NCBI GenBank assembly: GCA_007280345.1
Contig: QYQD01000026.1
Span: forward strand, 1 to 44,905
Direction of reading: 5' to 3'
Source of the DNA: Deltaproteobacteria bacterium
Lineage (GTDB): Bacteria > Desulfobacterota > QYQD01
Length of the DNA: 44,905 nucleotides
Below, piece after piece: positions 1 through 44,905 of this stretch. How positions within the stretch are numbered: the stretch's first letter is position 1; each line of letters begins with the position of its first letter. The position numbers and the translations under genes were made by a program. The notes beneath the pieces are model-generated. The model was not told the origin of the DNA. It did not search any database and was given only the letters and a program-made list of their open reading frames with translations.

Positions 1-2
1 CC

Positions 3-92
3 CCTCTCATCCGCGAGGATCGTGAGATTGGATTGAAGAATTTACAGTTTAATATGCCCGAGTCGTTTGAACGTGAGAACGTTGAGACGTAA
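3..92 (+). CDS. C-terminal end of a CDS truncated by the window edge (…PLIREDREIGLKNLQFNMPESFERENVET*)
   Basis: Open frame from the window edge to TAA at 90-92. Only 29 codons are visible and no family was recognised. Confidence 0.35.
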   Translation, partial: PLIREDREIGLKNLQFNMPESFERENVET

Positions 93-188
93 AAAGGCAG
101 GGGTCAAGAAATCCGAATTTGTTGTAGTCCTATTCGCTAACCGCTATGCGCTATACGCTATACGCTATACGCTATCTTTTGCTATACA

Positions 189-938
189 CTACTTTTTAAG
201 CTTCCGCCGGGCTACACAGCCCAGGCTAATCAGCCCGGTTCCCACCAGAAGCATGGTGGCTGGTTCGGGGACACCAGTTGCGCCGTCGTGGGAAAAAGGA
301 CTAAAGATACAGTGGGTCTTGTGGTTGGCCTTGATGTAATGGTCATAAGCGACTATGTCCACCCAGGTATAACCATCAACGGAGATATCGAATTTTTTCG
401 TCTCACCCTTAGCAAGGTCACCCCATTCATCACCGGGGATGTAATTCTGGACCGTCTCGCCCGTGCCAAAATCCCCGATAACATATTCATAATACGAGGT
501 TGGAAACACACCGTGGGGAGGTAATGTATCGCCATCACCCATGATTGGCGTCCCGTCGGGACAAAAAGAAATATAGGGATCAGCGCTATAATCTACCGTC
601 TCATCCAAAATTTCGGAGTCTATAGGCCCATATGGTCCCTTCACGACGGTCCCATTCTCGGTCAGCTCCCCCTTCAGCCAAGTAACCTCTATTGTACCGT
701 CTTGGTCTGTAGGAACCGCAGATGCAAACTTTACATCGTAAATATTCAGGTTTGCCCCGACTACCCAGAGCTCGTAGTCATAAGAGTAAATAACCCACGT
801 TTCGGTGGCAGTATCATACTCAGCCCCCGGAATATATATCTGCAGGTTGGGTATCGCCCAGGCAGACGTGCCAAAGCTCAGGATTACCAGGGTTATTAGC
901 GTCAAGTATCTGTAGATTCGCTTTATCATATATAACAC
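189..938 (-). CDS. PEP-CTERM sorting-domain exported protein
   Basis: N-terminal signal peptide and C-terminal VPEPATMLLVGTGLISLGCVARRKLKK (PEP motif, TM helix, basic tail). Confidence 0.9.
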   Translation of the reverse strand: MLYMIKRIYRYLTLITLVILSFGTSAWAIPNLQIYIPGAEYDTATETWVIYSYDYELWVVGANLNIYDVKFASAVPTDQDGTIEVTWLKGELTENGTVVKGPYGPIDSEILDETVDYSADPYISFCPDGTPIMGDGDTLPPHGVFPTSYYEYVIGDFGTGETVQNYIPGDEWGDLAKGETKKFDISVDGYTWVDIVAYDHYIKANHKTHCIFSPFSHDGATGVPEPATMLLVGTGLISLGCVARRKLKK

Positions 939-1276
939 CTCAAATTAATCAGGACGCTCGCCTGAGGAGGACCGATATCCGCAGAAAAATATTTTCTACA
1001 TTTAAAATCTTGACAATCTGCGTCCAACATGAATAGTAATTCACTTCTTCGCTAATTCATTAATACAATATCTATGCCAAAAGTTGGATAATATCCCAGA
1101 TTGGAAAATATATTAGCCATATCCACAGGTTATGATTATACGGGATTCTCAAGACTAGGATTAGAAAGTTAAAGAAAGAGAAAAGAAATGCCATCTGAAT
1201 GGAAAAATACTTCCACTCTATGTGTAAAGTTTTTCACATCGAAATTCTCCTGCTCACCGCAAAGGCGTAAAACAAG

Positions 1277-2149
1277 TCAAAACGAAAACTTCTGTCTCTG
1301 GTAATGACGGAGGCAGGTCTTAAGGTTGGTGGCCAGGCCCTTTTTGCTGTTTACTATAAAAAGGTTGTGGTTTATGTGGAAAAGTTCTTCCTTGAGCCGC
1401 ACCACCGGCCTCTGTTTTCTGCCTTCCACCCCGTAAAGGCGGCTTATTTCCTCCTCAAAAAGGGGGACTATTTTATCTTTCATACGAAGCTCGGTATCCA
1501 CCAGAAAGAAAGCCAGATGCGGTGATAGGTCCCCAAGACGTTGATAGAAAGCCCGGACGTCCGCGGCCTCCACGCCCTTCGGCGGAGAGGATTTTACCTC
1601 TACATAGGCCAGGCGGTTATCCAGCCAGGCGATAACATCATAGTCCCCGCCGTGGGGGGTTTCTTTGAACTTTACACCGTAGATAGCCGGGGCCTCAAAT
1701 TCCCGGATGAATACCCGGGCCACAAACCACTCGAGGGTGGGGCCTATACTCGATACCGATTTTATGCCCAAGGCATAGCCACTTTGACCCGATCCGGTAA
1801 CGAGTCCTATCTCCTCAAGAAAACGCAGGTAGTTGGCAGCGGTGCGTGGTGAACAATACCGGGTCAAGTCTTTTAAAGTAAAGTGTTCCTGATGCGCTAT
1901 GAGATCACGCAGAAAAAGCCGGAAGGAATAACGTTGCATTAAGTGATAGAAACATCCCTCTACCCCGGCATCTACCTGAGGGGATAATAATAAGCCTCTA
2001 TCCGGATTATACTGGATCAGATTAAACCCTTTTTGCCGGAGAATAGAGACTACGGTTACATCCTGGCGGGCCAGGCGATGCTCCAGGTGGAGGACCTTAT
2101 CTTTTAGGCGGGTAATCTCTTTCTTCAGCCGCTGAATTTCTTTTTCCAT
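1277..2149 (-). CDS. Uncharacterised protein: N-terminal coiled coil, winged-helix-like middle, C-terminal PD-(D/E)XK-like nuclease fold
   Basis: 290 aa. MEKEIQRLKKEITRLKDKVLHLEHRL coiled coil; GGDYDVIAWLDNRLAYVEVKSSPP matches a D…ExK nuclease core. Confidence 0.7.
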   Translation of the reverse strand: MEKEIQRLKKEITRLKDKVLHLEHRLARQDVTVVSILRQKGFNLIQYNPDRGLLLSPQVDAGVEGCFYHLMQRYSFRLFLRDLIAHQEHFTLKDLTRYCSPRTAANYLRFLEEIGLVTGSGQSGYALGIKSVSSIGPTLEWFVARVFIREFEAPAIYGVKFKETPHGGDYDVIAWLDNRLAYVEVKSSPPKGVEAADVRAFYQRLGDLSPHLAFFLVDTELRMKDKIVPLFEEEISRLYGVEGRKQRPVVRLKEELFHINHNLFIVNSKKGLATNLKTCLRHYQRQKFSF

Positions 2150-2165
2150 TGTGGATGTATTTATA

Positions 2166-2188
2166 CGCAGGCTAAAGCCTGCGGCTAC
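2166..2188. repeat. Dispersed palindromic repeat CGCAGGCTAAAGCCTGCGGCTAC, copy 1
   Basis: Exact 23-bp reverse complement of 7869-7891. Contains hairpin GCAGGC-TAAA-GCCTGC. Confidence 0.85.
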
Positions 2189-2211
2189 CCGCTATTCGCT
2201 ATACGCTATAC

Positions 2212-2931
2212 TCAAACCGCCTTTACATAAATATCATGTACGATCTCCGGATCGACCGCTACCGTAGTCTCACCTACCTGTATAATAGGGGAAGGCTTCT
2301 TCTGCCGCAGCTTGATTATACTTCCCGGTACCACACCCAGGGCGCTCAATTTATCCAGCCTGGCCGGAAAATTGGAAGAAATAAAGACAATCCGCCCTTC
2401 TCCGCCCGGATCGAGGTCGCTAAGGGGCATGACCAGGGGCTTTACACTCTTTTCAGGGGCTGTGCAGCATTTTCCTGGTGGAATAGGTTTGCCGTGCGGA
2501 CAGACCGGAGGATGGCCAAGGAAAGTGCAGACACTATCCGTAACCTCCGGGCTCAAAATATGCTCCAATTTACACGCCTCTTTCTCTGCCTCCTCCTCCG
2601 AAAGCTCAAATATCTCCATAAGCAGCCTCTCGGTCAAACGGTGTCTGCGTATAATCCCACGGGCCTTTTCCTCTCCTTTTTCTTTGAGATAGACCTTATC
2701 CCCTTCCCTGGCAAAAAGTCCTTCCTGCTCCATGTAGGAGAGTATATTCCTGGCCTCAGGGTCCGATGCCTCGCTCTGGAGATCGGCCAGGTTTGAAACG
2801 CCGTTTTCACGCAGGTTCCAGATAAATTCCAGCAGTTCATCGATGGCCCGGTCACGGGTTTCTGCTTCCCTGTGACAAAATGGCCCCCGGATATGACAAT
2901 GTGGTTTTCTCTTTCCCCATTTAAATTTCAT
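2212..2931 (-). CDS. DtxR-type metal-dependent regulator fused to a C-terminal FeoA domain
   Basis: wHTH plus dimerisation region (LTERLLMEIFELSEEEAEKEACKLEHILSPEVTDSV), then a FeoA/SH3-like tail (LDPGGEGRIVFISSNFPARLDKLSALGVVPGSIIKL…). Adjacent to feoB. Confidence 0.85.
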   Translation of the reverse strand: MKFKWGKRKPHCHIRGPFCHREAETRDRAIDELLEFIWNLRENGVSNLADLQSEASDPEARNILSYMEQEGLFAREGDKVYLKEKGEEKARGIIRRHRLTERLLMEIFELSEEEAEKEACKLEHILSPEVTDSVCTFLGHPPVCPHGKPIPPGKCCTAPEKSVKPLVMPLSDLDPGGEGRIVFISSNFPARLDKLSALGVVPGSIIKLRQKKPSPIIQVGETTVAVDPEIVHDIYVKAV

Positions 2932-3027
2932 AGGTACCTCCCTGCGAATAGCGTATAGCGTTTAGCGGGTAGCGTTCGGCGAAACGAGGAATTCTTTTAT
3001 TTTTAGCTTAACGCTGATCGCTTACAA

Positions 3028-5019
3028 TTATATTTTAAACCCTGTGATTTTTAAAATTAAATTCAGCAGACCTCCCACCGTAAAGGCCACAGCCAGGATA
3101 AAACCACTTATGGCCGCACCAATTTTCCAGCCCCTTTCTTTGACGATGACCAGGAAATTCGCCAGACACGGGACGAACAAGGTCATAGTTACCAATGCCA
3201 CCAGTATCTGTTCGGCGCTCAGCGCATGCGCCCGCGCCAACGCCAGAAGACCGGCTGCGCCATAGTCACGCCGCAAAAAACCGATGAGAAAGGCCTGGGT
3301 GGTCTCTACCGGAAGTCCCAGTACGCCTTTAATAAACGGTGCAGCTCCGTTTTCGATATGTACCATTATCCCGGCCCTATCCAGTATAAAAAGTATAAAT
3401 GTGCTCAGGGCAAAGAGGGGTACGGCCTCTTTTAGATACCACTCAATACGGGACAATGTCTTAATGAGAATATTCCCGATCCTGGGAAGGCGGATAGGCG
3501 GGAGTTCCAGGACAAAATCGGAGGATTCGCCCGGCAGATAGCGTGCCGCCAGGTAGCCGACCACTGCCAGGACGAGGCCTACGACCCCGGCCCAGAGCAC
3601 AACCAGCATGGGAGAAAATCCGGAGAGCATGCCGAAAATAATGGCCATCTGCGCCGAACAGGGGACGCCCAGGGCCAGGAGCAGGGTAACGATAATTCTA
3701 TCCCGCTTGCTTTCCAGGATGCGGGTGGTAAGCGTAGCCATAACGCCACACCCCAGCCCCAGAATCATAGGCAGAATGGCCTTTCCATTAAGACCGATTA
3801 ACCGGAATATCTTGTTACTCATAACCGCCAGCCGGGGCAGATAACCGGAATCCTCCATCAGGCCGAAGGCTATGAAAAAAAAGGTAATAATAGGCAGGAT
3901 CAGGGCAAAGGCATAGGTCATGGCCATGGTCAGAAGACCATACTGACCGACCAGCAGGTCCCTCAGCCAGGCCACCGGCGCCAGGCGCTCGGTCCATCTT
4001 AGGAAAAAGGGGTTGATATACTCTCCGAAAACCGTCTCTTCCATAAAGTCAACGGCCACGCCGGCGCCAAAAACGCCGATTACCTGATAGAGTAAATAAA
4101 CCGCGCCTATCAGAATAACCACGCCCCAAAACGGATGTACGGATAGTTCACCGATGCGGGTGGAGAGCCGCTTCCGTTTGATAGGATTAATCATGGTCAC
4201 CCGGCGCACAATTTCATCCGCCTTTTCCAGACGGGCCTGATTAATCAGATAGCTTATGGGTTGATCGAATCCGGCCTGGCATGATCTCCGGATCGCCTCG
4301 ATCTCATTGACCCTGGATTCCGGCAGGCGTGCATGCAGCCATCGTTTAAGACTTTTATCCCCGGAAAGGAGCATGATAGCGATGGAACGGGGGCTTATAT
4401 TCTCTGCCGGCAGGAAGTCCGCTATCTGAGAAACGGCCTCTTCAAGGGCCGGAGGATAACTTATATGCAATGTGGCCTCTCTCAGATCACCAAGCTCTTC
4501 CGTTATTTTTTCCAGATTCTTTTTCTGTGTGGCTACTGTGGAGATGGCCTTGGCGCCGATCAGCGAGGAAAGTTCCTGGTAATTTATTTTAATGCCGCGT
4601 TCGCGGGCCTCATCCTCCATATTAAGCACAAGAAGGAAAGGCAATCCCATTTCGGCCAATTGGCTGGATATAAGGAGGCTGCGGCGCAGATTTTTGGCAT
4701 CAGCCACCTGGACGATTAAGGCATCCTTCTCATTAAGTAAAATATTGCGCGTAACTATCTCATCTTCAGAGGTGGGCAGCAGGCTGTTTACGCCCGGCGT
4801 ATCCAGCACAGTAACATTTTTACCCCTCCATTTAGTCGTACCATGTGAAACCTCTACGGTCGTCCCCGGATAGTTTGAAACCACTACGTATTTACCGGTC
4901 AGGTAGTTGAAGACCACGCTTTTACCCACGTTCGGGTTGCCGATCAGTATGATTTTCTTTGTTGACTTCCGGTTAATATCCTTACTCTCCATGCCCCTAT
5001 TTTTTCCCCGCTTTCTCAT
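3028..5019 (-). CDS. feoB: Ferrous iron transporter FeoB (start may be Met at about 4992)
   Basis: G1 GNPNVGKS, NYPGTTVE, DTPG, then FeoB membrane domains (GLGCGVMATLTTRILESKRDRI). Confidence 0.96.
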   Translation of the reverse strand: MRKRGKNRGMESKDINRKSTKKIILIGNPNVGKSVVFNYLTGKYVVVSNYPGTTVEVSHGTTKWRGKNVTVLDTPGVNSLLPTSEDEIVTRNILLNEKDALIVQVADAKNLRRSLLISSQLAEMGLPFLLVLNMEDEARERGIKINYQELSSLIGAKAISTVATQKKNLEKITEELGDLREATLHISYPPALEEAVSQIADFLPAENISPRSIAIMLLSGDKSLKRWLHARLPESRVNEIEAIRRSCQAGFDQPISYLINQARLEKADEIVRRVTMINPIKRKRLSTRIGELSVHPFWGVVILIGAVYLLYQVIGVFGAGVAVDFMEETVFGEYINPFFLRWTERLAPVAWLRDLLVGQYGLLTMAMTYAFALILPIITFFFIAFGLMEDSGYLPRLAVMSNKIFRLIGLNGKAILPMILGLGCGVMATLTTRILESKRDRIIVTLLLALGVPCSAQMAIIFGMLSGFSPMLVVLWAGVVGLVLAVVGYLAARYLPGESSDFVLELPPIRLPRIGNILIKTLSRIEWYLKEAVPLFALSTFILFILDRAGIMVHIENGAAPFIKGVLGLPVETTQAFLIGFLRRDYGAAGLLALARAHALSAEQILVALVTMTLFVPCLANFLVIVKERGWKIGAAISGFILAVAFTVGGLLNLILKITGFKI

Positions 5020-5545
5020 CTGAAAATCCCCCTGTATCCCCCTTTTCCAAAGGGGGAATATGATGGTGCCCCCCTTTACTAAAGGGAGGTGAGGGGGGAT
5101 TTTTCTCTTTTTTCAAGCAATCCGCACATGCACCGTATATCTCTAATCTGTGATCTTTGATAGCGAAATGATGGCGTGCCGCTATCTCCTCCTGCATCTT
5201 TTCGATGCGGTTATCCGTGAATTCAAGTATCTTCCCGCAGGAGATACATATCAGATGGTCATGATGCTCTCCCTGATCAACATTCTCATAACGGGTCTGT
5301 CCATCGGCAAACTTCCTCTCCACCGCCATCCCGCACTCTGTCAGCAGTTTTAGGGTTCGATAGACGGTGGTATAACCTATCCGGGGATTGAAGCGGGCCG
5401 CATGCCGGTAAAGCTCATCTAAGTTTACATGGCCCTTTATACTGAAAAAAATCCGGGCTATCTCATCCCGCTGACGTGAAGACTTGAGCTTCTTCTGGGC
5501 AATATATCCTTTAAGGACACCCTGCTTTTTATTAACAGCTTTCGT
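4997..5545 (-). CDS. fur: Fur-family metalloregulator; the start codon is unresolved
   Basis: The listed ORF (4997-5329) starts inside the gene. The frame stays open upstream and encodes …LKSSRQRDEIARIFFSIKGHVNLDELYRHAARFNPRIGYTTVYRTLKLLTECG, with HHDHLICISCGKI and CADC downstream. No in-frame ATG/GTG/TTG exists between 5329 and the upstream stop; 5545 is a candidate ACG preceded by GGGAGGG. Confidence 0.8.
   Translation of the reverse strand, partial: TKAVNKKQGVLKGYIAQKKLKSSRQRDEIARIFFSIKGHVNLDELYRHAARFNPRIGYTTVYRTLKLLTECGMAVERKFADGQTRYENVDQGEHHDHLICISCGKILEFTDNRIEKMQEEIAARHHFAIKDHRLEIYGACADCLKKEKNPPSPPFSKGGHHHIPPLEKGDTGGFSDEKAGKK
5023..5105. repeat. Dispersed inverted repeat (AAATCCCCC…CCTTTTCCAAAGGGGG…CCCCTTTACTAAAGGGAGG…GGGGGGATTT), copy 1
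   Basis: Same architecture as 6129-6205 and 11224-11301. Lies in the 3' end of fur, next to feoB. Confidence 0.85.
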
Positions 5546-5583
5546 GGAAACGCCCTCCCTTCACCTGCAAGCCTCCCCTTAAA

Positions 5584-5606
5584 ATGAAAATGAATTTCAT
5601 TTTCAT
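5584..5606. promoter_or_regulatory. Fur box upstream of fur-feoB
   Basis: ATGAAAATGAA-T-TTCATTTTCAT, a perfect 11+1+11 palindrome resembling the GATAATGATAATCATTATC-type Fur site. Confidence 0.8.
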
Positions 5607-5744
5607 AATCTATTTAAGACATCCTCCGGGTCTTGTCAAGGGAAATAAGCGCTGGAATATTGGGTGTTGACTTTTATCCACAATTAACTTAGCTATAAGG
5701 GCCTATAGCGTTACCTTAAATCCCAGACTTAACCAGGATAAGAA

Positions 5745-5912
5745 ATGCCCTGTAAGACATGCGGCGGCCAGCTCTCCATCGTCAGGACCTGAAGGGACGT
5801 AATCCTGCGCTGCAAGGATTGCGGCCGCAAATATACAGTTAAAGAACTGCTTGGCGAACTGGATGAAGATTTACTGGAGCGGATCGCCATGATCCGGTGT
5901 GACCGGGTCTAA
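5745..5912 (+). CDS. Small dual-CXXC protein, putative selenoprotein (TGA at 5790-5792 read as Sec)
   Basis: MPCKTCGGQLSIVRT-U-RDVILRCKDCGRKYTVKELLGELDEDLLERIAMIRCDRV*. One in-frame TGA sits between two CxxC motifs; a 9-bp stem-loop follows at 5798-5823. Confidence 0.75.
5798..5823 (+). promoter_or_regulatory. Putative bacterial SECIS stem-loop
   Basis: CGUAAUCCU-(GCGCUGCA)-AGGAUUGCG: 9 pairs with one G-U, starting 5 nt after the UGA. Confidence 0.55.
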
Positions 5913-5916
5913 TCCC

Positions 5917-6075
5917 ATGAATAGCCCGAAGACCAAAAACAACCTGCCGGTAATCCCTTCCAAGCTAAAAAACGCCCCTAATCCTTCAAATGCCGCAAAA
6001 TTTCTCGACGTTATAAAATCAGACCTCGCCCGGAATATCTATAATAAATATGGCGTTGTCCCTCACTTCGTATAG
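5917..6075 (+). CDS. Small ORF (52 aa), 4 nt after the selenoprotein stop; unknown function
   Basis: MNSPKTKNNLPVIPSKLKNAPNPSNAAKFLDVIKSDLARNIYNKYGVVPHFV*. Too short for the ORF track. Confidence 0.4.
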   Translation: MNSPKTKNNLPVIPSKLKNAPNPSNAAKFLDVIKSDLARNIYNKYGVVPHFV

Positions 6076-6128
6076 TTTTAGCAAACACTGTCTAAAAATA
6101 GAGTGTTGTTTTATACCAAGTTGCGTTC

Positions 6129-6205
6129 AAATCCCCCTTAATCCCTCTTTTTCAAAGGGGGATATAATCTCCCCCTCTTTGTAAAGAGGGGTCAGGGGAG
6201 ATTTT
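6129..6205. repeat. Dispersed inverted repeat, copy 2
   Basis: AAATCCCCCTTAATCCCTCTTTTTCAAAGGGGGATATAATCTCCCCCTCTTTGTAAAGAGGGGTCAGGGGAGATTTT. Confidence 0.85.
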
Positions 6206-6268
6206 ATCAGGTAATCCTCCACACTATTCCCGGAAGAACTCAATATTTTCTGTAATTTGGACGGAGGA

Positions 6269-6991
6269 TTAGGAGGCTTGTTTTATCTCTTCAATTATAC
6301 GACGGGCAGCTTCTTGAGGATTTTGGGCGGTTCGGATAGGTCTTCCCACTACTATATAATCGGCGCCATTAAGAATAGCCTCCCGGGGAGTGACAATCCT
6401 TCTCTGGTCATCATCGGATGTAACACTCCAGGCCGGCCGTATGCCGGGGGTAACGATGAGAAAATCCCTTCCTAACCGTTCTCTTATAGCCTTAACTTCC
6501 TGACCGGAAGATATGACGCCGCTGCATCCCGCTTCTCCGGCTACCATGGCCCTCTGCACCACAAGGCAGGAAACATCATCGATAAACTCCCCGGCCAAAC
6601 CCTGGACAGCGAGATCATCTCTTCCTATACTGGTCAGAAGGGTTACTCCAAGTACCTTTGTCCCGGCGCCGGTAGCTATGGATATGGCCCCGGCCAGACG
6701 TCTGCCCGTATCACAGTGAATGGTCACAAAGTCAACGCCGTATCCGGAGATAACGGATAAGGCCCTTTTTACCGTCTCCGGTATGTCGTGGAGTTTCAGG
6801 TCGAGAAAGATTCCGGCCTCTGTCTCTTCTTTGATCTTCTTCAGGATAGAAGGGCCTTCCGCGATAAACAACTCCAGCCCGATCTTAAATACACCAACTG
6901 TACCGGCAAGAAGACGTACGTATGTCGAAGCCTCTTTCCAGGAAGGGAAGTCCAGAGGAAATATGAGCCTGTCTTTGGGGGTTAGAGACAT
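6269..6991 (-). CDS. pyrF: Orotidine 5'-phosphate decarboxylase
   Basis: LDLKLHDIPETVKRA, FVTIHCDTG, IVTPGIRP, ADYIVVGRPI. Confidence 0.95.
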   Translation of the reverse strand: MSLTPKDRLIFPLDFPSWKEASTYVRLLAGTVGVFKIGLELFIAEGPSILKKIKEETEAGIFLDLKLHDIPETVKRALSVISGYGVDFVTIHCDTGRRLAGAISIATGAGTKVLGVTLLTSIGRDDLAVQGLAGEFIDDVSCLVVQRAMVAGEAGCSGVISSGQEVKAIRERLGRDFLIVTPGIRPAWSVTSDDDQRRIVTPREAILNGADYIVVGRPIRTAQNPQEAARRIIEEIKQAS

Positions 6992-7099
6992 AATTTCACC
7001 GCAAGACGCCCCAGTACGGTCGGTTCCTCCCTACGGGGCAGGCAAAGGGCGCAAAGTTTAATTCTTTTGTCATATTACAAGGTGTCTCTTTTATCTATC

Positions 7100-7894
7100 T
7101 TAATATCCTTTCTTCAAATACAGGAGAAATTCTCTATTGCCCTTGGCGCCCAGAATGGGCGACTCAATAAGACCTATGGGAATCAGGCCGATGTCTCCCG
7201 CAAATGTCTGTATTTTTTCAGTCGACTGCATCTGAAGCGCCGGGTCACGGACTATGCCCCCCTTCCCCACCTGTCCTTTTCCAACCTCAAACTGAGGTTT
7301 AACCAGCGCTACTATCTCCGCCTGCTCTTTTAGCAGGGTAACGACTACCGGGATAACCTTGGTCAGGGAAATAAAGGATACGTCTATGACCACTATGTCC
7401 GCTTTTTCGCCTATGTCTTCCGGCCCCAAGTAACGAATATTTTTTCGCTCCAGAGATATGACGCGCTCATCCTGTCTAAGCTTCCAGTCGAGCTGCCCAT
7501 ATCCCACGTCTATGGCATAGACCCGCCGGGCCCCATGCTTCAGGAGGCAGTCCGTAAACCCGCCCGTCGAGGCCCCGACGTCAATAGCCACCCTGCCCTG
7601 GATGTCTATACCAAAGGCCTTTATGGCCTCCTCTAACTTTAGACCGCCCCGGCTGACATACGGTATGTCAGGCTCTTTCAATAAGATATAAGCATCCACC
7701 GGCACCATAGCCCCGGCCTTGGTTACCGGGACCCCATTAATCAGAACCGATCCCGCCATTATCAGGGCCCGGGCCCGCTCCCGACTCGAAACCAGACCTT
7801 GATCCACAAGTATCTTATCCAGCCTCTGTTTATGGAGATGTTTTGACAGGCGTTCAGCCATCAGCTTGGTAGCCGCAGGCTTTAGCCTGCGCAT
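7100..7894 (-). CDS. tlyA: TlyA-family rRNA (cytidine-2'-O)-methyltransferase / hemolysin A (start probably Met at about 7861)
   Basis: S4 domain RLDKILVDQGLVSSRERARALIMAG; VAIDVGASTGGFTDCLLKHGA; VKPQFEVGK. Confidence 0.93.
   Translation of the reverse strand: MRRLKPAATKLMAERLSKHLHKQRLDKILVDQGLVSSRERARALIMAGSVLINGVPVTKAGAMVPVDAYILLKEPDIPYVSRGGLKLEEAIKAFGIDIQGRVAIDVGASTGGFTDCLLKHGARRVYAIDVGYGQLDWKLRQDERVISLERKNIRYLGPEDIGEKADIVVIDVSFISLTKVIPVVVTLLKEQAEIVALVKPQFEVGKGQVGKGGIVRDPALQMQSTEKIQTFAGDIGLIPIGLIESPILGAKGNREFLLYLKKGY
7869..7891. repeat. Dispersed palindromic repeat, copy 2 (GTAGCCGCAGGCTTTAGCCTGCG)
   Basis: Exact reverse complement of 2166-2188. Confidence 0.85.
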
Positions 7895-9891
7895 TAGCCT
7901 TTCAGTAAAGATAAACCGGCCTCGGCTATGGATTCCGCAGTCAAGCCATATCTCTCGCGAAGCTTCTTTTGACTGCCATGCTCCACAAAACGATCCGGGA
8001 TGCCTATTCGTTTTAAGGGCTTATTTAGGATATGACGGCGTTCAAATAGTTCCAGGATGGCACTGCCGAATCCACCGTCCAGGACGTGTTCTTCTACGGT
8101 CAACACGGCCTTGCTTCGTTGAGCCCTTGAGACGATAAGTTCCTCGTCCAGGGGCTTTACAAACCGGGAGTTGACCACAGCGGCGCTAATCCCTGATTCT
8201 GCCAGTAACTTTGCGGCTTGAACAGCCGTATTGACCGTGACCCCGATCGCCAGTATCAAAATATCGTCGCCTTCCCGTAAAACTTCGGCCTTGCCGATCG
8301 GTATGACGTTCAGGCGCTGATCCAGGGGGATGCCCTCACCGGCTCCCCTCGGGTAGCGCACGGCGGCCGGACCCGGATGTTTAACGGCCGTATAAAGCAT
8401 ATGCTGGAGTTCATTCTCATCCTTAGGGGCCATAACTACCATATTAGGCAGGTGCCGCAAGTAGGCAAAGTCGAAGAGCCCATGATGAGTAGGCCCGTCT
8501 TCGCCTACAATTCCACCCCGGTCCAGGGCAAAAGTTACCGGTAAATTAGAAAGGCAAACGTCATGGGCTATCTGGTCATAGGCCCTTTGCAGGAAAGTGG
8601 AATAGATAGCCACAACCGGTGACAGGCCCTCCGAGGCCAATCCGGCCGCAAAGGTCACGGCATGCTGTTCGGCGATACCCACGTCAAAAAATCTCTCAGG
8701 AAATTTCTCGGAGAAATCATTCAGCCCGGTGCCCTCCGGCATGGCCGCAGTAATAGCCACAACTTTTTTATCTTCAGACGCCAGTCTTATGAGCGTATTT
8801 CCAAAGACCTTGGTGTAACTCATAGGAGAGTTGAGGTTGACTTGAATCTCCCCGGTCTCAATATCAAAAGGTCCCACGCCATGGTAAAGGTCTGGCCTAT
8901 CCTCGGCTGGTTTGTACCCCTTGCCTTTTTTTGTCAATACATGCACCAGCACCGGTCCCTCAAGATGTTCCAGGTTGCGTAAGATCGGGATGAGTTCTCC
9001 AAAATCATGACCGGAAATGGGGCCGATGTATTCAAATCTCAGGGCCTCAAAGAGCATCCCGGGCGTGAAAAATCCCTTGAACGATTCCTCTACCTTCTTA
9101 AGGACATGGATTATATTCTCTCCCACCCCGGACAGTGATTTCAGCCTCCGCTCCACGTCTTTCTTAAACCTTACCATGGTGCGTCCGGTGAGTTTGCGGC
9201 TGAGATACGCCGAGAGGGCCCCGACATTCTTGGATATCGACATCTCATTGTCATTCAGGATAACGATCAGGTTCTTATCCAGGTGTCCGGCCTGATTCAA
9301 TCCTTCGAAGGCCAATCCGGCGGTCATAGACCCATCACCGATGACGGCAATAACCTTGGCCTTTTCTCCTTTAAAGCATTTAGCCGCCGTGATGCCTAAC
9401 GCCGCTGAAATGGAGGTGCTGCTATGGCCGGCGTCGAACGCATCATAGGCGCTTTCGGCCCGTTTAAGAAAGCCGCTGATTCCTCCATCCTGGCGCAGGG
9501 TGTGAAACCGGTCCCGGCGGCCGGTGAGGAGCTTATGGGCATAGGCCTGATGGCCCACATCCCAGATGATCTTGTCGCGCGGAGTATCAAAGACATAATG
9601 CAGGGCGATGGCCAGTTCCACAGTCCCAAGACTTGAGGCCAGGTGGCCGCCATTCTTAGAGACCGTTCGGATTATCTCTTCCCTTATCTCCTGGGCCAGA
9701 AGGGTTAGTTGATTCTCGTTGAGGGACTTCATGTCTGCCGGGCTATTAATGCGAGGGAGTATCGGAGATATAATCACTTCCGCCTCCTTTTCATCGTCGA
9801 TCGGCCTGCCTTTAGCGGAGGGTGTTTTTACCCGCTTTTGAGAGACACCTTGCTTCAAATCCATCCCCTGTGCTACCGCCATCTCTCCCAC
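7894..9891 (-). CDS. dxs: 1-deoxy-D-xylulose-5-phosphate synthase
   Basis: [63 protein letters not shown]. Confidence 0.97.
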
Positions 9892-10030
9892 CTACCCTTG
9901 ACGGCTTCGTAAAAAAGTCTTTTCACCGCTGAGCACGCAGAGTCCGCAGAGAAAAACTGTAAACCATTCAATATGTTATCTCAGCGTCCTCGGCGACCTC
10001 TGCGGTAAACTTTTACTTTTTACGAAATCA

Positions 10031-10921
10031 TCACTTTTTTCTATCTAAAGTATAGTGGGCTATGGCCCGAAGGGGCTCAGCCTCGGCCCCAAACCCACGC
10101 AGGCTATCTATGGCCTCTTCAACGAGCCTACCGGCTATGCCCCTGGATTCCTCAAGCCCATAAACAGATGGATAGGTAGCCTTCTTTTTTCTTATATCAC
10201 TACCCGTAGCCTTACCCATCTCTTTTGGATCACCCTCGACATCCAGAATATCATCAATTACCTGAAAAGCCAGTCCCAGGGCCTCTCCATAACGCCCTAA
10301 CGCCTTTATCTTATTCCGACGGCCGCCCGCTATCAAGGCCCCGGCTTGAATCGAACCGGCGATAAGGGCTGCGGTCTTATGCGTATGAATGTACCGGACG
10401 GTCCCGGCATCCGCGTCTTTACCTTCGGAAGCCATATCCACAACCTGGCCGCCCACCATACCGTGCACTCCCGCGGCCCGGGCTATCACCTGGGTGGCCT
10501 CGATGGGATTGGACTTACGCCTCCCCGCATTATGTGAGACGCCGGACAGTAGTTGAAAAGCAAAAGTAAGAAGGCCGTCACCGGCCAGTATGGCCATAGC
10601 CTCTCCAAAGACCTTGTGGCAGGTTGGCGCCCCGCGACGATAGTCGTCATCATCCATAGCCGGCAGGTCATCGTGAATGAGCGAATAGGTGTGAATACAT
10701 TCCAGGGCACAGGCCACAGGTAACGCCTGTTCTATATCTCCGCCCATGGCCTCGCAGGCGGCCAGGCACAGGATTGGCCGCACCCGTTTGCCCCCCGCAA
10801 AAACGCTGTAGCGCATAGCCCGCATAACTTCCCCGGCCGGACCTTCTTCCTTTGGCAGGTATCTATCCAGGACCTGGTCAACCAACGCCCTGCGCTCAGC
10901 AATATAGGTCTTTAAATCCAC
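10031..10921 (-). CDS. ispA: Polyprenyl (farnesyl/geranylgeranyl) diphosphate synthase
   Basis: GGKRVRP, IHDDLPAMDDDDYRRG, FQVIDDILD. Confidence 0.95.
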   Translation of the reverse strand: MDLKTYIAERRALVDQVLDRYLPKEEGPAGEVMRAMRYSVFAGGKRVRPILCLAACEAMGGDIEQALPVACALECIHTYSLIHDDLPAMDDDDYRRGAPTCHKVFGEAMAILAGDGLLTFAFQLLSGVSHNAGRRKSNPIEATQVIARAAGVHGMVGGQVVDMASEGKDADAGTVRYIHTHKTAALIAGSIQAGALIAGGRRNKIKALGRYGEALGLAFQVIDDILDVEGDPKEMGKATGSDIRKKKATYPSVYGLEESRGIAGRLVEEAIDSLRGFGAEAEPLRAIAHYTLDRKK

Positions 10922-11179
10922 TTACACATTCCCTTCCGACTCAAAGGGCTTGGTCAATAACTTACCGCCTTCGCCTTTTACCAGAAGTTCAATCTTCTTC
11001 TCTGCTTCATCAAGTTTACGGAGACAAAACTGTGAAAGTTTAACCCCTTCTTCAAATTTTTTCAACGATTCTTCGAGAGATAGATCGCCGGCCTCCAGCG
11101 CCCGGACGATCTCTTCTAACTTCTGCATGGCCTCTTCAAAATTCTCTTTGCCCATTAGACCCCCCCAGAAAAATCTCAA
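10922..11179 (-). CDS. xseB: Exodeoxyribonuclease VII small subunit (start probably Met at about 11155)
   Basis: FEEAMQKLEEIVRALEAGDLSLEESLKKFEEGVKL. Confidence 0.95.
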   Translation of the reverse strand: MRFFWGGLMGKENFEEAMQKLEEIVRALEAGDLSLEESLKKFEEGVKLSQFCLRKLDEAEKKIELLVKGEGGKLLTKPFESEGNV

Positions 11180-11223
11180 AATTGAGATTTGGTATCAGTT
11201 TAGCTGTTTGAAAGAGTATTCTT

Positions 11224-11301
11224 AAATCCCTCCCAACCTCCCTTTTCCAAAGGGAGGAGAAACACTTCCCCCTTTGGAAAAGGGGGATTGAGAGGGATTT
11301 T
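11224..11301. repeat. Dispersed inverted repeat, copy 3
   Basis: AAATCCCTCCCAACCTCCCTTTTCCAAAGGGAGGAGAAACACTTCCCCCTTTGGAAAAGGGGGATTGAGAGGGATTTT. Confidence 0.85.
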
Positions 11302-11372
11302 GGCTCTTATAGCGCCTTGCTTAGGCATATTTTTCAAAAACCTAAAGTGTTACAAGATTTGAAATTTGAAAT

Positions 11373-12281
11373 CTATTTGTCAGCAATCATAGCCGTGGCC
11401 TCGATGAGGGATAGCGGGTCCACCCTTGCGCCACAAATAACCGCGCCCCAGTGCAGATGCGGCCCGGTAGCCCTTCCTGTAGCCCCTACTTCTCCAAGTG
11501 AATCTCCTTTGGCCACCTGCTGCCCTTCTTTCACCGCCGCTTTTGAGAGGTGACAGTATATAGTAAACACCCCCTGGCCATGATCCAAAATAACCGTACT
11601 GCCCAGGAGATAAAAATCACCGGCCAGTGCTATACGTCCACTGTTCGCACAACGGATCGGCGTCCCCTCTGTTCCCCGGATATCAACACCCAGATGACGA
11701 CTGCGCTCCTCGCCGTTTAAGATGCGCCTGCTGCCGAATAAACCGACGATATCACCCGCCACGGGTTTAATAAAACCTCCGTTCCAGAGCAGAGACGCGC
11801 TGGTTTTCTCAAAAACCGCATCTACGGCCTTCTTTTCGTCTTGTATGCGCTTAAGTATTTCCTCTGGAAACGTAACCATCTTTTCAGGCAAGGTAAGTTC
11901 CTCTACAGGAAACTCATAGGGTTGCACCTCCACCTGGATGGTTATCACCTTCTTTGTACCATGATGGACGTGCTGATACTCGATGGTGAGCGGATATTTC
12001 CCCGGCGGTGTGGATATGTCCACCGGTAGTAAGGCCGTCAGTCTTCCCAAACCGGGGTGAAAATAAACCGGACGACCAAGAAAGGCGCCCGCCTTAGGCG
12101 GGGTAGCAGGTACATCGCTAATAGAAAAGAGACCTACCTGCCCTATGGCCAGCTTAGCCGGGTGGAGGCTCCAGACGTGACTTTCATCGGCATAAGAAAC
12201 CGTCCCCGAAAAACCAATCGCCAGGAAAAAATAGAGAACAAAAATAAGCGCTTTCATTCCATCACCTTTTCCACCCGGCAA
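11373..12281 (-). CDS. M23-family metallopeptidase, secreted (start probably Met at 12257, ATGA-coupled to xseA)
   Basis: RHLGVDIRGTEGTPIRCANSGRIAL…VILDHGQGVFTIYCHLSK…GATGRATGPHLHWG. Confidence 0.93.
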   Translation of the reverse strand: MPGGKGDGMKALIFVLYFFLAIGFSGTVSYADESHVWSLHPAKLAIGQVGLFSISDVPATPPKAGAFLGRPVYFHPGLGRLTALLPVDISTPPGKYPLTIEYQHVHHGTKKVITIQVEVQPYEFPVEELTLPEKMVTFPEEILKRIQDEKKAVDAVFEKTSASLLWNGGFIKPVAGDIVGLFGSRRILNGEERSRHLGVDIRGTEGTPIRCANSGRIALAGDFYLLGSTVILDHGQGVFTIYCHLSKAAVKEGQQVAKGDSLGEVGATGRATGPHLHWGAVICGARVDPLSLIEATAMIADK

Positions 12282-13594
12282 AACAATTTTCCTTTAGAAA
12301 GCCCCACCCTGACCTGGGAATTAATGGCTACGTCTTTTGTATCGCGCAGGATTTTTCCATCCGGCCATAATTCGGTTATGCTGTAACCCCGGCCAAGGAT
12401 GGCCAGAGGGTTAGCGCCTTCCAGACGGGCCGCGAGTTCCCGGAAGCGGGCATCCTGCTGCGCCAGATGCTGCCCTGTTTTTACCTCTAATTCTCTTCTT
12501 AAGGTATCCACTCTGAACCGGGCCGTCCGTATCTGTTCACGTGGATGGCGCTCCCCAAGGCGAAGGAGATAGCTGTAGAGCAAGCGGTGCAGGCTTTGTA
12601 TCTGACTTAAAAGATTATGCCTCATCTCCAGGCAGAAAGTATCTACCTTCAGACGGCCGTCCTGAATGCGGCCCCTTACCCTGGCCAATCTCGTTATAAA
12701 ATGGGCCAGCCTTTCTTTAAAAAGGGCGTGTTCTCTCCCCGCCGCCCTGGTAAGACGGAGCTGCAACATGCCGATCTGATAACTTAAATCATCCTTTTTG
12801 GGCACGACAAGTTCGGCCGCAGCCGTAGGGGTAGCCGCCCGGATATCGGCCACAAAATCGGAAATAGTAAAGTCGATCTCATGCCCCACTGCGGAGACTA
12901 CCGGAATTTTCGAGGTAGAAATGGCCCTGGCCAGGACCTCCTCATTAAAGGCCCAGAGATCCTCAAACGACCCGCCGCCGCGAGCCAGTACTATGACATC
13001 TATACCCTTCAACCTATTAAGGCCAAAAATGGCCTCAGCCATCTCCTTCGCCGCTCCTTCACCCTGCACGCGGGTGGGATATACGAGAATATTCACATTG
13101 GCGAAACGGGCGCAGGCCGTGCGCAGGAAGTCATAGAGGGCCGCGCCGGTAATCGAGCTTATGACGGCTATACGGTCAGGGAGTAGGGGCGGTTTCTTTT
13201 TCCGCTCTGCGGCAAAAAGGCCTTCCTTTTCCAGCCGTTGCTTGAGCTGGAGAAAGGCCTGCTGCAAGGCGCCAACCCCTCTTGGCTCCATGTGGTCAAT
13301 GATGAGCTGGTATTCCCCGCGTGCCTCATAAACGCTAACGCGTCCCTGGCAGACTACATACATCCCGTCTTCCGGTTGAAAACGGAGATAGCGCCTGTTA
13401 ATCCTGAAGAGCACGGTCTTTATCTGGGCGGTTTCATCTTTTAAGGTGAAATACATGGTACCGGACGAGATCTCGCGCAGATTTGATATTTCACCTTCTA
13501 CCCAGACAAAGGAAAAATTGGCCTCGACCAGGAACTTAATCGACTGCGTTAAGGCGGAAACGGTTAAAACCTTCTTTTCCGGTCTCTCGATCAT
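12254..13594 (-). CDS. xseA: Exodeoxyribonuclease VII large subunit
   Basis: OB domain FSFVWVEGEISNLREISSGTMYFTLKDETAQI; IAVISSITGAALYDFL; LARGGGSFEDLWAFNEE; SAVGHEIDFTISDFVAD. Confidence 0.96.
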   Translation of the reverse strand: MIERPEKKVLTVSALTQSIKFLVEANFSFVWVEGEISNLREISSGTMYFTLKDETAQIKTVLFRINRRYLRFQPEDGMYVVCQGRVSVYEARGEYQLIIDHMEPRGVGALQQAFLQLKQRLEKEGLFAAERKKKPPLLPDRIAVISSITGAALYDFLRTACARFANVNILVYPTRVQGEGAAKEMAEAIFGLNRLKGIDVIVLARGGGSFEDLWAFNEEVLARAISTSKIPVVSAVGHEIDFTISDFVADIRAATPTAAAELVVPKKDDLSYQIGMLQLRLTRAAGREHALFKERLAHFITRLARVRGRIQDGRLKVDTFCLEMRHNLLSQIQSLHRLLYSYLLRLGERHPREQIRTARFRVDTLRRELEVKTGQHLAQQDARFRELAARLEGANPLAILGRGYSITELWPDGKILRDTKDVAINSQVRVGLSKGKLFCRVEKVME

Positions 13595-13868
13595 GGAGGA
13601 AAACTAGCATAAATCATCCTATATGGCAATGTAATTGCCCTTTACTGAAAACCCCTAAGCGCCGATTTAAAAAATGAGGTTATTTTTTTATTTCAATTAA
13701 TGTATAATCTCAGACCGTGAGACTATCTAGTGTTCATCCGGAAATTTCTGTTTCCGGATTCAAGCTTTCAGCGATTAGCTGTCAGCATGTTTGTTATCCG
13801 TTATCCGTTATCCGTTGTCCGACATTTTCTTTCGGTAAACGGTCAACAGTGAACGGTGGACCGGCTTC

Positions 13869-14984
13869 ATGCCGATAGCTGAATGCTGTAAACCAACCGA
13901 GGAGAGCATGGAAAACATAAAGGCCCTGGTCCTTTCCGGCGGGAGGGGAACCAGACTGCGGCCGTTGACGCACACTATGGCCAAGCAGCTTGTGCCCGTG
14001 GCCAATAAACCCATACTGGGCTATGTCTTTGAACATATTAAGGAGGCCGGCATAAAAGATGTCGGGGTTATCGTGGCCCCCGAAACCCAGGCAGAGGTAA
14101 AGACCTATCTGGGCCATGGAGAAAAATGGGACGTGAAGATTACTTATATTCTCCAAAAAGAACCTCTGGGTCTGGCCCATGCCGTAAAAACAGCGCAAAA
14201 ATTCCTTAAGGAATCGCCTTTTGTCATGTATCTGGGAGATAACCTCCTCGGTAAAGGCATAAAAGAGGCCCTGGACAAGTTTCGTAAGACGGCATGCGAT
14301 GCCCTCCTATTCCTGAAAAAGGTCCCTAACCCGGGGGCCTTCGGCGTGGCCGTGCTCAATGGTAAGGGACGCATTAAAAAACTCATTGAAAAACCAAAAA
14401 ACCCCCCCTCCAACCTGGCCCTGGTGGGCGTCTATCTCTTTTCCCCGCGCATACACGAGGCTATCGATCGTATCCAGCCTTCCTGGCGCGGTGAGTTAGA
14501 GATAACCGATGCCATACAGGAACTCATTAACATGGGCGCGCGGGTGGAAGGAGAGGTCCTTGACTGCTGGTGGCTCGACACCGGTAAGAAAGACGATTTT
14601 CTGGCCGCGAATACGACCGTACTCGATGACTACGTTAAACGCCAGGTCGATGGTTTTGTCGATGAAAAGAGCGAAGTCTCAGGTCGCGTCCATGTCGATG
14701 CCACGGCCAGGGTAATAAACAGCGTCATACGCGGTCCGGTCATAATAGGGCCGGGGGTCGAGATTGTCGATTCCTTCATCGGCCCTTATACAAGCATAGG
14801 CGAAGGAACCCGTATCACCAATTCGGTTATCGAGCATTCCGTTATTCTTTCCCAGGTCATTGTTGAAGGCGTCCCGCGCCTGGAAGATAGTATCCTGGGC
14901 CGGGAGGCAAAGGTTATCAAAAATCAGACCCGGCACAAGGCCCTGCGCCTCATGGTGGGTGACCAGTCACTGGTGGAGGTATGA
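13869..14984 (+). CDS. rfbA: Glucose-1-phosphate thymidylyltransferase, long form with left-handed beta-helix C-terminus (start likely 13908)
   Basis: KALVLSGGRGTRLRPLTHTMAKQLVPVANKPI; hexapeptide-like repeats near the C-terminus. Confidence 0.9.
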   Translation: MPIAECCKPTEESMENIKALVLSGGRGTRLRPLTHTMAKQLVPVANKPILGYVFEHIKEAGIKDVGVIVAPETQAEVKTYLGHGEKWDVKITYILQKEPLGLAHAVKTAQKFLKESPFVMYLGDNLLGKGIKEALDKFRKTACDALLFLKKVPNPGAFGVAVLNGKGRIKKLIEKPKNPPSNLALVGVYLFSPRIHEAIDRIQPSWRGELEITDAIQELINMGARVEGEVLDCWWLDTGKKDDFLAANTTVLDDYVKRQVDGFVDEKSEVSGRVHVDATARVINSVIRGPVIIGPGVEIVDSFIGPYTSIGEGTRITNSVIEHSVILSQVIVEGVPRLEDSILGREAKVIKNQTRHKALRLMVGDQSLVEV

Positions 14985-15094
14985 GGTTCAGAAGGCAGAA
15001 TACAGAAGACAGAAGGCAGGAAAGCCAGAGAGCCAGAAAGCAGAAAAGCGGGAAAGCTATGAGCCATGAGTTATGAGCTAAGAGCAGGTGGAAG

Positions 15095-15577
15095 ATGACA
15101 GGTTTTAAGAACGGAATCATCGAAGGGGTCATAGTAAAGGATATTAAAAAGCATGTAGATGAACGCGGCTGGCTGGTGGAATGTTTTCGCCACGACGAAG
15201 TACCCCCAGTGATTCGTCCGGCCATGGCCTATGTCTCAATTACCCTGCCCGGCGTTGCGCGCGGTCCGCATGAACATGTCGAACAAACAGACTATTTCTG
15301 TTTTCTTGGGCCGGGCGATTTTAAGGTCGTCCTCTGGGATAATCGCAAGGAATCCCCCACGGTTAACGTTAAACAGATCATCTTCGCCGGTGAAGATAAT
15401 CCAAAGATAGTTATTGTCCCTCCCGGCGTAGTGCACGGATATAAAAATATTGGAAATACAGATGGACAGGTATTAAACTTTCCCAATCGGCTTTATGCCG
15501 GGACGGGGCGAACACAAAAAGTGGACGAGATACGCCACGAGGCGAGCGCTTTATCCCCTTTCAAAATGGACGAGTAA
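15095..15577 (+). CDS. rfbC: dTDP-4-dehydrorhamnose 3,5-epimerase family protein
   Basis: DERGWLVECFRHDE…RGPHEHVEQTDYF…VPPGVVHGYKNIG, inside an rml cluster. Confidence 0.85.
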   Translation: MTGFKNGIIEGVIVKDIKKHVDERGWLVECFRHDEVPPVIRPAMAYVSITLPGVARGPHEHVEQTDYFCFLGPGDFKVVLWDNRKESPTVNVKQIIFAGEDNPKIVIVPPGVVHGYKNIGNTDGQVLNFPNRLYAGTGRTQKVDEIRHEASALSPFKMDE

Positions 15578-15582
15578 ATACT

Positions 15583-16605
15583 ATGCATATACTAATAACC
15601 GGTGGCTGCGGATTTATCGCAAGTAATTTTGTTCATTACCTCCTTGAGCGTTATGATTATCGCATCATTAACCTGGACGCCCTGACCTATGCGGGTAATC
15701 CGGAAAACCTAAGGGAGTTTGAAAACAACCCTCGCTATAAATTCATCCATGGCCGCATCGAGGACGTCAAGACCGTCAAAAAGGCCCTCGGGGGGGTGGA
15801 CCGGGTCGTGCACTTTGCGGCTGAAAGCCACGTTGACCGTTCTATAACCAATGCCCAGCCCTTCATACAGACCAACGTAGCCGGCACGCAGGTGCTCCTG
15901 GATGCCTGCCGGCAGGCAAAAATCGACCGGTTTATCCATGTCTCCACGGATGAGGTCTATGGAAGCCTCGGCGATAAGGACCGCTTTACGGAAACCACCC
16001 CGCTTGCCCCCAATAGCCCTTATGCCGCCTCCAAGGCCGCATCTGACCTCCTGGTGCGGGCAACCGCTAAAACCCACGGCCTTCCGGCCATAATCACCCG
16101 CTGCTCAAATAACTACGGCCCTTACCAGTTCCCGGAAAAACTCATCCCCCTTATGATCACCAATGCCCTGGAAGACAAACCGCTGCCGGTCTATGGCGAC
16201 GGACTGAACGTGCGGGACTGGATACACGTAACCGATCACTGCGCAGCCCTGGATACCGTCCTCCATAGAGGGATAGTAGGCGAGACCTACAATATCGGCG
16301 GTGAGTCGGAACGAAAAAATATTGATGTGGTAAAGACGATCCTCCGTTTACTTGAAAAATCCGAGTCCCTGATTACCTTTGTCGATGATCGCCCCGGACA
16401 TGACCGGCGCTATGCCATGGACATAAAAAAAATCAAACGCCAGCTTAAGTGGAGCCCCGCAGTCACCTTTGAAAAGGGCCTCGAACTCACCATAGACTGG
16501 TACCGGCGAAATGAAAAATGGTGGCGCCGGGTCAAAAGCGGCAGGTACAGACAGTATTACCAGAAAATGTACGGTCAGAGGCTGGCAGAAGGCAAGAAGC
16601 CGTGA
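15583..16605 (+). CDS. rfbB: dTDP-glucose 4,6-dehydratase
   Basis: ITGGCGFIASNFVHYLL; HFAAESHVDRSI; STDEVYGSL; NNYGPYQFPEKLIPLMI. Confidence 0.96.
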   Translation: MHILITGGCGFIASNFVHYLLERYDYRIINLDALTYAGNPENLREFENNPRYKFIHGRIEDVKTVKKALGGVDRVVHFAAESHVDRSITNAQPFIQTNVAGTQVLLDACRQAKIDRFIHVSTDEVYGSLGDKDRFTETTPLAPNSPYAASKAASDLLVRATAKTHGLPAIITRCSNNYGPYQFPEKLIPLMITNALEDKPLPVYGDGLNVRDWIHVTDHCAALDTVLHRGIVGETYNIGGESERKNIDVVKTILRLLEKSESLITFVDDRPGHDRRYAMDIKKIKRQLKWSPAVTFEKGLELTIDWYRRNEKWWRRVKSGRYRQYYQKMYGQRLAEGKKP

Positions 16606-17456
16606 GAATCATGGTCCTGGGAGCGGCCGGTATGCTTGGCGCCGATGTCGTCAGAGTTTTGGCCGATGTACGCCCCGGCGCATCTACGACTCACCAGGTA
16701 CTACCGCGCACCCGCAATGACTGGGATATAACTGACCCCATGGCCTGCCGGGCAGATATTACCGCCATAAAGCCTGATGTGGTCATAAACTGCGCGGCAT
16801 TTACTAAGGTAGATGACTGCGAAAGCCGGCCGGATAAGGCATTTTTGGTCAATGGCGAGGCGGTAAAACATATTGCCGGGGCCTGCCAGACAGTCAATAG
16901 CCGCCTTATCCAGATCAGCACTGATTATGTCTTCGACGGCGCAAAAGGCGCGCCTTACCGGGAGGAAGACACACCTAACCCCATCAACGTATATGGCCGG
17001 TCCAAATTAAAGGGCGAAGAATACGCCTTGAAAATCGAAGGCTCCCTGGTTATTCGCGCCTCCTGGCTCTATGGCCGGAACGGCCCTAATTTTGTGGATA
17101 CCATCCTTCACCTGGCAAAAGAGAAGAAGACACTTACCGTGGTCGATGACCAGTTCGGGTCTCCTACTTATACCTCTGATCTGGCCGGGGCTATCGCCAA
17201 GCTGGTGCAAAAAGAATTGACCGGCATCATCCATATAACCAATAGCGGCGTCTGCTCCTGGTATGAATTTGCCCGGGAGATCTTGAAAATTGCCGGCAAA
17301 GAGGATGTCTCTGTTGCGGCCATAAAAACTACGGTAATAAATCGCCCGGCGAATCGGTCTCAGTTCTCTGCACTCGATAATAGCCGTTATATCTCTATTA
17401 CCGGTCAGCCTCTCCGACCCTGGCCGGAGGCGCTGGCTGAGTACCTTGTCGGATAG
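16518..17456 (+). CDS. rfbD: dTDP-4-dehydrorhamnose reductase (start likely about 16602, overlapping the end of rfbB)
   Basis: IMVLGAAGMLGADV; INCAAFTKVDDCE; ISTDYVFDGAKGAPYREED. Confidence 0.92.
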   Translation: MVAPGQKRQVQTVLPENVRSEAGRRQEAVRIMVLGAAGMLGADVVRVLADVRPGASTTHQVLPRTRNDWDITDPMACRADITAIKPDVVINCAAFTKVDDCESRPDKAFLVNGEAVKHIAGACQTVNSRLIQISTDYVFDGAKGAPYREEDTPNPINVYGRSKLKGEEYALKIEGSLVIRASWLYGRNGPNFVDTILHLAKEKKTLTVVDDQFGSPTYTSDLAGAIAKLVQKELTGIIHITNSGVCSWYEFAREILKIAGKEDVSVAAIKTTVINRPANRSQFSALDNSRYISITGQPLRPWPEALAEYLVG

Positions 17457-17485
17457 AAGCCGGGGGTTTGTTTTATTATTAGGCG

Positions 17486-17587
17486 GTGCGTGAGTTAGGT
17501 ATGACTCTGACTGATTTAGCCGGGCAAATGGGAATGAGTGCGCCGGCGGTAGAAAGGATTTTGAGCAGTCGAATCTATCATCAGTGA
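17486..17587 (+). pseudogene. Fragment resembling the C-terminal HTH of a REP-associated tyrosine transposase (RAYT)
   Basis: VRELGMTLTDLAGQMGMSAPAVERILSSRIYHQ*, with no catalytic region upstream. Followed directly by palindromic REP-like sequence. Confidence 0.5.
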
Positions 17588-17588
17588 G

Positions 17589-17634
17589 GTTCACCCCGTT
17601 GAATTTCCCTAAGGGAACCCTATTCAACAGGGTG
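17589..17634. repeat. Inverted repeat (TTCACCCCGTTGAA…TTCAACAGGGTGAA) with inner TTCCCTAAGGGAA
   Basis: 14-bp arms with one mismatch, immediately after the RAYT-like fragment. Confidence 0.7.
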
Positions 17635-17682
17635 AAGAGATTAGGCCGAAAGGAGTTCCTGCCAGAAGGAATGACCCTTGCC

Positions 17683-17777
17683 GTAGGAGCAGCATCCCTG
17701 CTGCGATAAGACTCAGTCGCACTGCCCGCCCGCCATCGCTTTCGCTCAGGCGAAGCGGGCGGGGAAGGTGCTCCTAC
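17683..17777. repeat. REP/BIME-like element bounded by GTAGGAGCA…TGCTCCTAC
   Basis: Perfect 9-bp outer arms; inner hairpins GCAGCA-TCCC-TGCTGC and CCGCCCGC…GCGGGCGG. Confidence 0.75.
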
Positions 17778-17839
17778 AGAAGAGGCATGAAATTAACATC
17801 CAGTAAAATAGACGGTGGATTTGGGTGGCCATTTCCCCC

Positions 17840-17868
17840 TTGACACACCATCGCCTTCTTCCTATACT
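17840..17868 (+). promoter_or_regulatory. Sigma70-like promoter for the five-gene operon
   Basis: TTGACA, 17-nt spacer, TATACT; 84 nt upstream of the first operon ATG. Confidence 0.7.
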
Positions 17869-17952
17869 CTCTCATCAAAAAAGCGAGTTCTTATCAAAGA
17901 AACAAGGGGGTATGAGGAAACAAACAGTCAGTAAATTCGCAAAGGAAGGGAA

Positions 17953-18750
17953 ATGGAAAACGTCTGTACTAACAGTCTCGAAAAGGCTCTTGCTAAGACG
18001 GAAGCCGATGTTGATGCAACATTAAGGGCCGCGGTTGCAGTCGTCAGATCCTTAAAAAAATTTCGCGTCGCAACTCAAACAGGAAACCTCCGTGAATTGA
18101 GCAAAACAATAGAATCCGCAGAACAGGCGATCGCTGCGCTGAGACAACAATTTACAAATACCAAGGAGGTATGGAATTTCGATAGTGAAAATTATATTGC
18201 CAGCAGGGCATTTCCTGAAGAGCTTCTGGAGATGTCCAAATCTTTGGGAGTAAAAATCTTTGAACAGGACGAACGACTATACTGTTATCCTTTTCTCATC
18301 CGCATCCTGCCTAATGAACTTGCCGTCCAAATTGATAAGACCAGAGAAAAGCGTTTACAACCATCCACCCTTGTTAATCACCTTAAGGCATTACAAAATA
18401 AGCCTGTAAGATTCAGACCGGAGACGTTTCTGGAAAGTCTTTTCTCGGCATATGAAACTCTCATAAAAAGTCGCGGGAAGGATCACGTAGGCAAGGGAAT
18501 CGTGATAACCCTTCTTGAAATTTACAGATTATTAACCCTTCTACCGGGGCAGGCCAAGGAATATTCGCGTCAGGAATTTGCGCGAGATATTTATCTTCTT
18601 GATCGCAGCGGTGTAACAACAACAAAAAGGGGGGTTGTCGTCAGCTTTCCGGCGAGTACGGGTACAAGATGGACCACAGGCACTATTCGCGTCATTACAC
18701 AGGAAGGCCAGGACAAACGATATTACGGTATTTCATTTTCAGAGGCTTAG
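17953..18750 (+). CDS. Uncharacterised protein A of the putative defence operon (265 aa)
   Basis: RBS-like AAGGAAGGG upstream; N-terminal helical region (LEKALAKTEADVDATLRAAVAVVRSLKKF…SAEQAIAALRQQF). No family recognised. Confidence 0.85.
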   Translation: MENVCTNSLEKALAKTEADVDATLRAAVAVVRSLKKFRVATQTGNLRELSKTIESAEQAIAALRQQFTNTKEVWNFDSENYIASRAFPEELLEMSKSLGVKIFEQDERLYCYPFLIRILPNELAVQIDKTREKRLQPSTLVNHLKALQNKPVRFRPETFLESLFSAYETLIKSRGKDHVGKGIVITLLEIYRLLTLLPGQAKEYSRQEFARDIYLLDRSGVTTTKRGVVVSFPASTGTRWTTGTIRVITQEGQDKRYYGISFSEA

Positions 18751-18762
18751 GAGGCATAAACC

Positions 18763-19764
18763 ATGTCCTACATCACACAAGATGAGTGGCTAGATACGAT
18801 TCGTGGGGAGTATTTGTATGATTTCATTAAACGCGGTGGCGCAGCCGTAAAATTTGTAGTTCCTATGGAAGATGATGACCATAACCAATTACTTAATCTG
18901 CTGCGTAAAACTTCAGAAGAGGAAAACTATTTTTTTACATCCGTCAATGCCGTGTCAACCAAGATTCACATGATTGATAAGTTGTTTCACAAGGTAGCTC
19001 GGCAGATTGATTGGGATGAGTTGTCTCATTCATTTGTAAAAAAAATATTTACGCAAAATGGGTATGAGCTGCCACAGCAACGTGAAGATTTCAATCTTCA
19101 GAATATCGCCGCAATCAATAACCGGGAGGAAAAATTTTTACGAAGGGAAATGCATTCATGGTTTGAAAAAGAAATCTTTCGCGATTTTGAAATGAGCCAG
19201 GAATTCAGAATCGCTATGATGCGCCTCTGTTTAGATCAGCTTGACACCACAGGACCGACCACATTTTTAAGCAATGCTGTTAAAGAATGGCTTGGGGGCG
19301 AACTCCGGTTGATTTCAACATTGAAGGAAGCGCTCATCTTTCAAAAAATTGCGCGGCACAATGCCCGGCATATGTTGTTTTCACTCGCCCACTGGTTGAG
19401 GGTCAACGGGAAGAGTGGTCTTGTACTTGTGCTCGACATCACTCGCTATCTTATTTCAACAAGATCGAAGAATCCTGATGATGGCTTTTTCTATTCAATT
19501 CCTGCCGTGCTCGATGCCTATGAGGTTCTTCGCCAATTCATTGATGGAACGGATGAAATGGAGGGCTGTCTGATTGTGGTTTTTGCATCAAAGGACTTTC
19601 TGAATGATGACAAGCGGGGTTTAAACCGTTATGATGCTCTAAAATTGAGGGTCTGGGATGAAGTCAGAGACAGGCAAAGACAAAATCCTCTGGCGTCTTT
19701 AATACGCCTGGCAAATAATAAAACAGCCTCAGTCCATCAAGTGTTAAGGGAGGTGCAAAGATGA
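18763..19764 (+). CDS. Uncharacterised protein B; ATPase-like but with no recognisable Walker A motif (333 aa)
   Basis: Walker-B-like GLVLVLDITRYL, then EVLRQFIDGTDEMEGCLIVVFASKDFLNDDKRGLNRYDALKLRVWDEV. Its end overlaps gene C by 4 nt (ATGA). Confidence 0.8.
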   Translation: MSYITQDEWLDTIRGEYLYDFIKRGGAAVKFVVPMEDDDHNQLLNLLRKTSEEENYFFTSVNAVSTKIHMIDKLFHKVARQIDWDELSHSFVKKIFTQNGYELPQQREDFNLQNIAAINNREEKFLRREMHSWFEKEIFRDFEMSQEFRIAMMRLCLDQLDTTGPTTFLSNAVKEWLGGELRLISTLKEALIFQKIARHNARHMLFSLAHWLRVNGKSGLVLVLDITRYLISTRSKNPDDGFFYSIPAVLDAYEVLRQFIDGTDEMEGCLIVVFASKDFLNDDKRGLNRYDALKLRVWDEVRDRQRQNPLASLIRLANNKTASVHQVLREVQR

Positions 19765-21029
19765 ATATCGACGAACAAGTGAAAAATCGGCGTGCCATAG
19801 AAGCGCTACGTAATGGTGTGCCGAACCGTGATGCTGTTGCGGTGTTAGGATGTAATCAACCGGAAATAGAAGATAAATTTCGACGACAACTTCAAAATAC
19901 AAGAGATATGATTACCGATGGAAGACCAAACGAAGGGATGCTGGTGGCAGGTGACTTTGGTTCTGGAAAATCACATCTCCTGGAATATCTGATGCACCTT
20001 GCTCTGGAGCAGAATTTTGTGTGCAGTAAGATTGTCATCAGTAAGGAGACCCCCTTATTTGATCCAGCAAAATTATATCGTGCTGCGGCTGAAGCTGCAA
20101 TTGTACCAGGTAAACGGGGCGGCGCTATGACCGAAATTGCAACTGCTTTGAATCCTAACCACACCGCCTACAAGGATTTTTATCTATGGGTACATCAGAG
20201 AGCCGGTCTTAATTCGAGATTTGCCGCAACACTGTTTTTATATGAAAGAATGCAAAATGATCCCGAATTCAGTAACCGCATTATCAGATTTTGGTCTGGT
20301 GATAAAATTGGTTCAGGTGAGATAAGAAAATATCTCAAGGCATGCCGGGAACCGGTAACCTATAAGATTGACAACATTCCGGCGAAAGAACTTGCGTTAC
20401 AGAGGTTTAAGTTTGCTGCTCGTTTAATTGTTGCAGCCGGTTATGCTGGTTGGGTCCTACTGATTGATGAAACGGAATTGTTAGCTAAATACTCACTTAT
20501 GCAGAGGGCAAAATCTTATGCAGAATTGGCGCGATGGATGGGGAAACTGGATGAGTCTAATTTTGCAGGATTGACGGTCGTTTTTACTATAGCCCATGAT
20601 TTTGGAGAAAAAATCATGATGGAAATTAATGACTTAGAAAAGGTACCTGGCCGATTGAGAGCGAAAGGAACAGAGAATGACCTTCTATTGGCAAGCCAAT
20701 CAGAGAGAGGAATGCGCTTGATTCAAAAAGAATTTGAACTTTTAAAAGGGCCAGACGAAACAACATTAAATCAAACATATGAAAGGGTACAATCCATACA
20801 TGCACAAGCATATAATTGGTCTCCACCGCCGGTACAATCTATCGAACGTTTACGTAGTAACAGAATGCGTCAGTATGTAAGAGGTTGGATAACCGAATGG
20901 GATCTCAAGCGTCTTGACAGCGGATATACGCCGGAAATTGAGGTTACAAAACTTGAGCAAGACTATACCGAGGATAAGAATTTAGAGGTTGAAACGGAGG
21001 GAGGATCGGATAGCAACAACCTTAACTAG
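19761..21029 (+). CDS. BREX BrxD-like / DUF2791-type ATP-binding protein (protein C)
   Basis: RRAIEALRNGVPNRDAVAVLGCNQPEIEDKF; Walker A GDFGSGKSHLLEYL; Walker B WVLLIDETELL; C-terminal MRQYVRGWITEWDLKRL. Confidence 0.88.
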   Translation: MNIDEQVKNRRAIEALRNGVPNRDAVAVLGCNQPEIEDKFRRQLQNTRDMITDGRPNEGMLVAGDFGSGKSHLLEYLMHLALEQNFVCSKIVISKETPLFDPAKLYRAAAEAAIVPGKRGGAMTEIATALNPNHTAYKDFYLWVHQRAGLNSRFAATLFLYERMQNDPEFSNRIIRFWSGDKIGSGEIRKYLKACREPVTYKIDNIPAKELALQRFKFAARLIVAAGYAGWVLLIDETELLAKYSLMQRAKSYAELARWMGKLDESNFAGLTVVFTIAHDFGEKIMMEINDLEKVPGRLRAKGTENDLLLASQSERGMRLIQKEFELLKGPDETTLNQTYERVQSIHAQAYNWSPPPVQSIERLRSNRMRQYVRGWITEWDLKRLDSGYTPEIEVTKLEQDYTEDKNLEVETEGGSDSNNLN

Positions 21030-21191
21030 GAGCCTGTCGGACTTAGGGGATCGTCACGAGGGAAGTGGGAGGACAAGCCAAAATGTTCACGAATTTGAGG
21101 CACATAGTGGAGGCTATGTAACGAAAATTCGGGGATATTTGGGCGTCCTCCCACTTTCCGCAGTAGATTATCATAAGTCCGACAGGCTCCT
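21028..21191. mobile_element. MITE-like palindromic element, 164 bp, perfect 18-bp terminal inverted repeats
   Basis: AGGAGCCTGTCGGACTTA (21028-21045) and TAAGTCCGACAGGCTCCT (21174-21191). Interior also self-complementary: GGAAGTGGGAGGAC/GTCCTCCCACTTTCC and CATAG-TGGAGG-CTATG. Confidence 0.75.
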
Positions 21192-21220
21192 GGGTCTAGA
21201 CATTCGGGAGGTCACTTGAA

Positions 21221-21778
21221 ATGCCGATTCCCTATCGTGATGCCGATGAACTAAGCGATTTAGGAATAGCAGGATATCTCAGGATTCAGCCTGCACAGGA
21301 AGGATCCGGCTATCTGGCTGCGCTCTTTTTGATCAATGCGCGCGGCGAGCCGATAGAATTTACGTATAACAGAATAGAAACTCCTCACACCTTCCTTTGG
21401 CGACAGGCGGATATCCGCCGCCATGCCACAAGAAAATTGACTGCGTCGCTTCTCTCCTTATGTCCGAAAACACCACGATTGATACTATGCCTCGCTGAAG
21501 AGATAGGCAGCGAACTTTTCTGTCAGGATATTCAATTGTCAGTTCCAGTCTGCCGGATTGCGCCAGCAATTAAAGCCCTTCCTTATTCAGCAACCGAAAT
21601 CCAGGATAGGATCGAAGTAGAAGGACCAATGAATCTCTTTTGGTATCCGGGAAGACCGGCTGACGATGCAATTGAATTAAAGCTTTTACACGAATTGGCA
21701 GTGCATGGTTTACTTACAGAGCCTTTCGAGCGAGCATTAATTGGACTTCGGGAAGTCTATTCAGATAAAGGTGAATGA
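21221..21778 (+). CDS. Uncharacterised protein D of the putative defence operon (185 aa)
   Basis: MPIPYRDADELSDLGIAGYLRIQ…; stop overlaps the start of gene E (ATGATGA). No family recognised. Confidence 0.85.
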   Translation: MPIPYRDADELSDLGIAGYLRIQPAQEGSGYLAALFLINARGEPIEFTYNRIETPHTFLWRQADIRRHATRKLTASLLSLCPKTPRLILCLAEEIGSELFCQDIQLSVPVCRIAPAIKALPYSATEIQDRIEVEGPMNLFWYPGRPADDAIELKLLHELAVHGLLTEPFERALIGLREVYSDKGE

Positions 21779-24000
21779 TGACCGGAGTTGCGATTTGGTG
21801 GAAAGAACGGAACATTGATCATGTCCCGTTGGCACGCTGGTTTGGCGTTTTTAGACGTCCGGTTAAACTTAGCGGCCATATCCCACAAAAGCTGTCTGTA
21901 CCGCCATTATTTCTATCTGCGCCGGATTACTTATCAGCATCTGATGACAGCATTCCGCCCCTGCCCATTTCATTAATTGTCTCATGCGCCTTAAATACAC
22001 CAGCTAATCTCATTACCGATTGTAAACATCCAGATGAGCATTTCCACGGTAGTGTCGGCCTCAACGGCATTCTTTTAAAAGGGGAACAGACTGGCCCAAA
22101 GTCAGCAAAGCAGATACGATCAGACTTAGTAGCTCATCCTTTGGAGGATGTGAGTCATGATGCGGATGCTGAAATCCCACTTTCAAGAAGGTTAGCTTAC
22201 CTTCTCCAACCACCAACTGACTTTTTGCTCTCAAAGCTCGGACCCTTGGAATGGCCAGCAGCGCTGTTCGACTATCAAATTGAAGGAATAAAAACCCTGC
22301 TGTCAAGAGACGCCTTGTTGCTTGCAGATGATATGGGGCTCGGTAAGACAATTCAGGCGATAGGCGCCCTAAGAATACTTTTTCTTCAAAGTCTCATTGA
22401 ATCTTGTCTATTAATCGTCCCAGCAAGCCTTATCGGACAGTGGCGAAAAGAGATTCACCATTGGGCTCCGGAACTACGTGTCTCTACCATTCGTGGTATA
22501 ACGACAGAACGAACATGGCAATGGGCAACACCTGCTCATATTTATCTCACGAGTTATGAAACCTTCCGATCTGATTGTACGGACCATGCTCAATCACCTC
22601 CCCGCCGCTGTGTGTGGGACGTTGTCATTCTTGATGAAGCTCAAAAAATAAAAAATCGGGATGTAGAAATCAGCCGTAAATGTAAACTTTTGCATCGAGC
22701 ACGGGCATGGGCGCTTACAGGCACACCGCTTGAAAATCGGGAAGATGATCTTGCCTCAATTCTCGAATTTGTAACATCTATGAAAGAAGGTGAAACACCT
22801 CCACGGTTCAACCCAGGCTTAGAGCTCCAAGAAAAACATAAGTCTTTACAGCTTCGCCGGAAAAAACATGATGTGCTCCCTCAACTTCCGCCTAAAATAG
22901 TAAGTCAAATATCGTTAACAATGGATGTCAAACAACGCAAATATTACGAGCGGGCCGAAAAAGAAGGCATTATCCAACTTAAGGAAAGTGGCGAGTTTGT
23001 TCGCATAGAAAATGTTCTCGCACTCATTATGAAATTGAAACAGATATGCAATTTTTGTCCATCTTCAGGGGCGTCAGTTAAACTTGACGATGTCCTGGAA
23101 CGTTTAAATATTCTCGCATCTGAGGGATATCGTGCACTAATATTCTCACAATTCACGGATTCACTGTACGGGGCGCATGCCATAGCATCAAAGCTCGAAT
23201 CCTTTAACCCACTTCTTTATACTGGTGACTTATCCGCAAGACAGCGAGATGAGATCATCAGTACCTTCAAAAAAGATCAAGATCATAAAGTTCTCATTCT
23301 TTCCCTCCGTGCCGGGGGACAAGGGCTTAATTTACAGGATGCTTCGTATGTTTTTCATTTTGATCGCTGGTGGAATCCTGCCGTTGAGCATCAGGCTGAG
23401 GGCAGAGCACACCGTCTGGGCCAAACCTTTCCTGTTCACATTTATAAGTATACTATAGGAGATACGATTGAGGAACGGATCGAGAAAATATTGGTGGAAA
23501 AACAGCTGCTTTTCGATGAGTTGGTGGACAGCGTTTCGATTGACTTAAAATCAAAACTATCAGGCGAAGAACTATTTGGTTTGTTTGGTTTGGTCCCGCC
23601 AGAATATTTAAAATCGTCAAAACGCAAATCGGCATTCACAGGAAGTTACACTGATATGAGTGGCGTGGAATTTGAGGAACATGTGAAAGGGCTATTGGAA
23701 CGAAAGAAGTGGCGGGTGGAAACTACTTCTTTGACACGCGATGGAGGTGTTGACCTCATCGCCCGACGAGACGACGATATTGGTTTAGAGATAACCCTTT
23801 ACATTCAATGCAAAAATCATGCAGCTCCCGTAGGCGTTGACGTGATAAGAGCGTTAAGGGAAGTAATGCCGAAGGATGTTACTGGCACAAGAGGCGTTGT
23901 AGTTTGTCCGAGCGGCTTTTCGACTGACGCAATAAATTTTGCCAAAGACCGGGGCATTGCCCTCTGGAATCGGCATCATCTTTTTGAATTATCCGAATAA
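21775..24000 (+). CDS. SNF2-family helicase fused to a C-terminal Mrr-type restriction endonuclease domain (protein E)
   Basis: LADDMGLGKTIQAIGAL, VILDEAQKIKN, LTGTPLENR, GGQGLNLQDASYVFHFDRWWNPAVEHQAEGRAHRLGQ; C-terminal GVEFEEHVKGLLERKKWRVETTSLTRDGGVDLIARR…LYIQCKNH. Confidence 0.95.
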   Translation: MMTGVAIWWKERNIDHVPLARWFGVFRRPVKLSGHIPQKLSVPPLFLSAPDYLSASDDSIPPLPISLIVSCALNTPANLITDCKHPDEHFHGSVGLNGILLKGEQTGPKSAKQIRSDLVAHPLEDVSHDADAEIPLSRRLAYLLQPPTDFLLSKLGPLEWPAALFDYQIEGIKTLLSRDALLLADDMGLGKTIQAIGALRILFLQSLIESCLLIVPASLIGQWRKEIHHWAPELRVSTIRGITTERTWQWATPAHIYLTSYETFRSDCTDHAQSPPRRCVWDVVILDEAQKIKNRDVEISRKCKLLHRARAWALTGTPLENREDDLASILEFVTSMKEGETPPRFNPGLELQEKHKSLQLRRKKHDVLPQLPPKIVSQISLTMDVKQRKYYERAEKEGIIQLKESGEFVRIENVLALIMKLKQICNFCPSSGASVKLDDVLERLNILASEGYRALIFSQFTDSLYGAHAIASKLESFNPLLYTGDLSARQRDEIISTFKKDQDHKVLILSLRAGGQGLNLQDASYVFHFDRWWNPAVEHQAEGRAHRLGQTFPVHIYKYTIGDTIEERIEKILVEKQLLFDELVDSVSIDLKSKLSGEELFGLFGLVPPEYLKSSKRKSAFTGSYTDMSGVEFEEHVKGLLERKKWRVETTSLTRDGGVDLIARRDDDIGLEITLYIQCKNHAAPVGVDVIRALREVMPKDVTGTRGVVVCPSGFSTDAINFAKDRGIALWNRHHLFELSE

Positions 24001-24025
24001 GTTTGCATATTCATTCTAATACGGA

Positions 24026-24073
24026 ATACGTCCTTAAGTAATTAAGCAACATCGGTCAAAAATAAGGACGTAT
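24026..24073. repeat. 11-bp inverted repeat ATACGTCCTTA…TAAGGACGTAT
   Basis: Perfect arms at 24026-24036 and 24063-24073, between the operon end and the mgtA-like gene. Confidence 0.7.
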
Positions 24074-24126
24074 GGACAGATGAAGTATTAAATGTAACCG
24101 CCTATCATGCTATCCAGGAGCAAGAA

Positions 24127-26637
24127 TTGAAATCATTTTCGAGCATGCCTGTTGCCGAGCTTCTCGATCAACTACAAACCACGTCGCACGGCCTGACGGA
24201 CGACGAAGCCCGGCAGCGTCTCCAGACCTACGGACCGAACCTCCTGCGGCCACAAAAGAGAATAAAAGAATTCTCACTCCTCCTGGCCCAGTTCAAAAGT
24301 CCGATCATCCTCATCCTTCTTTTTGCCGCCGGATTGTCGATATTTCTGCGTGATCCCACAGATGCCTTCATTATCCTGACAATCATCGTTATAAGCGCTT
24401 TCCTTGGATTCTGGCAGGAGCGGGGGGCAGCCCACGCGGTGGAGAACTTGCTGGCCATCGTCAAGATAAAAACAAGAGTGCTTAGGGATAGCCGGGAGAA
24501 GGAGACTCCGGTTGATGAGATCGTGCCCGGTGATATTGTTCTCCTCACAGCCGGCGATATTATCCCGGGAGACGGTATTATCCTTGAATCCAGGGATCTT
24601 TTTGTGGATGAAGCCACTCTGACCGGTGAGACCTATCCGGCAGAAAAGGCAACCGGGGTATTATTACCGGATACGCCACTCGGACAAGCGACCAATACGC
24701 TTTTCATGGGAACCCATGTGGTGAGCGGCACGGCGAAGGCAGTGGTTGTGCACACCGGCCAGAGCACTGAATTCGGCAAAATTTCCGAACGCCTGAAACT
24801 ACGGCCGCCGGAGACGGAATTCGAGCGTGGCGTTCGGCGGTTCGGGTATTTTCTCATAGAGATTACGCTGGTGCTGGTGATCGCCATCTTTGCTATCAAC
24901 GTCTACCTGGCGCGACCGGTGTTGGATTCCTTTCTTTTTTCCCTGGCCCTTGCGGTCGGCATGACCCCGCAACTCCTGCCGGCCATTATCAGCGTCAACC
25001 TCGCCCACGGCGCCAGGCGCATGGCCTCTCAGAAGGTGATTGTAAAACGCCTGGCCTCTATTGAAAACTTTGGCAGCATGAACGTCCTCTGTTCCGATAA
25101 AACCGGTACCCTCACGGAAGGGATGGTGAGGTTAAGCTCTGCGCTTGATGTCGAGGGCAATGAAAGCGAAAAGGCGCTCTTCTATGCCTATCTCAACGCC
25201 ATTCATCAGACCGGCTTTGTAAACCCCATCGATGAGGCCATCCACGCCTATCGCCGGTTCGACGTATCCGGCTACCAGAAACTGGATGAAGTCCCTTATG
25301 ACTTCATCCGTAAGCGCCTGAGCATCCTGGTGGTCAAAGACGGCGTACATCTGATGGTGACCAAAGGCGCCCTTAAGAATGTGCTCGCCGCCTGTTCGTC
25401 GGTGGAAACTTCCGGCAAAGGGATCGTAGATTTAGAAGATATGCAGGAGCGGATTCAGCAACTCTTTGCAGGGCTTAGCGCCAAAGGATTCCGGGTTCTG
25501 GGGATTGCTTACCGCGATGTAGGCCCTGGCGTTACTATCACCAGGGAACACGAAACCGATATGACCTTTTTAGGGTTGCTGGCTCTCTTTGATCCGCCCA
25601 AGCATGGAATTGTCGAGACTATCAGTCATCTGAAGGATCTCGGCGTTTCGCTGAAGATGGTTACCGGCGACAACCACTTGGTGGCGGCCAGTATCAGTGA
25701 ACAGGTGGGCCTGTCAAATTCAGAAATCCTTACCGGTCAGGACCTCCATGAGATGAGCGACGAGGCCCTTCTCAACCGGGTAAATGATGTACATGTCTTT
25801 GCAGAAGTCGAGCCCAATCAGAAAGAGCGCATCATCCTGGCCCTGAGGAAGGCCGGAAATGTCGTGGGTTATATGGGAGACGGGATCAACGATGCCTCAG
25901 CGCTCCATACTGCGGATGTAGGTATCTCTGTCGACAGCGCTGTGGATGTGGCCAAAGAGGCGGCTGATATTGTGCTGCTCGAAAAGAACTTAGGCGTTCT
26001 GGCCCAGGGTATCCGCGAAGGAAGGAAAACCTTTGCCAATACCCTCAAGTACGTCTTCATGGCCACCAGCGCCAATTTCGGCAACATGTTCAGTATGGCC
26101 GGGGCGTCACTATTTCTGCCCTTTCTCCCCTTGCTGCCCAAACAAATCCTGCTTACCAATTTAATGACTGATTTCCCCGAAATGGCCATCGCTACCGATA
26201 GCGTGGACAGCGAGATGATGGACAGGCCCCGGCGATGGGATATTAAATTCATCCGCAATTTTATGATTATTTTTGGTTCTCTGAGTTCGGTATTTGACTA
26301 CCTTACCTTTGGGGTACTGCTGTTCGTCCTGCACGCCACTACGGATCAGTTTAGAACCGGCTGGTTTCTGGAGTCGGTTATTTCGGCCTCGGTAATAGTG
26401 CTCGTGGTCCGGAGCCGCAGGCCTTTCTTTAAAAGTAAACCGGGAAGGTATCTTTTACTCGCCACACTGCTCATTATCGGTATCACCCTTACCTTGCCAT
26501 TCCTCCCGGTCGGAAAAATCTTTGGATTTACCCCGCTACCCCTTTCATTCTTTTTGCTGATGGGCATAATTATTTTATTTTACATTATCTCGGCAGAGCT
26601 ATTGAAAAGGAACTTTTATAAGAAGATAAGATTCTAA
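24127..26637 (+). CDS. mgtA: MgtA-type (magnesium-translocating-like) P-type ATPase
   Basis: VLCSDKTGTLTEG, GDGINDASALHTADVGISVDSAVDVAKEAADIVLLEK, VGMTPQLLPAIISVNLAHGARRMA. Confidence 0.9.
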   Translation: MKSFSSMPVAELLDQLQTTSHGLTDDEARQRLQTYGPNLLRPQKRIKEFSLLLAQFKSPIILILLFAAGLSIFLRDPTDAFIILTIIVISAFLGFWQERGAAHAVENLLAIVKIKTRVLRDSREKETPVDEIVPGDIVLLTAGDIIPGDGIILESRDLFVDEATLTGETYPAEKATGVLLPDTPLGQATNTLFMGTHVVSGTAKAVVVHTGQSTEFGKISERLKLRPPETEFERGVRRFGYFLIEITLVLVIAIFAINVYLARPVLDSFLFSLALAVGMTPQLLPAIISVNLAHGARRMASQKVIVKRLASIENFGSMNVLCSDKTGTLTEGMVRLSSALDVEGNESEKALFYAYLNAIHQTGFVNPIDEAIHAYRRFDVSGYQKLDEVPYDFIRKRLSILVVKDGVHLMVTKGALKNVLAACSSVETSGKGIVDLEDMQERIQQLFAGLSAKGFRVLGIAYRDVGPGVTITREHETDMTFLGLLALFDPPKHGIVETISHLKDLGVSLKMVTGDNHLVAASISEQVGLSNSEILTGQDLHEMSDEALLNRVNDVHVFAEVEPNQKERIILALRKAGNVVGYMGDGINDASALHTADVGISVDSAVDVAKEAADIVLLEKNLGVLAQGIREGRKTFANTLKYVFMATSANFGNMFSMAGASLFLPFLPLLPKQILLTNLMTDFPEMAIATDSVDSEMMDRPRRWDIKFIRNFMIIFGSLSSVFDYLTFGVLLFVLHATTDQFRTGWFLESVISASVIVLVVRSRRPFFKSKPGRYLLLATLLIIGITLTLPFLPVGKIFGFTPLPLSFFLLMGIIILFYIISAELLKRNFYKKIRF

Positions 26638-26657
26638 GGAAGTGACATTCCCCGGCT

Positions 26658-27260
26658 ATGCCCTCAATCTCAGAAATTATAGCACACTTTCCTTATCTGG
26701 GGCTCTCTCTAATGCTTATTTTAGGAGGGGTTGGGTTCCCGCTGCCTGAGGATACCACACTGATCCTGTGCGGCTTTTTAATCTCTACCAAGGTGATAAG
26801 GCCCCTGTATGCCTTATTGGTTGTCTACTTAAGTCTCTTGACGGCAGATTTTACCCTTTACTCCTTTGGGAAAAGATATGGTCGCACGATTGTTACGCAT
26901 AAGAGGTTTCACAGAATCATATCCCCGGAGAGACTTTCCATCCTTGAGGATAAATTCAAAAAAAGAGGGACACTTATCCTCCTCCTGGGAAGACATCTCG
27001 TCGGCCTGAGGGCCCAGCTTTTTATTGTAGCCGGTATTATGAAAATGCCGCCCCTGAAATTTCTAGCCGTAGATGCGGCCTCTTCCATATTTACCATGGC
27101 TATAATGATTGGGGCAGGCTATATAGGTGGGCATAGCTTGGAGGCGCTGAAGAGGGATATAACAAAGATTGAACATATGGGAATTTTGCTGGCCATAATC
27201 TTGCTAACAATTTATTTGTTTCTAAGATACGTTAAATCCAGAAAGGGATGGGGCAGATAA
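26658..27260 (+). CDS. DedA-family membrane protein
   Basis: GGVGFPLPEDTTLILCGFLIS; RGTLILLLGRHLVGLRAQLFIVAGIMKM. Confidence 0.88.
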   Translation: MPSISEIIAHFPYLGLSLMLILGGVGFPLPEDTTLILCGFLISTKVIRPLYALLVVYLSLLTADFTLYSFGKRYGRTIVTHKRFHRIISPERLSILEDKFKKRGTLILLLGRHLVGLRAQLFIVAGIMKMPPLKFLAVDAASSIFTMAIMIGAGYIGGHSLEALKRDITKIEHMGILLAIILLTIYLFLRYVKSRKGWGR

Positions 27261-28645
27261 ACAGATACGGTAGTTCCAGCGCCCAACTTGCTCTTTATAT
27301 CTATTCTGCCCCCATAGAGATTCACTATTTCATCGCAGATACTAAGGCCGAGTCCGACACCGCCGCTCTCTCTTGAACGGGATTTATCAACCCGGTAGAA
27401 GCGGTCAAACACCCTGTCTATGTCTTCTTCAGGTATGCCCATCCCGGTGTCCTTTACTTCGGCGACGATGAAACCCGTTTCTTTTCTCATAGAAATATCT
27501 ATCTTTCCCTGAGGGACATTGTATTTTATGGCATTATCTACGAGATTGACGAACAGTTCCAATAATGCCGGACGATCCCCGATGATTATACATGGCCCGT
27601 CTGCAGATATGTTTATGCTGATACCCTTCTGTTCAGCAAGCGAACGTAACAGCTTTACCGCCTCATGGATGATTTCGCTCAGGTCTATTTTCCCGGCCTT
27701 AAACTCACCTTTATCAGTGGTCAGGCGGGCCATGATAAGGAGTTTCTGCACTATTTCCGACATCATTCTTGCCGCTTTCATGATGGCGGTAAGGGCATCC
27801 TTGTATTCCCCGGCAGTCCTCTCTTTCCTCAGCATAATCTCTCCCTGGCTCAGGATGACCGATAACGGCGTCCTCAGCTCATGGGAGGCATCCGCGGTAA
27901 ATTGCGTCTGACGCTTGAATGACCTCTCCAGACGGTCGAAGGTATGGTTGAAAGAAGATGCCAGTATCCTCAGTTCCTCCGGGATGCTCCCCGGCGCTAT
28001 CCTCTCCGAAAGGTTTGATTCCGAAATCCTGTCTATGGCCTCTGAGATCTCCTTTACGGGAGTGAGCGCCTTTTTTGCGATTAAAAAGCCACCTGATACA
28101 GAAATGAGCATGATGGAAAGGATGGAAAGGTAAAGGATGACCCTGTAATTCTTAAGGAGACTTATCCGGTCCTGTATGTCCTCAGCGCACTGGATAATGA
28201 GGCCATGTCCTTTGCCGGCCGTTTCTTTATCATGCCCGTTTTCCTCTGAAATATGAAAATTGATGACTCTTACCAGGGTCCCATTGAGAAGAACGGTTTT
28301 AAGGGTTGTCTGCCTCTCCCCGGCCTGAAAAGGGAGTACCTGATCTCGCAAGGATGCTGATTTCTCCAGGATAGTTCCATCAAGACGGCGAATCTGAAAG
28401 AAGCTCTTTGATTTTGGTGAATTATACTCCCACATAACCTCGTCGGAAAAGTTAAATTCTGTTTCATTATTATCATTGTCGATAAGCGTCGCCAGGGCCT
28501 TTGCCCGCGAGAGTAGGCTTGAGTCAATGGAATCATAGACGATTTTCCCAAGGCTGAGATAGAGGAATATCCCCAGTACGCATAGGCTCACAAACAGAAC
28601 CATTGTGTAGAATACGATGATTTTTGCCTTTATGGAAGAAAACAT
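27212..28645 (-). CDS. Sensor histidine kinase (HAMP, HisKA, HATPase)
   Basis: FTADASHELRTPLSVILSQGEIML; VNLVDNAIKYNVPQG; VKDTGMGIPEEDIDRVFDRFYRVDKSRSRESGGVGLGLSIC. Confidence 0.96.
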   Translation of the reverse strand: MFSSIKAKIIVFYTMVLFVSLCVLGIFLYLSLGKIVYDSIDSSLLSRAKALATLIDNDNNETEFNFSDEVMWEYNSPKSKSFFQIRRLDGTILEKSASLRDQVLPFQAGERQTTLKTVLLNGTLVRVINFHISEENGHDKETAGKGHGLIIQCAEDIQDRISLLKNYRVILYLSILSIMLISVSGGFLIAKKALTPVKEISEAIDRISESNLSERIAPGSIPEELRILASSFNHTFDRLERSFKRQTQFTADASHELRTPLSVILSQGEIMLRKERTAGEYKDALTAIMKAARMMSEIVQKLLIMARLTTDKGEFKAGKIDLSEIIHEAVKLLRSLAEQKGISINISADGPCIIIGDRPALLELFVNLVDNAIKYNVPQGKIDISMRKETGFIVAEVKDTGMGIPEEDIDRVFDRFYRVDKSRSRESGGVGLGLSICDEIVNLYGGRIDIKSKLGAGTTVSVYLPHPFLDLTYLRNK

Positions 28646-28646
28646 C

Positions 28647-29315
28647 TTATCTCTTCAGCATGTATCCGGCCCCACGGATGGTATGGATGAGCCTTCTGCT
28701 AAAATCTCGGTCTATCTTGTTCCGGACGCGATTGATAAAGACATCTATGACATTGCTATCCAAGTCAAAATCCTGGTCATAAATATGTTCCGTCAGGGAT
28801 GTCCTTGTAAGCACCTTATCACTGTTAATCGCCATATACTCAAGGAGGGCATATTCTCTTGCCGAAAGCGAAATCAGTCTCCCTCCCCTTTTCACTTCAT
28901 GGGAGGCCGTGTCGATAACCAGATCTCCTATCTCAATAATGGAGGATTTAACCTCGGAGCCCCGCCTGATTAAGGCCCTTATTCGGGCCAGGAGTTCGTC
29001 AAAGGAGAAGGGTTTGGTCAGATAGTCGTCAGCGCCGCTATCGAGCCCGGACACCTTATCCATTACTGTATCCTTGGCTGTAAGCATGAGGACAGGGGTT
29101 CTCACCCCAGCCTTACGTATCCTTTTGAGAATGGTCATCCCATCAATAACAGGCAGCATGATATCCAGTAGAATGAGGTCTGATGCCTCGTTTTCCGCCA
29201 TAAAGAGCCCATCCTCGCCATTGTATGCAACATCCACTGCATATCCCTCTTCCTCAAGTCCCTTCTTTACAATGTCCGCAAGAGATTTTTCGTCTTCAAC
29301 AATTAATATGCGCAT
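28647..29315 (-). CDS. OmpR-family response regulator
   Basis: RILIVEDEKSLADIV, DLILLDIMLPVIDG, DDYLTKPFSFDELLARIRA; wHTH NVIDVFINRVRNKID. Confidence 0.97.
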   Translation of the reverse strand: MRILIVEDEKSLADIVKKGLEEEGYAVDVAYNGEDGLFMAENEASDLILLDIMLPVIDGMTILKRIRKAGVRTPVLMLTAKDTVMDKVSGLDSGADDYLTKPFSFDELLARIRALIRRGSEVKSSIIEIGDLVIDTASHEVKRGGRLISLSAREYALLEYMAINSDKVLTRTSLTEHIYDQDFDLDSNVIDVFINRVRNKIDRDFSRRLIHTIRGAGYMLKR

Positions 29316-29324
29316 ATGCTTTCG

Positions 29325-29855
29325 TTACAGCTTTTTGAAATAGTCCTCCAAGAGGTCCACTTCATCTAAGATCATCTGACCGATGAAATAAAGCTGTTCA
29401 CCATCCCTTTTGCGAAGGACCTCCGGCAGCCGGGCTATTGTGGTTTCCACGAGACCGCTCAAGGACTTTGTTTTGATCGTGATCGAGAGAGACGTCCATG
29501 TATTCTGTGCCTCTTTCATCGCCCTCTCAGCCGCCTTCCAGTCCTGTATTTTGGGTCTGTACTGTAGTTCCCGTGCCAGATAGTCGAGGTACACGACCTC
29601 CCGAGGTGTAACCTGAGCGCCTGACTTATAAAGCAGGTCGACAAACTCCAGAAAGAGACGGTTGTCGTCTATAATGAATTTGTACACCTCTTTTGTATGC
29701 CATAATTCCTCCATTTTTCTGATCCGGTTCTGGAGCCCATCAGCCTTTTCTGCACCGATCTGCCCATCTGATTCAAGGGCTGAGACCCCATCCTTTAATT
29801 CCTTCAGGGAGTTCATCACAGCGGCAGAATCCCTGGCTGCTGCGTGATCAATCAT
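29325..29855 (-). CDS. Uncharacterised helical protein; probably the body of a split exported protein
   Basis: 176 aa. Its start overlaps by 8 nt a signal-peptide-like ORF in another frame (29848-30003). Confidence 0.65.
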   Translation of the reverse strand: MIDHAAARDSAAVMNSLKELKDGVSALESDGQIGAEKADGLQNRIRKMEELWHTKEVYKFIIDDNRLFLEFVDLLYKSGAQVTPREVVYLDYLARELQYRPKIQDWKAAERAMKEAQNTWTSLSITIKTKSLSGLVETTIARLPEVLRKRDGEQLYFIGQMILDEVDLLEDYFKKL

Positions 29856-30003
29856 ATCCTCCTGCCAAGGTTTCGAGGTGCTTTAAGAATTGTACGGTTG
29901 TCTTTTGAGCAGGCTGTGCGGATGCCGTCGAGTACGACATGCAGAGGAGAATAGAAACAACAAGCAATAGAATGTTCCTTCTAAAATTGTTTTCTGCCTT
30001 CAT
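29848..30003 (-). CDS. Signal-peptide-like small ORF (51 aa) upstream of and out of frame with 29325-29855
   Basis: MKAENNFRRNILLLVVSILLCMSYSTASAQPAQKTTVQFLKHLETLAGGYD*. Confidence 0.6.
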   Translation of the reverse strand: MKAENNFRRNILLLVVSILLCMSYSTASAQPAQKTTVQFLKHLETLAGGYD

Positions 30004-30082
30004 GATGCGGCCTCCTTATTATGAGTTTGAAAACAAAATATCTTTATAAAAGAATTATCATTCATTCAATGGAAAATAGCAA

Positions 30083-30104
30083 GGGGCGGAAGAACTTCCG
30101 CCCC
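30083..30104 (-). terminator. Hairpin downstream of the PepSY gene
   Basis: GGGGCGGAAG-AA-CTTCCGCCCC; the minus strand continues TTGCTATTTTCC, a weak U tract. Confidence 0.5.
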
Positions 30105-30114
30105 CCCGGGGTTA

Positions 30115-30519
30115 TTACCTTTCACCTCCTTCTTCATGACCGTTGTCAGAGTCCTCTCCTTCACGGCCTTCGTTGTCCTCTTGGTCGGCCTCGACCTTAA
30201 GGACCCTCCCGCTTCCTGCATCGACCTTTACATCCGCTATCTGCCGGTCAGCCATTACGATCTCTACTCCATAGACTAGATAACCGTCTTCGTTCTCCAG
30301 TTCTGCCTTCAATACCTTGCCCGGAACCTGTTTCAACGCCGCATTCATAGCAGAATCAAGAGAGATCTTGGCCATTCCTGCAAATCCGGCCTCGTCTTCG
30401 CTTTTAACGCGAATACTCCCCGTGTACTTGGCCTGCTGAGCGAATGCCCCGCCGATGGCCAGAAGCACCACCAGAACAACACCGCCGATGATTGTCATCA
30501 TCCTTTTCATCTCTTTCAC
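30115..30519 (-). CDS. PepSY-domain exported protein
   Basis: Signal peptide; ISLDSAMNAALKQVPGKVLKAELENEDGYLVYGVEIVMADRQIADVKVDAGSGRVL. Confidence 0.9.
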   Translation of the reverse strand: MKEMKRMMTIIGGVVLVVLLAIGGAFAQQAKYTGSIRVKSEDEAGFAGMAKISLDSAMNAALKQVPGKVLKAELENEDGYLVYGVEIVMADRQIADVKVDAGSGRVLKVEADQEDNEGREGEDSDNGHEEGGER

Positions 30520-30874
30520 CTCCTTTCACTCCGAATCTGCAAGCTGTATTTGATTTCAGCTTGTGACTCGATTATAACGACGGTAAGATTACAGGAAGAT
30601 TAAAGCGGGAAAGATATACAACAATAGCGGTAAAAATGATCCCGAAAGAGGTTCGCGGGGATTGCCGGAACAGGATAATCGCCGCATAACACGAGTATTT
30701 CAGGAAGAACTGACAACCCCACAGCAAACGTGACAGAAAGGGTTAGCGGTGGTATATATGCCGAAAACGATCACGGCTGCCAAGCTTACCCGGTTCCATA
30801 CCCCAGGGCTATCTTTCATTTTTCAAAGAGTAAAAAGTCGTAAAACGCTAAATTTCATTTAGGAGGAATTTAAA

Positions 30875-31621
30875 ATGGCTTTAAAGGACGAATTAGAAAA
30901 ACACGGAGAGTGGCTTTTTAGACGGAGAAGTTACCTCCCCTTACTTATTCTGCCGATATTACTTGTCGCCTTAAGAAATTCTGAAGGTCTGGAGCAAGTT
31001 TTTGGAGATTTAGCAGATGGCCTCTGGGAAGCCTTCTGCATAGTAATATCTCTTACCGGGTTAGCGGTCCGTTGCATTACGGTCGGCTTTGTGCCGGGTG
31101 GGACATCGGGTAGAAATACAGAAAAACAAATAGCAGAATCACTTAACACGACCGGTATGTACTCAATAGTAAGAAACCCCCTTTATCTGGGAAATTTTTT
31201 CATCTTTTTAGGATTCGCCTTGTTTATTGAGGTATGGTGGTTTACGCTGATCGCTGTTTTGGCATTCTGGTTATATTATGAAAGAATAGTCTTTGCGGAA
31301 GAAGAATTTTTGCGGAGAAAATTCGGGGATGCATTCCTGCAATGGGCCGGGAAGACTCCGTCCTTCATTCCTAATTTTAGAAACTGGCAGCCACCGAGTT
31401 TACCATTTTCCTTAAGAAACGTTCTCCAGAGAGAATACACAGGCCTATTCGTAATAACTACGTCTTTTACTATCCTGGAGATTCTTGGTGATTTGTTAGC
31501 TGAAGGTGAATTAGAAATAGACCTGCCGTGGGTAATAATGTTCATCGTTGGGTTAATAATATATTTAACATTGAGGACGTTAAAAAAGAAAACCGGAATA
31601 CTTTATGTTGAAGGAAGATAA
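30875..31621 (+). CDS. Isoprenylcysteine carboxyl methyltransferase-family integral membrane protein
   Basis: TTGMYSIVRNPLYLGNFFIFLGFALFIEVWWFTL…YERIVFAEEEFLRRKFGDAFLQWA. Confidence 0.85.
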   Translation: MALKDELEKHGEWLFRRRSYLPLLILPILLVALRNSEGLEQVFGDLADGLWEAFCIVISLTGLAVRCITVGFVPGGTSGRNTEKQIAESLNTTGMYSIVRNPLYLGNFFIFLGFALFIEVWWFTLIAVLAFWLYYERIVFAEEEFLRRKFGDAFLQWAGKTPSFIPNFRNWQPPSLPFSLRNVLQREYTGLFVITTSFTILEILGDLLAEGELEIDLPWVIMFIVGLIIYLTLRTLKKKTGILYVEGR

Positions 31622-32967
31622 TGGAACATAAGATCATTGGATTCCTGCTCCCTCATCTCAATCACTGGGGATACTATGTTCTACTCCTCGTAACCTTCCT
31701 TGAGACCTCCGCATTCCTCGGCTTCCTTGTGCCAGGTGAAAGCATGATTGTAATAGCCGGGCTTCTGGCCTCCAGGGGGGTACTTGAACTGGGTGATGTG
31801 ATCTGGGTTGCCTCCCTTGGCGCAATAATGGGGGACACGGTGGGATATCTTATAGGTAGCAGATTCGGAGAAGGAGCCTTGCTAAGATACGGCAAGTACT
31901 TCTTCCTCAAAAAGGAGCATCTCGATGATGCCAAGAGATTTTTTGCCAAACACGGCGGGAAGACCGTGTTCTTCGGTCGCTTTATGGCCTGGCTCAGGGC
32001 CTTTGCCCCGGTTGTTGCCGGCATAACAGGAATGCATTATCCCAAATTTCTCCTTTTCAATGTGGCTGGCGGTATAGCATGGGCAGCAATATTTTCGTTG
32101 CTCGGCTATTTGGTCGGTAATAGCTGGGACATAATTAAGATATACCTCGGCCGTCTGGGAATCTTCGCATTTATAATTGGAGTTATTGTTGTTTATATTT
32201 ATTTTCTTTTCACAAAAAAGAGGCGGCTGATTCGGGAGAAGGCGAGCTGGATTGACAGAAGGCTGTCTGGTCAGATGCCAAAGACATGGGAATTTGTTAA
32301 AGCCCGTTTCAGCGCCAGCAGATGGTACGGATTGAACCTGACACTGGGCATTGTACTTTTTGTCATTGCCCTTTTGTCCTTTGGTGAAATTATTGAAGAT
32401 TTAATAGATAGGGAAACACTATTTTATCTGGACTTCAGGATACAGAGGCTTGTGGAGAGAATTATCACCCCTCAGGTAACGAGGTTTATGGTGGATATAA
32501 CCAATGTCGGCGGTGTCTATCTTGCCTTGCTTGTAACCTGCGCAATCGCCTTTTATCTCCTGTATAAAAGATACTGGTGGGAGCTTTTTAGCGCCTTTTT
32601 AGTGATCGGAGGGGGAGAAACCATCCTGACCCTTTTGAAACTCCTCTTCCACAGGCCAAGGCCAGCCGAACAATTAATAACGGCGCATGGTTATAGTTTC
32701 CCAAACGGCCATGCCTTTTCGGCCGTAATAGTGTATGGTTTTTTAGTATATGTTACATGGAAATTTATCAGGAGTGAGGCAATAAGGTTTATAATATTTT
32801 TTGCATCAATCTTTCTTACCGTTTTCGTCGGTATCAGCCGGGTCTATCTCAATGTGCATTGGTTGACAGATGTGCTTGGAGGCTATACTTCAGGATTTGC
32901 ATGGCTTGTATTTAGCATTATTATGGTGAATACAACCAGGCAGTATTATAAGCATGTGCCATGCTAA
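31621..32967 (+). CDS. DedA/SNARE-associated domain fused to a PAP2-family phosphatase
   Basis: DedA part (ETSAFLGFLVPGESMIVIAGLLA, GRFMAWLRAFAPVVAGI), then PAP2 motifs (KLLFHRPRP, SFPNGHAFSA, GISRVYLNVHWLTDVLGG). Confidence 0.93.
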   Translation: MEHKIIGFLLPHLNHWGYYVLLLVTFLETSAFLGFLVPGESMIVIAGLLASRGVLELGDVIWVASLGAIMGDTVGYLIGSRFGEGALLRYGKYFFLKKEHLDDAKRFFAKHGGKTVFFGRFMAWLRAFAPVVAGITGMHYPKFLLFNVAGGIAWAAIFSLLGYLVGNSWDIIKIYLGRLGIFAFIIGVIVVYIYFLFTKKRRLIREKASWIDRRLSGQMPKTWEFVKARFSASRWYGLNLTLGIVLFVIALLSFGEIIEDLIDRETLFYLDFRIQRLVERIITPQVTRFMVDITNVGGVYLALLVTCAIAFYLLYKRYWWELFSAFLVIGGGETILTLLKLLFHRPRPAEQLITAHGYSFPNGHAFSAVIVYGFLVYVTWKFIRSEAIRFIIFFASIFLTVFVGISRVYLNVHWLTDVLGGYTSGFAWLVFSIIMVNTTRQYYKHVPC

Positions 32968-33093
32968 GTATCTGTCCCTGACTTTTTTCTTTTACCCTCT
33001 CCATATCTGGTCTCTGATAGTGTGCCCCTAATCGTCTGTGTACCCTTGTTTAATATTTCAGGCAGCAGTCTGGATCTTCCTTTCGTGAAGTAT

Positions 33094-33267
33094 TCAGGCG
33101 AGAGGAAGCCCTAAAAGAGACAATCCGACAATCCACCACAACGATGCGTCGATACCGTAGTAATCAACGACAAAGCCGGGGGCGAAAACAGCAACTGCGC
33201 CGAGCGCATCGCCTACACCCAATGCGATTCCCGAAGCCATATTTGCAATAATAGCTTTAACCTTTGT
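33094..33267 (-). pseudogene. C-terminal fragment of an MFS-type transporter
   Basis: TKVKAIIANMASGIALGVGDALGAVAVFAPGFVVDYYGIDASLWWIVGLSLLGLPLA*, preceded by an in-frame stop. Confidence 0.5.
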
Positions 33268-33274
33268 TCAGTTC

Positions 33275-35707
33275 TTATAATCCGAATCTTCTGAATAAAT
33301 AATATTTCGGAAAATCTATGCCCAGTGTGAATATGGCCGAGAATGCCAGAACAGTGAGAACCTGGTGCAATGTGAGTGACGGGACAAAGATGCCATATAT
33401 GCCTAACAGTGCAAAGCTAATTATAGTAGCCGCACTCAGGATTAATAATTCCCTGCCGGGAATGGATGACCAGAAATGCCTTCTCTCCCTCACGATCAGT
33501 ACTCTGAACTGACTGTTGAATATAAGATTAAGCATTACCATGGTTCGCAGCCTTTCCCCTTCGAGGTGAAAATAATTTATACCAATGAATATCACTATCA
33601 AACCTTCTACTACCAGCAGTATTCCCGGAATGAGTGATGCCAGAGTAATATTTTTCACATTCCACTTGTTAGGATTCGGTGTATGCTTTACATTGTCGGT
33701 TGCCAACGACATGGTTACGAAATCATTTGCGAATACGAGCAGTGACATGCCAAGGAGAGAAAGGACAATATCATGGAGCCATAAAAAGCTTATGGTCAAC
33801 AGGCCCACAAATTCTATAACCTTGGTAACCTTGTTTATAACCCATGAAAGCATCCGTTGATATGTCTGCCTGCTTATAGTTATTGCATCAATTATTACAC
33901 CTATACCCTGCTCGGTCAGCACCACGCTCGCAGATGCCTTTGCCACATCTGCTGCATTGTAAACAGCTATCCCCATCTCTGCCTGTTTCAGTGCAGGTGC
34001 ATCATTGACTCCATCACCTGTCATACCTACCATGTGTCCTCTGGATTGTAAGAGCTTTACTATCCTGTATTTGTCTTCAGGGTATATCTCTGCAAGGCCG
34101 TCAATTTCACCAATAATCTTTACCTGTTCATCCTCGCTTAAGCCTTTAATGTCCTCAAGCCGGATAATCTTATCACCAATCTCCACTTGACGGGCTATCT
34201 CTTTAGCTATGGCTATGTTATCCCCTGTAAGCATCATGGGCTTTACCCCCAGTCTTCTTGCCTCCTCTATCATGCTCTCTGCATCAGGACGGGGCGGATC
34301 GGAAAGCGGCAGCAATCCGGCAAGCCTGAGATTATCCAGGTCATCGCCGTGTGACATGGCGACGGCTATGGTCCTGTAGCCTTTTCGGGAGAACTCCTCT
34401 ATTATTCTGTTAGCATTCTCTATGGTCTCCTTATAAATTCCACCACACATGGACATGACCACCTGTGCTGCGCCTTTAATGGCACTGAACTGCCTTCCAT
34501 TGGCTTCAACAATAGCCTCTGTCCTCTTGATCGAAGGATTAAAAGGCGTATATGAGACCTGCCTGTAGGCATTCAAGTCGATTCCCGTATTTTTGGCATA
34601 TTCAATAACTGCAAGGTCTATGATATCCATGCCCTCTTCTTTGGACGCCAGGGATGCCATTTTGACAACATCCTCCTTTGTGTAGCCCGGAAACGGTATG
34701 CTGTCTGTGACCGTCAATCTGTTCTGCGTTATGGTGCCTGTCTTGTCGAGGCACAAGACATCTATGGAAGCGGCATCTTCTATCGAGTCCAGTCTCGTTA
34801 CCAGCGCTCCTTTTTTTGCAAGCTCCATCGCGCCGACCGCCTGCACTATGGTCAACACCGCTGGAAGCGCCACAGGCACCGCTCCCATAAGGAAAATTAC
34901 AATGAATGTCAATATCGTCAATACGCCGATATGCATCATGAGGGCGTACAGTGAGACCACGACTGATGCGGCTAAGCCCAGATACATCATGTACTTGACT
35001 ATAGCCATCATCACTTCTTCCTGATGGGACTTCGGCTGTGCTGTCCTGACCAGTTCGGCTGTCTTGCCGAAGAATGTATTCCCGCCGGTATTGACCACTG
35101 CACATCTGGCTTCTCCCTGTCGTATTACAGAACCTGAATAGACAATATCCGATTGATGAGCACTTGCAGGCAGGGATTCGCCTGTCAGGGCAGACTGGTC
35201 TACAGAGAGTTCACCGTTCACAATCATGGCGTCGGCAGGCACTATGTCGCCGAGTTTTACGGCTATAATATCTCCGGGCACTATCTCCCTCGCCTCTTTC
35301 ATCGTCCATTTGCCTTCCCGCAATACCTTTGCCCTGACAGCCAGTTTTTTCTTCAGAAGCTCTACTGCCTTTTGTGAACTGCTGGAGTGCTTATGCCCTA
35401 TGACGGCATTTAATGTCAGCAATGCAAAAATTATTAGCCCTTCAAGATAATGTCCTAATATTAATGAAAGTCCCATCGCAAGCTCCAGCAGCCACGGCAT
35501 CGGGCCCCAGTAACGCAGCAGGAATTCGAGGAAAGGGTTTTTCTTTTTCTCCACTATTTCGTTATATCCGAATATCTTAAGCCTATTTTCGACCTCGGAT
35601 TCAATGAGACCATCCATTGATGTTTCTAAGGATTTGAGGGTATCATCAATGGAAAACTTTTCGTATTCAGATGTATTGCGAACTTTTAAATTCATATCGC
35701 ACCTCAA
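33275..35707 (-). CDS. Plasma-membrane-type proton-efflux P-type ATPase (IIIA-like)
   Basis: VLCLDKTGTITQNRLTV, VDQSALTGESLP, GMTGDGVNDAPALKQAEMGIAVYNAADVAKASASVVLTEQG. Confidence 0.92.
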   Translation of the reverse strand: MRCDMNLKVRNTSEYEKFSIDDTLKSLETSMDGLIESEVENRLKIFGYNEIVEKKKNPFLEFLLRYWGPMPWLLELAMGLSLILGHYLEGLIIFALLTLNAVIGHKHSSSSQKAVELLKKKLAVRAKVLREGKWTMKEAREIVPGDIIAVKLGDIVPADAMIVNGELSVDQSALTGESLPASAHQSDIVYSGSVIRQGEARCAVVNTGGNTFFGKTAELVRTAQPKSHQEEVMMAIVKYMMYLGLAASVVVSLYALMMHIGVLTILTFIVIFLMGAVPVALPAVLTIVQAVGAMELAKKGALVTRLDSIEDAASIDVLCLDKTGTITQNRLTVTDSIPFPGYTKEDVVKMASLASKEEGMDIIDLAVIEYAKNTGIDLNAYRQVSYTPFNPSIKRTEAIVEANGRQFSAIKGAAQVVMSMCGGIYKETIENANRIIEEFSRKGYRTIAVAMSHGDDLDNLRLAGLLPLSDPPRPDAESMIEEARRLGVKPMMLTGDNIAIAKEIARQVEIGDKIIRLEDIKGLSEDEQVKIIGEIDGLAEIYPEDKYRIVKLLQSRGHMVGMTGDGVNDAPALKQAEMGIAVYNAADVAKASASVVLTEQGIGVIIDAITISRQTYQRMLSWVINKVTKVIEFVGLLTISFLWLHDIVLSLLGMSLLVFANDFVTMSLATDNVKHTPNPNKWNVKNITLASLIPGILLVVEGLIVIFIGINYFHLEGERLRTMVMLNLIFNSQFRVLIVRERRHFWSSIPGRELLILSAATIISFALLGIYGIFVPSLTLHQVLTVLAFSAIFTLGIDFPKYYLFRRFGL

Positions 35708-35711
35708 ATTA

Positions 35712-37835
35712 TTATTCCCCGGCCGATTTCAGTGCATTCTGATAGAACTTCTTTGCATATTCTTTCACCATTCTTCTGGCGCTGAATGACGGAGATGTGC
35801 TTTTAATGGCCCCTTTTATGACCTTTACCCATCCGTGAGGTATGCCGTCATCATCCACCCTGTAAAATAATGGAATTATCTCCTTCTCCAGGAGTTCATA
35901 AATGGCTTCTGCATCCTCCTCATCATTCCCTTTCCCGCCAAAGGCCCATCCATTCTTCCCGTTAAAACCCTCTATCCACCATCCATCAAGAATACTCAGA
36001 TGGGGAACACCATTCAGCGATGCCTTCATCCCGCTGGTTCCGCACGCCTCAAAAGGGGGGAGAGGGTTGTTGAGCCATACATCCACTCCGTGGGTCATGT
36101 ACTGGGCCAGTTGTTCATCATAATCCTCCACAAAGGCTATCCTTCCTCCAAGATCAGGGTCGTGGGCAAAATTAAAAATCCTCTGGAGGATTCTCTTCCC
36201 CGGGTCATCTGCCGGATGGGCCTTGCCTGCAAATATTATCTGCAGCGGCCGCCATCGATTATTTAAAAGTTTCTTTAATCTCTCCATGTTATGAAAGATT
36301 AAATCTGCCCTTTTATAGGTGGCAAAGCGGCGGGCAAAGCCAATAGTTAAGGCAGATGGATCAAGCAGTGTCCCTCCGGCAATAATATTGGTAGGGCTGA
36401 TCCGGTCTTCCACCCATCTCTGGCGCGCCCTATCATGGATGAAATTAATAAGTTTCATCTTCAGCCAGTAATGGGTCTGCCACAGTTCCTTATCAGGGAT
36501 GTCGTCTATCAATTTCCATGTGACCGGGCTGTCATGATCTTCCAGCCAGTTAGGGTCAAGGTATTTATTCAAGAGGAGTTCAATCTTCGGTTCGATCCAT
36601 GTAGGGACGTGAATTCCGTTGGTTATGGAATCGATGGGGACGTCTTCTTCTTTTGTGTCAGACCAGAGGGATTGCCACATCCTTCTGGAGACCTCGCCGT
36701 GCCTCTTACTGACGCCATTGTGATAAGCCGACATTCTGAGGGCAAAGGCGGTCATATTGAAACCGGCATCCGGGTCGCCTGAATGAATTCCCATTCTTAA
36801 AAATTCATCCCTGTTTAATCCCAAAATAGGATAGTAGTGGCCGAAATATTTATCCATCAGATGAAAGGGGAAGACATCATGCTCTGCTGGAACGGGCGTG
36901 TGTGTTGTAAAAACAGTGGTGGAATGCACTCGCCGGGCTGCCTCATTATAATTCATCCCTTCCTCCACCCTCTCCCTGACCCTTTCCAGAATAGCAAAGG
37001 CAGGATGACCTTCGTTCAGATGAAGCACCGAGTGCTTGATTCCCAAAGTATCCAGAACCTCACTTCCTCCAATGCCGAGGACGATTTCCTGGCGCAGCCT
37101 CTGTTCAATATCGCCAATATAGAGATGGGCGGATATACCCCTGTTCCATGGGTCATTTATCTCTATATCCGTATCCATAAGATAGAGTGGTATCCTTCCA
37201 ACCTGAACCTTCCATACAGCCACATGGATGGAAGGTTCAATAAAGGGCACCTTTACCACAAGCTGCTCACCATTTTCATTTAAGACCCTTGAAATGGGAG
37301 CAGCATCCCTGTCGAGGACCTCGTCTATATTCTCCTGCCAGCCATCCGAGCGGATTTTCTGGCGTAAATATCCTTCGGGATACATGAAGCCCACTGCCAC
37401 TAATGGCACTCCGAGGTCGCTGCATTCCTTGATATGATCACCGGCCAGAAACCCCAATCCACCTGCATAAAATGGCAGGGAATGGTGCAACCCGTATTCT
37501 GCTGAAAAGTAGGCAATGGGAAGGCATTCGGGGTCTGCAATGTTTTCTGAAAACCAGCCTCCCTTTGTATTCATCTCTTTACTGAATCTTGCAAGCACAG
37601 CATCATAATGACGGAGATATTCTGGATCGCCTGCAGCAGTTTGCAAAACCTCATGAGGAAGCTCCCTTAGCATCTTTACCGGATTATGCCTGCACTCCTT
37701 CCATATCTGGCGGTCCAGCATCTTAAAGAGCATCCTCGCCGCAGGATGCCAGCTCCACCAGAGGTTGTAAGCCAGTTCTCCGAGACCTGATATCCTGTCA
37801 GGAATATCGGGGAACCTGTTTTTCAAGTCGTCCAT
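35712..37835 (-). CDS. glgP: Alpha-glucan (glycogen/starch) phosphorylase family protein
   Basis: AYFSAEYGLHHSLPFYAGGLGFLAGDHIKECSDLG; VLHLNEGHPAFAILER; TTHTPVPAEHDVF; PFEACGTSGMKASLNGVPHLSILDGWWIEG. Confidence 0.95.
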   Translation of the reverse strand: MDDLKNRFPDIPDRISGLGELAYNLWWSWHPAARMLFKMLDRQIWKECRHNPVKMLRELPHEVLQTAAGDPEYLRHYDAVLARFSKEMNTKGGWFSENIADPECLPIAYFSAEYGLHHSLPFYAGGLGFLAGDHIKECSDLGVPLVAVGFMYPEGYLRQKIRSDGWQENIDEVLDRDAAPISRVLNENGEQLVVKVPFIEPSIHVAVWKVQVGRIPLYLMDTDIEINDPWNRGISAHLYIGDIEQRLRQEIVLGIGGSEVLDTLGIKHSVLHLNEGHPAFAILERVRERVEEGMNYNEAARRVHSTTVFTTHTPVPAEHDVFPFHLMDKYFGHYYPILGLNRDEFLRMGIHSGDPDAGFNMTAFALRMSAYHNGVSKRHGEVSRRMWQSLWSDTKEEDVPIDSITNGIHVPTWIEPKIELLLNKYLDPNWLEDHDSPVTWKLIDDIPDKELWQTHYWLKMKLINFIHDRARQRWVEDRISPTNIIAGGTLLDPSALTIGFARRFATYKRADLIFHNMERLKKLLNNRWRPLQIIFAGKAHPADDPGKRILQRIFNFAHDPDLGGRIAFVEDYDEQLAQYMTHGVDVWLNNPLPPFEACGTSGMKASLNGVPHLSILDGWWIEGFNGKNGWAFGGKGNDEEDAEAIYELLEKEIIPLFYRVDDDGIPHGWVKVIKGAIKSTSPSFSARRMVKEYAKKFYQNALKSAGE

Positions 37836-37860
37836 AAGACTTTTCCTTTAATATACGATA

Positions 37861-38349
37861 TTACAAGCCCATAGACAGTGTGATTAAACCATTAATAATA
37901 CCTGCTTCAACGAAACCAAGCTTCCTCCAGAATGACAATGCACTATGATTGTCTGCTTTAACCTTTACGAAAATCTCTTTTACAACAGAATGCCTTTGCA
38001 TACCTTGCGCGCAAAGCTTAAATGCCCTGGTTCCATAACCCATTCGTCTGTTATTTCTGTCGAATATCACCAGGGTCATCTCAGCAGATTTACCGAGTAT
38101 CAGGTTATATAGGCTGATAAACCCTATCCGCCCTGAAGCACACTCTATACAGTAGGCAGGCATAAAGGTCTTTTTTATCCACCACCAGGCGAAAAACCAT
38201 GGTGATACTATAGGTCTGCTCAGACCGCTTGCCTTCAGAATTGCCCCGTCATTCAATCCCCTGAGAATGAAAGGGCCGTCGGACATTCTCAACGGTCTTA
38301 ACCTCAAATTTCCGTCCTCCATGTATCCCGGGATTTTAAGAAAAAGCAT
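37861..38349 (-). CDS. GNAT-family N-acetyltransferase
   Basis: EMTLVIFDRNNRRMGYGTRAFKLC…VKEIFVKVKADNHSALSFWRKLGFVEAG. Confidence 0.85.
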   Translation of the reverse strand: MLFLKIPGYMEDGNLRLRPLRMSDGPFILRGLNDGAILKASGLSRPIVSPWFFAWWWIKKTFMPAYCIECASGRIGFISLYNLILGKSAEMTLVIFDRNNRRMGYGTRAFKLCAQGMQRHSVVKEIFVKVKADNHSALSFWRKLGFVEAGIINGLITLSMGL

Positions 38350-38369
38350 GAAACACCTCTGTGTCCATT

Positions 38370-39029
38370 TCAGATCCCCTGCCTGGCACGCCTCTGACGG
38401 GACTCAAAAAGACGTGCAGAGGCCATACCGAATATAAACCCGCCGATGTGCGCCATATAAGCCACCCCACCGCCGGTCTGCCTTTGTACCAATGTCCCAA
38501 CCTCGCTGAATAACTGTATGAGAAACCAGAATCCCACCAATATTATTGCAGGGATAAAACGAATAAAGACAAACCAGCCAAACAAAATCACCGTGCGAAT
38601 TCTATCATGCGGGAAGGTAACAAGAAATGCACCCATGATGGCTGCAATTGCACCGCTTGCACCCAGGCTGGGAACAGTGGAGGAGGGGTTAATGAAAACC
38701 TGTGCCAGAAAAGCTACAAATCCTCCGAGCAGATAAAATACCAAATAGCGGAACCGCCCCATCATATCCTCTATCTCTGGACCGAATGCCCAAAAATATA
38801 CCATGTTGCCAATTATATGCAGCCAGCTGCCATGCATGAACATAGCGGTTATGATGGTAATTAAGTTCCGTCCTGCGGCAATTTCCGCCGGTATGACGGA
38901 CCACCGGATGACGAAGGCATCTCCATTCAATAATTCAAGGAGGAACACTATAGTACTTATCCCGATAATAAAGGCGGTAATTATAGGAAAACTTATAGGC
39001 CTTCGGTCAACATCGCTTAAAGGGATCAA
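38370..39029 (-). CDS. Rhomboid-family intramembrane serine protease
   Basis: AMFMHGSWLHIIGNMVYFWAFG; SLGASGAIAAIMGA; VAYMAHIGGFIFGM. Confidence 0.95.
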   Translation of the reverse strand: MIPLSDVDRRPISFPIITAFIIGISTIVFLLELLNGDAFVIRWSVIPAEIAAGRNLITIITAMFMHGSWLHIIGNMVYFWAFGPEIEDMMGRFRYLVFYLLGGFVAFLAQVFINPSSTVPSLGASGAIAAIMGAFLVTFPHDRIRTVILFGWFVFIRFIPAIILVGFWFLIQLFSEVGTLVQRQTGGGVAYMAHIGGFIFGMASARLFESRQRRARQGI

Positions 39030-39141
39030 ATATTACCTCCACTTGTAATTCTCTTATCTTACCTATTTTCTTAATCCCCCCTGCCAGCGACACAAAAATA
39101 AATCATCCATATATACGCTTTATTTTCAGTAAATTTTTTGT

Positions 39142-39711
39142 TTACGGCTGAATCTGTACATACCCTTCCTGCGTAAGCTGGATTAAGCGGCTCGCCGCTC
39201 CGGTATTTACCTTCACACCCGGCAGCAGGTCTTCATTGCCCCATTTATGGTTTTTCATAGAAACCGCACACTCCTCTATCTGCACTCCCTGCCTTATAAG
39301 TTCGGCTATGAGACCTTTGTAAGGGTTGCCGGTGCTGACCTTGCGAGCCGTATTGTAAGCATTGTCATTCAGAGTCATGTAGGCTGCGTCGCCGTGGAAG
39401 ATGCCTATGATCTGACCTTTTGTCCCCAGGTCCTTAAAACGGTTAGCCAGCAGATGCATATAATTGATGCCTACTGGCAGGTCACCAGCAAACGCCAGAT
39501 GATCCATATTAAATACTACATTAGCCTTTTCCAGTACCAGTGGAATCTCTACATGAATCGCGTGCTCCGCTTTAATGTTTTTGGCATCGGCAGCCGATAC
39601 GATTGGCTCCTGTGCAAAACACACTAACAAAAACGCTGCGAATAAAATCTTCATCCATTTATTCCTGCTCATTGTAACACCTCCGTTTATATCAATAATG
39701 CGGATATACAT
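39142..39711 (-). CDS. DsrE-like exported protein
   Basis: Signal peptide; GQIIGIFHGDAAYMTLNDNAYN…LIRQGVQIEECAVSMKNHKWGNEDLLPGVKVNTGAASRLIQLTQEGYVQIQP. Confidence 0.75.
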   Translation of the reverse strand: MYIRIIDINGGVTMSRNKWMKILFAAFLLVCFAQEPIVSAADAKNIKAEHAIHVEIPLVLEKANVVFNMDHLAFAGDLPVGINYMHLLANRFKDLGTKGQIIGIFHGDAAYMTLNDNAYNTARKVSTGNPYKGLIAELIRQGVQIEECAVSMKNHKWGNEDLLPGVKVNTGAASRLIQLTQEGYVQIQP

Positions 39712-39765
39712 CTTTCTGCTCCTTCCTTACCTCCTTTCAATGGACACAAAAATGTCAACTTCCTC

Positions 39766-41214
39766 TTATACCGCCACAAAAGTGCCCCTGAGTTCCGCGT
39801 GAATGGGGTGATGCGCCGCCAGATACTTTCGCAGCGCATCTATAATCCGCTCCGACCGGTTTTCTCGATTGCGGCCGTATTTCTGAGGCACCCCTTGCGG
39901 CGTGACGAATGCCGCTGTGTAGTACCGGCCGGGCTGCACCTCTTCATCGCCTGCAAATAGTTTTTGAATACGGTGTCCCGGAGGATTCTCTATCTTGAAG
40001 TATACATTAAGACCGAGACATCGCTTGACATACCCTCCCATCTGCTGATACGGATCGCATGAAAACGTCCTTTCGAGATTCTCCTCCAACATCACCAGAA
40101 GTTCTTCTCCCGTCAACTCTACTGTCGAGACAGGCGGATTCATGGGGATAACGTTGTAAAGTTCGTTCAAGGTTATCTTCCCTGGAACTATCGGTGCGCC
40201 GTAGCGCCAGCCGTTAGAAAATGCCAATTGCGCCCCGGTGCCTTCAAGTAGGGTCTGAAGAAGGAAATTGTCCATCGTGGCCTCCAGGGTTGTTCCCCGA
40301 TTGAGCGCTGTGGCAGTTTCACCGACAACCTCTGAGAGGTCATTCTTATAGGGTGCGAGTGTCTGTCTTGTCAGTTCATCAACTGCTGGGTCAGGTTGTA
40401 TACCTGCTTCAACCTCAATCAACCGGTGCCGGTAATCCAAGATTTGTCCTTCCTCCACCTCTATATCCAGTCGACCCAAAAAAGAACCATGGCAGCCTGA
40501 CTGTATAACAATAGTTTTCCCATTGAGAACCGGCTTGTACAGGCGGTTATGGGTGTGGCCGCTGAGACAAACATCTATGCCGTGCACCTCGGACAAAAGC
40601 TTCATCTCCTGAGGAAATCCAAGGTGCGAGACCAGAACGATTAGGTCTACCTTCTCCTCAGCACGTAACATATCAATGATTGGCGGAAGTTCGTCCCTAC
40701 CCAGGGTAAAGGATATGCCTTCGCTGTAAGAAGGCGGCATGGTCTTGTCCACAATATTTGAGGCTATCCCTACAAGGCCGATCCGTAATCCGCCAATCTC
40801 TTTTATGATATACGACTGATAGACCAATTTATTTGTCTCTTTATCATAAACATTGTTTGCCAGCATCGGATAATTGAGCTCAGCGACTCGCTGGTGAAAT
40901 ACCTTTGGACCATAAGCAAATTCCCAGTGCGCCGTCATGGCATCAAGACCCAATGAATTCAAAACAGGGATCAATGCCTGTCCCTGGGTCTCTAGTGCAG
41001 GATAGGTGCCGTGGATGGTATCGCCGCAATCGCAAAAGAGAATATGCCCTTGGCTCTCAGCCCAAATCTGCTTTACTATCGTGGCGATGCGCGCGTAACC
41101 TCCAGCGGGACGGTATACAGCGTGGTCGCCCTGCCAGAACATCTCCTGGTGCAAATCAAAATAGGCATGGCTGTCGTTCATTTGAACGATTGTAAGTTTT
41201 TTGCTGCCGCTCAT
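39766..41214 (-). CDS. Bifunctional UDP-sugar hydrolase / 5'-nucleotidase family metallophosphoesterase
   Basis: LTIVQMNDSHAYFDLH, FCDCGDTIHGTYPA, LVSHLGFPQEM, VCLSGHTHNRLY; UshA-like C-terminal domain. Confidence 0.92.
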   Translation of the reverse strand: MSGSKKLTIVQMNDSHAYFDLHQEMFWQGDHAVYRPAGGYARIATIVKQIWAESQGHILFCDCGDTIHGTYPALETQGQALIPVLNSLGLDAMTAHWEFAYGPKVFHQRVAELNYPMLANNVYDKETNKLVYQSYIIKEIGGLRIGLVGIASNIVDKTMPPSYSEGISFTLGRDELPPIIDMLRAEEKVDLIVLVSHLGFPQEMKLLSEVHGIDVCLSGHTHNRLYKPVLNGKTIVIQSGCHGSFLGRLDIEVEEGQILDYRHRLIEVEAGIQPDPAVDELTRQTLAPYKNDLSEVVGETATALNRGTTLEATMDNFLLQTLLEGTGAQLAFSNGWRYGAPIVPGKITLNELYNVIPMNPPVSTVELTGEELLVMLEENLERTFSCDPYQQMGGYVKRCLGLNVYFKIENPPGHRIQKLFAGDEEVQPGRYYTAAFVTPQGVPQKYGRNRENRSERIIDALRKYLAAHHPIHAELRGTFVAV

Positions 41215-41272
41215 TTTCTTCTCTCCCCCCTTCCTGTCAGTTCAGGGTGTTCTTTTGTCTCCTTGTTCATAG

Positions 41273-42031
41273 TCATATCTTCAACTGGCTTATAAAGAAA
41301 TAAACGGAAAAAACTACCATAACGATGCCGTAGAGCAGCATGACGGTTTTTGAGCTTGTCCTGATATCCAGTTTTGCTCCGATATATGCCATCGGAATCA
41401 CTCCTATGGCCATGGAAGCGCTTATCGTTAGATTGATATGTCCAAGATGGTAATGTATAATGCTTCCCGGAAGGGCCATTACAATCACTGTTAGCAGTGA
41501 AGTAGCAATTGCCTCCTTTATTTTCATACGGAAGAATATGACATAGGCCGGAACAAGAAATATACCGCCTCCATTGGCAAGGATTCCCGACAGAATACCG
41601 ATAACAGCAACAACAGCAACTATGTAATACACAGGCGGTGGAGAAAAAGTTTTTTCTAATGCAAAGGTCTTTTCCATAATATTTTTGATTATAAAATCAA
41701 CCCCGACAAGGCAGAGCACAACAGCGGTCAGGAGCATGAGGAACTTCCCTGAAAGATAGGCAGTAAGATACGACCCTAAGACCATTCCCGGCACTCCTGC
41801 GAGAAGGCTGTAAAGGGCAATTCTGAAATTGACGAGGTGTTCCCTTTTATATGCAAAAGAAGCTATGGAGGCTGTAAGGACAGTCAGGGGGAGCGGGGTT
41901 CCGAGGGCGACGAGAGGCGGGAGATCAAGAAACGTCCTGAGAATCGGAGTATCGACGCTGCTGCCTCCGATGCCGAAGAAGGCTGATAAAAAACCCGTGA
42001 TGCAGCCGATAATAATTGCCTCAAAGTTCAC
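41273..42031 (-). CDS. TauE/SafE (sulfite exporter) family membrane protein
   Basis: GCITGFLSAFFGIGGSSVDTPIL…GILSGILANGGGIFLVPAYV. Confidence 0.93.
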   Translation of the reverse strand: MNFEAIIIGCITGFLSAFFGIGGSSVDTPILRTFLDLPPLVALGTPLPLTVLTASIASFAYKREHLVNFRIALYSLLAGVPGMVLGSYLTAYLSGKFLMLLTAVVLCLVGVDFIIKNIMEKTFALEKTFSPPPVYYIVAVVAVIGILSGILANGGGIFLVPAYVIFFRMKIKEAIATSLLTVIVMALPGSIIHYHLGHINLTISASMAIGVIPMAYIGAKLDIRTSSKTVMLLYGIVMVVFSVYFFISQLKI

Positions 42032-42081
42032 ATTATCCTATATTAGTCCCTCAACTCAATATATTAGCCGTCGTTGCCAAT

Positions 42082-42161
42082 AAACCAGATAAATCAGCGC
42101 AAGAAACTGCCTTCTTTATGGTTTGCGGCAACCCCCGTCCAATAGCTACGGAGGCTGCCGC
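42082..42161 (-). ncRNA. Structured leader candidate upstream of tauE (copy 1)
   Basis: Minus-strand hairpin GCGGCAGCCUCCG…CGGGGGUUGCCGC (42125-42161) abutting an AAACCA…UGGUUU helix (42082-42124). Conserved in the duplicate at 44793-44829. Confidence 0.45.
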
Positions 42162-42214
42162 ATCAAGCTATACCCTTTGCTATACTTATAACCCAACAGC
42201 TCCCAATCTCGTAA

Positions 42215-42901
42215 TTATCTCTTGGGAGGCTCAACCTGTTTGCCAAATTTCTCGACCTCTTTACCGATAAATTCTAAGCCGTTGCCAACTTCATCGGGGA
42301 CCCAGCCCGATCCTTCGATCAGCTTGCCTGCAACAAGCCGGGCATCTCTTATCGCTGTTTTACCTCCTGCCTCTGCCTTATGGCCGGCCCACGCCAAGCC
42401 GTATTCCAGATTATCAGCAGCGGTCTTAAGGGAATAGCCAACCTCCCTGGTTGTCTTTTTAACCCACGATTCAGAAGCCTTTACATGGTACGCCGTGGCA
42501 AGGGCATGATCAGCACGGGCGAAAGCCTGTTCAAGCGCTTTGGCAGAGGCGACCCCGCCTTTCCCCATATCATCGGCCAGTTTTTCCAGTTCATTCACTG
42601 AGTCAGTGAGCGCCTTCTTCCCTTCACCGGCAGCAACCGCAGCGTCAAGTTTCAGAAAGGCAACTGCTTTCCTGATGTCGGCAGCAGCGGCCTTATAGTT
42701 CTTTTTAAGAACTGCCTGGTGAGCTTTTTGAAAGTAGTTCTCATGCTCATCTGACAAGACAATCGCAACATCTTCCTCTACCACAATGTAACCCTCGGGG
42801 GCTTTTGGCGGGGTCTGTGTTTTGTCCGTACCTGCCCGTGCACCAGTGGCAAAAAATACCAGTGTTAAGGCGATCAAAAAACCTGATACCGCTTTCTTCA
42901 T
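42215..42901 (-). CDS. YfdX-family exported protein
   Basis: Signal peptide; AVLKKNYKAAAADIRKAVAFLKLDAAVAAGEGKKALTDSVNELEKLADDM…ARADHALATAYHVKASESWVKK. Confidence 0.8.
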   Translation of the reverse strand: MKKAVSGFLIALTLVFFATGARAGTDKTQTPPKAPEGYIVVEEDVAIVLSDEHENYFQKAHQAVLKKNYKAAAADIRKAVAFLKLDAAVAAGEGKKALTDSVNELEKLADDMGKGGVASAKALEQAFARADHALATAYHVKASESWVKKTTREVGYSLKTAADNLEYGLAWAGHKAEAGGKTAIRDARLVAGKLIEGSGWVPDEVGNGLEFIGKEVEKFGKQVEPPKR

Positions 42902-42974
42902 AAATATCCTCCTTGTATGGTTACGCCGTGACCGTCAAGTGTCACGGGAAGCCTCCTGTAGCTCAGACTTCTAT

Positions 42975-43490
42975 TTAAGCGCTATGAATCGTTGTCTCAG
43001 TTGCTTTAGTTGTCTCTAAAATTTTCTTTGCCTTTTCAACTTCTTCACCTGTCCCGTGCGCCACCAGCATGAACTTGTTCGCCTTGAGGGAAGTCTCGTA
43101 TTTAACGATACTGTCCTTTGGTATACCGATGCCGTATAACGCTGCTCCAACGGCGCTCATTCCACCCATAATAACGACCCCTTCAAGCGCGCCAATGATC
43201 CACGACACCAGCGGGCCACCAACGACGATCGGACCAATTCCGGGAATGAAAAAGAATGCAGAACCGAAAAGGAATCCCCATAAGCCGCCCCAGAATGCCC
43301 CCAACTTTCCCCAGTATTTAACACGGTCACCCGTATTGTAATAGCCCACCACATGCTCATCAGAATGATAGTCCTTGCCTACGATGGATAACTTCTTCAT
43401 GTCAAACCCTGCTTTCTGCAGTTCCTTGACAGCATCCTCAGCCTCTGTGTGGGTGTTGAAAATAGAGACTGCCGAATTTTTCTCTGACAT
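42975..43490 (-). CDS. General-stress-protein-like / DUF1269-like protein with glycine-rich membrane segment
   Basis: SIFNTHTEAEDAVKELQKAGFDMKKLSIVGKDYHSDEHVVGYYNTGDRVKYWGKLGAFWGGLWGFLFGSAFFFIPGIGP. Confidence 0.8.
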   Translation of the reverse strand: MSEKNSAVSIFNTHTEAEDAVKELQKAGFDMKKLSIVGKDYHSDEHVVGYYNTGDRVKYWGKLGAFWGGLWGFLFGSAFFFIPGIGPIVVGGPLVSWIIGALEGVVIMGGMSAVGAALYGIGIPKDSIVKYETSLKANKFMLVAHGTGEEVEKAKKILETTKATETTIHSA

Positions 43491-43609
43491 AGTACACCTC
43501 CTGTTTTTTAATGGTTAATTTTTAATCAGGCTCAATGAGCCGTTTGGGAAAAATCTCTTTAAACTATATATTATTTTCTCAACCACTTCTGCTACTTAAG
43601 TTACATATC

Positions 43610-44371
43610 TCATCCCTTCTCGTTGTTTTTATCTTTATTAAAATGCAGGTGTTCCTCTATTTTTCTTATCAGGGCATGCAGGTCTTTGATCTCTAAATAA
43701 CCCCTGTGCGCAATCATGATGCCTTCTTGCTTTAATTTCTGCAAATGTCTATTCACAACTGCACGGACAGACCCTATCATGCCGGCTAATTCTTCATGGG
43801 AAAGGTCTTTAATCAGCTTCAATCTGGATGGTACATTATCGCTGTCCTCGTTATATTCATGGTCTATATGCCGGAGGATAAGTTTGGCAAGTCTGATCTC
43901 TGTATCGTGAAGGGCTAAATCGGATGCCAGCTCCGTCAATACACGCATCTGCTTTCCGAGGCAGGGGAGAAATGACCGATTGAATTCAGGATGCTTATTA
44001 ATCCAGTCCCGCACCGTATCAATTGGCGCAGATAATGCCGAAAGGTCGTCCACAGCCACCGCATACACATCATGTTTTTTACCGTCCAGAAGGGATACCA
44101 CATCAAAGCAGTCACCCGATCCAAATAAAAAGAGAGTAAATTCCCGGCCCGTGGCAGGATTAGTCCGCACAACCTTCACGCGCCCGGTCACTAAGACAAA
44201 AAACTGCTCGACTGTTTGAGCGGGCTCCATAACAACCTGTTTTTTCTCCCATTCTTGATGCCTGAAAATCAGAAACATTTTCTTGAGGACATCCTCATCG
44301 AGTCTTGAGAATAAAGCTGATTTTTTAAGCAGTTCAAAACTCTGCAAATAAAACGGTGAATTGGTTCTCAT
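43610..44371 (-). CDS. Crp/Fnr-family transcriptional regulator
   Basis: cNMP-binding-like domain; HTH LSHEELAGMIGSVRAVVNRHLQKLKQEGIMIAHRGYLEIKDL. Confidence 0.93.
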   Translation of the reverse strand: MRTNSPFYLQSFELLKKSALFSRLDEDVLKKMFLIFRHQEWEKKQVVMEPAQTVEQFFVLVTGRVKVVRTNPATGREFTLFLFGSGDCFDVVSLLDGKKHDVYAVAVDDLSALSAPIDTVRDWINKHPEFNRSFLPCLGKQMRVLTELASDLALHDTEIRLAKLILRHIDHEYNEDSDNVPSRLKLIKDLSHEELAGMIGSVRAVVNRHLQKLKQEGIMIAHRGYLEIKDLHALIRKIEEHLHFNKDKNNEKG

Positions 44372-44450
44372 TCATATCCTCCCGGCGATTTCAAGGCGCC
44401 CTCATACAATTTCCTTCGCATAACAGGCTTTGCAAATAGCAATTGAAAAT

Positions 44451-44699
44451 TTAATTCGCACTGCTAAAGCCATAGCCGGCGTATATATCCTGAGCCTGCC
44501 TGCCCTTCATGAAGTCAAGAAATGCCTCTGCCGCGCCGCCAGCCCGTAATCTCCTTGGAAGCGGTGTCCCGAGGGCTACAAGCGGCGGGAGGTCGAGGAA
44601 TGTCCTGAGCACAGGGGTATCGACACTGCTACCTCCGATGCCAAAAAAGGCCGACAAAAAACCTGTGATGCAGCCGATAATAATTGCCTCAAAGTTCAT
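44451..44699 (-). pseudogene. Chimeric ORF: N-terminus of a second tauE fused in frame to a ModA-like C-terminus
   Basis: MNFEAIIIGCITGFLSAFFGIGGSSVDTPVLRTFLDLPPLVALGTPLP matches 42031 downward with one substitution (I to V), then RRLRAGGAAEAFLDFMKGRQAQDIYAGYGFSSAN*. Confidence 0.8.
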
Positions 44700-44905
44700 A
44701 TTATCCTATATTAGTCCCTCAACTCAATATATTAGCCGCGATTGCCAATAAACCAGATAAATCAGCGCAAGAAACTGCCTTCTTTATGGTTTGCGGCAGC
44801 CCCCATCCAATACCTCCGGAGGCTGCCGCATCAAGCTATACCATTCCAATGCTATCCTTGATCCAATAGCTCCCACTTTCGTAATTATCTCTTGGGAGGC
44901 TCAAC
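44555..44905. repeat. Second copy of the tauE 5' end / leader / yfdX 3' end segment (first copy 41887-42240)
   Basis: Near-identical runs, e.g. TATCCTATATTAGTCCCTCAACTCAATATATTAGCCG, CCAGATAAATCAGCGCAAGAAACTGCCTTCTTTATGGTTTGCGGCA, CGTAATTATCTCTTGGGAGGCTCAAC. Confidence 0.9.

What the first reader, a model, noticed from the sequence alone, without database searches (positions are those of the whole stretch)
17953..24000. Candidate new five-gene defence operon: A / B / BrxD-like ATPase / D / SNF2-Mrr
Seen: five co-directional genes, with ATGA overlaps at B-C and D-E, a 12-nt A-B gap and a dedicated promoter. C has intact Walker A/B and the start and end motifs of BREX BrxD (DUF2791-type) ATPases; E is a SNF2 helicase with an Mrr-type nuclease. 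Established: BrxD-like ATPase plus helicase pairs occur in type 2 BREX (BrxD/BrxHI), and a TerB + ATPase + helicase set defines Shango. Inference: this set lacks PglX/PglZ and any recognisable TerB protein and adds A, B and D, so it may be a distinct Shango/BREX-related family in which the ATPases license the helicase-nuclease.
Basis: partly seen in the sequence, partly recalled or inferred. Interest (0 to 1): 0.88.

Follow-up and report, generated by a model that had tools for sequence, protein, structure and literature searches.

The report
Five-gene ATPase–SNF2 nuclease defence cassette
A compact, horizontally moving set of five genes, found together in the same order in bacteria of several phyla, probably forms an anti-phage machine; its first three genes are a reusable ATPase module that in other bacteria sits inside CRISPR and other defence loci.

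Summary
Five intact co-directional genes (A-E, 17953-24000) form one operon, and the unit is real. A search with D alone found 21 loci in 20 other genomes; 18 of these loci carry A-B-C-D-E in that order, complete or cut by contig ends (Thermodesulfobacteriota, Nitrospirota, Bacillota, Chloroflexota). Four same-genus genomes lack the cassette: synteny ends at 17447-17450 and resumes at 24087-24100. No PADLOC, Pfam or NCBIfam model assigns the set to a known system. C is a BrxD-like AAA+ ATPase with intact Walker A/B. B is a paralogue that lost Walker A. D is predicted to have an Endonuclease V-like RNase H fold without the beta-1 catalytic acid. E is an SNF2 helicase with an Mrr nuclease domain that 9 of 20 readable homologues lack. 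A has no known relative. Unexpectedly, A-B-C is a broader triad: homologous triads lie inside type I CRISPR-Cas operons, beside BrxL, beside an SF1 helicase, and with DEAD helicases on plasmids. The set is neither Shango (no TerB) nor BREX (no PglX/PglZ nearby). Best reading: an ORC/Cdc6-like ATPase module gating an exchangeable DNA motor/nuclease. Defence is inferred from context; nothing was tested on phage.

The parts
17840..17868 (+). candidate sigma-70 promoter, TTGACA-17-TATACT
   Evidence: 11 of 12 consensus match; not shown to be active
17953..18750 (+). A, 265 aa: long helical hairpin then a mixed alpha/beta region; no known family
   Evidence: conserved in all complete loci; model pLDDT 85.8; no PDB or viral fold match
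18763..19764 (+). B, 333 aa: BrxD-like AAA+ ATPase that lost Walker A (pseudo-ATPase)
   Evidence: Pfam PF10923 E 2.3e-13; Walker A region KFVVPMEDDD, Walker B LVLVLDI
19761..21029 (+). C, 422 aa: BrxD-like AAA+ ATPase, Walker A (aa 64-71) and B (aa 232-237) intact
   Evidence: Pfam PF10923 E 8.2e-26
21028..21191 (.). 164-bp MITE-like palindrome inserted in the C-D spacer (passenger, not part of the system)
   Evidence: inverted repeat, 95% copy elsewhere in the genome, RNA fold z -12
21221..21778 (+). D, 185 aa: predicted Endonuclease V-like RNase H fold, probably catalytically dead
   Evidence: model pLDDT 82; Foldseek EndoV 6ozf_B E 2.8e-6; no acid in strand beta-1
21775..24000 (+). E, 741 aa: SNF2 helicase core (aa 167-549) and C-terminal Mrr_cat nuclease (aa 627-739)
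   Evidence: Pfam SNF2-rel_dom E 2.2e-47, Helicase_C 1.1e-21, Mrr_cat 5.1e-24; motifs
17448..24095 (.). approximate extent of the mobile cassette, absent from four same-genus genomes
   Evidence: synteny breaks at 17447-17450 and resumes at 24087-24100 in L174-L177

Best explanation
A mobile five-gene defence cassette. A, B and C probably form one AAA+ complex of ORC/Cdc6 type in which C is the working ATPase, B a catalytically dead subunit and A a DNA- or partner-binding tether. D, a dead EndoV-like domain, probably recognises a DNA feature or joins the complex to E. E is the motor: once loaded or licensed by A-B-C-D on invading DNA it translocates, and its Mrr domain cuts. Shown: gene set, order, co-inheritance as a unit, motif states, predicted fold of D, homologous triads in CRISPR and BrxL loci. 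Inferred: complex formation, licensing, DNA as target, anti-phage outcome.
For: A-B-C-D-E in order in 18 of 21 D-seeded loci across four or more phyla; window groups with Nitrospirota, Thermodesulfobacteriota and Bacillota copies and is missing from the orthologous site of four same-genus genomes, so it moves as a unit. Homologous A-B-C triads sit within type I CRISPR-Cas operons, beside BrxL and with BrxHI/SngC-like helicases on plasmids. C keeps Walker A/B wherever readable; B varies. Type I RM, a DUF1156 methyltransferase with PLD-helicase, and a YprA-like helicase lie next to some copies. Published proposal that BrxD loads or activates its helicase: PMC12839542.
Against: No assay. The window copy sits between rhamnose-synthesis and P-type ATPase genes, not in a defence island. 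Mrr is absent from 9 of 20 readable E homologues, so cutting by E cannot be essential to the whole family. No self/non-self marker (methyltransferase) is in the operon. Several neighbourhoods are housekeeping.
Confidence: 0.5

Rival explanations
1. A Shango-type system in which A replaces TerB and the helicase has been swapped for SNF2-Mrr; it works as Shango does.
For: B and C resemble SngB; A-B-C with an SngC/BrxHI-like helicase exists on plasmids pDESTI.01 and Aulosira plasmid3, a possible intermediate.
Against: A shows no relation to the TerB proteins of two Shango loci (hhalign probability 0.2%) and no fold match to any solved structure. Shango has one ATPase; here there are two.
Confidence: 0.2
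2. A modification-dependent (type IV-like) restriction system: E recognises modified DNA through Mrr and the ATPases only assist.
For: Mrr_cat domain with intact QxK motif; no methyltransferase in the operon.
Against: Nine of 20 readable E homologues lack Mrr while A-B-C-D stay; Mrr fusions occur in many other systems.
Confidence: 0.12
3. A DNA repair or chromosome-maintenance cassette, not immunity.
For: SNF2, AAA+ and EndoV-like parts also occur in repair proteins; local flanks are housekeeping genes.
Against: Patchy: 6 of 297 genomes sampled from its phylum, 12 of 301 and 8 of 348 in two others; horizontally spread; absent from four same-genus genomes; related triads in CRISPR and BrxL loci.
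Confidence: 0.1

Closest known systems
Shango (TerB protein + SngB ATPase + SngC helicase; PMC10250203)
   Same: BrxD-like ATPase upstream of a superfamily 2 helicase in a compact operon; SngB is a homologue of B and C
   Different: no TerB; two ATPase paralogues, one dead; SNF2-Mrr instead of SngC; extra EndoV-like D
BREX type 2 (BrxD + BrxHI with PglX/PglY/PglZ/PglW)
   Same: BrxD-family ATPase paired with a helicase
   Different: none of the six neighbouring genes on either side is a BREX core gene; C scores 70 bits against a BrxD cut-off of 350
Zorya type I ZorD / DpdE / DISARM DrmD
   Same: SNF2 helicase, in ZorD with an Mrr-like nuclease
   Different: E scores 156 bits against the ZorD cut-off of 1500; no ZorA/B/C
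DUF499 BREX-Related (Hma) systems (PMC12839542)
   Same: AAA+ ATPase with an SNF2 helicase, often fused to a PD-(D/E)XK nuclease
   Different: different ATPase family; no methyltransferase here, though one copy (L029) has a DUF1156 methyltransferase and PLD-helicase directly upstream
Endonuclease V
   Same: predicted fold of D
   Different: no sequence similarity found; no acid at the beta-1 catalytic position

Membership tests
Shango | TerB-domain protein | tested here: not met
   no TerB hit for A; hhalign of 64 A proteins against two Shango TerB proteins 0.2%; no fold match
Shango | SngB-type ATPase | tested here: inconclusive
   C hits SngB at 1.6e-9, B at 6.9e-5, both weaker than to BrxD; a true SngB scores 4e-177
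Shango | SngC-type DEAD/DEAH helicase | tested here: not met
   E is SNF2; SngC is not among its 25 best PADLOC hits, while a true SngC scores 1e-268
BREX | PglZ and PglX in the locus | tested here: not met
   flanking genes are rhamnose synthesis, Mg P-type ATPase, two-component system; only PglZ match in the genome is weak and on another contig
BREX BrxD equivalog | NCBIfam BREX_BrxD cut-off 350 bits | tested here: not met
   70.0 bits for C, 49.4 for B
Zorya ZorD | NCBIfam ZorD cut-off and ZorAB neighbours | tested here: not met
   156.2 bits against 1500; neighbours A-D are unrelated to ZorA/B in family scans
Mrr-type restriction nuclease domain | Mrr_cat domain with catalytic D and QxK | tested here: met
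   E aa 627-739, Pfam E 5.1e-24; DGGVDL and QCK motifs
Active Endonuclease V / RNase H nuclease | catalytic acid in strand beta-1 | tested here: not met
   beta-1 (aa 16-24, AGYLRIQP) has no conserved acid in 21 homologues; judged on a predicted model
Anti-phage defence system | protection against phage or plasmid | not testable with these tools
   needs a bench assay

The most novel reading that the evidence does not exclude
A-B-C is a general-purpose DNA-handling module that several unrelated immune systems, including type I CRISPR-Cas, have recruited to load or license their own motor (SNF2-Mrr, Cas3, SF1, DEAD, BrxL). Its position beside cas1 in some loci suggests a further role in CRISPR adaptation or priming. 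The window carries one branch, with a dead EndoV-like adaptor.
Probability: 0.35. Interest if true: 0.88.

Novelty: new variant of a known kind. Interest (0 to 1): 0.74.

Why it matters
BrxD-type ATPases have no established role; the literature only proposes helicase loading. A triad that keeps one active ATPase and one variably dead one while its motor changes makes that proposal directly testable, and it links BREX/Shango-like defence to CRISPR. It also defines two protein families (A and D) that the libraries searched do not hold and that can be used to find more such systems.

Tried and rejected
A as TerB: rejected. D as an active nuclease: rejected on the beta-1 residues; a profile comparison of D with seven EndoV proteins gave no sequence-level support, so the EndoV link rests on predicted structure. 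Phage or viral carriage: no relative of A or D in IMG/VR and no match to C in phage records. Plasmids: no direct match for A or C, only distant relatives through an SF1-type C. Literature searches found no paper joining BrxD-like triads to CRISPR; the library is partial and PADLOC is of 2023, so later systems could be missed. ARMADA was considered and set aside: it is built on YprA helicases and none lies here. The promoter is not claimed as shown.

Full report
Observation. Pfam gives BrxC_BrxD for both B (E 2e-13) and C (8e-26), and SNF2, Helicase_C and Mrr_cat for E; A and D match nothing. C has Walker A and B; B has lost Walker A; E keeps its SNF2 and Mrr motifs. A 164-bp MITE-like palindrome with a 95% copy elsewhere in the genome sits in the C-D spacer; C and D are intact on either side.

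Is the unit real? A scan of one genome per species (85,462 species) seeded only with D gave 21 loci in 20 genomes. HMM annotation found A-B-C-D-E in order on one strand in 18 of them, complete or cut only by contig ends; L031 holds parts of two copies in tandem. Exceptions: L028 has D-E without C just upstream, L033 is too short to hold A and B, and L035 has a truncated D and no E. Hosts are Thermodesulfobacteriota and other deltaproteobacteria, Nitrospirota, Bacillota and Chloroflexota. The concatenated A-B-C tree places the window with a Nitrospirota and a Thermodesulfobacteriota copy, next to Bacillota, which points to horizontal transfer. In four same-genus genomes (P-type ATPase 90-95% identical) synteny runs to 17447-17450 and resumes at 24087-24100 with about 0.3-0.55 kb of other DNA between. 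So the cassette moves as a unit. Its GC is 0.445 against 0.507 and 0.472 in the flanks.

What the parts are. D, modelled from 21 sequences (pLDDT 82), matches Endonuclease V in the PDB (E 2.8e-6, probability 1.0, TM 0.58) and more weakly UvrC and PIWI domains. Its first strand carries no conserved acid, so I predict it is not a nuclease. A, modelled at pLDDT 85.8, has no significant match in PDB or viral structures and no relation to Shango TerB proteins. E has the Mrr domain in 11 and lacks it in 9 of the 20 homologues that can be read to the relevant point, counting the split L024 copy once. In L029, which lacks Mrr, a gene for a pPIWI-associated nuclease follows 21 nt downstream.

The wider triad. 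Searching for A showed that A-B-C exists without D-E; 30 of 113 genomes in one Bacillota order have A. Contexts seen: (i) type I CRISPR-Cas: L133 (I-B; C ends 8 nt from cas1), L130 (I-D-like; C ends 2 nt from cas1), L080 (I-D, 85-copy array), L078 (I-B), L079 (Cas8a/Cas7a), and L132 beside a protein that looks like Cas6 by eye; (ii) BrxL: L081 and L128; (iii) an 860-890-aa SF1 helicase (AAA_11/AAA_12, MkoA-like) in about 13 loci among L136-L149; (iv) BrxHI/SngC-like helicases on plasmids of Desulfomonile and Aulosira; (v) an XPB-like helicase (L070, L126). The tree groups triads largely by partner (13 changes against 31 in shuffles), so partners are changed rarely; several deep branches are long and uncertain. 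C keeps Walker A and B wherever readable, while B lost Walker A in the SNF2 and CRISPR branches and kept it in the other branches sampled, apart from the XPB-linked L070 inside the SNF2 branch; two independent losses are likely.

Mechanism. Published analysis classes BrxD as an ORC-Cdc6 AAA+ ATPase and suggests that it loads or activates the helicase (PMC12839542). The pattern here, one constant active ATPase, one variably dead paralogue and a changing motor, fits a loader or gatekeeper. In the window the motor is E, the effector probably its Mrr domain, and D probably an adaptor or DNA sensor. These steps are inference.

Membership. It is not BREX (no PglZ/PglX in the locus; BrxD cut-off not met), not Shango (no TerB, different helicase) and not Zorya. 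It works like Shango and BREX type 2 in pairing a BrxD-like ATPase with a DNA motor, hence 'new variant of a known kind'.

Limits. The CRISPR-linked loci come mainly from one Bacillota order and form one clade, so independence between CRISPR subtypes is modest.

Noticed in passing
window 21028-21191; copies on own-genome contigs C145, C69, C41: A 164-bp palindromic MITE-like element (terminal repeat AGGAGCCTGTCGGACTTA) inserted between C and D; might reduce expression of D and E in this strain.
   Followed up: partly
L133 6442-10495; L130 5209-9242; L080 8840-13406; L078; L079: Divergent A-B-C triads inside type I CRISPR-Cas operons of several subtypes, in some directly beside cas1; possible CRISPR accessory module.
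   Followed up: partly
L136-L149: A-B-C followed (in L149 preceded) by a conserved SF1 helicase of about 870 aa with a topoisomerase-type zinc ribbon, with both ATPases intact; looks like a separate system.
   Followed up: partly
L153 3870-9296; L155 3890-9284: A-B-C-DEAD helicase operons on plasmids of Desulfomonile tiedjei and Aulosira laxa, the latter right after a PglZ-BrxD-helicase set.
   Followed up: partly
L123, L124, L125: In Nitrospirota, A is followed by one or two proteins of about 760-780 aa, each with a C-like BrxC_BrxD domain after a long N-terminal extension.
   Followed up: no
L029 134-12545: DUF1156 methyltransferase, PLD-SNF2 helicase, A-B-C-D-E without Mrr, then a pPIWI-associated nuclease gene: a composite locus.
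   Followed up: no
L082 624-10509: A-B-C followed by an unknown 437-aa protein, a DnaK-like protein and two further unknown proteins in one direction.
   Followed up: no
own genome contig C202:7488-7640: Weak PglZ-domain match in a 788-aa frame, unlinked to the cassette.
   Followed up: no
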